From positions 496,001 through 560,000 of the forward strand of contig NZ_RFLW01000001.1 in the NCBI RefSeq assembly GCF_003719295.1: a DNA stretch of 64,000 bases, written 5' to 3'. The stretch comes from Haliea alexandrii. GTDB taxonomy: Bacteria; Pseudomonadota; Gammaproteobacteria; Pseudomonadales; Halieaceae. The translations under genes and the position numbers were made by a program. Positions 1 through 64,000 of the stretch are shown piece after piece; position 1 is the first letter of the stretch; each line of letters begins with the position of its first letter. A model generated the notes under the pieces. The model searched no databases, was not told the origin of the DNA, and saw only the letters and a program-made list of their open reading frames with translations.

Positions 1-632
1 CCGCAGTTGCGCGAAAAGCGCGCCAGGTTGGCGAAGTTGGTGATGGGCATGATGCCGGCCACGATGGGTTTGTCGATGCCGATCGCCGCGCATTGGTCGA
101 GAAAATAGAAATAGGATTCCACATTGTAGAAGTACTGGGTAATGGCGCTGTTGGCACCGGCATCCAGTTTTTCCTTCAGGAATTGCAGATCGCTGTTATA
201 GCTCTCCGCTTGCGGGTGAATCTCAGGGTAGGCTGCCACCTCGATATGGAAGTAGTCGCCACTGTGTTCGCGGATGAATGACACCAGCTGACTGGCGTAC
301 ACCAGCTGGCTGGCGCCTCCCATACCCGAGGGCATGTCCCCGCGCAGGGCGACAAGCCGCCGCACCCCGAGTTCACGGTAACGCTGCAGCAGGTCGCGGA
401 TGGTGTCTTCGCCGTCACCGCCGAAGCTCAGGTGCGGGGCGACATCAATGCCCTGCTCGCACAGCGCCGAGACCACACCGAAGGTGCTGTCACGCGTGGA
501 TCCGCCGGCGCCATAGGTCACCGAGAAGAAGCTGGGGTCCAGCGCCTGCAGAGCGGGTGTCGTCCGCTCCAGCAGGGCCGTTTTGCCATCCGCCGTCTTG
601 GGCGGAAAATATTCAAAGCTGATTGTGGGCAT
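1..632 (-). CDS. metF: 5,10-methylenetetrahydrofolate reductase, partial (C-terminus outside window)
   Basis: Reduces 5,10-methylene-THF to 5-methyl-THF with a flavin cofactor, supplying the methyl group for methionine synthesis in the cytoplasm. The visible N-terminal 210 residues begin MPTISFEYFPPKT, the hallmark opening of MetF with its catalytic Glu next to the FPP motif. They continue with YGAGGST, LVALRGDMP and the AGANSAITQYFYN segment, all typical of the TIM-barrel flavin fold. The ATG lies 7 bp after the ahcY stop, so the two genes form one minus-strand unit of the methyl cycle. The 3' end runs off the window; the family is usually about 280-300 residues. Identification is secure; only the missing end is unknown. 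Confidence 0.96.
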   Translation of the reverse strand, partial: MPTISFEYFPPKTADGKTALLERTTPALQALDPSFFSVTYGAGGSTRDSTFGVVSALCEQGIDVAPHLSFGGDGEDTIRDLLQRYRELGVRRLVALRGDMPSGMGGASQLVYASQLVSFIREHSGDYFHIEVAAYPEIHPQAESYNSDLQFLKEKLDAGANSAITQYFYNVESYFYFLDQCAAIGIDKPIVAGIMPITNFANLARFSRNC

Positions 633-639
633 GCTGCGC

Positions 640-2031
640 CTAGTACTTGTAGCTGTCGGGCTTGAAGGGGCCTTCCTGCTTCACGTTGATGTACTCCGCC
701 TGGGCCGTGGTCAGTCGGGTGATGACGCCGCCAAAGCCGGCGACCATGTGTGCGGCCACTTCCTCGTCCAGCTTCTTCGGCAGGACTTCCACACGCAGTG
801 CCGCGGCCTTCATTTCGGGCTCGAGGTTGGCGAAGCGGCGCTCGTACAGGTAGATCTGCGCCAGTACCTGGTTGGCGAACGAGCCGTCCATGATACGCGA
901 GGGGTGGCCGGTGGCGTTGCCCAGGTTCACCAGGCGGCCTTCAGACAGCAGAATCAGGTAGTCGCTGCGGGCGTCGTCGCGGTATACCTTGTGCACCTGC
1001 GGCTTCACTTCTTCCCACTGCCAGTTGCGGCGCATGAAGGCGGTGTCGATCTCATTGTCGAAGTGGCCGATGTTGCAGACTACGGTGCCGGATTTCAGTG
1101 CGCGCAGCATGTGCTCGTCGCACACGTTGTAGTTGCCGGTGGTGGTGACCAGCAGGTCGACGTTGCCGAGAATGCCATGGTCGATACCGTCGGCAGTGCC
1201 GGTGTTAACGCCGTCGACGAAGGGCGATACCACCTCGTACCCATCCATGCAGGCCTGCATGGCACAGATCGGGTCGATCTCGGTAACACGCACGATCATG
1301 CCTTCCTGGCGCAGTGACTGGGCGGAACCCTTGCCCACGTCACCGTAGCCGATCACCAGCGCCTTCTTGCCGGCGAGCAGGTGGTCCGTGCCGCGTTTCA
1401 CGGCATCGTTCAGGCTGTGACGGCAGCCGTACTTGTTGTCGTTCTTGGACTTGGTAATGGAGTCATTGACGTTCACCGCAGGGATCTTGAGCTCGCCGCG
1501 CGCCAGCATTTCCTGCAGGCGATGGACGCCGGTGGTGGTTTCTTCGGTAACGCCGTGGATGCGGTCGAGCATGGCGGGGTATTTCTGGTGCAGCATGCCG
1601 GTCAGGTCGCCGCCATCATCCAGTACCATGTTGGCGTCCCAGGGCTTGCCATCCTTGAGGATGGTCTGCTCCAGGCACCACTCGTATTCTTCTTCGGTTT
1701 CGCCTTTCCAGGCGAACACGGGTACGCCGGCGGCGGCGATGGCTGCGGCGGCGTGGTCCTGGGTGGAGAAGATGTTGCAGGATGACCAGCGTACTTCGGC
1801 ACCCAGTTCGATCAGGGTTTCGATGAGTACCCCGGTCTGGATGGTCATGTGGATGCAGCCGAGGATTTTGGCCCCCGCCAATGGCTGGCTGGCGCGGTAC
1901 TTTTCGCGCATGGCCATGAGTGCGGGCATTTCGGTTTCAGCGATGTCGAGTTCGCGGCGGCCCCAGTCGGCCAGTGTGATGTCGGCGATTTTGTAGTCGG
2001 GCTTGTTGTCGAGTTTGGTCACTGTGCTCAT
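640..2031 (-). CDS. ahcY: Adenosylhomocysteinase (SAH hydrolase)
   Basis: Hydrolyses S-adenosylhomocysteine to adenosine and homocysteine, removing the product inhibitor of methyltransferases. It is 463 residues. [13 protein letters not shown] and the [16 protein letters not shown] segment belong to the substrate domain; [16 protein letters not shown] (about residue 225) is the Rossmann NAD-binding loop; the protein ends in the family's C-terminal PDSYKY. The start chosen is the ATG at 2031 ([10 protein letters not shown]), because an AGGAAGGA ribosome-binding site is well spaced for it and almost touches the in-frame ATG six bases upstream. It is co-directional with metF, 7 bp apart. Its leader carries four GTGTTTC repeats and, further up, large inverted repeats. 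I see no SAH-riboswitch consensus there. Confidence 0.97.
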
Positions 2032-2072
2032 GGTCATGTCCTTCCTGCTGGTTGCTTCGATTGCTACTGTTT

Positions 2073-2100
2073 GTGTTTCGTGTTTCGTGTTTCGTGTTTC
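2073..2100 (-). repeat. Four tandem copies of a heptamer (GTGTTTC; GAAACAC in the transcript) in the ahcY leader
   Basis: Four perfect, contiguous copies of GTGTTTC occupy 28 bp. In the ahcY transcript they read GAAACAC four times, ending about 40 nt upstream of the start codon. The A/C-rich run should be unstructured, in contrast to the strongly structured element just upstream. It could be replication slippage with no function, or an unstructured translation-enhancing leader. Confidence 0.85.
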
Positions 2101-2122
2101 TGGGTTGGGCGCGCTGTAGTGC

Positions 2123-2322
2123 GGCCCCGCTTGCCGTCCCCCGCGGGCGACCGGGCCGGGCGGCCTGCGGCTGCCCTCACTGCGGAGCCCGCTCCGGGCC
2201 CCGCCCCGACGCGCTTCCTGCGCGGCGGGGCTTTCCGGCACATCCCTGTGCCTCCAGGCCCTGCGCCGGCGCCTTCGTTCGGCGCCCTCTACGGTCACCC
2301 GCGGGGGACGGCAAGCGGGGCC
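2123..2322. repeat. 200-bp GC-rich element with 31-bp terminal inverted repeats
   Basis: Bases 2123-2153 and 2292-2322 are reverse complements at 30 of 31 positions, enclosing 138 bp of very GC-rich sequence. Inside is a small hairpin, GGCACATCCCTGTGCC, whose loop core (CATCCCTG) matches the hairpin cores of the elements at 2449-2552 and 11237-11348. There is no coding capacity. It looks like a non-autonomous repeat (MITE-like or an extragenic palindromic element) or a very stable RNA structure in the ahcY 5' region. Confidence 0.7.
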
Positions 2323-2448
2323 TCAGGCTCCTGCCAAATCGACGATCTGGCTGGAACGGGATCACTGCGTCCGGCACATCACCTTACCGAGCGGACTCTG
2401 TGCAGCACCGCATTGACTGAACCCGATGTGGCACCCAAGTGAGGCGCG

Positions 2449-2552
2449 GCGGGCTCGTCAGGGCTTTGCGGGACTGTCTGAAACATGGATGTTTCAGACA
2501 AGCCTACAGGGACGTATTCACGGCGTGTCCCGCAAAGCCCTGACGAGCCCGC
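2449..2552 (-). repeat. Inverted-repeat element A (same family as 11237-11348)
   Basis: Perfect 26-bp outer arms (2449-2474 and 2527-2552) flank a core containing a second palindrome at 2475-2500 with arms TGTCTGAAACAT and its complement. Read on the minus strand, the core contains CACGCCGTGAA, a TCCCTG hairpin, GGCTTG and an ACATCCATGT hairpin. These blocks occur in the same order in the element downstream of the fba gene cluster, although the outer arms differ completely. It lies just beyond the metK 3' end and has no T-run, so a simple intrinsic terminator role is not obvious. Confidence 0.85.
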
Positions 2553-2590
2553 AGTGCCGTCCTCACAGAGTCCCCACCAAAGTAGGCGCA

Positions 2591-3745
2591 TCACATCGCC
2601 CGGCGCAATACCTCCGCTTTATCCGTCCGCTCCCAGGTGAAATCCGCGTCCTCCCGGCCAAAATGCCCGTATGCTGCAGTTTTACGGTAAATGGGCCGCT
2701 TCAGATTGAGCATGTCGACAATGCCCTTCGGACGCAGGTCGAAATGCTCGCGCACCAGCTTCACGATGCTGGCATCGGAAAGCTTGCCGGTGCCGAACGT
2801 GTTGATCGAGATTGACGTAGGCTCTGCCACTCCAATCGCGTAGGACACCTGAATCTCGCAGCGGTCTGCGAGGCCGGCGGCAACAATGTTCTTGGCCACA
2901 TAGCGCCCGGCGTAGGCGGCGGAGCGGTCGACTTTCGAGGGGTCCTTGCCCGAAAACGCGCCGCCACCGTGGCGCGCCATACCGCCGTAAGTGTCGACAA
3001 TGATTTTGCGTCCGGTGAGGCCGCAGTCGCCCACGGGGCCGCCGATGATGAACACCCCGGTGGGGTTGATGTGGTAGCGCGTATCGGCGCTCAGCCACTC
3101 GGCGGGAAGCACTTCCTTGATAATGAGGTCCATCACCGCCTGGTGAATATCGGCCTGGCTGATGCTCTCATCGTGCTGGGTCGACAGTACCACGGCATCA
3201 ATGCCGACCGGCTGGCCATTCTCGTAGCGCAGGGTCACCTGGCTTTTGGCATCGGGGCGCAACCAAGGCAGCGTGCCGTGCTTGCGCAGCTCCGCCTGCC
3301 GCTCTACCAGACGGTGGGCATAGAAGATCGGCGCGGGCATGAGGGTGTCGGTTTCATTGGTGGCGTAGCCGAACATCAGGCCCTGGTCGCCGGCACCCTG
3401 TTCCTTGTCGTCACCGGCATCAACGCCCTGGGCGATATCCGGGCTCTGCTTGCCAATGGCGTTGAGGACCGCGCAGGACGCGCCATCGAAGCCGACTTTC
3501 GAGCTGTTGTAGCCGATGTCCAGCACGACGTTGCGCACCACGTCCTCGAGGTCGACATAAGTTTTGGTGGTCACCTCACCGGCAATCACCACCATGCCGG
3601 TCTTGACCAGGGTCTCCACCGCGACACGCGCATCGGGGTCGTCGACAAGGATCTTGTCGAGGATGGCGTCGGAAATCTGGTCGGCCATTTTGTCGGGGTG
3701 TCCTTCGGACACTGATTCGGAGGTGAAAGTCGCGTACTCGCTCAT
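2591..3745 (-). CDS. metK: S-adenosylmethionine synthetase
   Basis: Makes S-adenosylmethionine from ATP and methionine. It is 384 residues, the normal family length. [23 protein letters not shown] at the N-terminus carries the ATP-binding His; [19 protein letters not shown] near residue 260 holds the P-loop-like catalytic lysines; IGVAEPTSI follows. The ATG chosen starts exactly at this conserved N-terminus and has an AGGAA ribosome-binding site. Its start overlaps the stop of the upstream ArsR-methyltransferase gene as ATGA, so the two are translationally coupled and metK is probably transcribed from the palindrome-containing promoter near 4800. Together with ahcY and metF it covers most of the methyl cycle. 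Confidence 0.98.
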
Positions 3746-4758
3746 ACCGTGGTTCCTGTCGCTGTGTGTGGGTGGCCGAAGAGGCGCACCTGTATCTGAA
3801 ATCCGTTGCGCTGTGCCAGATAGACGCTGGCGATGTCGGTCAGTCCGGCATCGCTGGCCCAGGCTGCGAGGTCCTCGGGGGCAAAGCCCAGCCAAAGATC
3901 ACCGCAGTTTTCCCGCGCCCAGGCCTGGTCGTGGCGGCACAGGTCGGTAACCAATACCACGCCGCCGGGTGCCAGGCAGGCGGCAACGTCGTGCAGTATC
4001 TGCTGTGGCTGTGGCGTGTGGTGCAGCACCATATTGATGACCACGCAATCTGCCTGCAGGCTCGCCAGACGCTCGTGTCCGGTGTCGCCGTGCACGAATT
4101 CAATGTTCTCCAGTGCAGCCGTGGTGCTGCGTGCCCGTTCGAGCATGGCCGCGGTGTTGTCCAGCGCGACCACGTGCCGGAAACGGGGGCCCAGGGTCAG
4201 CAGGAAGCTGCCGTCACCCGGGCCCACTTCCAGTGCGGTGTCGAAGCGGGCGAGCGGGGCGTCCCGCAATACCTGGGCTACGGTGTCCGCGTATTGTTCG
4301 TAGCTGGCGATAAGGTCTTGCTGCTGGCGGAATTTGTGCGCGTTGTCGGTGAAGAAATGGCGTGAATTGGCCTCTCGCTGGCGTTGTACCTGCTGCAGGC
4401 GTTGTTCCAGCAGTTCGGGCAGGGGCACGGCATCCAGCGCATCGAAGATCTGTTGCTGCAAGGCGTCCAGACCCGGCTGTTGGCCGAGCTCGCTGCGCCG
4501 ATAGAAAATGGAGTTGCCTTCTCGTCGGGAGGCGACCAGCCCCATGCCGGCCAACACTTTGAGGTGGTGGCTCAGCGCGGGCTGACGGGTTGCAAACAGG
4601 GCGCACAACTCGGAAACGCCGAAGGAGTCGTTGCGCAGCACGCGCAGGATCTGCAGGCGCAACGGATCTGCGCTGGCCTTGCACAGGCTGGCCAGGGATT
4701 CGATGCGCGCTTCGGGACGGGTGTCCAGCGCGTCGGGTTGTCGGGTCGCGGTGAGCAT
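3742..4758 (-). CDS. ArsR-family regulator fused to a SAM-dependent methyltransferase domain
   Basis: A 338-residue two-domain protein. Residues about 20-95 form an ArsR winged helix ([11 protein letters not shown], then [21 protein letters not shown] as recognition region, and a REGNSIFYR wing). Residues about 130-330 are a class I methyltransferase with motif [10 protein letters not shown] (177-185), acidic D200 and a [11 protein letters not shown] motif IV. Proteins of this architecture sit between metK and tkt in Pseudomonas. ArsR-family regulators of the SAM/SAH cycle (SahR) are known in Proteobacteria, so I infer that it senses SAM or SAH and controls metK and itself; whether it methylates anything is unknown. 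The ATG at 4758 is preferred over a TTG 27 bases upstream. A perfect palindrome lies 29 bp upstream. Confidence 0.88.
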
Positions 4759-4786
4759 GGCGGCGGAGTGTAGCAGGCAATGCAAT

Positions 4787-4810
4787 CTATATCAAAAAAG
4801 TTTGATATAG
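4787..4810. promoter_or_regulatory. Palindromic operator between the ArsR-methyltransferase gene and tkt
   Basis: Arms CTATATCAAA (4787-4796) and TTTGATATAG (4801-4810) are exact reverse complements around a 4-bp spacer. The AT-rich palindrome stands out in GC-rich DNA and lies in the divergent intergenic region just upstream of an ArsR-type gene, the usual place for an autoregulatory operator. By inference it is bound by that regulator and may affect tkt as well. Confidence 0.75.
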
Positions 4811-4941
4811 GTGCGCGTTGCGTCGCGACGGGCAGAATAAGCGCGCAATAGTTGGGTGATTTGTTTGCCGTGGGCCGCCGCTTACGCGAAAATGACGCCC
4901 CCTTGTTTACCGGCCTCAGCGCCTAGCCACGGAGCACGCCA

Positions 4942-6945
4942 ATGCCATCCCGCTTTGAACTCGCCAACGCCATTCGTGCACTCAGTATGGATGCTGTCCA
5001 GCGCGCCAACAGTGGTCACCCCGGTGCACCGATGGGAATGGCGGACATCGCCGAGGTGCTGTGGAACGATTTCCTGCAGCACAATCCGGCGAACCCGCAG
5101 TGGCCCAACCGCGACCGTTTCGTATTATCCAACGGTCACGGCTCCATGCTCATTTACTCCCTGCTGCACCTGAGCGGCTACGAACTTCCGCTGGAGGAGC
5201 TGCAGAATTTCCGTCAGCTGCACAGCCGTACGCCGGGGCACCCTGAGTACGGCTACGCGCCCGGCGTGGAAACCACGACCGGTCCGCTGGGTCAGGGCAT
5301 CAGTAATGCCGTGGGCATGGCGCTGGCGGAGAAGGTGCTGGCGGCGCAGTTCAACCGGCCCGGGCATACCGTGGTGGATCACCATACCTATGTTTTCCTC
5401 GGCGATGGCTGCCTGATGGAGGGTATTTCTCACGAGGTCTGCTCCCTGGCGGGTACGCTGGGGCTGGGCAAGCTGATCGCTTTTTACGACGATAACGGCA
5501 TTTCGATCGATGGCGAGGTCGAGGGCTGGTTCACCGACGACACGCCCGCGCGGTTCCGTGCCTACGGCTGGCAGGTTATCCCCCGCGTTGACGGCCACGA
5601 CCCGGACGAGGTGCGCCAGGCGATTGCCACTGCCCGCGCCGAAGAAGGTATGCCCACACTGATTTGCTGCAAAACCATCATCGGCAAGGGCGCACCGAAC
5701 AAGCAGGGCACAGAAGCCTGTCACGGTGCTCCCCTGGGTGTGGACGAGATTGCGGCGGCGCGCGAGTCCCTGGGCTGGACGCATGGTCCCTTTGAGATCC
5801 CCGAAGCAATCTACGGTGGTTGGGATGCCCGCGCTGCGGGTGCCACGCGGGAGGAGGATTGGGAGGCCGCCATGGCAGCCTATGCAGAGGCGTATCCGGC
5901 CGAGGCGGCACAGCTGCGCCGGCGGCTCGCGGGGGATCTGCCCGAGGGGTTTGCCGCCCAGGCCCAGGCGTGGATTGACCAGTGCCAGGCTGAGGGGCAG
6001 AGCATTGCCTCGCGCAAGGCCTCGCAGAATTGCCTGGGTACTTTCGGTCCGCTGCTGCCCGAGCTGCTCGGTGGCTCGGCGGATCTCGCCGGTTCCAACC
6101 TCACGCTGTGGCAGGGTGCGCAGGGTGTTACCCAGACCGACGCCGCTGGCAACTACATCTACTATGGTGTGCGCGAGTTCGGCATGTCCGCCATCATGAA
6201 CGGTATCGCCCTGCACGGCGGCTTTGTGCCCTACGGCGCCACCTTCCTCATGTTTATGGAATACGCCCGCAATGCCGTGCGCATGGCGGCGTTGATGAAG
6301 CTGCGCACTATTTTCGTTTACACCCACGACTCCATTGGCCTGGGCGAGGACGGCCCGACTCACCAGCCGGTGGAACAGCTCACGGCACTGCGCGCCACAC
6401 CCAACCTGCACACCTGGCGGCCCTGCGATACGGTCGAGTCCGCCGTGTCCTGGAGCGCCGCGCTGCAGCGCGTCGCGGGCCCCACCGCGCTGATCTTCTC
6501 GCGCCAGAATCTCGCGCATCAGGCGCGCTCTGCAGAGCAGGTGGCCGCGATTGCGCGCGGTGGCTACACCCTGGTTGATTGTGACGGCCACCCCGAGTTG
6601 ATCCTCATCGGCACCGGTTCCGAGTTGCAGCTTGCCGTGGACGCCGCTGCCCGCCTGAGCGCTGCCGGGCGCCGCGTGCGCGTGGTGTCGCTGCCCTGTG
6701 CGGAGCTGTTCATGGAACAGGACGCGGCCTACCGCGAGGCGGTACTGCCCAGCGATGTGCTGGCACGGGTCGCCGTAGAGGCTGCCCACGCCGACTACTG
6801 GTACAAGTTTGTCGGCCTCGACGGCCGGGTTGTGGGCATGACCACCTTTGGTGAGTCGGCTCCCGCCGCCGATCTGATGGCCTATTTCGGCTTCACCGTG
6901 GATGCGGTGGTCGCTGCGGCCGAAGAGGTGCTGCTGGGAGACTGA
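4942..6945 (+). CDS. tkt: Transketolase
   Basis: Thiamine-diphosphate enzyme moving two-carbon units between sugar phosphates in the pentose phosphate pathway. It is 667 residues, full length. Visible motifs are [11 protein letters not shown] near residue 25, the TPP-binding [12 protein letters not shown] segment near residue 155, and the second-domain [20 protein letters not shown] stretch near residue 455. The ATG at 4942 has a GGAG site upstream. It begins a plus-strand run tkt-epd-pgk-fba with gaps of 4, 18 and 37 bp, a combination conserved in many gammaproteobacteria. That operon links erythrose-4-phosphate production to its oxidation by Epd. The promoter region may be shared with the divergent ArsR-type regulator. 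Confidence 0.98.
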
Positions 6946-6949
6946 AGCG

Positions 6950-7969
6950 GTGTTGCGTCTCGCCATCAATGGCTACGGCCGCATCGGGCGCAGTATTCTG
7001 CGTGCGCTCTATGAGGGGCGGCAGCGTGAGCACCTGCAGATTGTCGCCATCAATGAACTGGCCGATGCGCGCACGGTCCTCCACCTCACGCGCTACGACA
7101 GCACCCACGGCCGCTTCGCGCTGCCCCTGAGTGGTGGGGTGGGGGAGCTGCATATCGACGGCGACCCAATCGCCCTGCTCAGCCAGCCGGATGTGTCGCG
7201 CCTGCCCTGGGCAGAACAGGGCGTTGACCTGGTGCTCGAGTGCACCGGCGCCTTCAGTGACCGTGCTACCGCGGAACTGCATCTGCGTGGCGGCGCTTCG
7301 CGTGTGCTGTTCTCGCAGCCCGCACAAACCGATGTTGATGCGACGGTGGTGTTCGGTGTGAATCACGACACACTGCAGCCCGATCATCGTATTGTCTCGG
7401 CGGCCTCCTGCACCACCAATGGCATCGTGCCGGTGATCGACGCACTGCACCGTGCGCTGGGTGTGGCCTGTGGCACCATCACCACCATCCACTCGGCGAT
7501 GAACGACCAGCCGGTGCTGGATGCCTACCACCATACCGACCTGCGCAAGACACGCGCGGCATCCCAATCGATTATTCCCGTGGATACCGCGTTGGCGCGG
7601 GGTATTGAGCGCATTCTGCCGGAGCTTGCCGGGTGCTTCACGGCCCAGGCGTTGCGGGTGCCTACGCAGAATGTGTCGGCCATGGACCTCACGGTGCAGG
7701 TGACTCGTGATACCAGCGAGCAGGATGTGAACCGCATTCTGCGCGAGGCCGCAGCGAGCGCTTATCACGGGGTACTGGGTTTTACCACGGAGCCGCTGGC
7801 GTCCTGCGACTTCAATCACGACCCGCGCTCCAGTATCGTGGATGCCAGCCAGACCCGGGTCAGTGGCCGGCGCCTGGTGAAAGTGCTCACCTGGTTCGAT
7901 AATGAATGGGCCTACGCCAACCGCATGCTTGATGTGGCTGCCTGGTGGGGTGGCCGCAATGTTGACTGA
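6950..7969 (+). CDS. epd: D-erythrose-4-phosphate dehydrogenase
   Basis: NAD-dependent oxidation of erythrose 4-phosphate to 4-phosphoerythronate, the first step of pyridoxal phosphate synthesis. It is 339 residues, the same length as the E. coli enzyme. LRLAINGYGRIGRSILRAL is the Rossmann start; SAASCTTNGIVPV contains the catalytic Cys; TIHSAMNDQPVLDAYHHTDLR is characteristic of Epd rather than glycolytic GAPDH. The start is a GTG at 6950, four bases after the tkt stop, since upstream in-frame codons lie inside tkt and add nothing conserved. Adjacency to tkt, whose product it uses, supports Epd over GapA. Confidence 0.93.
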   Translation: MLRLAINGYGRIGRSILRALYEGRQREHLQIVAINELADARTVLHLTRYDSTHGRFALPLSGGVGELHIDGDPIALLSQPDVSRLPWAEQGVDLVLECTGAFSDRATAELHLRGGASRVLFSQPAQTDVDATVVFGVNHDTLQPDHRIVSAASCTTNGIVPVIDALHRALGVACGTITTIHSAMNDQPVLDAYHHTDLRKTRAASQSIIPVDTALARGIERILPELAGCFTAQALRVPTQNVSAMDLTVQVTRDTSEQDVNRILREAAASAYHGVLGFTTEPLASCDFNHDPRSSIVDASQTRVSGRRLVKVLTWFDNEWAYANRMLDVAAWWGGRNVD

Positions 7970-7987
7970 CTGCGCAGGAGTGCAGAG

Positions 7988-9148
7988 ATGAAGCTGATGT
8001 CCGACCTCGATCTGACCGGCAAGCGGGTGTTGATTCGCGAGGACCTGAACGTACCTCTGAAAGCGGGTCAGGTGAGCAGTGATGCGCGCATTCGGGCGGC
8101 ACTTCCCACCCTCCGCCAGGCACTGGACGCGGGCGCGAAAGTATTGATCATGTCGCACCTGGGTCGTCCTGAGGAGGGCGTGTTCGCCGAGGCGTTTTCG
8201 CTCGCCCCAGTCGCTGAGCGCTTGTCGGAACTGCTGGGTCGCCCGGTGTCGCTGCTGCGCGACTGGCAGCAGGGCGTGGCGCTGGACAACGGCGAGATCG
8301 CCCTGCTGGAGAACGTGCGCTTCAACCCGGGCGAAAAGAAAGACGACGAAACGCTGTCTCGCGCCTACGCCGCGCTGTGCGATGTGTTCGTCATGGATGC
8401 CTTTGGCACCGCTCACCGCGCCCAGGCTTCCACCCACGGGGTGGCGCGCTTTGCGCCGGTGGCCTGCGCCGGCCCGCTGCTCGCGGCGGAACTGGAAGCA
8501 CTGGACAAGGCGCTGGCCAACCCGGCCCGTCCACTGGTGGCGATTGTCGGCGGCTCCAAGGTGTCCACCAAGCTGACCGTACTCGAGACCCTGGCCGACA
8601 AGGTGGACCAGCTGGTGGTCGGCGGTGGCATTGCCAACACCTTTCTCGCCGCCAGCGGCAAGCCAGTGGGGAAGTCGCTGTGTGAGCACGACCTTGTTCC
8701 CGCGGCCCAGGCGCTGATGGCGAAAACACATATTCCCCTGCCTGAGGATGTGGTGACCGGCAAGGAGTTTGCGGAATCCGCCGCGGCGGAAACCAAGCCC
8801 GCCGGCGCCGTGGCCGACGACGACATGATTTTCGACATCGGCCCGCAGGCGGCAGCGGCGATTGGTGACATTCTGGCCCAGGCGGGTACCATTCTCTGGA
8901 ACGGCCCGGTGGGTGTATTCGAATTCGACCAGTTTGCGGGCGGCACCGAGGCGCTGGCCCACGCCATTGCTGCGAGCTCCGCATTTTCCCTCGCCGGTGG
9001 TGGTGACACGCTGGCGGCGATAGACAAGTTCGGCATTGCCGATCGGGTGTCCTACATTTCCACCGGCGGCGGCGCTTTCCTCGAGTATGTCGAGGGCAAA
9101 ACGCTGCCCGCCGTTGCCATGTTACAACAGCGCGGGGACGACGCCTGA
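7988..9148 (+). CDS. pgk: Phosphoglycerate kinase
   Basis: Interconverts 1,3-bisphosphoglycerate and 3-phosphoglycerate with ATP formation. It is 386 residues. [24 protein letters not shown] carries the substrate-binding Asp/Asn pair; SHLGRP follows near residue 58; [14 protein letters not shown] near residue 190 and the C-terminal [17 protein letters not shown] complete the nucleotide domain. An AGGAG site precedes the ATG. It sits 18 bp after epd and 37 bp before fba in the tkt-epd-pgk-fba operon. Confidence 0.98.
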
Positions 9149-9185
9149 GGGCGCACCTGCACCAGAACCCATCGAGGATAGACCT

Positions 9186-10241
9186 ATGGCACTTATCAGT
9201 ATGCGTCAGTTGCTGGATCACGCCGCAGAGTTTGGCTACGGCGTGCCGGCGTTCAATGTGAACAACCTGGAGCAGACCCGCGCCATCATGGAAGCGGCGG
9301 ATGCCACCAACTCGCCGGTCATCATGCAGGCCAGTGCGGGTGCGCGCAAATACGCCGGCGCACCGTTTCTGCGCCACCTGATCCAGGCCGCCATCGAAGA
9401 GTTCCCGCACATCCCCGTGGTCATGCACCAGGACCACGGTGTATCACCCGCCGTGTGCCAGCGCTCCATTCAGCTGGGCTTCAGTTCGGTGATGATGGAC
9501 GGCTCCCTGGGCACTGACGGCAAGACCCCCATGGATTACGACTACAACGTGGACGTAACACGCCGCGTGGTGGAGATGGCACATGCTTGCGGCGTGTCGG
9601 TGGAGGGCGAGCTCGGCTGCCTGGGCTCGCTGGAGACCGGCGAGGCGGGGGAGGAAGACGGTGTCGGTGCCGCGGGCAAGCTGAGCCATGAGCAGATGCT
9701 CACCGACCCCGAAGAAGCGGCGGCCTTCGTGGCCGCCACGGGGGTGGATGCCCTGGCCATTGCCTGTGGCACCAGCCACGGTGCCTACAAGTTCAGCCGT
9801 CCACCCACGGGCGATATTCTCGCCATCGACCGGATCAAGGAGATCAATGCCCGCATTCCCAATACCCACCTGGTGATGCACGGCTCCTCCTCAGTGCCGC
9901 AGGAGTGGCTGGCGATCATCAACGAGTTTGGCGGCAACATCCCGGAAACCTACGGCGTACCGGTAGAGCAGATACAGGAAGGTATCCGCCACGGCGTGCG
10001 CAAGGTGAATATCGATACCGACCTGCGCCTGGCCTCGACCGGTGCCGTGCGCCGTTTCCTGGCCGAGCACCCCGCCGAATTCGACCCGCGCAAGTTCCTC
10101 GCCGTGACCACCACCGCAATGAAAGACATCTGCGTGGCGCGATACGAAGCCTTCGGCACCTCCGGCCATGCCGACAAGATCAAGGTGCGCTCGCTGATTG
10201 CCATGCAGGAAGCCTACGACGCGGGCCAGCTGGGCTCGTAG
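9186..10241 (+). CDS. fba: Class II fructose-1,6-bisphosphate aldolase
   Basis: Zinc-dependent cleavage or condensation of fructose 1,6-bisphosphate with DHAP and GAP. It is 351 residues, beginning [37 protein letters not shown] near residue 85 supplies the catalytic Asp and a zinc His; [21 protein letters not shown] is the glutamate-rich segment typical of the Calvin-cycle subtype found also in non-autotrophs such as Pseudomonas; HGSSSVP and [13 protein letters not shown] bind phosphate. The ATG has a GAGGA site. It closes the glycolytic/pentose operon; a hydrolase gene follows immediately. Confidence 0.97.
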
Positions 10242-10264
10242 ACCCGGTCGCTTACGGCCGCAAG

Positions 10265-11200
10265 GTGGCTCCCAGCGCCGCAAGCCTGCAGGCACTGCGC
10301 AACGCGCTGCCCCGTTTCGGCGGGGCCTGCGACCACCCCGGCCTGGAAGCGTATCTGGCCTTCTACGGCCTCGACTTCAGCGCGCCGTCTCACGCTTACC
10401 GCCACCGCGTGGGCCGGGTCGCCTCCGGTCGCTACGAACTGGCCGTCCAGTGCTGGGAACAGCCCGGTGCGCGGCACACCCTGCTGCTGGTGCACGGCTT
10501 TCTGGACCATGTGGGCCTCTACCGCCACCTCATAGGCCACGCCCTGCAGCGCCAGTGCAATGTCATTGCCTTCGACCTGCCGGGGCATGGCCTCTCGACG
10601 GGCACACCGACAGCAATTGGCGACTTCAGCGAATACGCCGACGCGATCCAGGCGGTGCTCGAAGCGGTGGATGTGCCGCCGCTGCCCCTGCAGGCATTGG
10701 CCCAGAGCACCGGCGGCGCGGCCCTGGTCGCCTACGCGCGACAGTGCGCCGCCTGGCCTTTTACCGGCACCGTTCTCCTCGCGCCGTTGCTGCGCCCCGC
10801 GGGCTGGCTGCGTGTGCGAGCTGCCCATGCGCTGGTCCACCGGTTTGTGGATACCGTGCCCCGCGGCTTTGCACAGAATTCGTCCGATGCCGGCTTTCTC
10901 GCCTTCGTGCGCACCGACCCTCTGCAATCTCGCCGTATTCATGTGAGCTGGGTGGGCGCACTGCGCCGCTGGCTGGCGGATTTGCCCATCGCTGACCTGG
11001 GTGTGGGCCCGGCTCTGCTGGTGCAGGGCGATGCTGACGGTACGGTGGACTGGCGTTTCAACCTGCCGCGCTATGGCCAGCTGTTTCCGGGGCTGCGGAT
11101 TGAGTTGCTGCACGGTGCGGGGCACCAGTTGGCGAATGAGTCACGGGATTTGCGGGAGCGGTATTTGCGGCAGGTGGCTCGGTATTTGGGGTGGGTTTGA
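10265..11200 (+). CDS. Alpha/beta-fold hydrolase of unknown substrate
   Basis: Cytoplasmic by appearance (no signal peptide), about 311 residues. TLLLVHGFLDHVGLYRHL is the oxyanion-hole region and NVIAFDLPGHGLS the next strand; the nucleophile elbow reads ALAQSTGGAAL, so the usual first Gly of GxSxG is replaced (AQSTG). VQGDADGTVDW carries the likely acidic residue and GAGHQLANES the His. It starts just downstream of fba. No ATG exists near the hydrolase homology, so I propose GTG at 10265, which has no clear ribosome-binding site; translation coupled to fba is possible. The substrate cannot be told from sequence. Confidence 0.8.
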   Translation: MAPSAASLQALRNALPRFGGACDHPGLEAYLAFYGLDFSAPSHAYRHRVGRVASGRYELAVQCWEQPGARHTLLLVHGFLDHVGLYRHLIGHALQRQCNVIAFDLPGHGLSTGTPTAIGDFSEYADAIQAVLEAVDVPPLPLQALAQSTGGAALVAYARQCAAWPFTGTVLLAPLLRPAGWLRVRAAHALVHRFVDTVPRGFAQNSSDAGFLAFVRTDPLQSRRIHVSWVGALRRWLADLPIADLGVGPALLVQGDADGTVDWRFNLPRYGQLFPGLRIELLHGAGHQLANESRDLRERYLRQVARYLGWV

Positions 11201-11236
11201 GTTTTGTGGCCTGTAATTACGGGGTGCCCTGAAGTC

Positions 11237-11348
11237 GGCTCTGGGGCTGTTGGCGCTCTCAAGGGCACGCCGTGAACCCCTCCATGGGGGCTTGATGAAA
11301 ACATCCCTGTTTTCAACAGCCCTTGAGAGCGCCAACACCCCCAGAGCC
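11237..11348 (+). repeat. Inverted-repeat element B (same family as 2449-2552)
   Basis: Outer arms 11237-11266 and 11319-11348 are complementary at 29 of 30 positions. Between them lie CACGCCGTGAA, a CCCCTCCATGGGG hairpin, GGCTTGATG and a GAAAACATCCCTGTTTTC hairpin. These internal blocks follow the same order as in element A near 2.5 kb, while the outer arms are unrelated in sequence. It occupies the tail-to-tail gap between the alpha/beta hydrolase and marC genes. Part of its effect could be bidirectional termination, but there is no T-run. Confidence 0.85.
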
Positions 11349-11400
11349 TGGCCTGGGTGGTTCACGGAGCTCTGCGGCACCCGGTTTGTGGCACCACTAC

Positions 11401-11997
11401 TCACCCCCCCGCCAGGTTGAGAAACTTCTGCACCCCATCAAAAAACATCTGCACGGAGATGATCACCAGAATCATCCCCATCAAGCGCTCCATCGCCAGC
11501 AAGCCGCGGGCACCGAGCGCTTTCAGCAGCAGCGGCGCCATCATCAGCAATGCGGCACACACGCCCCAGGCGCCCACCACCGCGATCGTCCAGTCCACCA
11601 TCCGCTCCGGGTCCTTGTGCACCAGCAGCATGGTGATCGCCAGCGCCGAAGGCCCCGCCACCATGGGTATGGCCAGCGGCACGATGAAGGGCTCGCCATC
11701 CGGCGTGTCGCCCATGAGGCCGTAGGGGGAGGGGAAAATCATGCGCAGCGCAATCAGGAACAGGATGATCGCACCGGCGATGCTGATTGACTCCTGTCGC
11801 AGGTTCAATACGTCGAGCATGGCGGAGCCGGCGTACAGGAACAGCAGCAACACCACCAGAGCAATCACCAGTTCCCGGAAGATCACCCATTGCCGGCGCC
11901 GTGGTTCTACATCCTTCAGCACCGACAGGAAGATGGGCACGTTACCCAGCGGGTCCATGACGAAGGCCAGAGTGACAAAAGCAGAAATGGTATCCAT
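11401..11997 (-). CDS. MarC family integral membrane protein
   Basis: Inner-membrane protein of 198 residues with about six hydrophobic segments (roughly residues 4-24, 42-62, 72-90, 108-128, 138-160 and 172-192). The opening FVTLAFVMDPLGNVPIFLSVL and the IPMVAGPSALAITMLL segment are diagnostic of the MarC/YhgN family (UPF0056). The function is not established; an early link to multiple-antibiotic resistance was not upheld. The ATG at 11997 has a CGGAG site. It is transcribed alone, divergent from the transglutaminase-like lipoprotein gene, and its 3' end faces repeat element B. Confidence 0.9.
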   Translation of the reverse strand: MDTISAFVTLAFVMDPLGNVPIFLSVLKDVEPRRRQWVIFRELVIALVVLLLFLYAGSAMLDVLNLRQESISIAGAIILFLIALRMIFPSPYGLMGDTPDGEPFIVPLAIPMVAGPSALAITMLLVHKDPERMVDWTIAVVGAWGVCAALLMMAPLLLKALGARGLLAMERLMGMILVIISVQMFFDGVQKFLNLAGG

Positions 11998-12121
11998 GTT
12001 AACTCCGAGGCTGCAGCGCGCAGTGTAACCCGCGAGGGTGGCAGGGCAGTAGGGTCGTGGTCAGCGCGTGCAAGGCGGGCCGGTGCTATGCTTGGGCAAA
12101 AGGCTGCCGGAGGGTTGAGGT

Positions 12122-13267
12122 ATGCAGCGGCTTATGGAGAAGCTTTTGCGCGCGGGTGTCGGGCTCGCCGCCATTCTGGTACTGGGTGCCTGCGTGGCGC
12201 AGCCGCCGGTGGAGCGCGCCGTGCTGGTGAGCAACAGCGAGCTGCTGTCGGGAAGCCGGCTGGGCGTGGCGGCGAGCGCTCGGGCGCCGGCTGCAGCTCT
12301 CACCGCCGTGAATGCCGATATGCGCGATTTCCTGCGCCAGCACGTGCCCGAGGGGCTGGGGGCCACGCGTACCATCGCGTTGATTCTGCAGGCGATTCTG
12401 GATGACGGTCTGCAGCTGCGCTACGACAATTTTCGTACCCTGACGGCGGCGGAGGCCTTCGACAGCCGTGAGGGGAACTGCATGTCCTTTACCAACCTGT
12501 TCGTGGCGCTGGCGCGTGAGGCAGGTATCAAGGTGCATTATCAGGAGGTGGAGATACCGCCTTCGTGGACCGCAGAGGGCGACACCTGGCGCTACAACCT
12601 GCATATCAATGCGCTGGTGAAACTGCCGGGTGCGGAGCAGGTGGTCGATTTCAATCTGGGCGACTACGACCCCGCACTGCACAGACGCGTGTTGACTGAC
12701 GAAGAGGCGCTGGTGCGCTATCACAACAACATGGGTGTGCACTGGATGACCGCAGGTGAGCGCGAGCGTGCGTTCCTGCAGTTCCGCGAGGCGCTGCTGC
12801 TGCGGCCACGCACGGCGCATGTCTGGACTAACCTCGGCACGCTGTATCGTCGCGGGGGTGATCTGGCTGCCGCCGAATCGAGCTACCTGCGTGCGGTGGA
12901 ACTGGCCGATGATGCGGCGGCCAGCAGCAATCTCGCGCGCCTGTATGCGGAGCTGGGTGAGCAGGCGCTGAGCGACTGGTATCGGGGTCGGGTGCAATTG
13001 TTCCGTCAGCAAAACCCCTACTATCTGCTGCACCTGGCGCGGGAAGCCTACGCGTCTGCCGACTATTCGACGGCGGATCGGCTGTTGCGGCGTGCGATTC
13101 GCAAACAGCCGCAAGAGCACGAGTTCTATCGCTGGCTGGGCCTTAACGATCTGCAGCAGGGGGATACACGTGCTGCTGCAGCGCATTTCGCCCAGGCACT
13201 GGCGCACGCCGACGCCGAGTCGGGGGCACGCTACCGGCACAAGCTGGACCTGCTCGCCGGCCATTGA
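12122..13267 (+). CDS. Transglutaminase-like TPR lipoprotein
   Basis: A 381-residue predicted lipoprotein. The signal peptide ends in the lipobox LGAC with Cys24. Residues about 60-190 resemble a transglutaminase/cysteine-protease fold: SREGNCMSFTNLFVALAREAG places the nucleophile at Cys120, NLHIN gives His161 and VDFNLGDYD the Asp. Residues about 195-375 are TPR repeats (NMGVHWMTAGERERAFLQFREALLLRP, then VWTNLGTLYRRGGDLAAAESSYLRAVEL). The retained triad suggests an active amidase or peptidase in the periplasm or at the outer membrane, with partners bound by the TPRs; the substrate is unknown. A GAGG site precedes the ATG. The gene is divergent from marC. Confidence 0.85.
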   Translation: MQRLMEKLLRAGVGLAAILVLGACVAQPPVERAVLVSNSELLSGSRLGVAASARAPAAALTAVNADMRDFLRQHVPEGLGATRTIALILQAILDDGLQLRYDNFRTLTAAEAFDSREGNCMSFTNLFVALAREAGIKVHYQEVEIPPSWTAEGDTWRYNLHINALVKLPGAEQVVDFNLGDYDPALHRRVLTDEEALVRYHNNMGVHWMTAGERERAFLQFREALLLRPRTAHVWTNLGTLYRRGGDLAAAESSYLRAVELADDAAASSNLARLYAELGEQALSDWYRGRVQLFRQQNPYYLLHLAREAYASADYSTADRLLRRAIRKQPQEHEFYRWLGLNDLQQGDTRAAAAHFAQALAHADAESGARYRHKLDLLAGH

Positions 13268-13363
13268 GCCGCGCTGGGTCGTGCAGAGTTCCCCCGGGCC
13301 CTCAATTACGCCGTGCCCTCTGGTAAACTTCGCGTTTTGACGTTGACCGGGGCGGGGAGCTGC

Positions 13364-13429
13364 ATGAGTGTATTGCGATTGAGAGAGAGCGGCGTTGCGG
13401 CAGCCTGCCGTCCGGGGGTGCTCGCGTGA
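13364..13429 (+). CDS. Possible 21-residue leader peptide upstream of the hydroxylase gene
   Basis: A short frame, ATG at 13364 to TGA at 13427-13429, has a strong GGGGAG ribosome-binding site and ends by overlapping the GTG start of the TPR-hydroxylase gene as GTGA. The predicted peptide (MSVLRLRESGVAAACRPGVLA) has no recognisable motif. The hydroxylase GTG lacks a good site of its own, so this frame could drive it by translational coupling. It might instead be an accidental frame, or the ATG may mark a leader with no conserved product. Confidence 0.4.
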   Translation: MSVLRLRESGVAAACRPGVLA

Positions 13430-14580
13430 GCGGCCAGCCACAGCAGCGCCTGCAGGCGGCCCTGGAGGCCTTGCGTGCGGGGCGGGCGGGTGAAGCGGAG
13501 GCGCTGCTCGATGAGCTCACCCGGGCTGGCAACGCGGCGGCCTCCACCTGGCTGGCACTGGCCTTTGCGCGCGTGAATCTGGACCGGGCGGAAGAGGCAC
13601 TGCTGGCCGTCGACCGTGCCTTGCAGCTGGAGCCGCGCAACATCCGCGCGCTGTTGTTCAAGGCAGACCACCTGGATCGCCTGGGGCGCGATCGCACGGC
13701 CCTCGGCTTCTATCAGGGCGCGCTGCGCGTGGCGTCGAGTATGGCGCAGATACCGGAAGATGTGCGGCGCGGGCTGGCGCGTGCCGAAGAGGTGTGCGAC
13801 CGCTGGGCCGCGCACTACGAGAATTACCTGCTCGAAAACCTGGAGGAGGCGGGTTTCAACCGCGCCGAGTTTCCACGTTTCGCGGAATCGCTCGATATTG
13901 CCTGCGGCAAAGCGCCGGTGCAGTTGCAGCAACCTACCCGTTACTATTTCCCGGGCCTGCCACAGCGCACCTTTTACCCCCGGGAGGCGTTTCCCTGGGC
14001 AGCGGCGTTGGAGGCACAAACCGCACAGATTCGGGCCGAGCTGCTCGCTGTTATGGCGGACGGTGCGCACTTTCAGCCCTATCTGGAGTCGGACCCGGAC
14101 CAGCCGCAGTTGAATACCAGCCGCAACCTCGACGCCATGGACTGGAGCGCCTGCTATCTGTGGCGCGATGGTGTGCGTGTGGAGGCGCTGGCGGAGCGCT
14201 GTCCCCTGACGTTCGCCGCGCTGGAGCAGGTGCCGCTGTGTCGGGTGCCCGGGCAGATGCCTTCGGCACTGTTTTCCCGCCTGGCACCGGGGGCGCGTAT
14301 CGAGCCCCACCACGGGGCAGTCAATACCCGGCTGATCTGTCACTTGCCCTTGGTTGTGCCGCCCCAGTGTGGCGAGTTGCGCGTGGGCAATGACCGGCGC
14401 AGCTGGCGCGAAGGCGAGCTGCTGGTGTTTGACGACACCATGGAGCACGAGGCCTGGAACGACAGCCGGGAGGAGCGGGTGGTACTGCTGTTCGACATCT
14501 GGCGGCCGGAGTTGGGTGAGGCGGAGCGCCACTGGGTGGCAACCATGCTGCAGGCCGTCAAGGCCTACGAGGCAACATGA
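13426..14580 (+). CDS. TPR protein with aspartyl/asparaginyl beta-hydroxylase domain
   Basis: 384 residues. The N-terminal third (about 5-125) is helical TPR-like sequence (AALEALRAGRAGEAEALLDEL; EEALLAVDRALQLEP). The C-terminal half (about 180-370) is an AspH/LpxO-type 2-oxoglutarate/Fe(II) dioxygenase: RIEPHHGAVNTRLICHLPL supplies the first His ligand (His295 or His296) and LLVFDDTMEHEAWNDS the second (His341), 45-46 residues apart as in AspH. It presumably hydroxylates a protein or lipid; TPRs favour a protein target. The GTG start overlaps a 21-codon frame, and the stop overlaps the following methyltransferase ATG (ATGA), so hydroxylase and methyltransferase are likely made together. There is no signal peptide. 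Confidence 0.88.
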   Translation: MSGQPQQRLQAALEALRAGRAGEAEALLDELTRAGNAAASTWLALAFARVNLDRAEEALLAVDRALQLEPRNIRALLFKADHLDRLGRDRTALGFYQGALRVASSMAQIPEDVRRGLARAEEVCDRWAAHYENYLLENLEEAGFNRAEFPRFAESLDIACGKAPVQLQQPTRYYFPGLPQRTFYPREAFPWAAALEAQTAQIRAELLAVMADGAHFQPYLESDPDQPQLNTSRNLDAMDWSACYLWRDGVRVEALAERCPLTFAALEQVPLCRVPGQMPSALFSRLAPGARIEPHHGAVNTRLICHLPLVVPPQCGELRVGNDRRSWREGELLVFDDTMEHEAWNDSREERVVLLFDIWRPELGEAERHWVATMLQAVKAYEAT

Positions 14581-15542
14581 GTGCTCAGGGGCCGGCCGCA
14601 CACGCGGGCGCCTGGGATACCTACTGGCGGGGCACCCGGGAGCATGCTGCACACCGCGAGGGCGGGCCACAGGAGCCTGTGCTGGAAGCATTCTGGGCGA
14701 CATTTTTCGCCGCGCAACTGGGCGCGCGCGCAACGCCTTCGTTACTCGATCTCGCCTGTGGTCATGGCGCCGTGACCGGCCATGCCCTGAAGGTGTCTCC
14801 GTCACTGCTGCCGCACTGTAGCGATTACTCATTTAACGCCTTGCGGGGCCTGCAGCAGCGCTACCCCAGCGCACGCTGCATTGCGGCCGACGCCAGCAAT
14901 ACCCCCTTTGCCGATGGCGCCTTCGACGTGGTGGTCAGCCAGTTCGGCGTTGAGTATGCGGGCCCCCAGGCAGTGTTCGAGGCCGCCCGGCTGGTGGCTC
15001 CCGGTGGCTCGCTGGGGCTGTTGCTACACTTGGCGGGCGGGGCTATTTACCGGGAGTGCGAGTACAACCGCGATACCGTGCGCGCCCTGCGTGAGCTGGA
15101 TATCTTGAGCCTGGCGCGAGGGGCGTTTGATGCCGGATTTGCGTTGAATGCGGGTACCGGCAGCCCCGACGCCTTCAAAGCCGCAGAGCGGGCTTTCACG
15201 CCTGCGGTCAGGGGTCTGGAACAGTTACTGCAGAGCCGTGGCGCGCAGTCTGCGGGAGGGCTTCTGCAGCAGCTGTATCAGGACATTGCGCAGATGTACC
15301 GGCGCATGTCGGCCTATGCTCTGGATGATATCCGCAACTGGCTCGACGGCATGGACCTGGAGCTCACCGCCTACAGCGGCAGGATGCAGTCGATGCTGGA
15401 TGCCGCGCTCAGTCAGCAGGCCATCGACGCCACAACACGACGGCTTGCGGCCGACGGGTTTGCCCTGAGGGACTTGTCGCAGCTGCGGGTGTCTGCCGGG
15501 GCGCACCCTGCCGCCTGGGCGCTGGTCATGCAGCGCGGCTAG
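14577..15542 (+). CDS. Class I SAM-dependent methyltransferase
   Basis: 321 residues. SLLDLACGHGAVTGHAL (about 55-71) is motif I; CSDYSFNALRGL gives the acidic adenosine contact; AADASNTPFADGAFDVVVSQFGVEYA is motif II/IV and LVAPGGSLGLLLH motif V. The C-terminal 130 residues are helical and not recognised. It overlaps the aspartyl-hydroxylase gene by four bases, so a shared pathway or shared target is likely. The substrate cannot be inferred. A weak hairpin followed by six T residues (15545-15561) may end transcription. Confidence 0.85.
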   Translation: MSAQGPAAHAGAWDTYWRGTREHAAHREGGPQEPVLEAFWATFFAAQLGARATPSLLDLACGHGAVTGHALKVSPSLLPHCSDYSFNALRGLQQRYPSARCIAADASNTPFADGAFDVVVSQFGVEYAGPQAVFEAARLVAPGGSLGLLLHLAGGAIYRECEYNRDTVRALRELDILSLARGAFDAGFALNAGTGSPDAFKAAERAFTPAVRGLEQLLQSRGAQSAGGLLQQLYQDIAQMYRRMSAYALDDIRNWLDGMDLELTAYSGRMQSMLDAALSQQAIDATTRRLAADGFALRDLSQLRVSAGAHPAAWALVMQRG

Positions 15543-15580
15543 AGAACCTGCCCGGTTTTTTAAGGGTTGTAGTCTGCTGC

Positions 15581-15871
15581 TCAGCCGCCCGCAGGGCCGG
15601 CGCTCTGTGCACTGTTGTTCTGGATGCTGTTGGTCGCATCGCGGCTGTCCTGTGATTCCTGCTTCCACTGGGCGTCTGTTTTGCACACGCGTGTGCCCAG
15701 ACGTGTGCCGGTCTTGATGACATTGCGGCAGGTCATGTTTTCATTACTGGCGACGGCCTGGGCCGGTGTCGTGCCGTCGGCTCCGGCTGTTTGTGATGTC
15801 CCGGTGCTGGAGCATGCTGCCAACATCGATAGGGCAGCGCCGAGGGCGCAAAGCGCGAATGAACGGTTCAT
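15581..15871 (-). CDS. Small lipoprotein of unknown function
   Basis: 96 residues. The signal peptide MNRSFALCALGAALSMLAAC ends in a LAAC lipobox with Cys20. The mature part is Ser/Thr/Gln-rich, then carries a compact motif CRNVIKTGTRLGTRVCKTDAQW with two Cys 14 residues apart that could form a disulphide. I remember similar small secreted proteins in marine gammaproteobacteria but can name no function. CAGGAG precedes the ATG with good spacing. It is encoded alone on the minus strand between the methyltransferase and a TonB receptor. Confidence 0.8.
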   Translation of the reverse strand: MNRSFALCALGAALSMLAACSSTGTSQTAGADGTTPAQAVASNENMTCRNVIKTGTRLGTRVCKTDAQWKQESQDSRDATNSIQNNSAQSAGPAGG

Positions 15872-15931
15872 GTTGATCTCCTGAGGTGTCAGCGCAGTCT
15901 CAACTGCGTTGTATTTAAGGTAAATCCACTG

Positions 15932-15957
15932 AAAAAAACCCGGCCTGGGGCCGGGTC
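15932..15957 (-). terminator. Rho-independent terminator downstream of the first TonB receptor gene
   Basis: On the minus strand a GACCCGGCCCCAGGCCGGGT hairpin is followed by seven T residues, 50-75 bases after the receptor stop codon. A second GC-rich hairpin (15973-15994, arms GGGCGGCC and GGCCGCCC) lies between the stop and the terminator. Confidence 0.85.
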
Positions 15958-16006
15958 TGGTCTTGCACCGTAGGGCGGCCGTTGCCGGCCGCCCGCAGGA
16001 AGTCGC

Positions 16007-18877
16007 TTAGAAGCTGACGCTGACGCCTACGAACATGTAGCGACCGAGTGCGTCGTACATGCCGGGGAAGACGTTACCGTTACCGTTGATAGACGGCCCG
16101 GCGGCGTTGCCCGCAACCGGCGGCTCTTTGTCAGTGATGTTGTTCACACCCAGACGGAGAGAGGCGTTCTCGGTGACATCCCAGGTGCCGGCCACGTCAA
16201 GGTAGTTGACGGAAGGCAGGTCCAGGTTACCGTTCAGGTCGGTCACTGAGCTGATGTGGCGCCAGTAGGCACTGACTGCCAGGTCCCAGGGCGTCATCCA
16301 GGTAGCGCGCAGGTTGTTGCGGAAGTCAGGTGTGGGGTATCCACACTCGCCGCCCCAGTTACCTTTGCAGTCAACAACCGGTGCACCTTCGAGTTCCTGC
16401 TGGTCCCAGGTGTCGATGATGGACATGGTGTTGTTGAACGACAGGCTGCCCATGTCACCGATGGTCACATCGTAGTCGACGATCACGTCCCAACCGGTCA
16501 CTTCCTCGATAGCGAGGTTGTCCAGCAGGGCTACGATCTGGCCACTGGAAGCGACTTCGGAGCCAATCCACAGGTCACCGCGCGTGGCGTTACGCTTCAC
16601 GTTTTCGCAGAGCGCGTCGTTGCCATCCAGACACTGGTTGAGGATGAACTCGGGGCCCAGGTTGTTGATGCCCTTCTCGATTTCGATTGAGTAGTAGTCA
16701 ACGCTCAGTACCAGGCCGTCAACGAACTCGGGCGACCAGATGAAGCCCACCGAGTAGGTATCGGACTCTTCCGGCGCCAGTTCGGTGTTACCGCCCTGGA
16801 GGTAGTTGTACTGACCGGCGAAGGAGTTGAGGATGTTGCCGTACTGGGCAGCCGTTACACCGGTGCGAGCGCAATCTTCCAGGCTACGCTCGGGGGTGGC
16901 GCCACCACAGGGGTCCACGTCCATGTCGAACAGGTTCAGGCCCTGGGGCAGGAACAGTTCGCGGATGTTGGCAGCACGCACAGCGCGCTGGAAGCTGGCG
17001 CGCAGCTTCACGTCCTGGTTGATTGCCCAGCCGCCACGCACACCGTAGGTATCGGTGGTTACGCCGGTGGAGTAATCAGAGTAGCGGTAGCCCAGGTCCA
17101 GGGTGATCTCCTCGGCGAAGGCGGCGCCTTCCACCAGAGGAATGCTGGCTTCCATGAAGTATTCAGTGACGTCATATTCGCCGTTAACGGCGTTGGTGGC
17201 GCCACCCTGACCGGCACCCAGACCGAGGCGGAAGCCTTCGTCGGGGTTGAAGTTCAGCGTTTCCTTGCGGTATTCAGTACCGATGACCACTTCCACGCCG
17301 TTGTTGGCGGAAGGCAGCTTGAGGCCGTAGTCGCCCAGGCTACCTGCAACGAACGCGTTGAAGACTTTCTGCGTGGTGGTGCCGCGTGCGAACAGGGGCA
17401 GGGTCAGGTATTCAGCAGCAGCGGGGTCAACAGCACCGGTTTCCCAGATGTTCCAGGGCACACAGTTGGTGTCGCTGCCGTCAACCACAGACTGACAGGT
17501 GATGTTGCCATCGTCGTCCAGCACCGCGTCCAGCGCGTTGCGAATCTTGGTGTTGGACAAGTCGTTGTTGTAGGTGTTTTCCATGCTGACTTCTGAATAG
17601 AGGCCAGACACGTCATAACGCCAGGTGTCGTTGATGTCGCCACGGAAGCCGAGCACACCGCGGAAGGAGGTGTGACGCAGGTCCTGATTACGCGGGCCGC
17701 CTTCAACGTTACGACGCAGAACAACCACATCCTGCGTGTCGCCCGGGCCGAGGCCGTTGGCGCCGCAAATCACGCCAACCTGCTGGTCGGACAAGAACGG
17801 GTTGTCACAGGAGATCGGCACGTTCAGGCCGAACGCGCCAGAGGGCGCGATCTGCGCGTTGCTCTGGTTGTCCATGAACATGAGTTCGGTGTAGGTCTCT
17901 ACGTGTTCGTTGATCTGGTAGCGACCAAAGGCACCGGCGGTGTAACGCTCGTCGGGGCGCTGGTAGTAGTTCAGCGGGCCGTAGTTGTACACCTCGCTGG
18001 GCTGTACCAGTTCGTTGCCGGAAACACGGTAGGGATCGGCGGTGCCAACGATAAAGGTACCTGCGGCGCTGGTGCCGGAACCGAAACAGCCGCTGGCATC
18101 GTTGTTCAGTGCACAGGCGCTGTAGTCGCGGGCGCTCTGCAGCACGGCGTCAATTTCACGGTAAGTGGCGTAGGCGGTCACGTTGCCGCGGCCGTTATCG
18201 AAGTTGCCACCCATGACCAGCGACCAGTTCTGGATTTCGCCGTCGGTGTTGCTGCCGTCAGGGAAGGGGAAGCCCGCATCGCCGACGATCTGCTGCAGGC
18301 CGCTGTTGTCGTTGTCGTGCTGGTACTGGCTGAACTGGTAGTCGAACTGCACGCCTTCGAAGTCGTCAACCATCACGAAGTTGACAACACCGGCGACCGC
18401 GTCGGAACCGTAGGTGGCGGAGGCGCCACCGGTCAGCACTTCAACGCGCTGGATCAGGGCTGCCGGGATCTGGTTGATGTCGGCACCGGTACCGCCTTGC
18501 AGCGGCGAGCCCGCGGGCAGGCGACGGCCGTTGACCAGTACCAGGGTGCGCTCGTCACCCAGGTTGCGCAGGTTCAGGGTAGCGGTACCCGTTGCGCCGT
18601 TGGAGGTGGAAGAGTTCTGGTTGGAGTAGACCTGTGGCAGGTTCTTCATCAGGTCTTCTACGCGGGTGGTGCCCTGGAACTTGAATTCCTCGGCATCTAC
18701 CTGGGTAACCGGGCTGGCGGAAACCAGGTTGGCCCGCTGAATACGGGAACCGGTGACAACCACTTCTTCCAGCATCAGCTGGTCGTTCTGGGCGTTGGCC
18801 ACAGTCGGCATTACCGCCGCTGCGCTCATGCCCAGAGCAGCTGAAACTGCCATGGTCAGACGATTTTTCCTCAACAT
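16007..18877 (-). CDS. TonB-dependent outer-membrane receptor
   Basis: 956 residues. The signal peptide (about 1-30) ends near VANAQ. The TonB box/plug region reads LMLEEVVVTGSRIQRANLVSASPV, and the plug continues through LVNGRRLPAG and GGASATYGSDAVAGVVNFVM. The long barrel ends in FVGVSVSF, with the terminal Phe expected for BAM insertion. This is the CarA/OMP family seen in sphingomonads and marine gammaproteobacteria, whose substrates are often carbohydrates, peptides or other nutrients; no specific ligand can be assigned. The ATG at 18877 has AGGGG upstream and begins at the signal peptide, so the 22 codons before it are excluded. It is a separate unit 245 bp beyond the FecIR-linked operon. 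Confidence 0.93.
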   Translation of the reverse strand: MLRKNRLTMAVSAALGMSAAAVMPTVANAQNDQLMLEEVVVTGSRIQRANLVSASPVTQVDAEEFKFQGTTRVEDLMKNLPQVYSNQNSSTSNGATGTATLNLRNLGDERTLVLVNGRRLPAGSPLQGGTGADINQIPAALIQRVEVLTGGASATYGSDAVAGVVNFVMVDDFEGVQFDYQFSQYQHDNDNSGLQQIVGDAGFPFPDGSNTDGEIQNWSLVMGGNFDNGRGNVTAYATYREIDAVLQSARDYSACALNNDASGCFGSGTSAAGTFIVGTADPYRVSGNELVQPSEVYNYGPLNYYQRPDERYTAGAFGRYQINEHVETYTELMFMDNQSNAQIAPSGAFGLNVPISCDNPFLSDQQVGVICGANGLGPGDTQDVVVLRRNVEGGPRNQDLRHTSFRGVLGFRGDINDTWRYDVSGLYSEVSMENTYNNDLSNTKIRNALDAVLDDDGNITCQSVVDGSDTNCVPWNIWETGAVDPAAAEYLTLPLFARGTTTQKVFNAFVAGSLGDYGLKLPSANNGVEVVIGTEYRKETLNFNPDEGFRLGLGAGQGGATNAVNGEYDVTEYFMEASIPLVEGAAFAEEITLDLGYRYSDYSTGVTTDTYGVRGGWAINQDVKLRASFQRAVRAANIRELFLPQGLNLFDMDVDPCGGATPERSLEDCARTGVTAAQYGNILNSFAGQYNYLQGGNTELAPEESDTYSVGFIWSPEFVDGLVLSVDYYSIEIEKGINNLGPEFILNQCLDGNDALCENVKRNATRGDLWIGSEVASSGQIVALLDNLAIEEVTGWDVIVDYDVTIGDMGSLSFNNTMSIIDTWDQQELEGAPVVDCKGNWGGECGYPTPDFRNNLRATWMTPWDLAVSAYWRHISSVTDLNGNLDLPSVNYLDVAGTWDVTENASLRLGVNNITDKEPPVAGNAAGPSINGNGNVFPGMYDALGRYMFVGVSVSF

Positions 18878-18979
18878 ATCAATACCCCTGTACTTGACTG
18901 TAAGCATGCTAATCCGGTGGCCAATGCCACTGGAGACGAACATTAAACGAATTCAGCGGCCGGTTCCTCAGAGTTCCCT

Positions 18980-18993
18980 GTCACTTTTGTGAC
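18980..18993. promoter_or_regulatory. Short palindrome in the upstream region of the first TonB receptor gene
   Basis: GTCACTTTTGTGAC has 5-bp perfect arms around TTTT and sits about 103 bp upstream of the receptor ATG within an AT-richer stretch. It may be a regulator site, but it is short enough to occur by chance. Confidence 0.25.
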
Positions 18994-19122
18994 TTATTTA
19001 CGAAAAACCTCGGGAACTCGGCAAATTACCAGAAATGACCTGACCACATGGCAGCAGGCCGCTGATATCCCTGCAGTTTCAGTGGCCCGGCACGAGTGTC
19101 GCGCAGCGCAGGTTCTGGTCCC

Positions 19123-19593
19123 TCAGCGCACCCGGCTGACGCCGACGGTCTTGTCGGTGGAGGTCACGGTCATTTGATAGAAGCCGAAAAAGTTCTTGTC
19201 GATAACCACCGCGGTGTCATCGCCACGGTGCATGTAGCGCCCGGGCAGGCGTTGACGCCAGACCTGGCCATTATCGAGGTAGAACAGGGTCTCGCCAGAC
19301 CAGCCGTCGAAAGGCTGTTTGATGTGTGACTCGATGCGGATGGACTCTTCCGCAGCGATAACTTCCGGATTGGTGCGCAGCATGGCGGGCGCCTCGGCGG
19401 CGGTGTAGTTCACCAGCCAGCGATTGAGCGCCGCGCGCTCGTCTGCGCTGAGCTTGTCGAGCCCCGCCGCCTGGTACTCTTCCTCGGACATCAACTTCTG
19501 GACCCCCGGGAATTCGCTGCCCGGTTCTGCGCTGGCGCCGGGCACGCTGCAGGCGAGGGTGAGAAACAACAGGGGTGTCAGTGCGCTGCGCAT
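19123..19593 (-). CDS. Small secreted protein encoded with the STN-type TonB receptor
   Basis: 156 residues with a Sec signal peptide (MRSALTPLLFLTLACSVPGASA). The mature part begins with an acidic helical segment (LMSEEEYQAAGLDKLSADERAALNRWLVNYTAAEAP), followed by a beta-rich half with PFDGWSGETLFYLDNGQVWRQRLPGRYMHRGDD and VDKNFFGFYQMTV. I do not recognise a named family. The ATG is 14 bp after the receptor stop, so it is the last gene of the sigma-FecR-receptor set. A periplasmic or surface accessory to that receptor is the natural guess, without direct support. Confidence 0.75.
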   Translation of the reverse strand: MRSALTPLLFLTLACSVPGASAEPGSEFPGVQKLMSEEEYQAAGLDKLSADERAALNRWLVNYTAAEAPAMLRTNPEVIAAEESIRIESHIKQPFDGWSGETLFYLDNGQVWRQRLPGRYMHRGDDTAVVIDKNFFGFYQMTVTSTDKTVGVSRVR

Positions 19594-19607
19594 GGGTGGG
19601 GCTCCGG

Positions 19608-22580
19608 TCAGAAGCGCTGACTGATACGGGTGTACCAGAAGCGCCCCCTCAGTTCGTGGGTGCGGGCGTCGATATTATCGTTAAACGCTGACGCCGCCAA
19701 AGGGGCGGCCTGGTCGAACAGGTTGTCGATGCCGAGTGTGAGGCGCAAACCCGAAAGCACGTCGAACACATAGCTGACCTGCATGTCGTGCACGGTCCAG
19801 CTGTCGATTTCCCGCGTCAGGGTGCTGCCCGGGACCGTCTCTTCCAGGGCACTGACGTGATGCATATCGTAACTGGCCAGCCACCGCTCGCGCTTCCAGC
19901 GCAGGCCCAGCTGGCCTTTCCATTCGGGTATGCCGCCGAGTCCCTCGGACGCCTCGTCGCGGAAAGTGCCTGCCAGATCCACGTCGGGGCCGCCGTCGCC
20001 GGGCTGCGAGAGGTATTCATGGATCCAGGCTCCGGTGCCGGTGACCGACACCTGCCCCCAGGGCTGGTCGGGAAAATAATAGGCCAGGCTCAGGTCCGCG
20101 CCGCGCACCCGGCGCTTGCCGAAGTTGACGTTGTTGGCCGTTACCCGGGTGAGGTTGCCCCGCGCATCGCGTTGTACCTGCTCGCCGAAGGCCCCCGTCG
20201 CGGCATTGCGGTCAACGAGGGTTTGCGCGCTGGAGCTCACCACATCTTCCTGGCGGATCTCGAAGAAATCCAGGGAGACGCGCAGGCCGGGTAACACCAC
20301 GGGCGTCCAGATTGCCCCGGCGCTCACTGAGTTGGAGGTTTCCGGGTTGAGGTCCGGGTTGCCGCCCTTCACCGTCAGGAATTGATTGCGCGAGGCATCT
20401 GCGAGTTGTGTGCACCCGGGTAGCTGGCCGACATTGGCGGCAATGGTGCAGGGATCGGCGATAAACGCCTGTTGTTCGCTGTTGCCTTCGTAGAGCTCGT
20501 TGAGGCTGGGTGCACGAAAGCCCATCGCATAGCCGCCGCGCAGTGTGAGTGAGGGCCCCAGCTGCAGTTTCAGCCCGATCTTGGGGTTGGTGCTGCTGCC
20601 GAAGTCGCTGTAGGCAGAGTGACGCAGCGCCGCCTCCAGCTGCAGGTTGCGACCGCCGCTGGCGTTGCTCCAGAGCGGTATGCGGCTTTCCCCGTAGAGT
20701 TCGAGTATCTTGCGATCGCCCCGGGTGGGCTGGAAATTGGTAGCGCCGATGGTGCCAATGGAGGCCAACCGCGGGTCTGGCTGCTTGGTGGTCGATTCGT
20801 GGCGAAATTCAACGCCCAGCGCAAGGTCGCCTCGCCCCGCGGGCAGGTTAAGCAGCGCATTGCTCAGGTTGAGGGCCGCACTGGAGAGCGTGGTGTCGCC
20901 CCGAGTGCGTCCATCGAGCCGCAGGTAGTCCACCTGTTCGTCCGTGATGCTGCCCGCTGGTCCCATAATATCCACCGGCACGCAGCCATCCACCTCCGCA
21001 CCCCGGCAGCCCGCAGCGGGGCCCAGCGCGCGCCGCAGCCGGTTGGCGTCGACCAGGTTGGTGACGGTTTCCCAGGCCTCACTGCGACTCCAGTTCACCC
21101 CGATATCCCAGTGCCAGTCGGCGTACAAGCCCTCGACAATGGCGCTGAGACGGCCTACGCGAGACTCGTTTTGCTGCATGCGCCCGGGAAACTCCAGCAA
21201 TCTTCGCCGAACATCGGTTATTTCCTGATCGAAGTCATTGTAGATATTGTCCGCGGCAACACTCAACGGCATCTGCTCGAAGCCAGTGAAGATGGGCGTG
21301 GGCGCCAGCGTGGCGCGGGCACTGGTTTGCAGGTAGGTGGCCTCAAGCAGCGTGGTGACCTGTTCACTCAGGTCGCGGGTGACACTGGCGTACACGCTGC
21401 TGCGACGCAGGGGTACCACGGCCGAGGTAAAGGCCTGGTAATTGAACAGGTCCTCGCTGCCTGCCGGGCGGTAGCCGTTGCCCTCGGCGATCAATGCACT
21501 GCCATCGGGCAAGACCACACGCGCATCGGCGGTGGCGCTGGAGCGCAGGTCAGTGCCTCCGAGGTGGCGGGTGTCGGCGCTGGCGGACACCGAGCGGTCG
21601 CGACTGAACAGCGGCTCCTGCTCGTAGTGCGTGGCGCTGATGAACACGCCACCGTCGCGGAAGCTGTTGCCATACTGCAGTGTTTGTGTGGTCGTGGTGA
21701 GGTCGCCACGGCTGCTTTCGCCCACATAGGTTTCCGCCAGGAAGCCGTGAAAATCGCGTTTCATGATGATGTTGACGACACCGGCGATCGCGTCCGAGCC
21801 GTAGATGGCGGAGGCGCCGTCCTTGAGTATCTCGACGCGCTCCACGGCGGCGGGAGAAATGCTGTTCAGGTCGACGGATTCGCCGGCCAGCCCGTCGTTG
21901 GCAATGCGGCGACCGTTGATCAGGATGAGCGTGTTGCTGGCGGGCAGGCCGCGCAGGGTCACGGTTGCCGTGCCGTCGCCGCCGTTGGAGATGGCCGTGC
22001 TGGTGGAGTTGCCGATGACCGCAGGTACAAAACGCAGCAGCTCGCCCAGTGTTTGTGCGCCGCTGCGCTCGATATCGGAGCGGGCGTACACCTCGACCGG
22101 CGCGCTGAAGCGGTTGGGATCGCGGCGGATGCGCGAGCCTGTGAGCCGGCTGCCATACACGTAGGTCTGTTCCATGCCGGGTTCATAGATGGGCAGCGCA
22201 ACCGCCCCCGGCGCGGTGCCTTCGCAGCGCTCTTGGGGGCAGTCACTGGAATAGATGGCGACGATGCGCTCGTCGATCAGCTCCCAGTTGAGCTCGCTTT
22301 CCGCCAGCAGTCGGCTGAGGGCATCGTCCCGCGTCAGCTCACCGACCAGCGTGGGGGCGGACAGGTGCCGGGTGAGGCGGTCGGAAAAAACAATGGGGGT
22401 GTTGCTCTGGCGACTGAACTGGATGAGGGCTGCGGACAGCGAGCTCTCGCGTATGTCGTAGTGACGGACAGGCTCCGCCGCCGCCACGTGCTGCGTCCAG
22501 CCGAACGCAATGGAGATCGCCAGCCATGCCGAAACGATACCCTGCGCGATAAAACCTGTCGCCCGGGACGCGGCAAGCAT
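19608..22580 (-). CDS. TonB-dependent receptor with N-terminal STN signalling domain (FecA type)
   Basis: 990 residues. After a signal peptide ending near AAAEP comes an STN domain (about 40-110: YDIRESSLSAALIQFSRQSNTPIVFSDRLTRHL), used by FecA-like receptors to signal through FecR. The plug follows (YVYGSRLTGSRIRRDPNRFSAPVEVY, LINGRRIANDG, DGASAIYGSDAIAGVVNIIM), then a barrel ending WYTRISQRF with terminal Phe. The start is the ATG at 22580 behind GGGTGGGA; a TTG ten codons upstream is less likely. FecR and sigma genes lie just upstream on the same strand, so substrate binding should induce its own expression. Siderophore or heme-like ligands are common for this class, but the barrel resembles nutrient receptors, so the ligand is open. 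Confidence 0.93.
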   Translation of the reverse strand: MLAASRATGFIAQGIVSAWLAISIAFGWTQHVAAAEPVRHYDIRESSLSAALIQFSRQSNTPIVFSDRLTRHLSAPTLVGELTRDDALSRLLAESELNWELIDERIVAIYSSDCPQERCEGTAPGAVALPIYEPGMEQTYVYGSRLTGSRIRRDPNRFSAPVEVYARSDIERSGAQTLGELLRFVPAVIGNSTSTAISNGGDGTATVTLRGLPASNTLILINGRRIANDGLAGESVDLNSISPAAVERVEILKDGASAIYGSDAIAGVVNIIMKRDFHGFLAETYVGESSRGDLTTTTQTLQYGNSFRDGGVFISATHYEQEPLFSRDRSVSASADTRHLGGTDLRSSATADARVVLPDGSALIAEGNGYRPAGSEDLFNYQAFTSAVVPLRRSSVYASVTRDLSEQVTTLLEATYLQTSARATLAPTPIFTGFEQMPLSVAADNIYNDFDQEITDVRRRLLEFPGRMQQNESRVGRLSAIVEGLYADWHWDIGVNWSRSEAWETVTNLVDANRLRRALGPAAGCRGAEVDGCVPVDIMGPAGSITDEQVDYLRLDGRTRGDTTLSSAALNLSNALLNLPAGRGDLALGVEFRHESTTKQPDPRLASIGTIGATNFQPTRGDRKILELYGESRIPLWSNASGGRNLQLEAALRHSAYSDFGSSTNPKIGLKLQLGPSLTLRGGYAMGFRAPSLNELYEGNSEQQAFIADPCTIAANVGQLPGCTQLADASRNQFLTVKGGNPDLNPETSNSVSAGAIWTPVVLPGLRVSLDFFEIRQEDVVSSSAQTLVDRNAATGAFGEQVQRDARGNLTRVTANNVNFGKRRVRGADLSLAYYFPDQPWGQVSVTGTGAWIHEYLSQPGDGGPDVDLAGTFRDEASEGLGGIPEWKGQLGLRWKRERWLASYDMHHVSALEETVPGSTLTREIDSWTVHDMQVSYVFDVLSGLRLTLGIDNLFDQAAPLAASAFNDNIDARTHELRGRFWYTRISQRF

Positions 22581-22676
22581 TTTCCCACCCTGCCAGATTG
22601 CTGGTTGCAACGTACTGATAATGCGAGAGAAATTATGTTGACCGGAGAAGCCAGTCAGGCAAGGGTTCGTTATATC

Positions 22677-23666
22677 CTACTGCGGGGATTTCAGCAACTG
22701 CACTGAGCCGTTGCCGAGCGGTACTACGCGCAGCCCGAGACTGCGTTCCAGGGCCTGCACAACGGTATCCGGGTGGTCCAGGCTGAACACACCGGACACG
22801 GTGAGCTCGGCCACTTCGCGCTCGCTGATGAGAATGCGCGTATTCGAATAGCGCGCCATTTCATCCGCCAATTCTGCCAGCGTGAGGGCTTCGGCGATAA
22901 TTTCTCCCCGCTGCCACGCCAGGTAGCGGTCTGTATCCACACTGCGGCCCGTTCCGAGGGCGCCATTGCGGCCGGTTTCCAGGTGTTCGTCGGCTTCCAG
23001 CAGCACGCTTTGCGGCGCAGTGCCACCCGCGGCCAGGTTGCTTATGCGCACCACCCCGTCACTGACAGTGACGGCGGTTGAGTCGGCGCGGCGGTAGACA
23101 TTGAAGGCGGTGCCCACGGCGGTGACCGTGGTGTCACCTGCGCTGACTGAGAAGGGGCGCTTGGGGTCGTGCGCGACATCGAAGAACGCTTCACCTTTTA
23201 CCAGAGTCAGTGCGCGGGCACTCCCGGTGAAGGCCACATCCAGTCGGCTGTCCGTGTTCAGGGTGACCTGTGAGGCATCGCTGAGCGTGAAGGTGGCTCG
23301 CTCGCCGTGGGCGGTGCGCAGGGACTCGTTGCCGCCCGATTCGCGGTTCAGGGGTAGCAGCACAAAGGCCATGGCCAGGCCCGCTGCCAGGGCGACGGCC
23401 CCGGTCAGCCATTGGCGCCGGGTGGGTTGTGCGCGAGCCGGGGCGGTGGCCGGTGGCTCTGCCTCCAGCGGGAGATGGCGCACACTGCCGAGGTCGTCCC
23501 AGAGTTCCAGCATCAGGTCCATGGCCTGGCGATGGCCCGCGTCAGCGGCGAGCCAGAGGGCAAAATCGCGGTGATCCTGATCGTTGGCCTCGCCACGGAA
23601 ACGCGCAATCCACGCCAGGGCGGCGTCGCAATGCTGCTCGAATTCCTCTGTCAACGTCTGGTTCAT
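22677..23666 (-). CDS. fecR: FecR-type anti-sigma/sigma-regulator protein
   Basis: 329 residues. The cytoplasmic N-terminal domain (about 1-80: AALAWIARFRGEANDQDHRDFALWLAADAGHRQAMDLM) binds the sigma factor; one membrane segment lies at about 86-106 (WLTGAVALAAGLAMAFVLLPL); the periplasmic FecR domain follows (LRTAHGERATFTLSDASQVTLNTDSRL, VKGEAFFDVAHDPKRPFSVSAGDTTVTAVGTAFNV). A C-terminal STN-like segment (LTVSGVFSLDHPDTVVQALERSLGLRVV) ends it. It lies between the ECF sigma gene and the STN receptor gene in the standard order. It should relay ligand occupancy from receptor to sigma factor. Confidence 0.93.
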   Translation of the reverse strand: MNQTLTEEFEQHCDAALAWIARFRGEANDQDHRDFALWLAADAGHRQAMDLMLELWDDLGSVRHLPLEAEPPATAPARAQPTRRQWLTGAVALAAGLAMAFVLLPLNRESGGNESLRTAHGERATFTLSDASQVTLNTDSRLDVAFTGSARALTLVKGEAFFDVAHDPKRPFSVSAGDTTVTAVGTAFNVYRRADSTAVTVSDGVVRISNLAAGGTAPQSVLLEADEHLETGRNGALGTGRSVDTDRYLAWQRGEIIAEALTLAELADEMARYSNTRILISEREVAELTVSGVFSLDHPDTVVQALERSLGLRVVPLGNGSVQLLKSPQ

Positions 23667-23793
23667 CGCTTCCCCAACGCCCGCCGGTTGTTGTATCCCG
23701 GGGTGCGCACACCCACGCAGGGGTGCTGCCTTATGTTATGACCTGTTAGTGTAACGAGAAACCTGAAAGTTCCCTCAAGTAAATATTTCCCAT

Positions 23794-24306
23794 TCATCCG
23801 TTTTCGCCCGGTGGATACAGCGCAGCCAGGCGTTTGCGGCAATGTTGCAGCGCCTGCAGGATGTATTTCTCCACGCTGGAGACGGAAACCTGCATGGCAT
23901 CGGCGATCTCGCCGTAGGACAGGCCGTTGCGCCGATGCAGCAAAAACGCCTGGCGCACATTCAGAGGCAACTCTTCCACGGCCGCCATGATGAGGCTGAG
24001 TTTTTCGCGCGCGCCAAGAATATGTTCGGGTGAGGCCGCACTGCCGTTGATATCCGGCGCTTCACCTTCATCGGCTTGCTGGCGTTCGCCGTGCATGAAC
24101 TGCAGGTGCAATTTGCGCCGCCGCAACTGATCCACGGCCAGGTTGGTGGCGACCTGGAAAAGAAAGGCCCGGGCGTTGTCGAGAGTTTCCGGGGATTGCA
24201 GTCGATGCAGGCGCAGAAAGGCTTCCTGGGCGACTTCCGCGGCGTCTTCCGGGCTGTCGAGTTTGCGCGCCAGATAGCGCTCCAGCGCACTGCCGTGGTC
24301 ATTCAC
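23794..24306 (-). CDS. fecI: ECF RNA polymerase sigma factor (FecI type)
   Basis: 170 residues from the GTG at 24306. Region 2 is SPEDAAEVAQEAFLRLHRL and ARAFLFQVATNLAVDQLRRRK; region 4 is ELPLNVRQAFLLHRRNGLSYGEIADAMQVSVSSVEKYILQAL, the recognition helix-turn-helix. The frame is open for 15 further codons upstream (through NAFLARL, which resembles the usual N-terminal helix) but contains no ATG/GTG/TTG there. A GAGGG site is correctly spaced for an ATC codon at 24351. The true start is therefore uncertain. It heads the FecR/receptor set and should direct polymerase to the receptor promoter. Confidence 0.87.
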   Translation of the reverse strand: MNDHGSALERYLARKLDSPEDAAEVAQEAFLRLHRLQSPETLDNARAFLFQVATNLAVDQLRRRKLHLQFMHGERQQADEGEAPDINGSAASPEHILGAREKLSLIMAAVEELPLNVRQAFLLHRRNGLSYGEIADAMQVSVSSVEKYILQALQHCRKRLAALYPPGENG

Positions 24307-24381
24307 CAGGCGCGCGAGAAAGGCATTTTTGCTGTTAGCTACGACCGTGATGGTGAAACCCTCGTAGTAGCGCGGCGTGCC

Positions 24382-25611
24382 CTAGAATAGTACGCGACTG
24401 CGGATCGTACCGTCTATGCTGGCCAGTTTGGCCAGGGCCACGTCCGAATACTCGGCGTCCACGTCGATCACCACGTAGCCCACCGCCTCATTGGTCTGCA
24501 GGAACTGCGCCGAGACGTTGATATCGTACTCGGAGAAGACGCGGTTGATGGCGCTCATGACACCGGGCACATTGTGGTGAATATGCAGCAGGCGATGGCT
24601 GCCCTCATGCTCCGGCAGGGACACCTCGGGGAAGTTGACCGACGAGGTTGTGGCGCCGGTATCGCTGTAGCGTGCCAGCTTTTCGGCAACCTCGACACCG
24701 ATATTGGCCTGTGCCTCCACCGTGCTGCCGCCAATGTGCGGCGTAAGGATGGCGTTGTCGAAGGCCCGCAGTGGCGATACGAATTCTTCATCGTTGGAGC
24801 GCGGTTCCACCGGGAACACATCGATGCCGGCACCACCGAGGTGGCCGGATTCGAGGCTCGCGGCCAGGGCTTCGATGTCCACCACCGTTCCCCGCGAGGC
24901 GTTCAGCAGAATGCTGCCCCTGGGCATCTGGTCCAGCTGCGCGGCCCCGATCATGTTCCGTGTGCCGCGGGTTTCCGGTACGTGCAGACTGACGACATCC
25001 GACTGGGCCAGCAGCTGATCCAGCGAAGGCAGCTGGCGCGCGTTGCCCAGCGGCAGCTTGCTGACCACATCGCAGAACTGTACCTGCATGCCCAGGCCCT
25101 CGGCGATCACGCCCAACTGCATGCCAATATTGCCGTAACCGACGATACCCAGACGCTTGCCCCGTATTTCATAAGCGTTGGTTGCGCTTTTCTGCCATTC
25201 GCCGCGGTGCGCGGCTGCATTGCGGGCGGCGACGCCGCGCAGCAGCAGAATGGCCTCCGCGATCACCAGCTCCGCCACGCTGCGCGTGTTGCTGAAGGGG
25301 GCGTTGAACACGGCGATGCCGCGCCGTGTTGCGGCTGCGAGGTCCACCTGGTTGGTACCGATGCAGAAGCAACCCACGGCAACCAGCTTGCGCGCCGCGT
25401 CCAGCACATCGTCCGTGAGCTGGGTACGGGACCGAATGCCGACGAAGTGGGCATTGGCGATCGCCTTTTTCAGGTCGTCTGGCGCCAGGGCTTTCTGATG
25501 CTGCTCGATATTGTCGTAACCGGCGTTGCGCAGGGTATCCACCGCTGATGGGTGAACGCCTTCCAGCAGCAGGAAGCGGATTTTACTTTTTTCTAGCGAC
25601 TTGGGCGCCAT
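24382..25611 (-). CDS. serA: D-3-phosphoglycerate dehydrogenase
   Basis: First step of serine synthesis, 3-phosphoglycerate to 3-phosphohydroxypyruvate. It is 409 residues, the E. coli type with a C-terminal ACT domain. RLGIVGYGNIGMQLGVIAEGLGM (about 155-177) is the NAD Rossmann loop; SLHVPETRGTRNMIG and LNASRGTVVDI follow; LTPHIGGSTVEAQANIG contains the catalytic His. The ACT domain (about 340-409: LLHIHHNVPGVMSAINRVFSEYDINVSAQ) mediates serine feedback. It is divergent from the D-2-hydroxyglutarate dehydrogenase gene, which recycles the 2-hydroxyglutarate that SerA makes when it reduces 2-oxoglutarate. Confidence 0.97.
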   Translation of the reverse strand: MAPKSLEKSKIRFLLLEGVHPSAVDTLRNAGYDNIEQHQKALAPDDLKKAIANAHFVGIRSRTQLTDDVLDAARKLVAVGCFCIGTNQVDLAAATRRGIAVFNAPFSNTRSVAELVIAEAILLLRGVAARNAAAHRGEWQKSATNAYEIRGKRLGIVGYGNIGMQLGVIAEGLGMQVQFCDVVSKLPLGNARQLPSLDQLLAQSDVVSLHVPETRGTRNMIGAAQLDQMPRGSILLNASRGTVVDIEALAASLESGHLGGAGIDVFPVEPRSNDEEFVSPLRAFDNAILTPHIGGSTVEAQANIGVEVAEKLARYSDTGATTSSVNFPEVSLPEHEGSHRLLHIHHNVPGVMSAINRVFSEYDINVSAQFLQTNEAVGYVVIDVDAEYSDVALAKLASIDGTIRSRVLF

Positions 25612-25721
25612 ACGCGGTAATGCTCCCTGGACGGTGTAGGGTGGGCAGGATTAAGCAGGCGCGTATGCTACCATATCGCGCCCTGTTTGCGCCCCAACCC
25701 ATTCGACTGCGGAGTAGCCCT

Positions 25722-27122
25722 GTGTCCAATATCAGCCCGGAAATACTGCAGGCGTTACAGGCCTGCGTTGGCGAGTCGCGCGTGTTGACAGACCCGGACT
25801 CCCTGGCGCTGTACGGGCGGGATTGGACCCGGGCCCATGCTCCGGCACCCTCGGCGGTGGTACTGCCCGGCAGTATCGCCGAGGTGCAGGCAGTGGTGGA
25901 GCTGGCGGGAGCGCTGCAGCTGGCTCTGGTGCCCTCCGGCGGCCGCACTGGACTCAGCGGTGGCGCCATGGCCTGCCAGGGGGAGATTGTCGTCGCGCTG
26001 GACCGCTTGAACCGCATCGATGATTTCAACCCGGTCGACCGCACCGTGCGCTGTGGGGCGGGCGTCGTCACGGCGCAATTGCAGGCCTTTGCGGAGGAGC
26101 AGGGCCTGTTCTACCCGGTCGACTTCGCTTCCAGTGGTTCCAGCCAGATTGGCGGTAATATTTCCACCAATGCCGGGGGCATCAAGGTCATCCGCCACGG
26201 CATGACCCGCGACTGGGTGGCGGGCCTTAAGCTGGTCACCGGCAGCGGCGAGCTGCTGGATCTCAACCGCGGGCTGGTGAAAAACAATGCCGGTTATGAC
26301 CTGCGCCAGCTGGTCATTGGTGCCGAGGGCACGCTGGGCATTGTGGTCGAGGCCACCATGCAGTTGGCGCGGCCCCCGCAGAACCTGACGGTGATGGTGC
26401 TGGGCGTGCCGGATATGGCCGCCGTGATGCAGGTGCTGGAAACCTGGCAGGGGGCCATGGACCTGCAGGCCTTTGAATTCTTTTCCGAGCTGGCCCTGCA
26501 GAAGGTGGTGGCGCACCAGGGCCTGCAGCGGCCCTTCGAGACCCCTGCCGCCTTCTACGCGTTGCTCGAGTTCGAACAGCACACCGAGGCGGATCTCGAT
26601 CAGGCCATGGCACTGTTCGAGCACTGCGTGGAGCAGGGTTGGGTTGTGGACGGGGTGGTCAGCCAGAGCGTGGCTCAGGCGCAGGCACTGTGGCGCCTGC
26701 GCGAGGATATATCCGAGACGATTTCCCGCTGGACGCCTTACAAGAACGATATCTCCACCACCATCGTGCGCGTGCCGGACTTTCTTGCCGAGGTGGAAGC
26801 GGTGGTGACGCGGGCCTATCCCGACTTCGAAATCGTGTGGTTCGGGCACATCGGTGACGGCAATGTGCACCTCAATGTGCTCAAGCCCGACGCGCTGCCC
26901 ATGGCTGAATTCCAGCAGCGTTGCGGGGAAGTGAGCCGCTGGGTCTTCGAAATTGTGCAGCGCCATGAGGGCAGTGTTTCAGCGGAGCACGGTGTGGGCC
27001 TGCTGAAGAAAGCGTATCTACACTACAGCCGCAGTGCAGCGGAAATCGCCATTATGAAGCAGATCAAGCAGGTCTTTGATCCGCAGGGCATCATGAACCC
27101 GGGCAAGATCTTCGACCTCTAG
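25722..27122 (+). CDS. FAD-linked oxidase, probable D-2-hydroxyglutarate dehydrogenase
   Basis: 466 residues. PSGGRTGLSGGAMACQGEIVVALDRLNRI is the FAD-binding (FAD_binding_4) core, with FASSGSSQIGGNISTNAGGIKVIRHGMTRDWV after it. The C-terminal FAD-oxidase domain contains WFGHIGDGNVHLNVL (metal-binding His residues) and SAEHGVGLLKKAYL. The GTG at 25722 has GGAG at proper spacing and begins near the conserved domain, so 58 upstream codons are excluded. D-2-hydroxyglutarate dehydrogenase next to serA is known from Pseudomonas, where it removes D-2-hydroxyglutarate made by SerA and helps drive serine synthesis. The family also includes D-lactate and glycolate oxidases, so the substrate rests on context. 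Confidence 0.85.
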   Translation: MSNISPEILQALQACVGESRVLTDPDSLALYGRDWTRAHAPAPSAVVLPGSIAEVQAVVELAGALQLALVPSGGRTGLSGGAMACQGEIVVALDRLNRIDDFNPVDRTVRCGAGVVTAQLQAFAEEQGLFYPVDFASSGSSQIGGNISTNAGGIKVIRHGMTRDWVAGLKLVTGSGELLDLNRGLVKNNAGYDLRQLVIGAEGTLGIVVEATMQLARPPQNLTVMVLGVPDMAAVMQVLETWQGAMDLQAFEFFSELALQKVVAHQGLQRPFETPAAFYALLEFEQHTEADLDQAMALFEHCVEQGWVVDGVVSQSVAQAQALWRLREDISETISRWTPYKNDISTTIVRVPDFLAEVEAVVTRAYPDFEIVWFGHIGDGNVHLNVLKPDALPMAEFQQRCGEVSRWVFEIVQRHEGSVSAEHGVGLLKKAYLHYSRSAAEIAIMKQIKQVFDPQGIMNPGKIFDL

Positions 27123-27130
27123 CCGCAGCC

Positions 27131-27805
27131 TCAGGAGGCGCGCAGGGTTTCCACGCCGTCGGCTGTGCCCAGCAGCAGCACATCCGCCGGCCGCAGGGCG
27201 AACAGCCCATTGGTGACCACGCCGGTGATGTTGTTGATCTTCGCCTCCATGGCGAGGGGCTGCGGGATGGAAAAGTTGTGCACATCGAGGATGACATTGC
27301 CGTTGTCGGTCACCACGCCTTCGCGGTATATCGGGTCGCCGCCCAGCTTGACCAGCTCCCGGGCTACGTGGCTGCGTGCCATCGGAATGACCTCGACCGG
27401 CAGCGGGAACTGCCCCAGGGTGTGCACGCGCTTGCTCGCGTCAGCGATGCAGACAAAAGTGCGTGCCACCGCGGCAACAATTTTCTCTCGCGTCAGGGCC
27501 GCACCGCCGCCCTTGATCAGTTGCAGTGCCGCATTGGCTTCATCGGCGCCGTCGATATAGAAGTCGACCTGCGGCACACTGTTCAAATCGCTCACATGGA
27601 TGCCGTGCTGGCGAAGCCGTTCGGCAGACGCTTCGGAGCTGGCGACGGTGGTGTTGATTTCGCCGCGCAGGCCGGCGAGCAGGTCGATGAACAGGTTTGC
27701 CGTGGAGCCGGTGCCGATGCCGAGCACCGTGTCGCGCTCCAGCTGTGGCCGGATGTAATCCAGTGCGGCCTGTGCAACCGCCTGCTTGAGCGCGTCCTGT
27801 GTCAT
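27131..27805 (-). CDS. rpiA: Ribose-5-phosphate isomerase A
   Basis: Interconverts ribose 5-phosphate and ribulose 5-phosphate. It is 224 residues. [19 protein letters not shown] (phosphate loop), [31 protein letters not shown] (catalytic Asp/Glu/Lys region) and [23 protein letters not shown]-like segments match RpiA throughout. The ATG at 27805 begins [18 protein letters not shown]; a long upstream extension of the frame is antisense to ilvA and is ignored. It converges with the D-2-hydroxyglutarate dehydrogenase gene with an 8-bp gap and is divergent from ilvA, the same arrangement as in Pseudomonas. Confidence 0.97.
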
Positions 27806-27961
27806 TCTCGCCTGCCTGTCAGCTCGTGGAGCAAAGAGTATAGAGCATAACAGGCAGCGTCTGGCCGAAAGCGAAAAAACGCTCGCTCGTCGGCGATCAA
27901 TGCTGAAAATCCTCACCAGCTCCATTACCATGTCGGGCTGGCTTTTTACTGGATCACGCTT

Positions 27962-29494
27962 ATGCCCACCTCGTATATCAAGCGCATTCTCGACGCTCGC
28001 GTGTACGACGTTGCGCGCGAGACACCTGTGGATGAAGCCATGCTCATGTCGCGGCGCCTGGGGAACCGGGTGTTGTTCAAGCGTGAGGATCTGCAGCCTG
28101 TGTTCTCTTTCAAGTTGCGCGGCGCCTACAACAAGATGCAGAAGCTCTCGGCTGAGCAGCGCGCCTGTGGCGTGGTCGCCGCCTCGGCCGGAAATCACGC
28201 TCAGGGGCTGGCCATGGCGGCGCAGCACATGGGCGTCAAGGCCACGATCGTGATGCCGCGCACCACGCCGCAAATCAAGGTTGATGCGGTGCGCAACCGG
28301 GGCGCCAAAGTGGTGCTGCATGGAGATACCTTCGACGAGGCATCGGTGTACGCGCAAAAGCTGGTCGCGGAAAAGTCCATGGTGTACGTGCATCCGTTCG
28401 ACGATCCGGATGTGATTGCCGGGCAGGGCACGGTGGGTATGGAAATCGTGCGCCAGCTGCAACGTCCGCTGGACGCTATCTTCGTGCCGGTGGGTGGCGG
28501 TGGGCTGCTCGCCGGTGTCGCCGCGTACATCAAGTACGTGTGGCCTGAGACGCGCCTGATTGGTGTCGAGCCGGAGGATGCTGCCTGCCTGCAGCTGGCG
28601 CTGCGCAAGGGCCGGCGCGCCGTGTTGCCCGAGGTGGGCCTGTTTGCAGACGGCTGCGCCGTGGCGCAGATCGGCAAGGAGACCTTCCGCGTCATCCGCA
28701 GCACGGTGGATGAAGTGATCACCGCCAGCACGGATGAAATCTGCGCCGCGATCAAGGATATTTTCGAAGACACCCGCGGCATTGCCGAGCCCGCGGGGGC
28801 ACTGGCGCTGGCGGGCTTGAAGAAATATGTGGACACCACCGGTGCGCGCGATCAGGACCTGCTGGCCATTGTCAGCGGTGCCAACACGAATTTCGATCGC
28901 CTGCGCTACATCTCCGAGCGTACGGAAATTGGCGAACACCGTGAAGCGGTGATCAGTGTCACGATACCCGAACGCCCCGGCAGCTTCCGCACCTTCTGCA
29001 GCGCGCTTGGGCGACGCAATATCACGGAGTTCAACTATCGGTATTCCGATGCGGGAGCGGCGCTGGTATTCCTCGGCCTGTCGGTGATTCCGGGCGGCAA
29101 CGACCTGAGCGATTTACTGCAGGACCTTGCGGCACAGGGCTACGCAACGGAAGACATGACCAACAACGAAATGGCCAAGCTGCATATTCGGCATATGGTG
29201 GGTGGCAGGGCGCCCGCCGACCTGGCGGACGAGGTGGTGTTTCGCGTCGAATTCCCCGAGCGCCCCGGGGCGTTGCTGAAATTTCTCTCCGGTCTCGGCC
29301 AGCGCTGGAATATTTCCCTGTTTCATTATCGCAACCACGGTGCCGCTTACGGACGCATCCTGCTGGGCGTGCAGGTGCCTCGAGCCGAACGCAAGGCGTT
29401 TCGTGAGGTGTTGCAGGGTGTTGGCTACCCTTGGTGGGACGAAACCGACAATCGGGCCTATCAGCTGTACCTCGGGCAGCCCCAAAAGGGGTAG
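27962..29494 (+). CDS. ilvA: Threonine dehydratase, biosynthetic
   Basis: PLP enzyme converting threonine to 2-oxobutanoate for isoleucine synthesis. It is 510 residues. [21 protein letters not shown] carries the PLP Lys (Lys51); [10 protein letters not shown] and the glycine-rich [15 protein letters not shown] bind cofactor. Two C-terminal ACT-like regulatory domains (about 330-415, [19 protein letters not shown]; and about 425-505, [19 protein letters not shown]) give the allosteric, isoleucine-inhibited biosynthetic type. The start ATG has only a weak site. The 156-bp divergent region shared with rpiA shows no obvious leader peptide rich in branched-chain codons. Confidence 0.97.
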
Positions 29495-29787
29495 TGCGCG
29501 GGCGCTGATCAGGAAAATCTCCAGTTTTCAAGGGTTTCGGGGTTCTCTTTCGAGAAACGCTGAGCTACACTCTTGAATGTTTGTGAAATAGTGCCAAAAA
29601 AGGTCTGGATAAAGGCCGAAAAGAGCCGAAAAGGCCGCAAGTTTTAGCACACGTATTTGGCAAACAGATAACAGCGATGACCGCCTGGGTTGTTCGGGCG
29701 CCTCATCGGGGGTGCGGTGCAGTTTGTCGCCTGGTGCGAAACAAGGCATCGCCGTGGGTTGCGAGAATTGTGTAAAAGAGTGTTGCT
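29495..29787. other. 293-bp gap between ilvA and a small membrane-protein frame
   Basis: AT-richer than its surroundings. It holds a short TTCTC-TTTC-GAGAA hairpin near 29545-29560 without a T-run, and a purine-rich stretch near 29610-29640 with repeated GCCGAAAAG. No convincing gene is seen. It could contain the promoter of the following small frame. Confidence 0.4.
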
Positions 29788-29934
29788 GTGAAGAGTAAGC
29801 CGGATTTATTCCTCGTGATCGCCGCCGCCTTCGGGTTCGGCGTACTGATCACTATGTTGTTGCCACTATCCGCCAGTGACTCTGTTGCGTCCCCCGCATC
29901 TGAGCTGCAGGCCGGCGTCATCATCGAGAAGTGA
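29788..29934 (+). CDS. Possible small single-pass membrane protein (48 residues)
   Basis: A short frame from GTG at 29788 to TGA at 29932-29934 encodes a basic N-terminus (MKSKPD), one strongly hydrophobic segment (LFLVIAAAFGFGVLITMLLPL) and a short Ser/Ala tail ending AGVIIEK. The charge pattern and clean transmembrane helix look like a real small membrane protein rather than a random frame. Its 3' end overlaps the convergent ygfA gene by 14 bp. I cannot name a family. The upstream AAGAG is a poor ribosome-binding site. Confidence 0.45.
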   Translation: MKSKPDLFLVIAAAFGFGVLITMLLPLSASDSVASPASELQAGVIIEK

Positions 29935-30526
29935 GTCGCTCGCGGGGTTGCGGCGGACAGGGCGTGAGGCCGTTTTCGGTCAGCACCCACTGCAGGGCCA
30001 CGTCCCAATGTTGCATCGCCAGGCCGTTGATTTCCTGGCAGTCGTAAGCAAGCCCCACCCGTAGCGGCCCCCAGGCATCGGCCAGGGTGCGATCGTAGAA
30101 CCCGCCCCCCATACCCAGGCGATAGCCATCGCGCTGCCAGCCCACCAGTGGCATTACCACAACATCGAGTTCGGCAACGGCAATCGCGTCGGCTTGTGCT
30201 GTTGGTTCCGGGATGCCGTAGCGGTTGTTCTGCAGGGACGCGTTGTCTCGCCACGCGCGGAAGGTCAGCGTGCGGTGTTGCGTCAACACCGGCAGGTAAA
30301 CCCGCTTGCCCGCGCTACGGCAGGCATCGGCCAGTGGTTGGGTGTCGAGTTCACCGTCGTTGGGCCAGTACAGGCCGATCCGGTATGCGGCGCTCCAACC
30401 CGGCAGGCCGCTGATATGTTCTGCGGCGGCCCACGCTGCGGCGTCGCGCCGAGCGGGTTCTATGCTTTTGCGCTGGCCGCGAAGCTGGCGCCGCAGCGCG
30501 CTGCGGGCGTCTGAATCAGTGGGCAT
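29921..30526 (-). CDS. ygfA: 5-formyltetrahydrofolate cyclo-ligase
   Basis: ATP-dependent conversion of 5-formyl-THF to 5,10-methenyl-THF. It is 201 residues. SALRRQLRGQRKSI at the N-terminus, the substrate segment GKRVYLPVL, NRYGIPEP and the C-terminal signature VVVMPLVGWQRDGYRLGMGGGFYDRTLA identify the family. It lies directly downstream of the 6S RNA gene, the classic ssrS-ygfA arrangement of gammaproteobacteria, and is probably co-transcribed with it by read-through. Its 3' end overlaps a small plus-strand frame. Confidence 0.95.
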   Translation of the reverse strand: MPTDSDARSALRRQLRGQRKSIEPARRDAAAWAAAEHISGLPGWSAAYRIGLYWPNDGELDTQPLADACRSAGKRVYLPVLTQHRTLTFRAWRDNASLQNNRYGIPEPTAQADAIAVAELDVVVMPLVGWQRDGYRLGMGGGFYDRTLADAWGPLRVGLAYDCQEINGLAMQHWDVALQWVLTENGLTPCPPQPRERLTSR

Positions 30527-30535
30527 GTGAAAGGT

Positions 30536-30714
30536 GGATTCCCGGCATGGCGTTGACAGAGTTGCCCTGAACCCGACGGTTCAAGGAGGAGGGCCCTGCA
30601 CTGTATCAGGCTTTCCGGTCAGTGCCGGACATGCACACCAACAGCAACGAGGAACCTCCGGGTATAGACTTATCGGCTCGAGGACTGTCTGCCTGGCGCC
30701 TATGCCAGGGATCC
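30536..30714 (-). ncRNA. ssrS: 6S RNA
   Basis: Regulatory RNA that mimics an open promoter and sequesters sigma70 RNA polymerase in stationary phase. The minus-strand sequence between zapA and ygfA carries the conserved 6S blocks: CGAGCCGATAAGTC, GGAGGTTCCTCG, GTGCATGTCCGGC, AAAGCCTGATAC and CCTTGAACCGTCGGGTTCA. The ends close on each other: 5' GGATCCCTGGCAT pairs with 3' ATGCCGGGAATCC, giving about 179 nt. A TATACT -10 box (30722-30727 on the opposite strand) lies 7 bases before the inferred 5' end. Position between zapA and ygfA is the conserved one. Exact ends are inferred from the closing stem. Confidence 0.93.
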
Positions 30715-30721
30715 AGTACGC

Positions 30722-30727
30722 AGTATA
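30722..30727 (-). promoter_or_regulatory. -10 box of the 6S RNA promoter
   Basis: TATACT on the minus strand, 7 bases upstream of the inferred 6S RNA 5' end and followed by a GC-containing discriminator (GCGTACT). No good -35 is visible 17 bases upstream. Confidence 0.6.
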
Positions 30728-30755
30728 CACGACTTGCAGGCCGGCCTGGGGGCAG

Positions 30756-31079
30756 TCAGCTGATTTCCAGCTGCCGCAACTGGTACAGCGCCTCGTCAAC
30801 CTTGCGTTGCAGGCTGGCTACCGCGGTGTTGTCCACGTCCTCGCTGACCGCGGGCGCCGCACCCTGGCCGGAGGCCTTGAGCAGCTCGTGGCTGATGTTG
30901 AGTGCCGCCATCACCGCAATGCGCTCCAGGCCAATCACCTTGCCGGTGTCGCGGATGGCGCGCATCTGCTTGTCGAGGTAGCGCGCGGAAATAATCAGCT
31001 CGGCCTGCTGGTCCTCGGGGCAGGCCACCTGATATTCCTTGTCCAGAATATGCACCGAAACGGTGTTGACCGTACTCAC
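30756..31079 (-). CDS. zapA: Cell division protein ZapA
   Basis: Z-ring associated protein that cross-links FtsZ filaments. It is 107 residues. The N-terminal globular part is VNTVSVHILDKEYQVACPEDQQAELIISARYLDKQMRAIRDTGKVIGLERIAVMAALNISHELL; a coiled coil follows (about 75-107, VASLQRKVDEALYQLRQLEIS). The GTG start overlaps the stop of the upstream zapB-like gene as GTGA. It lies just upstream of the 6S RNA gene, as in other gammaproteobacteria. Confidence 0.95.
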   Translation of the reverse strand: MSTVNTVSVHILDKEYQVACPEDQQAELIISARYLDKQMRAIRDTGKVIGLERIAVMAALNISHELLKASGQGAAPAVSEDVDNTAVASLQRKVDEALYQLRQLEIS

Positions 31080-31285
31080 TGGCGTTGCTCCATAGACCGC
31101 AGGCGCGCGATCATCGCTTCGACTTTGTTGCGCGCCAGATCGTTCTTGCTGATGAGGTCCTGACGCTCCAGGCGCCAGCCATCATTCTCGCGTTTCAGGC
31201 GCTGGTTTTCGCGGTTGAGATCCCGGCACAGGGCGATCAACTCGTCAATTCTGGTCTCCAGAGTCTGGAGTTGGGTATCTGCCAT
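31076..31285 (-). CDS. ZapB-like cell division coiled-coil protein (TIGR02449 type)
   Basis: 69 residues, almost entirely coiled coil: LQTLETRIDELIALCRDLNRENQRLKRENDGWRLERQDLISKNDLARNKVEAMIARLRSME has heptad hydrophobics throughout. It matches the short family found directly upstream of zapA in Pseudomonas and relatives. It is translationally coupled to zapA and presumably works with it at the Z ring; that role is inferred from context and similarity to ZapB. Confidence 0.88.
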   Translation of the reverse strand: MADTQLQTLETRIDELIALCRDLNRENQRLKRENDGWRLERQDLISKNDLARNKVEAMIARLRSMEQRQ

Positions 31286-31457
31286 GACGTGCTACTTGGG
31301 CTGTCTGGATATAGGGCTTACTATAGAGCTGGCTGTGAGACAGGTCAACGCAGCAAAAGTTTTTATATTTCAATGGCCTGCCGACCCTTTCGCAGTATCC
31401 GGTAGAGGTGCAGGGGTGGTTTTTGCCAAAAAGTGGCCGCAACAGGGAGTAACTTGG

Positions 31458-32069
31458 ATGTTCGACAGGCTGCCCGGTGACACCGGGTTGTTTGACTTCG
31501 ATGACGTTGCCGACCAGCTTCTGGAGCAGGGCGTCAGCCTGTCCCCGGCGGAGGTGCACGGTTGCCTGGTGGGCCTGCTGGCGGCCGGCCACGACCCGGA
31601 GCCGGGTGCCGGGCTCAACGCCCTCAACCAGGCGCTGGACCTGGACCTGCATGGCGCCCTGGCGGATGAAGTGATGCAGCTTTATGCGCACTGCAATGCC
31701 GCGCTGGTGGATGACGTATTTGATTTTTCCCCCCTGTTGCCTGACGAAAGCCACGAGCTGGCGGTGCGCACGGCATCGCTCGCCGACTGGTGTCGCGGTT
31801 TCCTCACCGGCTTTGCGCGCACGGTGGCTGCCAGTGGCACCGGAGGCGAAACCCTGCCGGGCGACAGTACGGAGATTCTGCGCGACTTCGCGGCCATGGC
31901 CCAGGCCAGTGCCGACGAGCATGATGAGGACGATGACGAGGCGGAAGAGGCCTATTTCGCGCTGGTGGAATACCTGCGTGTGGCCGCGGTGAATGTTTTT
32001 CTCGACACGCGCGGGCGGCAGGACGACCGCGAGCGCTCGCTCAAGGGCAAGCCGGATGCCTTACATTAA
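31458..32069 (+). CDS. ygfB: UPF0149 family protein YgfB
   Basis: 203 residues. LSPAEVHGCLVGLLAAG near residue 30 and DWCRGFLTGFARTVA near residue 110 are the signature helices of the UPF0149/YgfB family; the C-terminal part has a very acidic loop (ADEHDEDDDEAEEAYFALVEYLRVAAVNVFLD). In P. aeruginosa YgfB has been linked to control of the AmpDh3 amidase and beta-lactam tolerance; in most species its role is unclear. The ATG at 31458 is chosen by homology; codons further upstream belong to the divergent zapB-like promoter region. It starts the ygfB-pepP-ubiH-ubiI operon. Confidence 0.92.
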   Translation: MFDRLPGDTGLFDFDDVADQLLEQGVSLSPAEVHGCLVGLLAAGHDPEPGAGLNALNQALDLDLHGALADEVMQLYAHCNAALVDDVFDFSPLLPDESHELAVRTASLADWCRGFLTGFARTVAASGTGGETLPGDSTEILRDFAAMAQASADEHDEDDDEAEEAYFALVEYLRVAAVNVFLDTRGRQDDRERSLKGKPDALH

Positions 32070-32105
32070 AAGCTCGAGTGTGGGCAAACGGCGAGGGCGG
32101 TTGAC

Positions 32106-33428
32106 GTGAAGATCAGCCGACAGGAGTTCGCACGCCGCCGCCAGCGCCTGATGGCGTTGATGGAGCCGAACAGTATTGCCATCGTTCCCGCGGCCCGCGA
32201 ACAGTTGCGCAGCCGCGATACGGAATACCCTTTCCGGCAGGACAGCGATTTCCACTACCTCTGTGGTTTCCCGGAACCGGGCGCCGTGTTGGTGTTGATT
32301 CCCGGTCGCGGGCATGGCGAATACGTGTTGTTCTGCCGTGAACGCGACCCGGCGCTGGAGCTGTGGCACGGTTACCGTGCCGGCCCCGAGGGCGCCTGCA
32401 GTGACTATGGCGCGGACGACGCGTTCCCGATCGGTGATATCGACGACATCCTGCCCGGGCTGATCGAGGGGCGCGACCGGGTCTATTACTCCATGGGGCG
32501 CAGTGCAGATTTCGACCGCCGCATCATGGCCTGGGTCAACCTCATTCGCAGCAAGGAAGCCAGCGGCTCGGTGCCCCCCGGCGAATTTACCGATCTCGAC
32601 CACATGCTGCACGACCTGCGCCTGAAAAAAAGCGCTGCGGAGCTGCGCCTGCTCGCGCACGCGGGCGAAATCACCGCCCGGGCACACAGTCGCGCCATGC
32701 GCCGCGCCGCACCCGGGGTTTTCGAATACCAGCTGGAGGCGGAACTGCTGCATGAATTCGCCCAGGGTGGCGCGCGCTTCCCCGCCTACCCCTCCATTGT
32801 GGGCAGCGGCCCCAACAGCTGCATTTTGCACTACACCCAGAATGCGCGGGCCATGCGCAAGGGTGAGCTGGTGCTGATTGATGCGGGTTGCGAATACCAG
32901 GGCTATGCGGCGGACGTCACCCGCACCTTTCCGGTGGATGGGCAGTTTTCACGTCAGCAACGGGCGATCTACAGCGTCGTGCTGGAGGCCCAGCAGGCGG
33001 CCATCGCTGCGGTGCGGCCCGGCAATCACTGGAATGCCCCGCACGAGGCCACGGTGGAGGTGATCACCCGCGGTCTGCGTGACCTGGGCTTGCTCAGCGG
33101 CGAGGTGGCCCATTTGGTTGCCGAGGGGGCCTACCGCCCGTTCTATATGCACCGCGCCGGGCACTGGTTGGGCCTGGATGTGCACGATGTCGGCGATTAT
33201 CGCGTGGCGGGCACCTGGCGCCAGCTGGAGCCGGGCATGGTGCTGACAGTGGAGCCGGGCATTTACATCGCGCCCGACAACACCGATGTTGCAGCGCGTT
33301 GGCGCGGAATTGGCATACGCATCGAAGACGATGTTGTGGTCACCGAGGAGGGTTGCGAGGTGCTGACCGCGCAGGTACCGCGGGATCCCGACGAGATTGA
33401 GGCCCTGATGGCGGTGGCACGCGGATGA
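32106..33428 (+). CDS. pepP: Xaa-Pro aminopeptidase
   Basis: Removes N-terminal residues preceding proline. It is 440 residues with an N-terminal creatinase-like domain (MALMEPNSIAIVPAA, RDTEYPFRQDSDFHYLCGFPEP) and a C-terminal pita-bread metallopeptidase domain. The dinuclear manganese ligands are visible in DAGCEYQGYAADVTRTF (two Asp), GHWLGLDVHDVG (His), TVEPGIYI (Glu) and IRIEDDVVVTEEG (Glu). The start is GTG at 32106 behind GAGGGCGG. It overlaps ubiH by four bases and lies in the conserved ygfB-pepP-ubiH-ubiI order. Confidence 0.97.
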   Translation: MKISRQEFARRRQRLMALMEPNSIAIVPAAREQLRSRDTEYPFRQDSDFHYLCGFPEPGAVLVLIPGRGHGEYVLFCRERDPALELWHGYRAGPEGACSDYGADDAFPIGDIDDILPGLIEGRDRVYYSMGRSADFDRRIMAWVNLIRSKEASGSVPPGEFTDLDHMLHDLRLKKSAAELRLLAHAGEITARAHSRAMRRAAPGVFEYQLEAELLHEFAQGGARFPAYPSIVGSGPNSCILHYTQNARAMRKGELVLIDAGCEYQGYAADVTRTFPVDGQFSRQQRAIYSVVLEAQQAAIAAVRPGNHWNAPHEATVEVITRGLRDLGLLSGEVAHLVAEGAYRPFYMHRAGHWLGLDVHDVGDYRVAGTWRQLEPGMVLTVEPGIYIAPDNTDVAARWRGIGIRIEDDVVVTEEGCEVLTAQVPRDPDEIEALMAVARG

Positions 33429-34666
33429 GCGAGCGCGATGTGGTCATCGCCGGTGGGGGGATGGTCGGTATCAGCCTGGCACTCGCCCTGGCGCGCCGGC
33501 TGCCCGAGCAGGTCCGGATTACCCTGGTAGAGGGTTTCGCACTGCCCCCGGCTGCCGCGGCCGCCCCCGACTATCACCCTGCCTTCGACGCGCGCTCCAC
33601 GGCGCTGAGCTACGGTTCCGAGCAGATCTACCGGGCGCTGGGGCTGTGGCCACTCCTGCAGCGCTGGCTGTGCCCGATTGAAACCATTCATGTCTCCAGT
33701 CGCGGCCATTTTGGCAGCAGCGTCCTGCGCGCGGTGGATTACGACTGGGATGCTCTGGGTCACGTGGTCGAAAACGCCTGGCTGGGGCAGGCGCTGTTGC
33801 ATGCCTTGCGCGCCGAGAATCGCGTAGAACTGCTCAATCCGGCACGGGTAGTGGACGCCAAGCCCGCTCGGGAAGGCGTCACCCTGGCCCTGGATGGCGA
33901 CGGTCCCGCGGCGTTGACCACGGCCTTGCTGGTGGTGGCCGATGGCGCTGATTCGGGCCTGCGTCAGCGACTTGGCGTTGCCGCGACGGAGAAGCCCTAT
34001 CGCCAGCACGCACTCATTTGTAACGTGGCCACCGCCGAGCCCCACGCCGGCTGCGCTTTCGAGCGCTTTACCGACGAAGGGCCACTGGCACTGCTGCCGC
34101 TGCTGCCGGCCGCCGGTGCCCGGCACCGCAGCGCGTTGGTGTGGACCTTGCCGCCGCAGCGCGCTGCGCAGCTGCTGGAGTGCCCGCAGGAGGACTTCCT
34201 GACTGCCCTGCAGCAGCGCTTCGGCTACCGGCTCGGGCGCCTGCAGCAGGTGGGCGCTCGCCACGCCTACCCGCTTGCCCTGCGCCACTGTGAGGAGCAG
34301 GTGCGCGCGGGCATTGCGGTGATGGGCAATGCGGCGCACGCGCTGCACCCGGTGGCCGGGCAGGGTTTCAATCTGGCTTTGCGCGATATCTGGGCCCTGT
34401 GTGATGTGCTTGCGGAAGGCATTACCCAGGGTCATGGTCCGGGTTCGCTCGCGGTTTTACAGCGCTACCGGGCGCGGCAGCAGGGCGACCAGCGTCGCAC
34501 CATTGAATTCAGCGACCGGCTGCCCGCACTGTTCATGCACAGCGATCCGCTGCTGGCACTGGCGCGAGACCTCGCCCTGTCGGGGCTCGACTGGGTGGCC
34601 CCGTTGAAGCGCGCTTTCGTTGCACAGGCTGCGGGCATGCAGGCACTGGAGGCCGTTCATGACTGA
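33425..34666 (+). CDS. ubiH: 2-octaprenyl-6-methoxyphenol hydroxylase
   Basis: FAD monooxygenase of ubiquinone synthesis. It is 413 residues. The N-terminal dinucleotide motif is VVIAGGGMVGISLALAL, the DG motif is VVADGADSGLRQRL and the second FAD motif is GNAAHALHPVAGQGFNLALRD. The ATGA overlap with pepP and the ATGACTGA overlap with the next hydroxylase mark tight coupling. It is assigned UbiH rather than UbiF/UbiI by position directly after pepP, as in E. coli and Pseudomonas. It would work on the membrane within the Ubi complex. Confidence 0.92.
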   Translation: MSERDVVIAGGGMVGISLALALARRLPEQVRITLVEGFALPPAAAAAPDYHPAFDARSTALSYGSEQIYRALGLWPLLQRWLCPIETIHVSSRGHFGSSVLRAVDYDWDALGHVVENAWLGQALLHALRAENRVELLNPARVVDAKPAREGVTLALDGDGPAALTTALLVVADGADSGLRQRLGVAATEKPYRQHALICNVATAEPHAGCAFERFTDEGPLALLPLLPAAGARHRSALVWTLPPQRAAQLLECPQEDFLTALQQRFGYRLGRLQQVGARHAYPLALRHCEEQVRAGIAVMGNAAHALHPVAGQGFNLALRDIWALCDVLAEGITQGHGPGSLAVLQRYRARQQGDQRRTIEFSDRLPALFMHSDPLLALARDLALSGLDWVAPLKRAFVAQAAGMQALEAVHD

Positions 34667-35894
34667 GTTGCCGCCCTGTGATGTGGCGATCATCGGCGCG
34701 GGCATCGCCGGCACTGCGCTGGCGTTGGCGCTGTCTGGCCACGGGCTGCGCATCGTGCTGATTGAGGCGCAGGGCACCGAGCGCACCGCGCTGCCGGCGG
34801 CACTCTCCCTGGAGAGCTTCGATCCGCGCGTGGTCGCGCTCAACCCGCGCTCGCGGGGTGTGCTGCAGGGACTGGATGCCTGGCAGGCGGTTGCCGACTA
34901 CCGGCTGTGCGCTTACCGGCACATGACGGTGTGGGATGCCGAAGGGACCGGGGCCATTGATTTCGACAGCGCGGACGTGAATGTGGAGGCGCTCGGCTAT
35001 ATCGTGGAAAACCGGGCGCTGGTCGCGGCACTGCTGCACCGGCTGGCGGCCTGTGCCGATGTTCGGGTGCTGGCGCCGGAGTCCCTGGCTGGCTGCGAAC
35101 GCGGCGCGGAGGGCAGCATGGCGCTCACGCTCGCCTCCGGCGCGCGCCTGCGGTGTGGGCTGGTGGTGGCAGCGGATGGTGCGCTCTCCCGGGTGCGCGA
35201 GTTGCTCGCCTTCCGCACGCGGGAATGGGACTACGGGCATCACGCCATAGTTGCCACGGTGCAGGTAGAGCACCCTCACCAGGCAACGGCCTGGCAGCGC
35301 TTCCTGCCCAGCGGTCCGCTGGCTTTTCTGCCCTTGCCGTCCACCGCGTCCGCGCACTATTGCTCGATTGTCTGGTCGTTGCAGTCCGCGCGTGTCGAGG
35401 GCTTGCAGGCACTGGACGAGGCCGGATTCTGTGCCGCGCTGGAGCGGGCTTTTGAAGGTCGCCTGGGGCGGGTCCAGGCCTGTTCCCGGCGCTACGCTTT
35501 TCCGCTGCGTCAGCGCCACGCGGTCGATTACATCCAGCCGGGTGCGGTGCTGGTTGCCGATGCCGCGCACACCATCCATCCGCTCGCGGGGCAGGGCATT
35601 AACCTGGGTCTGCAGGACGTCGCGGTGCTGGTGGAAGAGCTGCTGCGCGCGGCGCAGCGCGGCGAACCGCTGGGCAGCGTGGAGGTGCTGCGCCGCTACC
35701 AGCGCCGGCGCAAGGGCGAAAACCTGGCCATGATGGCGGCCATGGATGGCTTCAAGCGACTGTTCGAGCAACCCGCACTGCCGCTGCGCTGGCTGCGCAA
35801 TGCCGGCCTGCGCGGCGTTGACCGTGCCGGCCCGCTGAAGCACCAGCTGATGCGCCAGGCAATGGGTCTAGGCGCCGCCAAAGCGATGCAATAG
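34659..35894 (+). CDS. ubiI: Ubiquinone-pathway FAD hydroxylase (UbiI/VisC type)
   Basis: 411 residues, paralogous to the preceding UbiH. CDVAIIGAGIAGTALALALSGHGL is the FAD-binding start, LVVAADGALSRVREL the DG motif and VADAAHTIHPLAGQGINLGLQD the C-terminal FAD contact. The ATG at 34659 lies within the end of ubiH. In E. coli the equivalent position holds ubiI (visC), the C5 hydroxylase. Specificity among UbiI, UbiF and related enzymes is hard to fix by eye, so the symbol rests largely on synteny. Confidence 0.88.
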   Translation: MTELPPCDVAIIGAGIAGTALALALSGHGLRIVLIEAQGTERTALPAALSLESFDPRVVALNPRSRGVLQGLDAWQAVADYRLCAYRHMTVWDAEGTGAIDFDSADVNVEALGYIVENRALVAALLHRLAACADVRVLAPESLAGCERGAEGSMALTLASGARLRCGLVVAADGALSRVRELLAFRTREWDYGHHAIVATVQVEHPHQATAWQRFLPSGPLAFLPLPSTASAHYCSIVWSLQSARVEGLQALDEAGFCAALERAFEGRLGRVQACSRRYAFPLRQRHAVDYIQPGAVLVADAAHTIHPLAGQGINLGLQDVAVLVEELLRAAQRGEPLGSVEVLRRYQRRRKGENLAMMAAMDGFKRLFEQPALPLRWLRNAGLRGVDRAGPLKHQLMRQAMGLGAAKAMQ

Positions 35895-36005
35895 CCCGCG
35901 CCACGCATCCTCTGCGCAGCGCAACACATTGTTTTTCGGAAGCCTCCCGGTAGAATGCGCGTTTCCCCGTCGGCCGTCGCCGATCACTGTACGAGAGGAT
36001 GCACC

Positions 36006-36395
36006 ATGAGCATGACCCCGAGTGAACTGAAGTATGCGAGCAGCCATGAGTGGGCGCGCCTGGAAGAAGATGGCACCGTCACCATCGGTATCAGTGACCA
36101 CGCACAGGAAGCGCTGGGCGATGTTGTGTTTGTCGAAGTGCCAGGCATTGGAGATCGCCTTGCTGCCGGCGATGAAGCCGGTGTGGTGGAGTCGGTCAAG
36201 GCCGCGTCCGACATTTATGCGCCGATCAGTGGCGAAGTCATCGCCGTCAATGAAGCCCTGGAAGATGAGCCGGAAACTGTGAATGCCGATCCCTACAACG
36301 ATGGCTGGTTTTTCCGCCTGCAACCGGACGACACCAGCGAGCTGGAGAAGTTGCTGAGCGCCGAGGACTACGCCAACCACTGTGCCGACGAGTGA
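36006..36395 (+). CDS. gcvH: Glycine cleavage system H protein
   Basis: Lipoylated carrier of the glycine cleavage complex. It is 129 residues, the standard length. [37 protein letters not shown] and [28 protein letters not shown] contain the lipoyl Lys of the ESVKAAS loop; [11 protein letters not shown] ends the fold. The ATG at 36006 has GAGAGG upstream. There is no gcvT or gcvP beside it, although in relatives these genes follow ubiI; they must be elsewhere if the system is complete. It overlaps rlmI by four bases. No glycine riboswitch is evident in the 111 bp upstream. Confidence 0.97.
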
Positions 36396-37591
36396 GTGCT
36401 GACCTGTTCCTGCGGACGGGTGCCGACCGGCGCCTGGCTGCGGGGCACCTCTGGGTATTCTCCAACGAAGTCGACGTTCAGCGCAGCCCGCTGCAATCCT
36501 TTGCCGCCGGCGATGTGGTTCAGGTGCGCCGGGCAGATGGCGCCCTGCTCGGTTCCGCTTACATGGAGCCCCAGTCGCTGATCTGCGCGCGCGTGTACGC
36601 GCACGGCCTGCAGCAGGCTCTGTCCGCCGACTGGCTTGCACCGCTGGTGGCGAGAGCCCTGGCCAGCCGCGAGGCGTTGCTGCCGGGTCAGTGTTACCGG
36701 CTGGTGTATGGAGATAGCGACGGTATCCCCGGTCTTGTGGTTGATCGTTTTGGCGCATACCTGGTTATGCAGTTTCACAATGCGGGCATTGAGCAACACG
36801 AGTCTGCGGTGATCGAGGCTTTGCGGCGTGTGCTGAACCCGGCGGGCATCCTGCTGCGCGCGGACAGCCGCAGCCGCCGCGAGCAGGGGCTGGTCGAACG
36901 GGTGGAGGTGGTGTTCGGCGAGGTGCCGGAGGTGGTGAAACTGCAGGAGAATGGTGTGGCATTCGCGGCGCCGGTATTGCAGGGGCAGAAAACGGGCTGG
37001 TTCTATGACCATCGCATGGCCCGTGCGCGGCTGCGCGACTACGCACCGGGCCAGCGCGTGCTGGATGTGTACAGCTATATCGGCGGCTGGGGTATTCAGG
37101 CGGCCGCCTGTGGCGCCAGCGAGGTGCTCTGCGTGGACAGTTCGGCAACGGCACTGGCAGGGGTTGCCGCCAATGCGCGCTTGAACGGGCTGGAGGACCG
37201 GGTTGCGGTACGTCAGGGGCAAGCGGCGGAGGTGCTGCAGACCTTGCGCAGCGAAGGCCAGCAGTTTGACCTGGTGATTGTCGACCCACCCGCCTTCATC
37301 CAGCGTCGCAAGGACATCAAAAAAGGCATCAAGGCCTACCAGCGCATCAACGAGCTTGGCCTGGCACTGCTCAGCCCTGGCGGGGTGCTGGTCTCCGCGT
37401 CCTGTTCCATGCATCTTTCGCGCGCCGATCTGGTGCTTGCGGTGCAGGGCGCGGCGCGTCGCAGCGGCTGTGAATTGCGCGTGCTGGAACAGGGCGGGCA
37501 GGGGCCGGATCACCCGGTACACCCACTCATCCCCGAAACTGATTACCTGAAATCGGTGTTTTCCCGGCGGCTTACGCCCGCAGGGATATAA
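36392..37591 (+). CDS. rlmI: 23S rRNA m5C methyltransferase (RlmI/YccW type)
   Basis: 399 residues. The N-terminal PUA-like domain (about 1-80: [17 protein letters not shown]) is followed by an EEHEE region and a Rossmann methyltransferase: [23 protein letters not shown] is motif [22 protein letters not shown] motif IV and [14 protein letters not shown] the motif with the catalytic Cys. This architecture matches RlmI, which methylates C1962 of 23S rRNA. The GTG start overlaps the gcvH stop. Its 3' end overlaps the convergent HAD phosphatase gene by 20 bp. Confidence 0.9.
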
Positions 37592-38228
37592 CCGGCCAGC
37601 CCTCAGCCACCGCGCGCGCCCGCAGTGTAGCGTCGGGGTCCACGGCCACCGCGAAATCGACACATTCCAGCAGCGGCAGATCGTTGTGGGAGTCGCTGTA
37701 GAACCAGCTCCCGGCCAGGTCCAGTTGTTTGTTATGCAGCCAGCCCTGCAGCCGCAGCACTTTGCCGTGATGGTATGACGGAATGCCGACGGGTTCACCG
37801 GTATAGCGGCCATCCACCAGTTCCGCGTCGCAGGCGAGCAGGTCATCGATGCCCAGGGCGTCGACGATAGGCCGCGTGATGAAGTGGTTGGTTGCCGTGA
37901 TCACCAGCAGGTGATGTCCCTGCTGTCGGTGGTTGGCGATGAGGTCGCGGGCGCGGGGCAGCATGATCGGTTCGATCTTTTCGCGCATGAATTGCCGGTG
38001 CAGCGGTGCCAGCTCTTCCGGTGAGCGCCCGGCGAGCGGGCCGAGTGCGAAGCGCAGGTAGGCGTCGATATCCAGCGTGCCTGCCTGGTAGTCCCGGTAA
38101 AAGCGCTCGTTCTCTCGGGCAAAGCTGTCGCTGTCCACCAGCCCCTGTTCGCACACGAATTGGCCCCACAAGTGGTCGCTGTCGCCGCTGATCAGGGTGT
38201 TGTCGAGGTCGAAAATGGCAAGTGTCAT
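37572..38228 (-). CDS. HAD-superfamily IB phosphatase (SerB-like; possible histidinol-phosphatase)
   Basis: 218 residues. AIFDLDNTLISGDSD is HAD motif I, with two Asp; LLVITATNHFITRPIV is motif II and WFYSDSHNDLPLLE the motif III/IV acidic pair. An all-helical cap (about 20-90) marks subclass IB. A close homologue sits beside rppH in Pseudomonas, where such proteins are annotated as an alternative histidinol-phosphatase; I infer that function only tentatively. It is divergent from rppH with a 109-bp shared upstream region. Confidence 0.87.
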   Translation of the reverse strand: MTLAIFDLDNTLISGDSDHLWGQFVCEQGLVDSDSFARENERFYRDYQAGTLDIDAYLRFALGPLAGRSPEELAPLHRQFMREKIEPIMLPRARDLIANHRQQGHHLLVITATNHFITRPIVDALGIDDLLACDAELVDGRYTGEPVGIPSYHHGKVLRLQGWLHNKQLDLAGSWFYSDSHNDLPLLECVDFAVAVDPDATLRARAVAEGWPVISLRA

Positions 38229-38337
38229 GGCGTGCTCCAGGCTGGCGCGAGGATAGCGTGGCCGGCCCGTAGAGTAAATTTCTCAGACACCGGAAAGTGT
38301 GGAACAATAGTCGGTCGCATAATAAGGATGGTATCCG

Positions 38338-38832
38338 GTGATCGATTCAGAGGGATTCAGGCCCAACGTTGGGATCATACTGGCCAACGATGCAGGTCAG
38401 CTCTTGTGGGCGCGCCGCATTGGTGGCCGCGACGCCTGGCAGTTTCCTCAGGGCGGCATCAACCGGGGTGAAACCCCCGAGGAGGCCCTTTATCGGGAGC
38501 TGCACGAAGAGGTTGGCCTCGCGCCCGAGGCGGTAAACGTGGTGGCCGCCACCCGCGGTTGGCTGCGCTACCGCCTGCCACGGCGTTTCGTGCGCAAAGA
38601 CCAGAACCCGCTGTGTATCGGCCAGAAACAGAAATGGTTTCTGCTGCATCTGCGCGCGACAGACGACGCCGTGTGCCTGAACGCCAATCAGAAGCCCGAG
38701 TTCGATCACTGGCAATGGGTGAGTTACTGGTACCCGTTGAACCAGGTAGTGGCCTTCAAGCGCGAAGTGTACCGGCGCGCCCTCAAGGAGTTGGCGCCGC
38801 CGCTGGCGCGACTCACGGATGTGCCTGGCTGA
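38338..38832 (+). CDS. rppH: RNA pyrophosphohydrolase
   Basis: Removes pyrophosphate from 5'-triphosphate mRNA ends and triggers RNase E decay. It is 164 residues. [17 protein letters not shown] is the typical start (here from GTG), and [23 protein letters not shown] is the Nudix box with its GX5EX7REUXEEXGU layout. [27 protein letters not shown] and the C-terminal [18 protein letters not shown] match RppH. AAGGATGG precedes the GTG. Its stop overlaps the ptsP start (TGATG), the usual rppH-ptsP pairing. Confidence 0.96.
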
Positions 38833-41114
38833 TGGCGGCCATGATGCTGGAGACCCTGCGCAACATTGTGCAGGAGGTGAACGCTGCCGAAGGGCTCAAT
38901 GACGCGCTGCAGATCATCGTCAAACGGGTCCGTGATGCCATGGGCACCGAGGTCTGCAGCGTGTATATGCGTGATGAAGCCAGCGGACGTTTCGTGTTTC
39001 GCGCCACCGAGGGCCTGAACGCACTACAGGTGGGGGCGGCGAGCCTGGCCCCGGGTGAAGGCCTGGTCGGCCTGGTGGCCCAGCGCGAGGAGCCGGTCAA
39101 CCTCGAGAACGCCGAGAGCCACCCCAGCTTCCAGCTGCTGGAAGGCTTGGGTGAGGAACCCTTCCACGCCTTCCTCGGTGTACCCATTATCCACCAGCGC
39201 GATGTTCTCGGTGTGTTGATCATTCAGCAGGCCAAGCGGCGCCGGTTCGACGAAAGCGAAGAAGCTTTTCTGGTCACAATGTCGGCGCAGCTGGCGGCCG
39301 TGATCGCGCACGCCCGGGTTACCGGCGCGGTGCAGGAAGAACTGCTGGGTGGTGCTGCCGCCCCCGCGCGGATCAACGGTATCCCCGGCGCGCCGGGGGT
39401 GGCGATTGGCACGGCGGTGGTGGTTTCGCCGGTGGCCGACCTCTACGCCGTACCGCGCAAGACGGCCAGCAACCGGCGCCAGGAGCTGCGTGCGTTCAAG
39501 GCGGCACTCGCCAGCGTGCGCGCGGACATCCAGGGTGTCTCTGATAACCTGCGTGGCGAAATGAGCGCCGAGGATCACGCGCTGTTCGATGTGTACCTGG
39601 GCATTCTCGATGACTCCGCCATCGGTGGTGAGGTGGCGGGCCTGATCAAGGCCGGGCAGTGGGCCCAGGGGGCCTTGAGCGAGGTGATGATTCGTCATAT
39701 TCGTCATTTCGAACGCATGGAGCACAGTTACTTGCGCGAGCGTGCGGTGGACGTCAAGGATCTGGGTACGCGAGTACTCGCTTACCTGCAGGACGCCGCC
39801 CGCAATGAGCAGGCCGCTTACCCCGCGCACACCATTCTGGTGGGAGAGGAGCTGACAGCGTCCTCCCTCGGCGAGATACCCCGGGAGCAGTTGGCCGGGC
39901 TGATATCTGTGCGCGGTTCGGGCAATTCGCATGTGGCGATTCTTGCCCGCGCGATGGGTGTGCCCACCGTCATGGGCGCGGTCGATCTGCCCTATACCCG
40001 CCTGCAGGACCGGGAGCTGGTAGTTGACGGCTACAACGGCATTGTGCATCTGAACCCGCTGCCGGACGTGCGGGCGCGCTTCCAGGACGTGGTCGACCAG
40101 GACCAGGCCATGTCTCGGGACCTCGAGTCCCTGCGCGAGCTGCCCTGCGAAACCGTGGATGGCCACCGCCTGCCGCTCTGGGTCAACACTGGTCTGATGG
40201 CCGATGTCACGCGCTCGCTCGAGCAGGGGGCAGAGGGCGTCGGCCTCTACCGGACGGAAGTGCCGTTTCTTCTGCGTGACCGTTTCCCCAGTGAGGAAGA
40301 GCAGCGGCTGATCTACCGCGAGCAGCTTGCGGCCTTCGCGCCGCGCCCGGTGACCATGCGCACACTGGATATCGGCGGCGACAAGGCCCTGCCGTATTTT
40401 CCGATAGCCGAAGACAACCCCTTCCTGGGCTGGCGCGGCATTCGCGTGACGCTGGATCACCCGGAGATTTTCCTGGCCCAGGTGCGCGCCATGCTCAAGG
40501 CCAACGCAGGTTATGGGAACCTGCGCATCATGTTGCCCATGATCAGTAACATCGCGGAATTCGAAGAGGCGCTGGAGCTGATTCATCGCGGGCATCGGGA
40601 AATCGTGCAGGAAGGCACGGAGGTCGCCCTGCCCCCCATTGGTGTCATGGTCGAGGTGCCCTCGGCGGTTTACCAGGCGCGCGCCCTGGCGCGGCGTGCC
40701 GACTTCCTCTCGGTCGGCAGCAATGACCTCACGCAATACCTGCTGGCGGTGGATCGCAACAATGCGCGGGTTGCCGGCCTTTATCACGCCTATCATCCGG
40801 CGGTGCTACAGGCGCTCTGCATGGTGGCGGAAGCCGGCGCGGCAGAGGGCAAACCCGTGAGCATCTGCGGTGAGCTCGCCGGTGACCCCCTGGCCGCCGT
40901 ACTGTTGATGGCCATGGGTTACGGCGTGTTGTCGATGAATGCCACTGCGCTGCCGCGGGTGAAGAAGTCCCTGCGCAGCCTGACACACGCCGAGGCTCGT
41001 GAGTTGTTGGCCGAAGTGATGCTGCTGGAACACGCCGGAGCGGTGCAGTCGCGGCTACAGACCTTCATGGCGGCACACGGCCTGCAGCAGTTTATTCACG
41101 CCCCGCTTGGCTGA
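38832..41114 (+). CDS. ptsP: Phosphoenolpyruvate-protein phosphotransferase PtsP (EI-Ntr)
   Basis: First component of the nitrogen-related phosphotransfer system. It is 760 residues. A GAF domain lies at about 15-165 (LQIIVKRVRDAMGTEVCSVYMRDEASGRFVFRATEGL; LGVPIIHQRDVLGVLIIQQ). The EI part follows, with the phosphorylated His367 in RGSGNSHVAILARAMG and the PEP-binding barrel (TMRTLDIGGDKALPYF; SICGELAGDP with its active-site Cys). The ATG at 38832 overlaps the rppH stop; a second ATG at 41-43 bases into the frame's neighbourhood (38841) is also possible. It overlaps the convergent NRDE gene by 23 bp. Confidence 0.96.
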   Translation: MAAMMLETLRNIVQEVNAAEGLNDALQIIVKRVRDAMGTEVCSVYMRDEASGRFVFRATEGLNALQVGAASLAPGEGLVGLVAQREEPVNLENAESHPSFQLLEGLGEEPFHAFLGVPIIHQRDVLGVLIIQQAKRRRFDESEEAFLVTMSAQLAAVIAHARVTGAVQEELLGGAAAPARINGIPGAPGVAIGTAVVVSPVADLYAVPRKTASNRRQELRAFKAALASVRADIQGVSDNLRGEMSAEDHALFDVYLGILDDSAIGGEVAGLIKAGQWAQGALSEVMIRHIRHFERMEHSYLRERAVDVKDLGTRVLAYLQDAARNEQAAYPAHTILVGEELTASSLGEIPREQLAGLISVRGSGNSHVAILARAMGVPTVMGAVDLPYTRLQDRELVVDGYNGIVHLNPLPDVRARFQDVVDQDQAMSRDLESLRELPCETVDGHRLPLWVNTGLMADVTRSLEQGAEGVGLYRTEVPFLLRDRFPSEEEQRLIYREQLAAFAPRPVTMRTLDIGGDKALPYFPIAEDNPFLGWRGIRVTLDHPEIFLAQVRAMLKANAGYGNLRIMLPMISNIAEFEEALELIHRGHREIVQEGTEVALPPIGVMVEVPSAVYQARALARRADFLSVGSNDLTQYLLAVDRNNARVAGLYHAYHPAVLQALCMVAEAGAAEGKPVSICGELAGDPLAAVLLMAMGYGVLSMNATALPRVKKSLRSLTHAEARELLAEVMLLEHAGAVQSRLQTFMAAHGLQQFIHAPLG

Positions 41115-41898
41115 GCGTGACCGGGAACCGGTAGGCCTTGCACGCCGCCTGTTTTCCGGCGGGATCGAACTGGCATTCACGCCAATCAAGTAGGGCGCCA
41201 TCCTCATGATCCGGCCGTTGTAGCCACAACGTGGTACACGCCCGCGTGCCGTAGTCCGGGGTCACGATGAACTGTGCGGACAGACGGCGGTCCATGCGCG
41301 CCGCCTGCTCCGAGGGATGCAGCGCGTGCTCCGGCGCCAATTCGCGGTCAGACACCGTGGCCTGCAGTGTGTCGTGGTCAACGGTGCCGCTATCGACCAC
41401 CGCCGCCAGTCGCGAGCGTGCCCGCAACAGCTTGGGCCAGGGCGTATCCAGGCGCTCGTTGCTCAGGCCGTAAATGCCCGGCGACAGCGGCTTCGCGGAC
41501 TCCCCCGCGAGCCGGTTACTGTAGTACCAGAGCTCCTCACTGTCGCCGACCAGCAAGTTAAATCCCGCGTAGTCTTCCGCGGCCAGCGCCACTTGGCGCA
41601 GGTAGCCCTCGGCGGACAGGTCCGCCGCAAGAAAGTTGACCGCCAATTCTCCCCGGGAGCGCGCGGCGGGGGCGGTTTGCGCGGGGTCGCGAAAGTTGGT
41701 GACGGCGGCGAAGCGCCCGGTCTCTGTCACACCCATCCAGGTGCCGCCGGCCTCCAGGTCCCGCCCTGCCAACAGTGTGGGGTGATCGCTCCAGAATTCG
41801 GCAGCCGCCGTGGGGCGGTGATGGAATTCATCGCGGTTGGCCGCGAGCAGCAGCGGCGTGGCGGCGAGCACTTTCCAGCCGAGGACAATGAGGCACAT
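41092..41898 (-). CDS. NRDE (TANGO2) family protein
   Basis: 268 residues, beginning MCLIVLGWKVLAATPLLLAANRDEFHHRPTAAAEFW. Cys2 and the NRDE motif define the family. GTWMGVTETGRFAAVTNFRDP and YAGFNLLVGDSEELWYYSNR are further conserved segments. Homologues are Ntn-hydrolase-like; human TANGO2 is linked to heme or lipid handling, and the bacterial role is not established. Cys2 would be the N-terminal nucleophile after Met removal. The 3' end overlaps ptsP by 23 bp tail to tail; the promoter side faces lgt. Confidence 0.9.
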   Translation of the reverse strand: MCLIVLGWKVLAATPLLLAANRDEFHHRPTAAAEFWSDHPTLLAGRDLEAGGTWMGVTETGRFAAVTNFRDPAQTAPAARSRGELAVNFLAADLSAEGYLRQVALAAEDYAGFNLLVGDSEELWYYSNRLAGESAKPLSPGIYGLSNERLDTPWPKLLRARSRLAAVVDSGTVDHDTLQATVSDRELAPEHALHPSEQAARMDRRLSAQFIVTPDYGTRACTTLWLQRPDHEDGALLDWRECQFDPAGKQAACKAYRFPVTLSQAGRE

Positions 41899-42048
41899 GG
41901 TCACGCTTCCTTTGACAGCAGCGCTCATCCTGCCACCGGCAGTGAGAATTGTGAATCGCGCGCCGGTGCCGGATAATGCCCGCTCGCAGTGCGGAAGGTG
42001 GCGAAAGTCTACGCCGCGCAACGCGCCCTCGAGCAAGGACCGAATGCC

Positions 42049-42857
42049 ATGTTGCCCTATCCCGATATCGACCCCGTCGCCGTTTCTCTGGGCCCGATCC
42101 AGGTGCACTGGTATGGCCTGGCCTATCTGGCCGGGCTCGCCTTTGCCTGGTGGTTGGGCGTGCGGCGCAGCCGGCGCCCGGATGTACCGCTGTCGCGCGA
42201 GCAGGTGGATGACCTCATTTTTTTCAGCGCTCTCGGCGTCGTTCTCGGTGGACGCATCGGCTACGCTTTGTTTTACGGCGGTGAGCGCCTGCTGCAGGAC
42301 CCACTGTGGTTGTTGCAGGTCTGGCAGGGCGGTATGTCGTTCCACGGCGGCATGCTCGGTGTCATCATCGCGGTTGCCTGGTTTGCCCGCAGCCGCAATA
42401 TCGCTTTCGGTGCGGTGCTGGACCTGGCGGCGCTGCTGACTCCCATGGGGCTGGCCCTGGGTCGCCTGGGCAACTTTATCGGCCAGGAACTGTGGGGCCG
42501 ACCCACGGATGTGCCTTGGGCCATGGTGTTCCCGGCAGACCCGCTGCAACTGGCGCGGCACCCGTCGCAGCTCTACCAGTTCGCGCTCGAGGGGGTGCTG
42601 CTGTTTGTTGTACTGCTCCTGTTCAGCGCTCGTCCGCGTCCCATGTGGGCGACTTCCGGTTTGTTCGCCCTGGGTTACGGATGCCTGCGGTTTATCGCGG
42701 AATTCTTTCGCCAGCCGGATACGCACATCGGCTTTCAGGCCTTTGGCTGGCTTACGCGCGGGCAACTGTTGTGCCTGCCGATGATTGCGCTGGGGCTGTT
42801 CTTGTTGTGGTGGGCCTACCACCGGCAGGCGCCGGTGGGCGGCGGGAGGAAAATGGC

Positions 42858-42861
<4 letters not shown>
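42049..42861 (+). CDS. lgt: Prolipoprotein diacylglyceryl transferase
   Basis: Inner-membrane enzyme transferring diacylglycerol to the lipobox Cys of prolipoproteins. It is 270 residues with about seven hydrophobic segments. [14 protein letters not shown] at the N-terminus, [15 protein letters not shown], the Lgt signature [25 protein letters not shown] with its essential Arg, and [17 protein letters not shown] are all present. The ATG at 42049 has AAGGA upstream and avoids a 20-codon non-conserved extension. The stop overlaps the thyA ATG (ATGA). Lipoproteins in this window would depend on it. Confidence 0.97.
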
Positions 42862-43691
<830 letters not shown>

Positions 43692-43693
43692 CC

Positions 43694-44221
43694 ATGTCTG
43701 TGCGCATTGCCCTGATGGTCGCTGTGGCCGCGAACGGTGTCATTGGTCGCGACAATGCACTGCCCTGGCACCTGCCCGACGACCTGCAGTATTTCCGCCG
43801 TACCACGATGGGCAAACCGGTGGTGATGGGCCGCAAAACCTATGAGTCGATCGGGCGCCCGCTGCCCGGCAGGCCGAATATCGTCGTGACAAGGACCCCG
43901 GGCTGGCACGCCGCGGGTGTGGCGGTGACCGATACGGTGCCCGCTGCGCTCGCGCTCGGGCGCGAGCTGGCCCTGGCGGAGGGTGTGGAGGAGCTGGTGG
44001 TGATCGGTGGCGCCATGATTTATGCCGCAGCGCTACCACTTGCCCAGCGTCTTTATGTTACGGAAGTTCACGCGGATATCGACGGAGACACCTGGTTTGC
44101 GCCAGTTGACGCCGGGGAGTGGCGGGAAATCAGCCGCGAGGAGCGTCCAGCTACGGAAGACAATCCATACCCTTACGCGTTTGTCTGTTTAGAGCGCCGC
44201 GGGTCCGATTGTGACACTTAG
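43694..44221 (+). CDS. folA: Dihydrofolate reductase
   Basis: NADPH-dependent reduction of dihydrofolate to tetrahydrofolate. It is 175 residues. RIALMVAVAANGVIGRDNALPWHLPDDLQYFRRTTMGKPVVMGRKTYESIGRPLPGR contains the catalytic Asp of the LPDD segment and the NADPH-binding MGRKTYES. VIGGAMIYAAALPLAQRLYVTEVHADIDGDTWF completes the fold. It follows thyA by 2 bp, which makes functional sense because thymidylate synthase produces dihydrofolate. Confidence 0.97.
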   Translation: MSVRIALMVAVAANGVIGRDNALPWHLPDDLQYFRRTTMGKPVVMGRKTYESIGRPLPGRPNIVVTRTPGWHAAGVAVTDTVPAALALGRELALAEGVEELVVIGGAMIYAAALPLAQRLYVTEVHADIDGDTWFAPVDAGEWREISREERPATEDNPYPYAFVCLERRGSDCDT

Positions 44222-44470
44222 TTGACGCGAACAAACGTTACTTTGGGCTTTTTCCGCCGTTAAGTTTGTCACCTATCTACACGTTTATGAAAAATGGCCG
44301 CAGGACCGTGGTGGATTGATTGAAAATACCGGGGTATTGGGTTTAAATTCTTCACCTCGGTTTACCGTTACTTATTTTTTCACTATAAACGTAGCAGCAA
44401 CGTGGATAGCACAGCAGCACGCTATCTCGGCACTGAATCACTCTAGTTGGAAATAGGAAGCTCAATTCCC

Positions 44471-45259
44471 ATGACTATGCATCGATTGAAGAACGTATTG
44501 ATCGCTGCGCTTGTCGCAACGGGCACCCTCGCGGGTAGCGCAGCGGCAGTGCAAGCCAATACCCTCGACTCCGTTCTGGAGGTGGGGGAAGCCCGCAACG
44601 AGGCGGCGCGCAAGTCGCAGCAGAAAATCGACCGCCTGGCCGATGAGACGCGTGACCTCCTGTCCGACTACAAGTCGGTCATGAAGCAGGTTGACGGCCT
44701 CAAGGTCTACAACGCGCGTCTGCAACGCCAGATCGACAACCAGATGGCTCGCATCGCGGACATCGAAGAGTCGATCAATGAAGTCACCGTGATTCAGCGC
44801 CAGATGACCCCGCTGGTGATTCGCATGATTGACGGCCTGGAGCAGTTCATCGAACTGGATGTGCCGTTCAACCTCGAAGAGCGCCGCGAGCGCATTGCCT
44901 TCCTGCGCAGCAACGTGGATCGCTCCGACCTGACGGTTGCCGAGAAATTCCGTCAGGTGCTGGAAGCCTACAATATCGAGTTGCAGTACGGCCGTGGCTT
45001 TGACAGCTACAGTGCTGCTATCGACATCAACGGCACGACGCGCGATGTCGATTTCCTGCGCATTGGCCGCCTGGCGCTGGTTTACCAGACCACTGACGGC
45101 ACCGAGAGTGGCGTCTGGAACAAGGAAACGAGTAGCTGGGAGCCTCTGGATTCCGGTGACTACGCCAACGCCATCCGCAAGGGTGTGCGTATTGCCAAGC
45201 GTCAGGCCACTATCGAACTTCTCAACATGCCCGTTGCTGCACCGGAGGCTGGACAATGA
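44471..45259 (+). CDS. DUF3450 periplasmic coiled-coil protein of the TtpC/TonB cluster
   Basis: 262 residues with a Sec signal peptide (MTMHRLKNVLIAALVATGTLAGSAAAVQA). A long coiled coil (about 35-110: EARNEAARKSQQKIDRLADETRDLLSDYKSVMKQVDGLKVYNARLQRQIDNQMARI) precedes a mixed C-terminal domain (FLRIGRLALVYQTTDGTESGVWNKETSSWEPL). This DUF3450 family is found as first gene of TonB2/TtpC-type operons in Vibrio and many marine gammaproteobacteria. By context it is a periplasmic accessory to the energising complex; its exact role is unknown. The ATG at 44471 fits the signal peptide and has AGGAAG upstream. It overlaps ttpC (ATGA). Confidence 0.88.
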   Translation: MTMHRLKNVLIAALVATGTLAGSAAAVQANTLDSVLEVGEARNEAARKSQQKIDRLADETRDLLSDYKSVMKQVDGLKVYNARLQRQIDNQMARIADIEESINEVTVIQRQMTPLVIRMIDGLEQFIELDVPFNLEERRERIAFLRSNVDRSDLTVAEKFRQVLEAYNIELQYGRGFDSYSAAIDINGTTRDVDFLRIGRLALVYQTTDGTESGVWNKETSSWEPLDSGDYANAIRKGVRIAKRQATIELLNMPVAAPEAGQ

Positions 45260-46647
45260 AAGCGCTTAACACGATTTTTTCCGCCCTGGTATTGGGTGGA
45301 GCGCTGGCCGTATCCGGCGTAAGCATGGCCCAGGAAGAGCCTGCGCGCGATGCCGCCAGCCTGAGTGAGCTCCTCGGCCTCGTAAAGCAGGGCCAGGCGC
45401 AGGAAGCGCGTGAAAACGCCGAGCGTGAGCGCCGTTTCAGTGCTGACAAGGCCAACCAGGCCAAGGCGCTGGAGCAGGCCAGAGCCGAGCGCGCGCGCCA
45501 GGAGCAGTTGTCTACCACGCTGGAAGCCAAGTTCGAAGAGAACGAGCTGCTGGTTGCTGCCAAGCAGGAGCAGCTGAAGGAGCGTCTGGGTTCACTGACC
45601 GAGCTGTTTGGTCATTTGACCGCTGCAGCGGGTGACCTGTCTTCCAACATCGAAGTGTCTCTGGTGTCGGCACAGTACCCCGATCGGGAGCTGTTCCTGA
45701 AAGAGCTGATTGCCAAGATGAGCGGCTCCGACAAGCTGCCGCGTATCGAGGAAATCGAGCGTGTCTGGTACGAAATGCTGCGTGAAATTACCGAGACCGG
45801 CAACGTTGTGCGCTTCAATACCGAGGTTGCCACAGCGACCGGCGAGCGTACCGACCGCGAAGTGGTCCGTATTGGTGCCTTCAACGTTATCGACACCGAT
45901 GGCAATTACCTGGCCTTCAACAACGGTAACCTCAGCGTCTTGCCGCGCCAGCCTGCTGGTCGCTACAACGCCTGGGCAGAAGAGTTGGCCAATGCCGACA
46001 GCGGCATCCACCAGTTTGGTATCGACCCCACCGGTCCTACCGGCGGCTCCTTCCTTGCGGCGATCATCGACAGCCCGACGCTGGAAGAGCGCTGGCATCA
46101 GGGCGGCTATGTGGGTTACGCGATTACCGCAGTGGGTGTGTTTGCCTTCATCCTCGCACTCTTCCGCCTGATCGTTTTGTCCGCTGTTGGCGCCAAGGTC
46201 AGCAGCCAGCTGAAAAGCAAGACGGCCAACACCAACAACCCGCTGGGTCGCGTGCTGAAAATCCACGAGGACAACCCGGCGATGGATGCGGAGACGCTGG
46301 AACTCAAGATGTCCGAGGGTGTCATGCGTGAAACGCCCAAGCTGGAGTCCGGTCTCACCCTGCTGAAGATCATTGCCGCAGTGGCACCGCTGATGGGTCT
46401 GCTGGGTACGGTGACGGGTATGATCATCACCTTCCAGGCGATCACCATCTTCGGCGCTGGCGATCCCAAGGCCATGGCTGGCGGTATCTCCTCCGCACTG
46501 GTTACCACCGTACTGGGTCTGCTGGTTGCTATCCCCACCGTTCTGCTGCACACCATTGTGAATGGCCGCGCCCAGCGCATCATCCACGTGTTGAACGAGC
46601 AGGCGACCGGGATTGTTGCCGAGCACTCTGAATCCAGCGGCAAATAA
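45256..46647 (+). CDS. ttpC: TtpC-type MotA/TolQ/ExbB proton channel protein with periplasmic extension
   Basis: 463 residues, more than twice a normal ExbB. It has a cleavable signal peptide (MKALNTIFSALVLGGALAVSGVSMAQ), a coiled coil at about 45-120, and a periplasmic domain to about 280. A C-terminal proton-channel part has three membrane segments (about 283-307, 375-400, 415-437), including LLKIIAAVAPLMGLLGTVTGMIITFQ, the ExbB/TolQ signature. TtpC is the extra component required by TonB2 systems in Vibrio. It likely joins the following ExbB/ExbD/TonB proteins and reaches across the periplasm. Confidence 0.92.
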   Translation: MKALNTIFSALVLGGALAVSGVSMAQEEPARDAASLSELLGLVKQGQAQEARENAERERRFSADKANQAKALEQARAERARQEQLSTTLEAKFEENELLVAAKQEQLKERLGSLTELFGHLTAAAGDLSSNIEVSLVSAQYPDRELFLKELIAKMSGSDKLPRIEEIERVWYEMLREITETGNVVRFNTEVATATGERTDREVVRIGAFNVIDTDGNYLAFNNGNLSVLPRQPAGRYNAWAEELANADSGIHQFGIDPTGPTGGSFLAAIIDSPTLEERWHQGGYVGYAITAVGVFAFILALFRLIVLSAVGAKVSSQLKSKTANTNNPLGRVLKIHEDNPAMDAETLELKMSEGVMRETPKLESGLTLLKIIAAVAPLMGLLGTVTGMIITFQAITIFGAGDPKAMAGGISSALVTTVLGLLVAIPTVLLHTIVNGRAQRIIHVLNEQATGIVAEHSESSGK

Positions 46648-46661
46648 GCAGAGGTTCGACC

Positions 46662-47183
46662 ATGTCGGGAGGAATTATTGAAGGCACTCTCGCCTTTATG
46701 GACAAAGGCGGGGATGTGCTCTGGCTCATCGCCATCCTGGTGTTCGTGATGTGGACGTTGATCTTTGAGCGGCTTTGGTACTTTACCTTCGCCTGGCGCA
46801 AAGAGGCCTTTGCCATCATCAACACCTGGGAGGCGCGCACCGAACGCAAGTCGTGGAATGCGAAGCAGATTCGCGCCCGGCTACTGTCCCGGAGTCGCGA
46901 GGCCATCAACGCCAACCTCCCGATCATCACCACCATGGTCGCCCTGTGTCCGCTTCTGGGTCTACTGGGCACCGTGACAGGCATGATCGAGGTGTTCAAC
47001 GTGATGGCCGTGACCGGTGGTGGCGATGCCAAATCCATGGCGGGTGGTGTAGAGCGATCTACCATCCCCACCATGGCAGGCATGGTGGCTGCCTTGTCCG
47101 GGCTGTTCGCGAACACCTACCTGAACCGCGTCGCCACGCGGGAGCAGGAATTCCTACAGGATAATTTGACGTCCGATCACTGA
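46662..47183 (+). CDS. exbB: ExbB-type proton channel subunit
   Basis: 173 residues, a compact ExbB2. An N-terminal membrane segment (VLWLIAILVFVMWTLIFERLWYF), a short cytoplasmic loop and the paired helices LPIITTMVALCPLLGLLGTVTGMIEVFNVM and GGVERSTIPTMAGMVAALSGLFANTYL match the MotA/TolQ/ExbB family. With ExbD it forms the proton-driven stator for TonB. It follows ttpC by 14 bp. A perfect 8-bp-stem hairpin covers its stop codon. Confidence 0.94.
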   Translation: MSGGIIEGTLAFMDKGGDVLWLIAILVFVMWTLIFERLWYFTFAWRKEAFAIINTWEARTERKSWNAKQIRARLLSRSREAINANLPIITTMVALCPLLGLLGTVTGMIEVFNVMAVTGGGDAKSMAGGVERSTIPTMAGMVAALSGLFANTYLNRVATREQEFLQDNLTSDH

Positions 47184-47189
47184 TCGGAC
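47171..47189 (+). other. Intercistronic hairpin spanning the exbB stop codon
   Basis: GTCCGATC-ACT-GATCGGAC forms a perfect 8-bp stem with a 3-nt loop. It overlaps the exbB stop codon (47181-47183) and lies about 20 bp before the first exbD start. There is no T-run, so it is not an intrinsic terminator; it could be an RNA-processing or stability element that sets subunit ratios. Confidence 0.55.
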
Positions 47190-47208
47190 GCTGACAGGTA
47201 GCAATCAG

Positions 47209-47613
47209 ATGCGCAGACTTGCAAAACAGCAGGAAGACGAAGGAGCAGAAATCGACCTGACGCCGATGCTGGACGTCGTGTTCATCATGCTGATCTTCTT
47301 CATCGTTGTCGCTTCGTTCATCAAGGAGGCCGGCATTGAAGTCAGCCGGCCAGACAGCGCCAAGTCGGACCCCAGTGATGCCACCAGCATTCTGGTGAAC
47401 ATCCGCAGTGACAACCAGATCTGGATGGAAAACCGGCGTGTTGATGCCCGGGCTGTTCGGGCGAACATTCAGCGCCTGCTCGCCAATGATCCGGAACAAG
47501 CGGTGACGATCAAGGTCGAAAAAGGTGCCAAGGCCGGTGCGGTCGTGGACGTGGCGGACGCGGCGCGTGAGGCCGGGGCTGGCGCGGTCAACTGGGCCAG
47601 CGAAGGGAAATAG
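47209..47613 (+). CDS. exbD: ExbD-type biopolymer transport protein, first copy
   Basis: 134 residues. A short cytoplasmic tail is followed by the membrane helix EIDLTPMLDVVFIMLIFFIVVASFI, with the protonatable Asp of the LTPMLDVVF motif, and a periplasmic domain. It differs clearly from the next ExbD in the periplasmic part (EVSRPDSAKSDPSDATSILVNIRSDNQIWMENRRVDAR; VTIKVEKGAKAGAVVDVADAAREAGA). It is separated from the second copy by 5 bp. Confidence 0.93.
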   Translation: MRRLAKQQEDEGAEIDLTPMLDVVFIMLIFFIVVASFIKEAGIEVSRPDSAKSDPSDATSILVNIRSDNQIWMENRRVDARAVRANIQRLLANDPEQAVTIKVEKGAKAGAVVDVADAAREAGAGAVNWASEGK

Positions 47614-47618
47614 GATCC

Positions 47619-48035
47619 ATGAGCATTCGAGATAACGCAGCCAGAAAGGCCGCGGCGGACGAGGGCAATATCGACCTGACGCCCATGTTGGACGTCGTGT
47701 TCATTATGCTTATTTTCTTTATCGTCACATCCTCCTTCGTCAAGGAGCCCGGCGTAGAGCTGCTCAAGCCACAGGCAACGACCACCGAAGCCTGCGAGCG
47801 GGGCACCATTATTTTCGCCGTGGATGACCGCGGAGAGATCTATTACGACAAGAATCGCGTGTCTCTGGATCGCGCGGCCCGCCTGGCAGAGGGTGCCAAG
47901 AAAGAAGCGCCGCAGGCGAATATTGTAGTACAGGTAGACCGTGACACGCCCGCGTTTGCAGTCGAGCAGCTGGTTGACGAAATCCGTCCGCTGCTCACGG
48001 CTCCGCCCTGTATTTCAACGGATGACGAGGTGTAA
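47619..48035 (+). CDS. exbD: ExbD-type biopolymer transport protein, second copy
   Basis: 138 residues. The helix NIDLTPMLDVVFIMLIFFIVTSSFV is almost identical to that of the first ExbD and keeps the Asp, while the periplasmic domain (GVELLKPQATTTEACERGTIIFAVDDRGEIYYDKNRVSLDRAARL; IVVQVDRDTPAFAVEQLVDEIRPL) has diverged. The usual TtpC-type operon has a single exbD. Two divergent copies in tandem suggest an ExbD heterodimer in the stator, since ExbD works as a dimer. It is 5 bp from tonB. Confidence 0.93.
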   Translation: MSIRDNAARKAAADEGNIDLTPMLDVVFIMLIFFIVTSSFVKEPGVELLKPQATTTEACERGTIIFAVDDRGEIYYDKNRVSLDRAARLAEGAKKEAPQANIVVQVDRDTPAFAVEQLVDEIRPLLTAPPCISTDDEV

Positions 48036-48040
48036 ACGGA

Positions 48041-48646
48041 ATGGGCAGCAGCTTTGTTAGGGTACTGGTGGGTGCACTGGTAGCGATCCCTGTAGCGATC
48101 GGCCTGTTTTTCGTGATGCAGAGCCTGATCAGTCGCGAGTATCAACAGGAAGATATCGAAAGCCGTAAAATTGCGGATATCGTTGTGCCCGAAACCGAAA
48201 TCGAGGTCAACGTGGCGCAGAAGAAGCCGGAGAAGGTCGAGGATCCCGAAGAACCGCCACCGGAGCTGGACACGCCGGATATGGACATGGATATGGACAT
48301 GAATGTGGTCAACACCGCACCGCGCGCGAGCGTGGACGTGTCGATCAGCTCGTCCGGCATGTCCAGCGGTGATGGCGAGTATCTGCCGATCGTCAAGGTG
48401 GCGCCAGTCTACCCGCGCCGTGCACAGACACGGGGCATCAGCGGCTACTGCATCGTCGAATACACGGTAACCCGCAACGGATCCATTCGCGATCCCCGAG
48501 CGGTGGATTGCCAGCCTTCGGGCGTATTCGAGTCCGCTTCAGTGAAGGCGGCAGAGAAGTTCAAGTACAAGCCGCGGGTGGTCGATGGTGAACCGATTGA
48601 GGTGGCCGGCGTCCAAAACAAATTCACCTACGAGCTGGAACAGTGA
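48041..48646 (+). CDS. tonB: TonB energy-transducing protein
   Basis: 201 residues. One N-terminal membrane segment (FVRVLVGALVAIPVAIGLFFVMQSL) leads into a short acidic linker (KKPEKVEDPEEPPPELDTPDMDMDMDMNVV) and a TonB C-terminal domain (about 115-201) with YLPIVKVAPVYPRRAQTRGISGYCIVEYTVTRNGSI and KYKPRVVDGEPIEVAG. The linker is short and only weakly Pro-rich, as in TonB2 proteins that need TtpC. A near-perfect Met-Asp repeat occurs in it. It is followed by the TPR gene with a GTGA overlap. Confidence 0.94.
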   Translation: MGSSFVRVLVGALVAIPVAIGLFFVMQSLISREYQQEDIESRKIADIVVPETEIEVNVAQKKPEKVEDPEEPPPELDTPDMDMDMDMNVVNTAPRASVDVSISSSGMSSGDGEYLPIVKVAPVYPRRAQTRGISGYCIVEYTVTRNGSIRDPRAVDCQPSGVFESASVKAAEKFKYKPRVVDGEPIEVAGVQNKFTYELEQ

Positions 48647-49989
48647 GCGTTATGAAATCGTACGATCCCACACGCTGGTTACGTTCGGCGATGTTGGCAC
48701 TGCCTCTCGCCGCCACGCCCGTGGTGCTCGATCAGGTCGGCGCCGAATTTGGCCTCGCACCCCAGGCTGCGGCGTTTGCCCAGGAAGGCGGTGGTGACCA
48801 GCGCGAAACACGCCGTACGCCGGCGCTGCGCAACGCCGTCTATGAGAAGCTGTCCGAGGCACAGGCGGCTGCAGAAGCACAGGATCTGGCCGGCGCGTCG
48901 CGCGTGCTGGACGAGATGCTGGGCGCGGGAGGCAAGAACGAGCTGAACAGCTACGAATTGGCCAATGTCTACAACCTCTACGCGTTCATCCATTACTCGC
49001 GTGAGGATTACAACAAGGCACTGCAGGCCTACGAAAATGTGGTGCGTCAGCCGGATATCCCGCTGGCGATGGAAATTAATACCCGTTACACCATTGCCCA
49101 GCTGTATTTCGTGCAGGAGCAGTGGCAGCAGGGTGTCAATGCGCTGCTGTCCTGGTTCGCCATGACCGACAACCCGCCAGAGGACTCCTACGTGTTGCTG
49201 GCGCAGGGTTACTATCAGCTCAACGACTACCCCAAGGCCCTGAACAATGTTGAGAAAGCGATCAGCATGTACAAGGACAAGGCCAAGGTGCCGAAGGAGC
49301 AGTGGTACAACCTGGCTCGCTTCCTGTACTTCGACAAGAACGACGTCACCAACGCGGTTCGTGTGCTTGAAGAGCTGCTGACCCACTATCCCGACAAGCA
49401 GTACTGGGTGCAGCTGTCGCACATGTACGGCGAGCAGAAGCGCGACAGCGAACAACTCGCGGCGATGGAAGCGGCCTACGTGCAGGAGATGCTGGACAAG
49501 GGCTCAGAGCAGGTCACCATGGCCTATCTCTACCTCAATGCCGAAGTGCCTTACAAGGCGGCCAAGGTGATGGACAAGGGCCTGGGCAACAAGTCGGTCG
49601 AGGCCACCTCGCGCAATTACGAAATTCTCGGCAACGCCTATCGCCAGGCGCAGGAAATCGACAAGGCGATCCCGGCGATGGAAGAAGCCGCGGCGCGCTC
49701 GGAAGACGGTGAGCTGTACACGCGGCTGGGTAACATCTATCTGGACGGTGATGAGTTCAAGAAGGCGATTGATGCCATCACCAAGGGCCTCGCACGGGGC
49801 GGCGTGAAGCGTCCGGATACGGCGCGCCTGGTGCTGGGTATGGCTTACTTCAACGACAAGCAGTACGAGAAGGCCCGCGAGGCATTCAAGGCTGCCGGCC
49901 GTGACGAGCGTTCAGCCAAGTTCTCCAAGCAGTGGATTCAGTACATGGATTCCGAGCTCGATCGTCAGCGTCAGCTGCAGGAAGGCTAA
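48643..49989 (+). CDS. TPR protein of the TtpC/TonB cluster
   Basis: 448 residues. A signal-like segment (WLRSAMLALPLAATPVVLDQVGAEFGLAPQAAAFAQ) suggests export to the periplasm. Most of the rest is tetratricopeptide-like helical repeats (NLYAFIHYSREDYNKALQAYENVVRQPD; YVLLAQGYYQLNDYPKALNNVEKAISMY; LVLGMAYFNDKQYEKAREAFKAAG). A TPR protein as last gene of DUF3450-TtpC-ExbB-ExbD-TonB operons is typical of Vibrio and marine relatives, and such proteins are thought to assist TonB2. The start is GTG at 48643 or ATG at 48652. A terminator follows. Confidence 0.9.
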   Translation: MSVMKSYDPTRWLRSAMLALPLAATPVVLDQVGAEFGLAPQAAAFAQEGGGDQRETRRTPALRNAVYEKLSEAQAAAEAQDLAGASRVLDEMLGAGGKNELNSYELANVYNLYAFIHYSREDYNKALQAYENVVRQPDIPLAMEINTRYTIAQLYFVQEQWQQGVNALLSWFAMTDNPPEDSYVLLAQGYYQLNDYPKALNNVEKAISMYKDKAKVPKEQWYNLARFLYFDKNDVTNAVRVLEELLTHYPDKQYWVQLSHMYGEQKRDSEQLAAMEAAYVQEMLDKGSEQVTMAYLYLNAEVPYKAAKVMDKGLGNKSVEATSRNYEILGNAYRQAQEIDKAIPAMEEAAARSEDGELYTRLGNIYLDGDEFKKAIDAITKGLARGGVKRPDTARLVLGMAYFNDKQYEKAREAFKAAGRDERSAKFSKQWIQYMDSELDRQRQLQEG

Positions 49990-50009
49990 ACCGGGCCACG
50001 TGGCCTGAA

Positions 50010-50037
50010 AAAAAGGAGCACTGAGGTGCTCCTTTTT
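50010..50037. terminator. Bidirectional Rho-independent terminator
   Basis: GGAGCAC-TGAG-GTGCTCC with an A-run on the left and a T-run on the right can terminate both the TonB operon (plus) and the cold-shock gene (minus), whose stop codons lie 20-30 bp on either side. Confidence 0.9.
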
Positions 50038-50061
50038 CTTGGGGTCGAGAAATGCTCAGGC

Positions 50062-50268
50062 TTAGACCGGTGTGACGTTCTCTGCCTGTGGGCCTTTCTG
50101 ACCGTTGGTGACGGTGAACTGCACTTTCTGGCCATCAGTGAGGGTTTTGAAGCCATCGCCCTTGATTGCGCTGAAGTGTACGAACACGTCGGGGCCGTTT
50201 TCGCGCTCGATAAAGCCGAATCCCTTGGTCTCGTTAAACCACTTAACGGTGCCGGTTTCTGTAGACAT
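50062..50268 (-). CDS. Cold-shock domain protein (CspA family)
   Basis: 68 residues: a single OB-fold cold-shock domain. [31 protein letters not shown] contains RNP1 (KGFGFI) and RNP2 (VFVHF). It binds single-stranded RNA/DNA as a chaperone; whether it is cold-induced cannot be told from the protein. Upstream there is roughly 130 bp before any other gene, containing an AGCCC/GGGCT hairpin that may be part of a long structured leader, which is common for csp genes. Confidence 0.96.
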
Positions 50269-50478
50269 ATGTGTTACCTGTATAACTTGGGAAAGCCCGG
50301 TTCGGGGCTCCAGGGGTTAGTCACTATTTATGTTCAACGTACCGAGGAACTTAAGGGAACTTCGACCACGCGCATAAATACCACTGATTTCTCAGCTTAA
50401 AGGAGTTTAGCACCGGGTTTTGCAGCGGGTATCTGCTGTGCGGCAAATATTTTGGGCAATATTACGCGTTTGCCAACG

Positions 50479-51453
50479 CTAACAGGCTGGGTCTGCCAGT
50501 GGCGCGCGACCCGCACCCACGAGCCCCGGGTAGGGGTGGGTGATGACCGAGACCACGCTATGCTCCAAGGTGGACTGCAGTGGGCCGCGATCGTGAAAGC
50601 AGGACAGAAAAGCGCTGCGTTGCAGGAAGGGCACCATTCTCGGCACAATGCCTCCCGCCAGATACAATGCGTCATACGCCCCGTTCGCCAGCACAAAGTT
50701 GGCGCTGGCTGCGCCGAGGAAGGCGCAGAACTGCTCTAGCGTTGCGACACACAATGGGTCGCTGCCGGCGATGCCGCGGGCGCTGATGCCTGCGGGGTCA
50801 AGATCCTCGGTTACTTTGCCCTCAGCCTCGCCCAGCGCCAGGTACAGTCGTCGCAGGCCGGCGCCGGAGAGCAGGAGCTCAGCGTAAATCCGCGGGTGGT
50901 GGCGTTGCAGGACGGGCCACAACGCCATCTGCGCCGCGCCCAACGGCGCGAGGTCCATTTGTCCGGGCTCACAGGCGACGGCAACGGCACCGGCGGCACG
51001 CCTGTCGAGTACGGCGCCACCAAGGCCTGTGCCGGGGCCCAGTACAGCCAGCCGCGCGGGCTTTTTTGCCCGGCCCGTCTGTAGCGCGGTGCAGTCCTGT
51101 GGGCGCAGCCACGGCAGAGCACACGCGTTGGCCTCGAAGTCGTTCATCAGGCCCAGTTGGGGTATGCCGAAACGTTGCGCCAGCTCCGCGCCGCGCAGCT
51201 CCCAATCGATGTTGATCATGCGGGCGTTATTGCCGCTGGGCGGTGCCGCTACCGCAATGCAGGCTTCCCGGGGTGCGTCTGCGTCCACTTCCCGGAACCA
51301 GCTGTCCAGTACAGCGCTGAAATCGGCATGGCTGGCGTTCTGGTAAACACGCAGGGCCTGCAGGCTGCCATCGCGAGGGTCGAACAGCGCCACACGGCTG
51401 TTAGTGCCGCCGACGTCCGCAACCAGTCGCAGCTCCGTGCTCGCGCTGGTCAT
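50479..51453 (-). CDS. glk: Glucokinase
   Basis: ATP-dependent phosphorylation of glucose. It is 324 residues, of the bacterial Glk family. LVADVGGTNSRVALFD is the phosphate-1 loop, GLMNDFEANACAL and LAVLGPGTGLGGAVL follow, and DALYLAGGIVPRMVPFL is near the C-terminus with the adenosine-contact region. Its ATG overlaps the pyruvate kinase stop (ATGA). It ends the ALDH-glycerophosphodiesterase-pyk-glk operon, pairing the first and last enzymes of glucose breakdown. Confidence 0.93.
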   Translation of the reverse strand: MTSASTELRLVADVGGTNSRVALFDPRDGSLQALRVYQNASHADFSAVLDSWFREVDADAPREACIAVAAPPSGNNARMINIDWELRGAELAQRFGIPQLGLMNDFEANACALPWLRPQDCTALQTGRAKKPARLAVLGPGTGLGGAVLDRRAAGAVAVACEPGQMDLAPLGAAQMALWPVLQRHHPRIYAELLLSGAGLRRLYLALGEAEGKVTEDLDPAGISARGIAGSDPLCVATLEQFCAFLGAASANFVLANGAYDALYLAGGIVPRMVPFLQRSAFLSCFHDRGPLQSTLEHSVVSVITHPYPGLVGAGRAPLADPAC

Positions 51454-52898
51454 GGCACCGAAAGAATTTTCAGGATGTTGGTGGAGCCCGGCCGGCCCAT
51501 CACGGAGCCCTTGGTCAGCAGCACTGCGTCATCCTTGTGCAGTTGACCTTCATCACAGAGGAACTCGATCGCGCTGGCTTCGATGGTTTCCGGGTCAAAC
51601 ACGCTGGCATCGAAGAACAGGGGCACCACGCCGCGGCACAGGCACAGGCGCTGCAGGGTTTCGCTGCGGTGACTGAGGGCGAAGATCGGCAACCCGGATG
51701 ACAACCGCGACATCTGCAATGGCGTGGTGCCCGACTCTGTCAAACAGGCGATACCGCGTACAGCACTGTAGTGATTGGCCGCATAAATGGCCGACATGGC
51801 GATGGCTTCCTGCGCGCTGGAGAACTGCTTGTCCAGTCGGTAGCGCGAGGTGCGGGCGACGGGATGCCGTTCAGCACCGAGGGCGGCATCGGCCATTGCA
51901 CTGACCACTTCCACCGGGTAGTTGCCGACAGCGGTTTCGGCAGAGAGCATGACGGCGTCGGTGCCATCGAGGACCGCATTGGCAACATCGAACACCTCCG
52001 CGCGGGTGGGCATGGCGCTGTTGATCATCGACTCCATCATCTGTGTCGCCGTGATCACCACCCGGTCCATTTTACGCGCCCGGGAAATGAGAGTTTTCTG
52101 CAGGCCGATGAGTTCGGCGTCCCCGACCTCCACGCCGAGGTCACCGCGCGCGACCATGATGCCGAAGGACGCATCGATGATGCCGTTGAGGGTTTCGTCG
52201 TCATAGACGACCTCAGCGCGTTCGATCTTGGCGATAATCGCGGGGGTCAACTGATGTGCGGCGAGTAGCTCCCGGGTCTGGAGGATGTCCAGCGCGCTGG
52301 AGACAAAGGACACGGCGACGAAATCAGGTCGCACCTCCGCCAGGCTGTCGATGTCCGCGATGTCCTTGGCGGTGAGGGCCGGCGCTGCCAGCCCGCCTCC
52401 CAGGCGGTTGATACCCTTGCGCGAACCCAGTGTGCCGCCTACCAGCACGGTGCACTCAACCGCTCCGTCCACAACCTCGTCCACGCGCAGCCGCAGTCGC
52501 CCGTCATCGAGCAGCAGGGTGTCACCGTGAAATACGCTGCTGGTCAGCTCCCGGTAGTCGAGCCCGACGCCGGAGGCGTCACCCTCGCCCTCACCCAGAG
52601 CGAGATCGAGGCGGAAGCGGTCTCCATTCTCCAGCTTCACGGAACCGTTGCGGAAGGTGCTGATGCGAATCTTGGGGCCCTGCAGGTCGGCGAGAATGCC
52701 CACATAGCGCCCTGCAACCGCGGCCTGTTTGCGAATGCGTTCAGCAACCAGGGCATGCTGCGCCGCCGAGCCGTGGCTGAAATTCAAGCGGAATACGTTC
52801 ACGCCCGCGTTGATCAGGCGGCCGATCATGTCTTCCGACTCACTGCCCGGGCCGATGGTGGCAACGATCTTGGTGCGTCGATTCACTTTGGGTGTCAC
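51450..52898 (-). CDS. pyk: Pyruvate kinase
   Basis: Converts PEP and ADP to pyruvate and ATP. It is 482 residues. RRTKIVATIGPGSES, GVNVFRLNFSHGS, LADLQGPKIRI, the active-site IIAKIERAEVVYDD and MVARGDLGVEVGDAELIGLQK, and ATQMMESMINSAMPTRAEVFDVANAVLDGTDAVMLSAETAVGNYPVE are all intact. The length and C-terminal domain are closest to the PykA type. The GTG start overlaps the glycerophosphodiesterase stop as GTGA. Confidence 0.96.
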   Translation of the reverse strand: MTPKVNRRTKIVATIGPGSESEDMIGRLINAGVNVFRLNFSHGSAAQHALVAERIRKQAAVAGRYVGILADLQGPKIRISTFRNGSVKLENGDRFRLDLALGEGEGDASGVGLDYRELTSSVFHGDTLLLDDGRLRLRVDEVVDGAVECTVLVGGTLGSRKGINRLGGGLAAPALTAKDIADIDSLAEVRPDFVAVSFVSSALDILQTRELLAAHQLTPAIIAKIERAEVVYDDETLNGIIDASFGIMVARGDLGVEVGDAELIGLQKTLISRARKMDRVVITATQMMESMINSAMPTRAEVFDVANAVLDGTDAVMLSAETAVGNYPVEVVSAMADAALGAERHPVARTSRYRLDKQFSSAQEAIAMSAIYAANHYSAVRGIACLTESGTTPLQMSRLSSGLPIFALSHRSETLQRLCLCRGVVPLFFDASVFDPETIEASAIEFLCDEGQLHKDDAVLLTKGSVMGRPGSTNILKILSVP

Positions 52899-53941
52899 TG
52901 TGGGGTCCTGTGCTGGCGGTGGTGTTGCAGGAAAGTGCGGGCGAGGTCGGGAAAGTCAGTGAAAGCCCCGTCTACACCCAGTTCGAGGAAAAAGAGCTGT
53001 AACAGCGCGTCGAAGCTGTCGATACCCGCTGGCAGCGCATCGGCGCGGAATGTGTACGGGTGCACCTGCAGGCCGCGCGCGTGCGCCAGAGCGACCAGTT
53101 CACTGAGCACGGGTTCTCCGTGTGCGTTTCGCCCCAGATAGATCTGCTCCACCCAGGGGCCGATGCCGTCGGCGTAGCCCGCGACGGCGTCGAGCCCGTC
53201 GGCTGTTTGCAGGAATGCATAGTCGACAGCGCTGTCTTCGCCCCAGCCGGGGTCGGCAATCAACTGAATCAGTGGCAGCGGCGTTTTCAGCTCGTGGCGC
53301 AGGTAGCGCAGGGTGTCATCGTCGAAACACTGCAGGAATACCTGCTCACTGCGCTGGTCGTAACCTTTCTCGCGCAGCACATCCAGCACCCTTTGGGCGA
53401 TGTTGTAGCCTTCGTTGCGGTGAAAGCGGGGTGACTTGAACTCGATGTAGAGTCCGGTGCGGCGCTGTCGGCTGCGATCGAGACCGCTGATCAAGTCGAT
53501 CTCCTCGGCCAGTGTGGGCACGCGGAAATCACCCGTATGCGCGGGAAAACGCCCCGGGTACACCGCTTGCCCGTCGCTGTCCAACCGCTCCTGCGCGCGC
53601 AGGTTGCGGATCTCGGCCAGCGTGAAGTCAATGGCATAGTAGCGTCCGTCTGCCCGGGCGCGGTCGGGGAAGCGCAGCGCGACATCTGTGGTCGACTCGA
53701 GGTGAATGTCGTGGAGCACTACGGGCACGCCGTCGCGGCTCAGAACAACGTCCTGTTCGATGAAGTCGGCGCCCATGGCGTGCGCCATAGCTTTCGCGGG
53801 CAGGGTGTGTTCGGGCAAGTAGCCGCTGGCCCCGCGGTGGGCGATCACGATAGGAGAAGAGGCAGCGGCTGTCATAGCCGCCCATGGTAGCAGGATAGCG
53901 CTGATCAGCGCGAGATGACGCAGCCGCTGCAGGCGCGTCAC
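52895..53941 (-). CDS. glpQ: Periplasmic glycerophosphodiester phosphodiesterase (GlpQ type)
   Basis: Hydrolyses glycerophosphodiesters to glycerol 3-phosphate and an alcohol. It is 348 residues from the GTG at 53941, the start that provides a full signal peptide (LQRLRHLALISAILLPWAAMTAAAS). IVIAHRGASGYLPEHTLPAKAMAHAMGADFIEQDVVLSRDGVPVVLHD gives the catalytic His, the metal-binding Glu/Asp and the second His; GLYIEFKSPRFHRNEG adds a further Glu ligand. GYLPEHTL and the signal peptide place it with E. coli GlpQ rather than cytoplasmic UgpQ. It lies 13 bp after the aldehyde dehydrogenase gene and overlaps pyk. Confidence 0.9.
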   Translation of the reverse strand: MTRLQRLRHLALISAILLPWAAMTAAASSPIVIAHRGASGYLPEHTLPAKAMAHAMGADFIEQDVVLSRDGVPVVLHDIHLESTTDVALRFPDRARADGRYYAIDFTLAEIRNLRAQERLDSDGQAVYPGRFPAHTGDFRVPTLAEEIDLISGLDRSRQRRTGLYIEFKSPRFHRNEGYNIAQRVLDVLREKGYDQRSEQVFLQCFDDDTLRYLRHELKTPLPLIQLIADPGWGEDSAVDYAFLQTADGLDAVAGYADGIGPWVEQIYLGRNAHGEPVLSELVALAHARGLQVHPYTFRADALPAGIDSFDALLQLFFLELGVDGAFTDFPDLARTFLQHHRQHRTPQ

Positions 53942-53954
53942 CCGCCCGGTCCGC

Positions 53955-55415
53955 TTACTTCTTGACCTGCATGCTGATGGTCTTCTCAGTCGCCTTGCCA
54001 TAGGGTGGCAGCATGCCCCCGAGCTTGCCCACATTGACCCCGGCCTGGCGATAAATGGATTTCGCATGGCTGAAGGTACGGAACCCCTTTTCACCGTGGT
54101 AAGCGCCCATGCCGCTGGGACCGACGCCGCCAAAGGGCAGCTCTTCTTGCATGATGTGCATGATGACATCGTTAATACAGGCGCCGCCTGAGGTGGTTCG
54201 TGTCAATACGGCACGTTCTTCGTCCTTGTCCTGCCCGAAGTAGTAGACTGCCAGGGGTCGCGGATTCGCGTTGACGTAATCGATGGTTTCGTTGAAATCC
54301 TTGTAGGTGCGAATCGGCAGCAGAGGCCCGAACAGTTCCTCCTGCATGACCTTGAGATCCTCCGCCGGCTGTGCGATCAGCGTCGGGGGAATCTTGCGGC
54401 TGCCTTCCCCAGCCTCAAAATCCTCGCCGGCGGGGTTGATGGGAATGGTACGGGCACCGCGTTCCTCGGCTTCCTTGAGGTAGCCGGTCAGCCGCTCATA
54501 GTGGCGCTCGTTGACGACGGCGGTGTACTCCGGGTTGTTGAGGATGCTGGGATACATTGCAGTCACGGCTTTCTGGGCAGCAGCGATCACGGCATCCAGT
54601 TGTTCCTCGGGAACCATCAGGTAGTCCGGCGCCAGGCAGATTTGCCCCGCATTCAGGGTTTTACCCAACATGATGCGCTCGAGGCTCTTCTCGATATCAG
54701 CGCTGCGCGAAACAATGACCGGGGACTTGCCGCCGAGTTCCAGCGTCACGGGCACCAGGTTGCGTGCCGCGGCTGCCATGATGTGCCGTGCGACCGAGGT
54801 GGCGCCGGTGAACAGGAGGTGGTCAAAGGCCAGTCCCGAAAACGCCTGGCCGACTTCCGGCCCGCCGGTAAACAGGGCAACTTCTTTTTCGTCCCAGGCT
54901 TCGGCCACCATTTCAGCCATCACTTCGCTGGTTGCGGGGGTAAACTCCGAGGGTTTGATCAGGGCACGGTTACCTGCGGCGAGGATACCGGCCAGAGGGC
55001 CGAAGGTCAGGTTGACCGGAAAATTCCAGGGTGAGATGACCCCCACCACGCCAAGTGGCTGGTACTCGATGCGCGAGCGTCCGCCGAGCAGGTTGAGCGG
55101 GAACATCGTCGGCCGCCGCTCTGGTTTCATCCATTTGCGCAGATGCTTGCGTGCGTGCTTGAGGGGGGTGACTGAAGCGGCAACGTCCGTCAGCAGGCTG
55201 ACTTCCCGCGCGCGGCAGCTGAAATCGCTGTCCAGCGCCGCCACCATCTTGTCCTGATATTTCAATAGTACGTCTATACCGCGATCTATGCGGTCGATGC
55301 GCGTTTCCGCGGACACCTCGCCCTCGCGCAGGTAGTCCTGGCGTTGTGCCTCCAGCACCTGTTGCATGCGCTGCTCGATGTCTTCGATGGATCCTGGGGT
55401 CTGCGGTGCGTTCAT
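53955..55415 (-). CDS. NAD(P)-dependent aldehyde dehydrogenase (coniferyl-aldehyde dehydrogenase type)
   Basis: 486 residues. VVGVISPWNFPVNLTFGPLAGILAAGNRALIKPSE is the cofactor region, VTLELGGKSPVIV contains the general-base Glu and NAGQICLAPDYLMVPE the catalytic Cys. The C-terminus has GGVGPSGMGAYHGEKGFRTFSHAKSIY. The LAPDYLM context and GMGAYHG ending match the CalB/coniferyl-aldehyde dehydrogenase subgroup, which includes broad-specificity fatty and aryl aldehyde enzymes, so the true substrate is uncertain. The ATG at 55415 has AGAGGA. It starts a four-gene operon with a three-fold 14-bp repeat upstream. Confidence 0.88.
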   Translation of the reverse strand: MNAPQTPGSIEDIEQRMQQVLEAQRQDYLREGEVSAETRIDRIDRGIDVLLKYQDKMVAALDSDFSCRAREVSLLTDVAASVTPLKHARKHLRKWMKPERRPTMFPLNLLGGRSRIEYQPLGVVGVISPWNFPVNLTFGPLAGILAAGNRALIKPSEFTPATSEVMAEMVAEAWDEKEVALFTGGPEVGQAFSGLAFDHLLFTGATSVARHIMAAAARNLVPVTLELGGKSPVIVSRSADIEKSLERIMLGKTLNAGQICLAPDYLMVPEEQLDAVIAAAQKAVTAMYPSILNNPEYTAVVNERHYERLTGYLKEAEERGARTIPINPAGEDFEAGEGSRKIPPTLIAQPAEDLKVMQEELFGPLLPIRTYKDFNETIDYVNANPRPLAVYYFGQDKDEERAVLTRTTSGGACINDVIMHIMQEELPFGGVGPSGMGAYHGEKGFRTFSHAKSIYRQAGVNVGKLGGMLPPYGKATEKTISMQVKK

Positions 55416-55568
55416 GGCTCTTATCCTCTGGTGGGCCCGTGCCTGAGCGTCCAGTATAGAAGGCTGCAGGGGCAATGATAACCGCAACCACGGGTTTATT
55501 CTGGCCACAGCGGAGGGCGTAGGCAGGTCGTCCAGGCCCGGCCAGGCAGGGCCCGCTGGGTTGCCTGT

Positions 55569-55610
55569 CCCGGACTACCCGTCCCGGACTACGCGTCTCG
55601 GACTTGGCAA
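55569..55610. repeat. Three 14-bp tandem repeats upstream of the aldehyde dehydrogenase gene
   Basis: CCCGGACTACCCGT (55569-55582), CCCGGACTACGCGT (55583-55596) and CTCGGACTTGGCAA (55597-55610) are consecutive; the first two differ at one base and the third has decayed. They lie in the divergent gap between the aldehyde dehydrogenase and a small conserved gene and could be regulator sites or slippage products. Confidence 0.65.
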
Positions 55611-55638
55611 ATTGCGGGGCGCCTGTTAAAACACGCGC

Positions 55639-56028
55639 ATGAGCAGAGACACCGACCAGCACCCCATCGCCGCATCGCCTGCTACAACCAGGCCTGACCT
55701 TGATGACCCGCGCACCCCCTCGCCGCCCTATGGCTATTCCCGCGAGTGCCATTACGGGCGCGAGCAGCAGGTGCATATTGTGGCCGAGTTTCACGCGCAC
55801 AAGATCCGCCCCAGCCGCATCGCCTACCGCGTGGGTATCGACATTGCCTTTATCGAGGCATTAATTGCGGGAGAGCTGGAGCCTGAGCGCTTTCCGCGCC
55901 TGGTAGCTCACTACCGCCGGCAGCGCTTCCAGCAGCGCATGCACGACAGTGTGCGCCTGAACGGTGTTTCCCGGTTTGAGCAGCAGCAACGCATCGAGCG
56001 CGACTTCCAGCGCGAAGTGGATTTGTAG
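55639..56028 (+). CDS. Conserved small protein of unknown function
   Basis: 129 residues with no signal peptide. The first 35 residues are Pro/Asp-rich and probably disordered. The rest is helical and strongly charged: HIVAEFHAHKIRPSRIAYRVGIDIAFIEALIAGELEPERFPRLVAHYRRQRFQQRM. The segment around SRIAYRVGIDIAFIEALIAG looks like a helix-turn-helix, so nucleic-acid binding is plausible. I do not recognise a named family. It is divergent from the aldehyde dehydrogenase; a GGCGCC hairpin with a T-rich loop and tail follows at 56039-56070. Confidence 0.75.
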   Translation: MSRDTDQHPIAASPATTRPDLDDPRTPSPPYGYSRECHYGREQQVHIVAEFHAHKIRPSRIAYRVGIDIAFIEALIAGELEPERFPRLVAHYRRQRFQQRMHDSVRLNGVSRFEQQQRIERDFQREVDL

Positions 56029-56038
56029 CCGGGGTCAG

Positions 56039-56070
56039 GGCGCCTTGTTTTTCGGCGCCGCTTTCTTTCC
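56039..56070 (+). terminator. Possible terminator after the small helical protein gene
   Basis: GGCGCC (56039-56044) and GGCGCC (56054-56059) pair around a 9-nt T-rich loop, followed by GCTTTCTTT. The T-run is interrupted, so strength is doubtful. Confidence 0.4.
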
Positions 56071-56139
56071 CGCCCGAACCTTCAGCCAGGCACCGCGCGC
56101 ATTACCCGGGTGGCGGCGTCAAGCCACTGGGTCATCGGG

Positions 56140-56847
56140 TTACCCTCCGGTTGCCTTGGTCGCATGCAGGCGCTGCGGCGCGCAGCCAGACCCGTTTTTT
56201 CCGCTGCGGCCGCACACTTCACGAAAGCCGGCGGCGACAAAGGGGATCATGTGATCGTAGGCGGCTTCAAAGTCAGCTGAGAGGCACTTGCCCCCCGACA
56301 GCTTGTCGATGCGACCGGTTTGCGCCAGAGTCAGGGTGAGTGCGCCAGACAGGTTGTGGTAGCACCAGTAGATGTCTTCATCGCGCGCCCCGGGCAGGGC
56401 TTTGCGCAACGCCGCGATGAATGCGCTGACCAGGCTGTCGAACAGCTTGGACATCATCCGTGGACCCCAGTAGGGCGAGTTGTTGATGTAGGCGATCAGT
56501 GCCAGATAGTTCTGCCAGCCCGGGTCTCCGGTTTCCTGGGCCAGTTCCAGCGGGCGCAGAAAGGCCTCGATAATCTGCTCGACAGTTGGCCCCGCTGCAT
56601 CGGCTGATGCCTGGCAGGCCTCCAGGGCATCCAGTCGCGCGCTATTTAGGTGTGCAGCGCGGCGTTCGAAAACCGCATTGAACAGATCCAGCTTCTTGCC
56701 GAAGTGGTAGCTGGCGAGGGCGACATCGACCCCGGCATTGTTGGCGATCTGACGCAGGGTGACGCCATCGTAGCCGCGCAGGGCGAACAGCTCCTCCGCG
56801 ACATCCAGAATGCGCTCTCGTTTTGGTGCTTGCCGGGTCTTTGTCAT
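56140..56847 (-). CDS. TetR/AcrR family transcriptional repressor
   Basis: 235 residues. The N-terminal helix-turn-helix (about 10-56) reads RERILDVAEELFALRGYDGVTLRQIANNAGVDVALASYHFGKKLDLFNAVFERR, with recognition helix VALASYHFG. The C-terminal ligand/dimer domain has a YINNSPYWGPRMMSKLFDSLVSAFIAALRKALPG segment of the type often annotated as TetR_C with DUF1956-like sequence. It is divergent from the sodium/solute symporter gene. The palindrome in the shared region recurs twice at the downstream TonB receptor promoter, so I infer that it represses the symporter and receptor genes and itself, with an effector related to their substrate. Confidence 0.9.
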   Translation of the reverse strand: MTKTRQAPKRERILDVAEELFALRGYDGVTLRQIANNAGVDVALASYHFGKKLDLFNAVFERRAAHLNSARLDALEACQASADAAGPTVEQIIEAFLRPLELAQETGDPGWQNYLALIAYINNSPYWGPRMMSKLFDSLVSAFIAALRKALPGARDEDIYWCYHNLSGALTLTLAQTGRIDKLSGGKCLSADFEAAYDHMIPFVAAGFREVCGRSGKNGSGCAPQRLHATKATGG

Positions 56848-56892
56848 GCCAGAAAACCGCCTTCAGTGGGGCGGACAATAGCATAGTTTATT

Positions 56893-56910
56893 TTTCAACG
56901 CTTGTTGAAA
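56893..56910. promoter_or_regulatory. TetR operator copy 1 (TTTCAAC-N4-GTTGAAA)
   Basis: TTTCAACGCTTGTTGAAA has perfect 7-bp arms around GCTT. It lies 45 bp from the TetR ATG and 63 bp from the symporter ATG, and matches two sites upstream of the TonB receptor gene. Confidence 0.8.
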
Positions 56911-56973
56911 TACGGCATGGCTTTCGTCAGACTTGAGCGTCTGCCAATAACAATATGCGATGAGAGTGCGACC

Positions 56974-58422
56974 ATGACCCCCGATCTTTTCAAGTACGCC
57001 ATGTCCCTTGCCTACGTGATTCTGGTGTTCTGGCTCTCCTGGGTAGGTATGCGCAGAACACGCGATATTCGTGGCTTCTCCATCGGCAACAAGGACATGA
57101 ACCCTTACCTGATCGGCATCACCCTGGCGGCCTCCATCGCTTCCACGGCGACTTTTGTTATCAATCCGGGGTTTGTGTATAGCCACGGCTTGAGCGCCTA
57201 CCTGCATTACGGGCTCGCTGGATCCCTGGGCATTCTCAGTGCCTTCCTGCTGCTGACGCGGGGGTTTCTGCGCCTCGGTGAGAGCAATAATGCGCTGACT
57301 ATTCCGCAGTGGATCTTCTACCGCTACAACCACCGTGGCTTCAGTCTGTTTTTTGCGTGTATCAACCTGCTCTCGATTACCTTCGTGGTGCTTATCCTGG
57401 TGGGCTGCAGCCTGCTGTTGACCGGCCTGTTTCCGGTGGAGCAAAAAACGGCGCTGGTCCTCGTGCTGCTGTTCGTGTTTGCCTATGTGTTGATGGGGGG
57501 CACCTACGCGCACGCGTACACCAACACCCTGCAGGGCGTGATGATGCTGGCCATTACGGTGATTCTGGTGGCGCAGGGCTGGAAGTATCTCGGTGCTGAT
57601 CCAATGGCCGCGCTGCGCGCTGTCGACAGGGGTTACGCCGATGCGTTCAACGCGGGCAGTGACCTCTATTCGGATTTCTTCTCGGTGTTTGTCAGCGGTT
57701 TTGTGGTGACCTTCGCCCTGATGCTGCAACCCCATATTCTCACCAAAGTGCTCTATTTGCGCAGTGAGCGCGACATCGGCAAATTCATCGCCACCACCGT
57801 GGTGGTCGGCAGTGTCTTCACCCTGATGCTGATGATTGGTTTCTACGCGCGCCTGGCGGGCCTCGACATTCCAGAGCAAGACACGGTTGTGCGTGAATAC
57901 CTCCTGTTCGAATTCGGTAGCTCGCTCTGGGGTGAGTATGTGCTCGTATTTATTTTCCTCACCCTGCTGGCGGCGGGCATGAGCACACTGGACGGCATCC
58001 TGGTGTCGCTGTCGGCGATGGTGGTGAACGACATCGTGCAGCCCCTGTACGGCGAGCGATACAACGCGCTTGCGCTCTCCCGGTACGTACTGGTCGGGGT
58101 AGGCGTGCTGGCCGTCGTGCTGGCCTGGAATCCGCCGCCGCTGATTGGCCTGTTTGCGCAGAAGGGGGTGTACGGGCTTGCGGCCGCGTCGCTGGTGCCG
58201 GTTCTCTTCGGGGTGCTGGTGCGGCGCCATATTCCGCTCTGGGTGGTCGTGGGTGCGGCGCTGATCGGTCTTGTCGGGCATCTGGCGCTGAACCTGTCGG
58301 GCGCCGTGCGCAACCCCGCCGTGTCCGCCAGTTACGCCATTCTGTTCTCACTCGGTTACGGACTGCTGGGGCTGTGGTGGACCCGTGTGCCCGCGGACGA
58401 GGCAATTCCCGGCAAGCGCTGA
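56974..58422 (+). CDS. Sodium/solute symporter (SSS family)
   Basis: 482 residues with about 13 membrane helices. The N-terminal MTPDLFKYAMSLAYVILVFWLSWVGMRRTRDIRGFSIGNKDMNPYLIGITLAASIASTATFVINPGFVYSHG has the SSS layout with the discontinuous first core helix (TLAASIASTATF). FLTLLAAGMSTLDGILVSLSAMVVNDIV is the characteristic sodium-site helix with its Ser/Thr pair. Family substrates include sugars, amino acids, acetate and other organic acids. It should move the substrate taken up by the TonB receptor across the inner membrane. The ATG at 56974 is chosen because the 24 codons before it overlap the operator. Confidence 0.9.
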   Translation: MTPDLFKYAMSLAYVILVFWLSWVGMRRTRDIRGFSIGNKDMNPYLIGITLAASIASTATFVINPGFVYSHGLSAYLHYGLAGSLGILSAFLLLTRGFLRLGESNNALTIPQWIFYRYNHRGFSLFFACINLLSITFVVLILVGCSLLLTGLFPVEQKTALVLVLLFVFAYVLMGGTYAHAYTNTLQGVMMLAITVILVAQGWKYLGADPMAALRAVDRGYADAFNAGSDLYSDFFSVFVSGFVVTFALMLQPHILTKVLYLRSERDIGKFIATTVVVGSVFTLMLMIGFYARLAGLDIPEQDTVVREYLLFEFGSSLWGEYVLVFIFLTLLAAGMSTLDGILVSLSAMVVNDIVQPLYGERYNALALSRYVLVGVGVLAVVLAWNPPPLIGLFAQKGVYGLAAASLVPVLFGVLVRRHIPLWVVVGAALIGLVGHLALNLSGAVRNPAVSASYAILFSLGYGLLGLWWTRVPADEAIPGKR

Positions 58423-58433
58423 GACCGGTGCGC

Positions 58434-58462
58434 TTGACATTTCAACAAACGTTGAATATCTT
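58434..58462 (+). promoter_or_regulatory. Sigma70-like promoter of the TonB receptor gene with an operator in its spacer
   Basis: TTGACA (58434-58439) and TATCTT (58457-58462) are separated by 17 bp. That spacer is one base plus the complete palindrome TTCAACAAACGTTGAA. A TetR protein bound there would block polymerase directly. Confidence 0.7.
58441..58456. promoter_or_regulatory. TetR operator copy 2 (TTCAAC-AAAC-GTTGAA)
   Basis: Perfect 6-bp arms, same motif as the copy in the tetR/symporter gap. It fills the -35/-10 spacer of the TonB receptor promoter. Confidence 0.8.
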
Positions 58463-58473
58463 CGCCGATGTAA

Positions 58474-58489
58474 TTCAACAAGTGTTGAG
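58474..58489. promoter_or_regulatory. TetR operator copy 3 (TTCAAC-AAGT-GTTGAG)
   Basis: Five of six bases of the second arm fit. It is centred 33 bp after copy 2, close to three helical turns, which would allow two dimers on the same DNA face downstream of the promoter. Confidence 0.7.
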
Positions 58490-58545
58490 CCTGCCTTCAA
58501 GGCCGGCTCAAGAAAAACGATAAAATAACGATCAAGGTGGATATC

Positions 58546-60795
58546 ATGACAGCATTTGCTCCGCGCTCCGCTATTGCGCTCGCCGTTTCCCTGGCTTCCG
58601 CACTGCCCTTCTCGACCGCCCAGGCTCAGGACGGCCCGGCGCTGGCGCTGGAAGAGGTGGTTGTCACTGCCCGTCGGCGGGCAGAAAACCTGCAGGATGT
58701 GCCCATTGCCGTTACCGCGCTGTCGGGCGACGCACTGCGCCTGCGCGGTGCCTCCGACATCAGTGAGCTGGCGCAGATCATTCCCAGTGTCACGCTGGAG
58801 CCATCGCGCGCCACCAGCACGACACTGACGGCTTTTATCCGCGGCGTTGGCCAGCAGGATCCATTGGCGGGCTTCGAGCAGGGCGTAGCGCTGTACCTGG
58901 ACGATGTCTACATCGCCCGGCCCCAGGGCGCCCTGCTGGACATTTACGATGTTGAGCGGGTGGAAGTATTGCGCGGGCCACAGGGCACGCTGTACGGGCG
59001 CAACGCTGTGGGCGGTGCCATCAAGTATGTGACGCGCCGCCTGAGTGACGAAACTGACCTGCGCCTGAAGGCTTCCTACGGCAGCTACGGCCAGCTCGAC
59101 CTGGTGGGTACGGCATCGGCGCCGGTGACAGATACCTTCCGTGTGGGGGCAACCGTGGCCTCACTGACCCGCGACGGTTACGGTGAGAACCTGACCACGG
59201 GTGACGAGCACTACGACAAGGATCTTTTCGCCTGGCGCGCCAGCGCGGAATGGCTGCCGAGCGAGAACTGGCTGGTGCGCCTGGCCTACGACAAGCTCAA
59301 TGACAAGACCAACCCGGTCGCCGGCTACCGCCCCTTTCCCGGTGCCGTGAGTGGCGTGCCGGTGCTGTCTGACCGCTACGACACCACCGCCGGTGCGCAA
59401 GATTCCGTCGCCACCGCGGGCATCAACGGCAATAATGAAATCGACGCCGAGGGTGCCATGCTGTCGGTGGACTGGAACGTCAGCGACACCACTACACTGC
59501 GCTCTATCAGTGCCTGGCGCGAAGACTACACTGAATCCGTGATCGATTTCGACGGCCTCGAGGTGATCGATTTCGACGCGCCAGTGATCTACGACAACGA
59601 GCAGTTCAGTCAGGAATTCCAGTTGCTCTACAATACCGAGCGCTGGAACGCGGTGGCAGGTTTCTATTATCTCGACGCCACGGCCGCCAATGATTTTGAC
59701 GTTGTGCTGGGGCAGATCGGCCCGGTGACTGCCTACACCGGCGGCACTGTGGATACCGAGGCCTGGTCTGTGTTTGCCGACGTCACCTACCGCCTGACCG
59801 ACGCCCTGGCGCTGTCTGTCGGTGGCCGCTACACTGAAGACACGCGGACGGCAGACATTTTCCGCGGCACCTACCTGGGCTTCGGTTCACCGTTCTTCGA
59901 CAACGACAGCGCATTGCTGCTCGCCACCACCAGCGACTACGAAGCGGAAAAAACCTACACTGACTTCTCGCCGCGGGTGAACCTGAGCTACACCCTCAAC
60001 GATGATGTCACTGTGTATGCCAGCTACAGCCAGGGTTGGAAGGCCGGCAGCTTCGACCCTCGGGGTGCCAACTTCGCCAGCCCTGAAGTGGAGCGCGGTT
60101 TCGACCCGGAAACGCTCGATTCCTGGGAGGCGGGCCTGAAGAGCACCTGGCTGGATGGCCGTGCACTCACCAATATTGCGGTGTTCTACAGCGACTATCA
60201 GGACATGCAGATCCCGGGTTCTGTGGGTGTAGACAGCGATGATGACGGCATCAATGATGGCTTCGTCGGCACGGTAACCAATGCCGGCCAGGCCGAGATC
60301 TCCGGCATCGAAGTGGAAGGCAACGTGCTCCTCAACGAGCACTTCAGTGTGCAGCTGGCGATGAGCCTGCTCGATGCGGAAATCAAGGAGTGGTTGCTCA
60401 ACGGAGTCGACGTGGCGGATCAGCGCGCGGTGCAGAACACGCCCGAGGAAATGCTCTATCTCGGGCTCACCTACACCACGGATTTCGCGGCCGGTGACCT
60501 GACCGCCAAGCTGAACTGGTCCTACAAGGGTGATATCACGCAGTTCGAGGCCCCGGTGCCGGTGATTGACCAGGAAGCCTACGACGTGATCAATGCCAGT
60601 ATTGTCTGGATGAGCAGCGACGAGCAGTGGCTGGTGGGATTGCACGGCAAGAACCTCGGCGATGAAGAAATCAAGACGGCCGGTTATTGTTTTGGCGACG
60701 GCGGCTGTGCCTCCTCGCTGGGACTGGAAAATAACACCACGGTGTTCTATGCCCCTCCCCGCACGCTGACCGCCACAGTGGAATATCGGTTCTGA
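58546..60795 (+). CDS. TonB-dependent outer-membrane receptor of the TetR-controlled cluster
   Basis: 749 residues. The signal peptide ends near TAQAQ. The TonB box and plug read LALEEVVVTARRRAENLQDVPIAVTALSGDALRLRGASDISELAQIIPSV, then VALYLDDVYIARPQGALLDIYDVERVEVLRGPQGTLYGRNAVGGAIKYVTR. The barrel ends TLTATVEYRF with terminal Phe. The LQDVPIAVTA form is common in receptors of sphingomonads and marine gammaproteobacteria located in catabolic clusters. The ATG at 58546 has AAGGTGG; an earlier GTG three codons upstream is less likely. Two TetR operators precede it. The ligand is unknown; the neighbouring ligase and hydrolase suggest an organic acid or ester. Confidence 0.93.
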   Translation: MTAFAPRSAIALAVSLASALPFSTAQAQDGPALALEEVVVTARRRAENLQDVPIAVTALSGDALRLRGASDISELAQIIPSVTLEPSRATSTTLTAFIRGVGQQDPLAGFEQGVALYLDDVYIARPQGALLDIYDVERVEVLRGPQGTLYGRNAVGGAIKYVTRRLSDETDLRLKASYGSYGQLDLVGTASAPVTDTFRVGATVASLTRDGYGENLTTGDEHYDKDLFAWRASAEWLPSENWLVRLAYDKLNDKTNPVAGYRPFPGAVSGVPVLSDRYDTTAGAQDSVATAGINGNNEIDAEGAMLSVDWNVSDTTTLRSISAWREDYTESVIDFDGLEVIDFDAPVIYDNEQFSQEFQLLYNTERWNAVAGFYYLDATAANDFDVVLGQIGPVTAYTGGTVDTEAWSVFADVTYRLTDALALSVGGRYTEDTRTADIFRGTYLGFGSPFFDNDSALLLATTSDYEAEKTYTDFSPRVNLSYTLNDDVTVYASYSQGWKAGSFDPRGANFASPEVERGFDPETLDSWEAGLKSTWLDGRALTNIAVFYSDYQDMQIPGSVGVDSDDDGINDGFVGTVTNAGQAEISGIEVEGNVLLNEHFSVQLAMSLLDAEIKEWLLNGVDVADQRAVQNTPEEMLYLGLTYTTDFAAGDLTAKLNWSYKGDITQFEAPVPVIDQEAYDVINASIVWMSSDEQWLVGLHGKNLGDEEIKTAGYCFGDGGCASSLGLENNTTVFYAPPRTLTATVEYRF

Positions 60796-60807
60796 GGCCT
60801 GCCTGTT

Positions 60808-60828
60808 GCCCCGGCCTTCGGTCGGGGC
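60808..60828 (+). terminator. Possible weak terminator or attenuator hairpin after the TonB receptor gene
   Basis: GCCCCGGCC-TTC-GGTCGGGGC forms a very stable stem (alternatively closed by a UUCG tetraloop) 13 bp after the stop, but only three T residues follow. It may reduce rather than stop transcription into the acyl-CoA ligase gene. Confidence 0.45.
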
Positions 60829-60856
60829 GTTTGTGAGCACACGAAAGGTATAAGCT

Positions 60857-62410
60857 GTGACTGGATTTGAGGCACCGGTGCCTTTGTTGCCGGAAATTCT
60901 TGCATTGCATGGCCGCTGGCGAGCGCCCCGGCCTGCTGTTATCTGCGGTGATAGCACGCTCGACTGGCGTGCATTTACGGCTGCCAACCACCGTTTCGCG
61001 CACGGCCTGCTGGCCCGTGGTGTGGCCCCGGGCGACCGGGTAGGTGTGGTCATGTGCAATGGTCTGCCCATGCTACAGGCGCTGTTTGGCACCCTGGCAG
61101 CGGGCGCCGTGTCGGTGCCCATTAACCTGTCAGTGAATGACGCGGCGCTGGTTGCCATGCTGGCGGACGCCGGAATCAGTGCGCTGGTGGTGTCACCGGA
61201 CCAGCAGGCGCGGTTGACGCCACTGCTGGCGCAGTTGCCGGACACCCTCCAGCTCGCCCTCACCAGCGGCCCCGGCGATACGCACTGGACCGCGCTGGAC
61301 GAGTTTTGTACGGGGCATGCGGAGACCTTGCCCGAGGCGGCCCGCAGGCTCGGTGCGGATGCGCCCTTGAACATCATCTACAGTTCCGGTACCACCGGGT
61401 TGCCCAAAGGCATTCTGCACAGTCATCGCACGCGGCGGGACTGGGCCTACGATCTGGCCATCGCCCTGCGCTACCATGGCGCCGCGCGCACCCTGCTGAC
61501 TATCGGCCTGTATTCGAATATCTCCTGGGTTGCGATGCTCTGCACGCTGTTGGCCGGCGGCACGCTGGTGCTGCAGGAGCGCTTCGACCCTGCGGCGTTC
61601 GTCGCCACCGCGGCGCGCGAGCGCATTACCCACACCGCCATGGTACCCATCCAGTTCCAGCGGGTGGTAGAGCACCTGCAGGCCAAAGGTGGTGACGTCA
61701 GCAGCCTGCAGGCCATGATGAGTTGCGGCTCGCCGCTGCGCGAGGGGCTCAAGCGCGATATTTTTGCCCATTTTCCCTGCGGTATCATTGAACTCTATGG
61801 CCTTACCGAGGGCATCATCACCACGCTGGAGCCGGAGGATGCGGAGGGACGCTGGGCATCGGTGGGGCGCCCGCTGATTGGCACGGACTTGCGTATTCTG
61901 GATGAGAATAGCCGGGAGTTACCCCAGGGCGTGGCGGGAGAGATTGTCTCGCGCGGACGTATCAGCATGCCCGGGTACTGGCGTCGCGACGATGCCAACG
62001 CCGAGGCGGAGTACATCGACGCCGCCGGGCGCCAGTGGTTGCGCTCCGGGGATATCGGCTACGTGGACGAAGAGGGTTTTCTGTATATCGTCGACCGCAA
62101 GAAGGACATGATTCTGTCCGGCGGCCAGAACGTCTATCCTCAGGATATCGAAGCCGTCCTGGTGCAGCATGCGCAGGTAAGCGATGTGGCTGTTATCGGC
62201 ATACCCAGTGCGCGTTGGGGGGAGTCCCCGCTCGCGCTGGTGGTGCCGGCACCCCATGCGACAATAGCCGCGGACGAGCTGCTGGCCTGGGCCAATGCGC
62301 GCCTGGGAAAACAGCAGCGGCTTGCCGACCTGAAATTCATCGACGCCCTGCCGCGCAACCCCAACGGCAAGATTTTGAAACGGGAACTGCGGCTGCAGTT
62401 CGGGGAGTAA
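60857..62410 (+). CDS. AMP-dependent acid-CoA ligase
   Basis: 517 residues of the acyl-adenylate family. IIYSSGTTGLPKGILHSH (about 173-190) is the P-loop, ELYGLTEG the adenine/Mg motif, WLRSGDIGYVDEEGFLYIVDRKKDMILSGGQNVYPQDIE the hinge and NPNGKILKREL holds the catalytic Lys near the C-terminus. It activates a carboxylic acid to its CoA thioester through an acyl-adenylate; a fatty, aryl or side-chain acid are all possible. The start is GTG at 60857 with GAAAGG upstream. It lies four bases before the alpha/beta hydrolase, indicating joint expression. Confidence 0.9.
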   Translation: MTGFEAPVPLLPEILALHGRWRAPRPAVICGDSTLDWRAFTAANHRFAHGLLARGVAPGDRVGVVMCNGLPMLQALFGTLAAGAVSVPINLSVNDAALVAMLADAGISALVVSPDQQARLTPLLAQLPDTLQLALTSGPGDTHWTALDEFCTGHAETLPEAARRLGADAPLNIIYSSGTTGLPKGILHSHRTRRDWAYDLAIALRYHGAARTLLTIGLYSNISWVAMLCTLLAGGTLVLQERFDPAAFVATAARERITHTAMVPIQFQRVVEHLQAKGGDVSSLQAMMSCGSPLREGLKRDIFAHFPCGIIELYGLTEGIITTLEPEDAEGRWASVGRPLIGTDLRILDENSRELPQGVAGEIVSRGRISMPGYWRRDDANAEAEYIDAAGRQWLRSGDIGYVDEEGFLYIVDRKKDMILSGGQNVYPQDIEAVLVQHAQVSDVAVIGIPSARWGESPLALVVPAPHATIAADELLAWANARLGKQQRLADLKFIDALPRNPNGKILKRELRLQFGE

Positions 62411-62414
62411 GCCC

Positions 62415-63281
62415 ATGAGTGGATTTACCGACCTCTGGTATCGCAGCAGCGATGGCCTGAACTTGTACGCCCGCGATTACGCCGGGCCGGATGTCGATGC
62501 CCCGGTTGCCCTGTGCATGCATGGCCTCACGCGCAACTCAGCCGACTTTGCCGGCTTGGCGCCGCATCTCGCCCAGCGCTATCGCGTAGTGGTTGCCGAC
62601 CAGCGCGGCCGCGGCCGTTCCGCGTACGATCCGGAGCCCGCGCACTACCAGCCTCTTACCTATGTTCAGGACATGTTCCGCCTGCTGGATGAGCAGGGTG
62701 TGCAACAGGTGTTACTGGTCGGCACATCCATGGGCGGCCTGATGGCGATGATGATGGCGGCAATGCAGCCGGCGCGGACCAGCGCCATTGTGCTCAACGA
62801 CATCGGCCCCGAGGTCGAGCCGGCGGGGCTGGCGCGCATCAAGGCCTATGTGGGGAAAGCGGAGCCGGTGGCTGATTGGGCGGCCGCCGTGGCACAAACC
62901 CGGGCCATCAACGGCGATGCGTTTCCCACCTTCTCAGCCGATGACTGGCTGCACTTCGCCCGGGCGCTCTATCGGCCGCAGGCGCAGGGTAAAGGCCTGG
63001 AGCTGGCCTATGATCCCGCCATCGCCACGCCGTTGGCTGCGGCAGAAGGTGCCGCTGTCCCGCCGGATCTCTGGCCGGTGTTCGACGCCATTGCCACGTT
63101 GCCAATACTGGTGTTGCGCGGCGCGCATTCCGACATTCTCTCCAGTGCCGGGCTGCAGGCCATGCAGCAGCGCAAGGCCGACCTGGCTGTGGCCGTCGTC
63201 AATGACCGCGGCCACGCGCCCACCCTGGATGAACCTGAAGCGCGCACAGCAATCGATGCCTTCCTGACGCTATCCGCCTGA
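62415..63281 (+). CDS. Alpha/beta-fold hydrolase
   Basis: 288 residues. VALCMHGLTRNSADF is the oxyanion region, VVVADQRGRGRSAYDP follows, and the nucleophile elbow is LLVGTSMGGLMAMMMA with Ser105; VLRGAHSDIL supplies the acid and DRGHAPTLDEPE the His. It resembles the esterase/C-C hydrolase group. Placed after an acid-CoA ligase and below a TonB receptor, it could release the acid or alcohol from an imported ester, or act on a ring-cleavage product. There is no signal peptide, so it acts in the cytoplasm. Confidence 0.88.
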   Translation: MSGFTDLWYRSSDGLNLYARDYAGPDVDAPVALCMHGLTRNSADFAGLAPHLAQRYRVVVADQRGRGRSAYDPEPAHYQPLTYVQDMFRLLDEQGVQQVLLVGTSMGGLMAMMMAAMQPARTSAIVLNDIGPEVEPAGLARIKAYVGKAEPVADWAAAVAQTRAINGDAFPTFSADDWLHFARALYRPQAQGKGLELAYDPAIATPLAAAEGAAVPPDLWPVFDAIATLPILVLRGAHSDILSSAGLQAMQQRKADLAVAVVNDRGHAPTLDEPEARTAIDAFLTLSA

Positions 63282-63350
63282 TCACGGTCATGGACAGCGC
63301 GCCCGCCCGGTGGCATCGTTGTCGCGATGGATGAGTATGAAGGATCGAGT

Positions 63351-63734
63351 ATGCAGGTATTGGCGCGTTGGCACGAGATTGTGCGCAGTGGAGATCCGGG
63401 TGGACTGGACGCCATTCTGGCCGACGATTGCGTGTTCTGGTCGCCCGTGGTGCACCGCCCCCAGGCAGGTCGCGATCTCACACGGCTTTACCTGACCGGA
63501 GCCCTCGCGGTATTCAATGACAGTTTTCACTACGTGAAAGAGGTGGTGGCAGCGCCTCATGCCGTGCTCGAGTTCAGTTGTGACATCGACGGCATTACGG
63601 TCAATGGGGTCGATATCATCACCGTGAATGACGCAGGCCTGATCACCGAGTTCAAGGTGATGGTGCGCCCGCTCAAGGGCGTCAACCTGTTGCATGCCAA
63701 AATGGCCGCAATGCTGGAGCAATTGTCTGCATGA
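63351..63734 (+). CDS. NTF2-like (SnoaL-type) small protein
   Basis: 127 residues, one cone-shaped NTF2-like domain: LARWHEIVRSGDPGGLDAILADDCVFWSPVVHRPQAGRDLTRLYLTGALAVF, then LEFSCDIDGITVNGVDIITVNDAGLITEFKVMVRPLKGV. Such proteins include ketosteroid isomerase, SnoaL cyclases and binding proteins; the polar pocket residues cannot be assigned by eye. The ATG at 63351 is preferred over one 24 bases upstream because AAGGA precedes it at the right distance. It ends overlapping the next lipoprotein start. It is likely part of the catabolic cluster. Confidence 0.82.
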   Translation: MQVLARWHEIVRSGDPGGLDAILADDCVFWSPVVHRPQAGRDLTRLYLTGALAVFNDSFHYVKEVVAAPHAVLEFSCDIDGITVNGVDIITVNDAGLITEFKVMVRPLKGVNLLHAKMAAMLEQLSA

Positions 63735-64000
63735 GGAAGAGAGCGATGTGGGGCGAACAGGCGGGAAAAGGTCTGGCAGCATTTCTGGTCGCCGGGATGC
63801 TGAGCGCCTGCGGGCAGACCGCGGAGGATACGACGATAGAGCAGGGGGCGGGGGTGATCGAAGGCACCGTCATGTATCGGGAGCGCATGATGTTGCCGCC
63901 TGATGCACAGCTGGAGATCAACTTCGAGGATGTGTCGCGGGCGGATGCACCCGCCACGGTGCTGGCTACCGTGACGCAGTCCACCGCAACGGCGCCGCCC
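63731..64000 (+). CDS. YbaY-family lipoprotein, partial (C-terminus outside window)
   Basis: The visible 90 residues start with a lipoprotein signal peptide ending in LSAC. They continue IEGTVMYRERMMLPPDAQLEINFEDVSRADAPATVLA, the characteristic YbaY/YscW-like beta domain (GTVxYRERxxLPPDAxLExxLxDVSRADAPA). Members are outer-membrane lipoproteins of unclear function. The first ATG (63731) overlaps the stop of the NTF2-like gene; a second at 63746 has a better GAGGAAGAG site, so the exact start is open. The gene continues beyond the window. Confidence 0.85.
   Translation, partial: MRKRAMWGEQAGKGLAAFLVAGMLSACGQTAEDTTIEQGAGVIEGTVMYRERMMLPPDAQLEINFEDVSRADAPATVLATVTQSTATAPP

Follow-up and report, generated by a model that had tools for sequence, protein, structure and literature searches.

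The 64,000-nucleotide stretch of Haliea alexandrii DNA analysed here (the window) carries two intergenic copies of a structured repeat. Element 1 lies between metK and ahcY and is antisense to both of these minus-strand genes, and element 2 lies between two convergent genes, its GGA strand (the strand reading GGA in the loops) being the strand of the MarC-family gene. The features are as follows.

640..2037, minus strand: ahcY, downstream of element 1 (Pfam AdoHcyase), with a start codon of our choice inside the longer open reading frame 640-2298
2449..2552, plus strand: element 1, whole putative RNA on the GGA strand (covariance model 106.3 bits, fold, strand test)
2449..2474, plus strand: element 1, P1 stem, 5' arm, 26 bp, partner 2527-2552
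2475-2526: element 1, core, 52 nt
2475..2500, plus strand: element 1, hairpin hp2, first in the putative RNA, loop CATGGATG at 2484-2491
2502-2504: element 1, GCC, paired in the family structure with GGC at 2522-2524
2505..2516, plus strand: element 1, hairpin hp1, second, loop CAGGGACG at 2507-2514
2527..2552, plus strand: element 1, P1 stem, 3' arm
2591..3745, minus strand: metK, stop 38 nt from element 1 (Pfam S-AdoMet_synt N, M, C)
10265..11200, plus strand: alpha/beta hydrolase gene, end 36 nt before element 2 (Pfam Hydrolase_4), with the 5' end set by us for the search (the listed open reading frame starts at 9905)
11237..11348, minus strand: element 2, whole putative RNA on the GGA strand (covariance model 95.2 bits, fold)
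11237..11266, minus strand: element 2, P1 stem, 3' arm
11267-11318: element 2, core, 52 nt
11277..11288, minus strand: element 2, hairpin hp1, loop CATGGAGG at 11279-11286
11293..11318, minus strand: element 2, hairpin hp2, loop CAGGGATG at 11302-11309
11319..11348, minus strand: element 2, P1 stem, 5' arm, 30 nt with one mismatch, partner 11237-11266
11401..11997, minus strand: MarC-family membrane protein gene, convergent, end 52 nt from element 2 (Pfam MarC)

The coordinates given for both elements in a preliminary description of this DNA were exact, resolving into 26+52+26 and 30+52+30 nt (one mismatch). A covariance model of 44 family members, whose training set includes both window elements, matched the window at these positions and nowhere else (E 2.8e-22 and 1e-19). 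Folding of the GGA strand gave -77.6 kcal/mol (z -12.6) for element 1 and -82.9 kcal/mol (z -10.9) for element 2, with 0 of 200 shuffles as good in either case.

Folding strand and structure

Read on the GGA strand, the element folds into a three-way junction in which a long P1 stem bears two hairpins; P1 length has a mode of 31 bp in the genus and peaks sharply at 31 in two sets. The preliminary description had taken the TCC strand as sense, but the arm mismatches place the folding on the opposite strand, as they are far more often G.U on the GGA strand than on the TCC strand: among 298 distinct elements (a recount after removal of three counted twice between sets) 363 mismatches were G.U on the GGA strand and 25 on the TCC strand, and the per-element excess favoured the GGA strand in 187 elements and the TCC strand in 8, with 103 ties. 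By set, the GGA:TCC figures were 101:11, 41:2 and 182:4, these predating the recount, so that three elements stand twice between sets. Tandem G.A was seen in some hp2 types only: at position 6, 15 of 63 genus hp2 stems carry C.T or T.C, which the GGA strand shows as G.A. Tolerance of G.U also fits single-stranded DNA; we infer that RNA, rather than single-stranded DNA, is the working form of the element.

That selection acts on structure, as had been suggested, was supported by an alignment of 44 elements in which 94.1% of cells were paired, double changes occurred in 32 of 38 pairs and the covariation score was 0.752, compared to 0.187 after shuffling. Both arms also changed together in orthologous elements.

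Copy number, placement and the separate histories of cores and arms

The two elements proved to belong to a repeat family, as proposed from the window alone, with 11 covariance-model matches in their own genome; within the bacterial family 59 of 100 sampled genomes (24 of 28 genera) had matches, and copy number ran from one to roughly 120 per genome across sampled Gammaproteobacteria. The analysed copies have paired arms, although copies were retained partly by arm score, so that the paired-arm share is not an unbiased rate. The named set comprised at least 120 loci, several from one genome, and includes three Klebsiella-labelled MAGs that are possibly misbinned. Two stretches came from viral contigs, and a plasmid search with the ahcY region returned 21 records, either ahcY or unannotated.

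Using a crude gene caller, we determined the context of 220 distinct elements for which both neighbours could be called, a further 45 having been dropped for overlapping a called gene or missing a neighbour. Convergent genes flanked 109 of the 220 and divergent gaps held 18, compared to 123 convergent and 99 divergent among the 405 gaps longer than 120 nt that these loci contain, those with elements counted too. Where the gap was tandem, the GGA strand was sense in 44 cases and antisense in 49; the antisense half would need antisense transcription. The view that elements sit directly downstream of genes thus held for gene-end placement but not for a fixed orientation, and an antisense-only placement, first hinted at by a TCC-strand gene upstream in 62 of 84 cases with the crude caller, was rejected on the same tandem-gap counts. 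In close pairs, GGA strands pointed outward, toward the neighbouring genes, in 65 of 80. Several copies (L079, L082, L085-, L090 and L093) lie, by eye, past an apparent intrinsic terminator of the gene itself. No U-tract follows P1, T making up 13% of the ten GGA-strand bases directly behind it in the genus, 16% in genome G039 and 13% in the named set, and promoter-like enrichment within 100 nt of P1 was absent relative to shuffles, the other flank and the other strand.

Cores recur nearly unchanged in unrelated, fully paired arms. Arms of nine own-genome copies were no more alike than shuffled columns (10 versus 10 of 20), and in genomes G004 and G007 nearly the same core is found at other loci (median best 49 and 51 of 52) while arm likeness is near chance level. 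In G039 the arms of 41 of 49 copies recur in at least one other copy, and whole elements, arms included, have been amplified. The preliminary claim of unrelated arms therefore stands for the nine own-genome copies and nearly so for G004 and G007, but fails in G039; its statement that the pattern is hard to explain by copying is only partly right, given the near-identical cores of G004 and G007 and the elements amplified whole in G039. Orthologous copies stay at the same sites across species. Between L081- and L088- the arms differed at 0 of 44 positions and hp2 at 6 of 25, and between L075+ and L093- the arms differed at 2 of 44 with hp2 of a different type and length, though a clear change of core type in nearly unchanged arms was seen in only 2 of 88 orthologue comparisons. 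Cores thus seem to be copied between loci, possibly by conversion, with arms kept paired locally.

Relation to TwoAYGGAY and the loop motif

The preliminary description knew of no published mechanism for such sequences; a published relative does exist, the TwoAYGGAY motif, which a 2010 table (PMC2864571) rates as probably an RNA and probably without a cis-regulatory role. Within Rfam the closest family is TwoAYGGAY (RF01731, clan CL00106, the same clan). The GGA strand of a sister element scored 28.9 bits with RF01731 against a gathering cut-off of 43, and some microRNA families gave lower E-values in the same search. At the gathering score (43 bits) RF01731 had no match in the window and 0 in 14 genus loci, and as the window copies fall below this cut-off we class them as a variant or relative rather than a member. 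Continuity with accepted members is provided by two intermediates that match both models, L373:2371-2465 (75 bits with our covariance model R1, 55 with RF01731) and L372:2028-2124 (61 and 49.1 bits). Like TwoAYGGAY, the repeat has an outer stem and two hairpins whose loops are of AYGGAY type and which a CRAG-like stretch separates, and it occurs several times per genome and in close pairs (5 outward and 1 inward in the loci examined), while tandem G.A is confined to some hp2 types; the repeat differs in its mostly fixed 52-53 nt core, its locus-specific P1 of ~31 bp and, in some genomes, its far higher copy number. The best reading is that the element is a divergent, dispersed and highly multiplied relative of TwoAYGGAY-type RNA.

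For RF01731, CsrA binding has been proposed and tandem G.A in the stem described (PMC4333381). Both hairpin loops of the repeat carry CANGGANG, the CsrA/RsmA consensus, each showing ANGGAN in a loop closed by C-G, and the GGA motifs of the two hairpins start 23 nt apart. Motif and spacing fit a CsrA site, which is described in PMC7652899 as an ANGGAN hexaloop with the SELEX sequence RUACARGGAUGU and a bridging range of 10-63 nt. With hp2 located by its stem alone, GGA was present in 291 of 298 elements and the complete CANGGANG in 264 of 298, 33 of these elements having been R1 hits, a source biased towards the motif. In 44 aligned elements both loops kept C, A, G, G, A and G without exception, the hp1 share of this being favoured by the search pattern used. 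Counting against a CsrA site, most CsrA hairpins from SELEX have shorter stems than the 8-10 bp of hp2 (PMC7652899). The Haliea alexandrii genome has 3 CsrA-family matches. Presence of CsrA did not separate genomes of the class (PF02599 in 42 of 46 element-bearing genomes versus 193 of 228 others, p 0.35; statistical tests used earlier counts with three elements doubled between sets), and G295 (98% complete) does not appear among the listed CsrA matches although it carries an element whose loops are intact. The element probably binds CsrA within gene-end transcripts. We found no description of the repeat, or of a CsrA role for it, in titles, abstract starts and parts of PMC2864571, PMC4333381, PMC11701678, PMC9788540, PMC7694677 and PMC7652899.

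Competing readings and a proposed role

The dispersed intergenic palindromes and inverted pairs are shared with REP/REPIN sequences (PMC2817692 and PMC3116915), and the repeat could be selfish DNA of that kind, its GGA strand folding as single-stranded DNA that a transposase moves in trans, with the loops as transposase contacts. High copy number, intergenic position, avoidance of divergent gaps, tolerance of G.U and G.A, TGGCACTTACTT/AAGTAAGTGCCA-like sequences standing inverted at the ends of 19 of 49 G039 elements and the amplified arms there would all suit it. We nevertheless consider it unlikely, as Y1_Tnp (PF01797) has no match in the Haliea alexandrii genome (G000), G007, G044, G024 or G051, all of them many-copy; matches occurred in 4 of 9 genomes searched, that in G039 being a 33-position fragment only. 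Orientation bias in G039 is small (of the 100 places listed out of 130, 25 plus and 15 minus fall in 0-2 Mb, 19 plus and 23 minus past 2.5 Mb), orthologous copies stay put, and the repeat, unlike REP/REPIN, is a 104-112 nt three-way junction. Less likely still is a transcription end or insulator, in which the 30-bp hairpin behind genes would stop or degrade read-through and antisense transcripts and the loops would bind a termination or RNase factor: the convergent bias, outward close pairs and very stable stems speak for it, while the missing U-tract and the copies beyond apparent intrinsic terminators speak against it, and CANGGANG in both loops is left unexplained.

The preliminary alternative, that the arms arose when insertion duplicated the flanking DNA in inverted orientation, would account for the unlike arms of the nine own-genome copies. 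We regard it as very improbable, unneeded and unsupported, since orthologue arms diverge in place by paired changes, P1 length has its sharp peak at 31 and many G039 copies share arms. The element-free metK-ahcY gap of G002 contains, by eye, no arm sequence or remnant. Thirty Stenotrophomonas pepP loci showed switches of type, remnants and, at L418, a single gap without an element that other repeats occupied, and of 20 more distant loci 4 held an element and 16 none, one of the 16 being largely masked N; a clean empty site was found in none of these three.

We lean towards the repeat being a TwoAYGGAY-type RNA of the GGA strand, present in gene-end transcripts, which binds and either titrates or tethers CsrA/RsmA. 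Each element would encode a folded RNA of P1, three-way junction and two ANGGAN hairpins, most likely made inside read-through or 3'-UTR transcripts at gene ends, and its two hairpins would bind one CsrA/RsmA dimer, so that CsrA is titrated or tethered to that transcript. Cores would be kept similar via copying or conversion between loci while arms evolve locally and selection holds them paired, giving a constant core in unrelated arms. The CsrB/RsmZ-type CsrA-sequestering sRNAs likewise expose the CsrA consensus in a series of GGA hairpins (PMC7652899), but the repeat has two sites per element, is genome-dispersed and lacks promoter enrichment, and Rfam families of that type had no match at gathering score in the window or the 14 genus loci. 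A precedent for gene-end CsrA decoys is RsmU of Xanthomonas campestris, an RNA that binds RsmA and arises by processing of a 3' UTR; its binding partly persisted with all GGA motifs changed, and it is set apart by its description as one locus, Xanthomonas-limited per its authors and lacking an Rfam homologue (PMC7694677). Transcription of the elements, CsrA binding and titration are what we infer from these likenesses, and the repeats may act as scattered CsrA decoys or handles. More speculatively, and with some doubt, they could form a genome-wide CsrA sponge of tens to over a hundred dispersed, core-homogenised RNA repeats, the mobile unit being an RNA and not a gene; copy number and local transcription would set the level of free CsrA, a CsrA dimer would tag each read-through transcript and cores would move by conversion into arms already in place.

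A motif catalogued as an RNA in 2010, with no function known for it, acquires an assigned folding strand, a location at gene ends and a partner that can be tested, and a large sequence family has been found below the Rfam cut-off of RF01731. The shared core and private paired arms offer a clear case for how structured repeats spread and stay folded. If CsrA does bind, what looks like REP-type 'noise' would be part of the economy of a global regulator.

The element family and its anatomy on the GGA strand

Both elements lay where the preliminary description had placed them (2449-2552, in the metK-ahcY gap, and 11237-11348, between convergent hydrolase and MarC-family genes), each with a 52-nt core and with arms of 26 and 30 nt, and both folded far better than shuffled sequences on either strand. 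The core was not limited to these two places, as a covariance model of the family (R1; built from 44 sequences, 38 pairs) gave 11 matches in the same genome. An exact 11-base core word occurred there 11 times (six being other sequence, by eye) versus once for the reversed control, and a degenerate core pattern with up to 3 mismatches gave 29 matches versus 8 in the control. With one mismatch, the pattern was found in all eight genomes of the genus (2 to 24 copies each); with up to 3 it gave 130 matches, versus 8 in the control, in the one-contig relative G039. R1 had matches in 59 of the 100 genomes sampled from the taxonomic family (largest per-genome counts read as at least 41), 46/274 in the class sample (E 1e-5) and 29/398 in the phylum sample (E 1e-6), all 29 inside the class of the window. 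Named organisms among the matches listed were Marinobacter, Xanthomonas, Stenotrophomonas, Alteromonas, Halopseudomonas, Aquisalimonas and Haliea salexigens DSM 19537. The elements are real, widespread and structured.

Read 5' to 3' on the strand carrying GGA in its loops, the order is the 5' arm of the enclosing stem P1, hairpin hp2, a CRAG-like junction, hairpin hp1 and the 3' arm. P1 usually closes with GAC/GTC adjoining the core; its length has a mode of 31 bp both within the genus and within G039, and is mostly 25 to 31 in loci with organism names. The hp2 stem is variable (8-10 bp) and hp1 has 3+3 bp around a UUCAC-like bulge; P1, hp2 and the tip of hp1 showed strong covariation, and a short GCC/GGC helix had one double change. 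Across 44 aligned elements the C, A, G, G, A and G of CANGGANG were invariant in both loops, the GGA motifs starting 23 nt apart in the alignment. Since the search pattern favoured the hp1 motif, hp2 was located by stem alone, and had GGA in 291 and CANGGANG in 264 of 298 distinct elements, several exceptions being hp2 with an insert. A GC-rich, GCCTGGGCGGCCCCGCG-like insert of ~12-14 nt occupied the same hp2 spot in L081, L083, L084, L287 and L288, which belong to two genera; it looks like a very small element inserted into the hairpin.

Other features of the window were:
2236-2257, minus strand: second conserved hairpin, CTGGAGGCACANGGATGTGCCG, in the metK-ahcY gap
30535-30714, minus strand: 6S RNA (Rfam match)
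50007-50430, minus strand: cspA thermoregulator (Rfam match)

The CTGGAGGCACANGGATGTGCCG hairpin, on the metK/ahcY sense strand with the same CANGGANG loop, was exact in the metK loci of six of eight genus genomes, had one change in G003 (by eye) and was not seen in the G002 metK locus. Its fold was not unusual (z -1.3); possibly it is a further CsrA-like site, ahead of ahcY.

Folding strand and relation to TwoAYGGAY

A strand working as a folded single strand tolerates G.U, and its complement then shows A.C. Among arm mismatches of the 298 elements, which include related, non-independent copies, G.U occurred 363 times on the GGA strand versus 25 on the TCC strand (101:11 in the genus, 41:2 in G039 and 182:4 in loci with organism names); per element, the excess lay on the GGA strand in 187 and the TCC strand in 8, with 103 ties. 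By these counts, rather than by a p-value, to which the relatedness of the copies leaves no weight, it is the GGA strand that folds, opposite to the TCC strand on which the core was originally described. G.A and G.G mismatches likewise lay mainly on the GGA side. A strand-biased mutation process could contribute to the G.U excess but would hardly produce the G.A and G.G transversion bias. Folding of the GGA strand as single-stranded DNA is less likely than folding as RNA; however, the same mismatch pattern is expected from it, so that a GGA strand working as RNA is the likelier reading and not proof.

At its cut-offs, Rfam gave no such family in the window, 14 genus loci or 18 named loci. With relaxed thresholds, one sister element matched the TwoAYGGAY motif (RF01731; gathering cut-off 43 bits) on the GGA strand at 28.9 bits (E 0.014), together with microRNA families, some at lower E-values; in four named loci searched with similarly relaxed thresholds RF01731 was not among the listed matches. 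In the class sample, 13 of 274 genomes had RF01731 matches above its own cut-off, and two elements from fetched RF01731-matching loci fitted both models well. From the below-cut-off scores and the elements fitting both models, we class those of the window as a divergent relative or variant of RF01731, not a formal member. TwoAYGGAY was tabulated in 2010 as a probable RNA without function (PMC2864571), and CsrA binding has been proposed for it from motif matches, with mention of tandem G.A (PMC4333381). The family is thus related to an RNA motif already known but unexplained.

Separate histories of core and arms

In G004 and G007 every core closely resembled another core of its own genome (best matches with medians of 49 and 51 of 52), whereas arms were barely above chance (12 versus 11 of 20); in the H. 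alexandrii genome, arms were at chance and cores less alike (41.5 of 52). Across 88 orthologue comparisons, many non-independent, arms and cores often changed separately; in most close orthologues both parts showed few differences. At one site in G004 and G007 (L081-/L088-) the arms were identical and hp2 differed at 6/25; at another site of these two genomes (L075+/L093-) the arms were nearly identical, with hp2 differing in both type and length; and elsewhere, in L083-/L086+, the arms differed at 21/44 with one hp2 change. The metK site held an element in 7/8 genus genomes with arms changing in step, that of G005 being degenerate with an insert (both by eye). These separate histories would be best explained if cores were copied or converted from one resident element to another, with arms held paired by local selection.

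Unlike in G004 and G007, whole elements were amplified in G039, as follows from shared arms (41/49 elements agreed with another element at 16 or more of 20 arm bases; null 0.21) and inverted TGGCACTTACTT/AAGTAAGTGCCA-like ends (19/49; L279-L298). Elements with such ends had a CTAG-like word ~9 nt outside (by eye), and outer flanks sometimes paired. The G039 form looks like a MITE-like mobile version of the RNA element.

At the pepP site of 30 genomes of inferred genus Stenotrophomonas, 20 had type a, 9 type b (remnants included) and one neither. Mapped onto a pepP tree of weak resolution, this requires at least 7 changes, which could also arise if strains exchanged the entire gap by recombination. 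Two decay forms occurred in these gaps: in L419 P1 remained but a deletion had reduced the core to a short loop, and in L407 the hp1 loop was interrupted by a further palindromic sequence.

Placement and the proposed CsrA link

A gene could be called on both sides of 220 distinct elements, of which 109 lay in convergent, 93 in tandem and 18 in divergent gaps; the corresponding numbers for all gaps >120 nt in these loci, counting those with elements, were 123, 183 and 99. Close neighbour pairs (n=80) had GGA strands outward in 65, inward in 5 and tandem in 10, with 8 outward and 4 inward among the places listed for G039 alone; RF01731 elements in the fetched loci also form close pairs, 5 outward (225 to 294 bp apart) and 1 inward. 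Neither a promoter signal near the elements nor a U-tract after P1 was found, and some copies sit past the upstream gene's own terminator (by eye). Expression inside read-through or 3'-UTR transcripts would fit best, and leaves the antisense copies in tandem gaps (49, versus 44 sense) without explanation. In G553, a tandem array (L388:1288-2652) has 6.0 units of 227 bp, each, by eye, with one element and one Pseudomonas-like REP; its 12 GGA hairpins, all in one direction, are CsrB-like in number.

CsrA/RsmE prefers an ANGGAN hexaloop in a hairpin, with two sites within bridging distance (PMC7652899). RsmU of Xanthomonas, a different RNA with a single locus by its authors' account, binds RsmA and lies at a gene end (PMC7694677). 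The H. alexandrii genome has three CsrA-family matches; CsrA presence was non-discriminating, with a match in 42/46 element-bearing genomes versus 193/228 others (p 0.35). Element-bearing genomes with no listed CsrA match were G107, G168 and G199 (75, 88 and 67% complete) and G295 (98%), the last deduced from a missing entry among the matches listed; the G295 element has intact loops. We infer that CsrA binds the elements, and the mechanism that we favour, with confidence slightly better than even and unaltered after the counts were checked, is that this binding would take place within gene-end transcripts.
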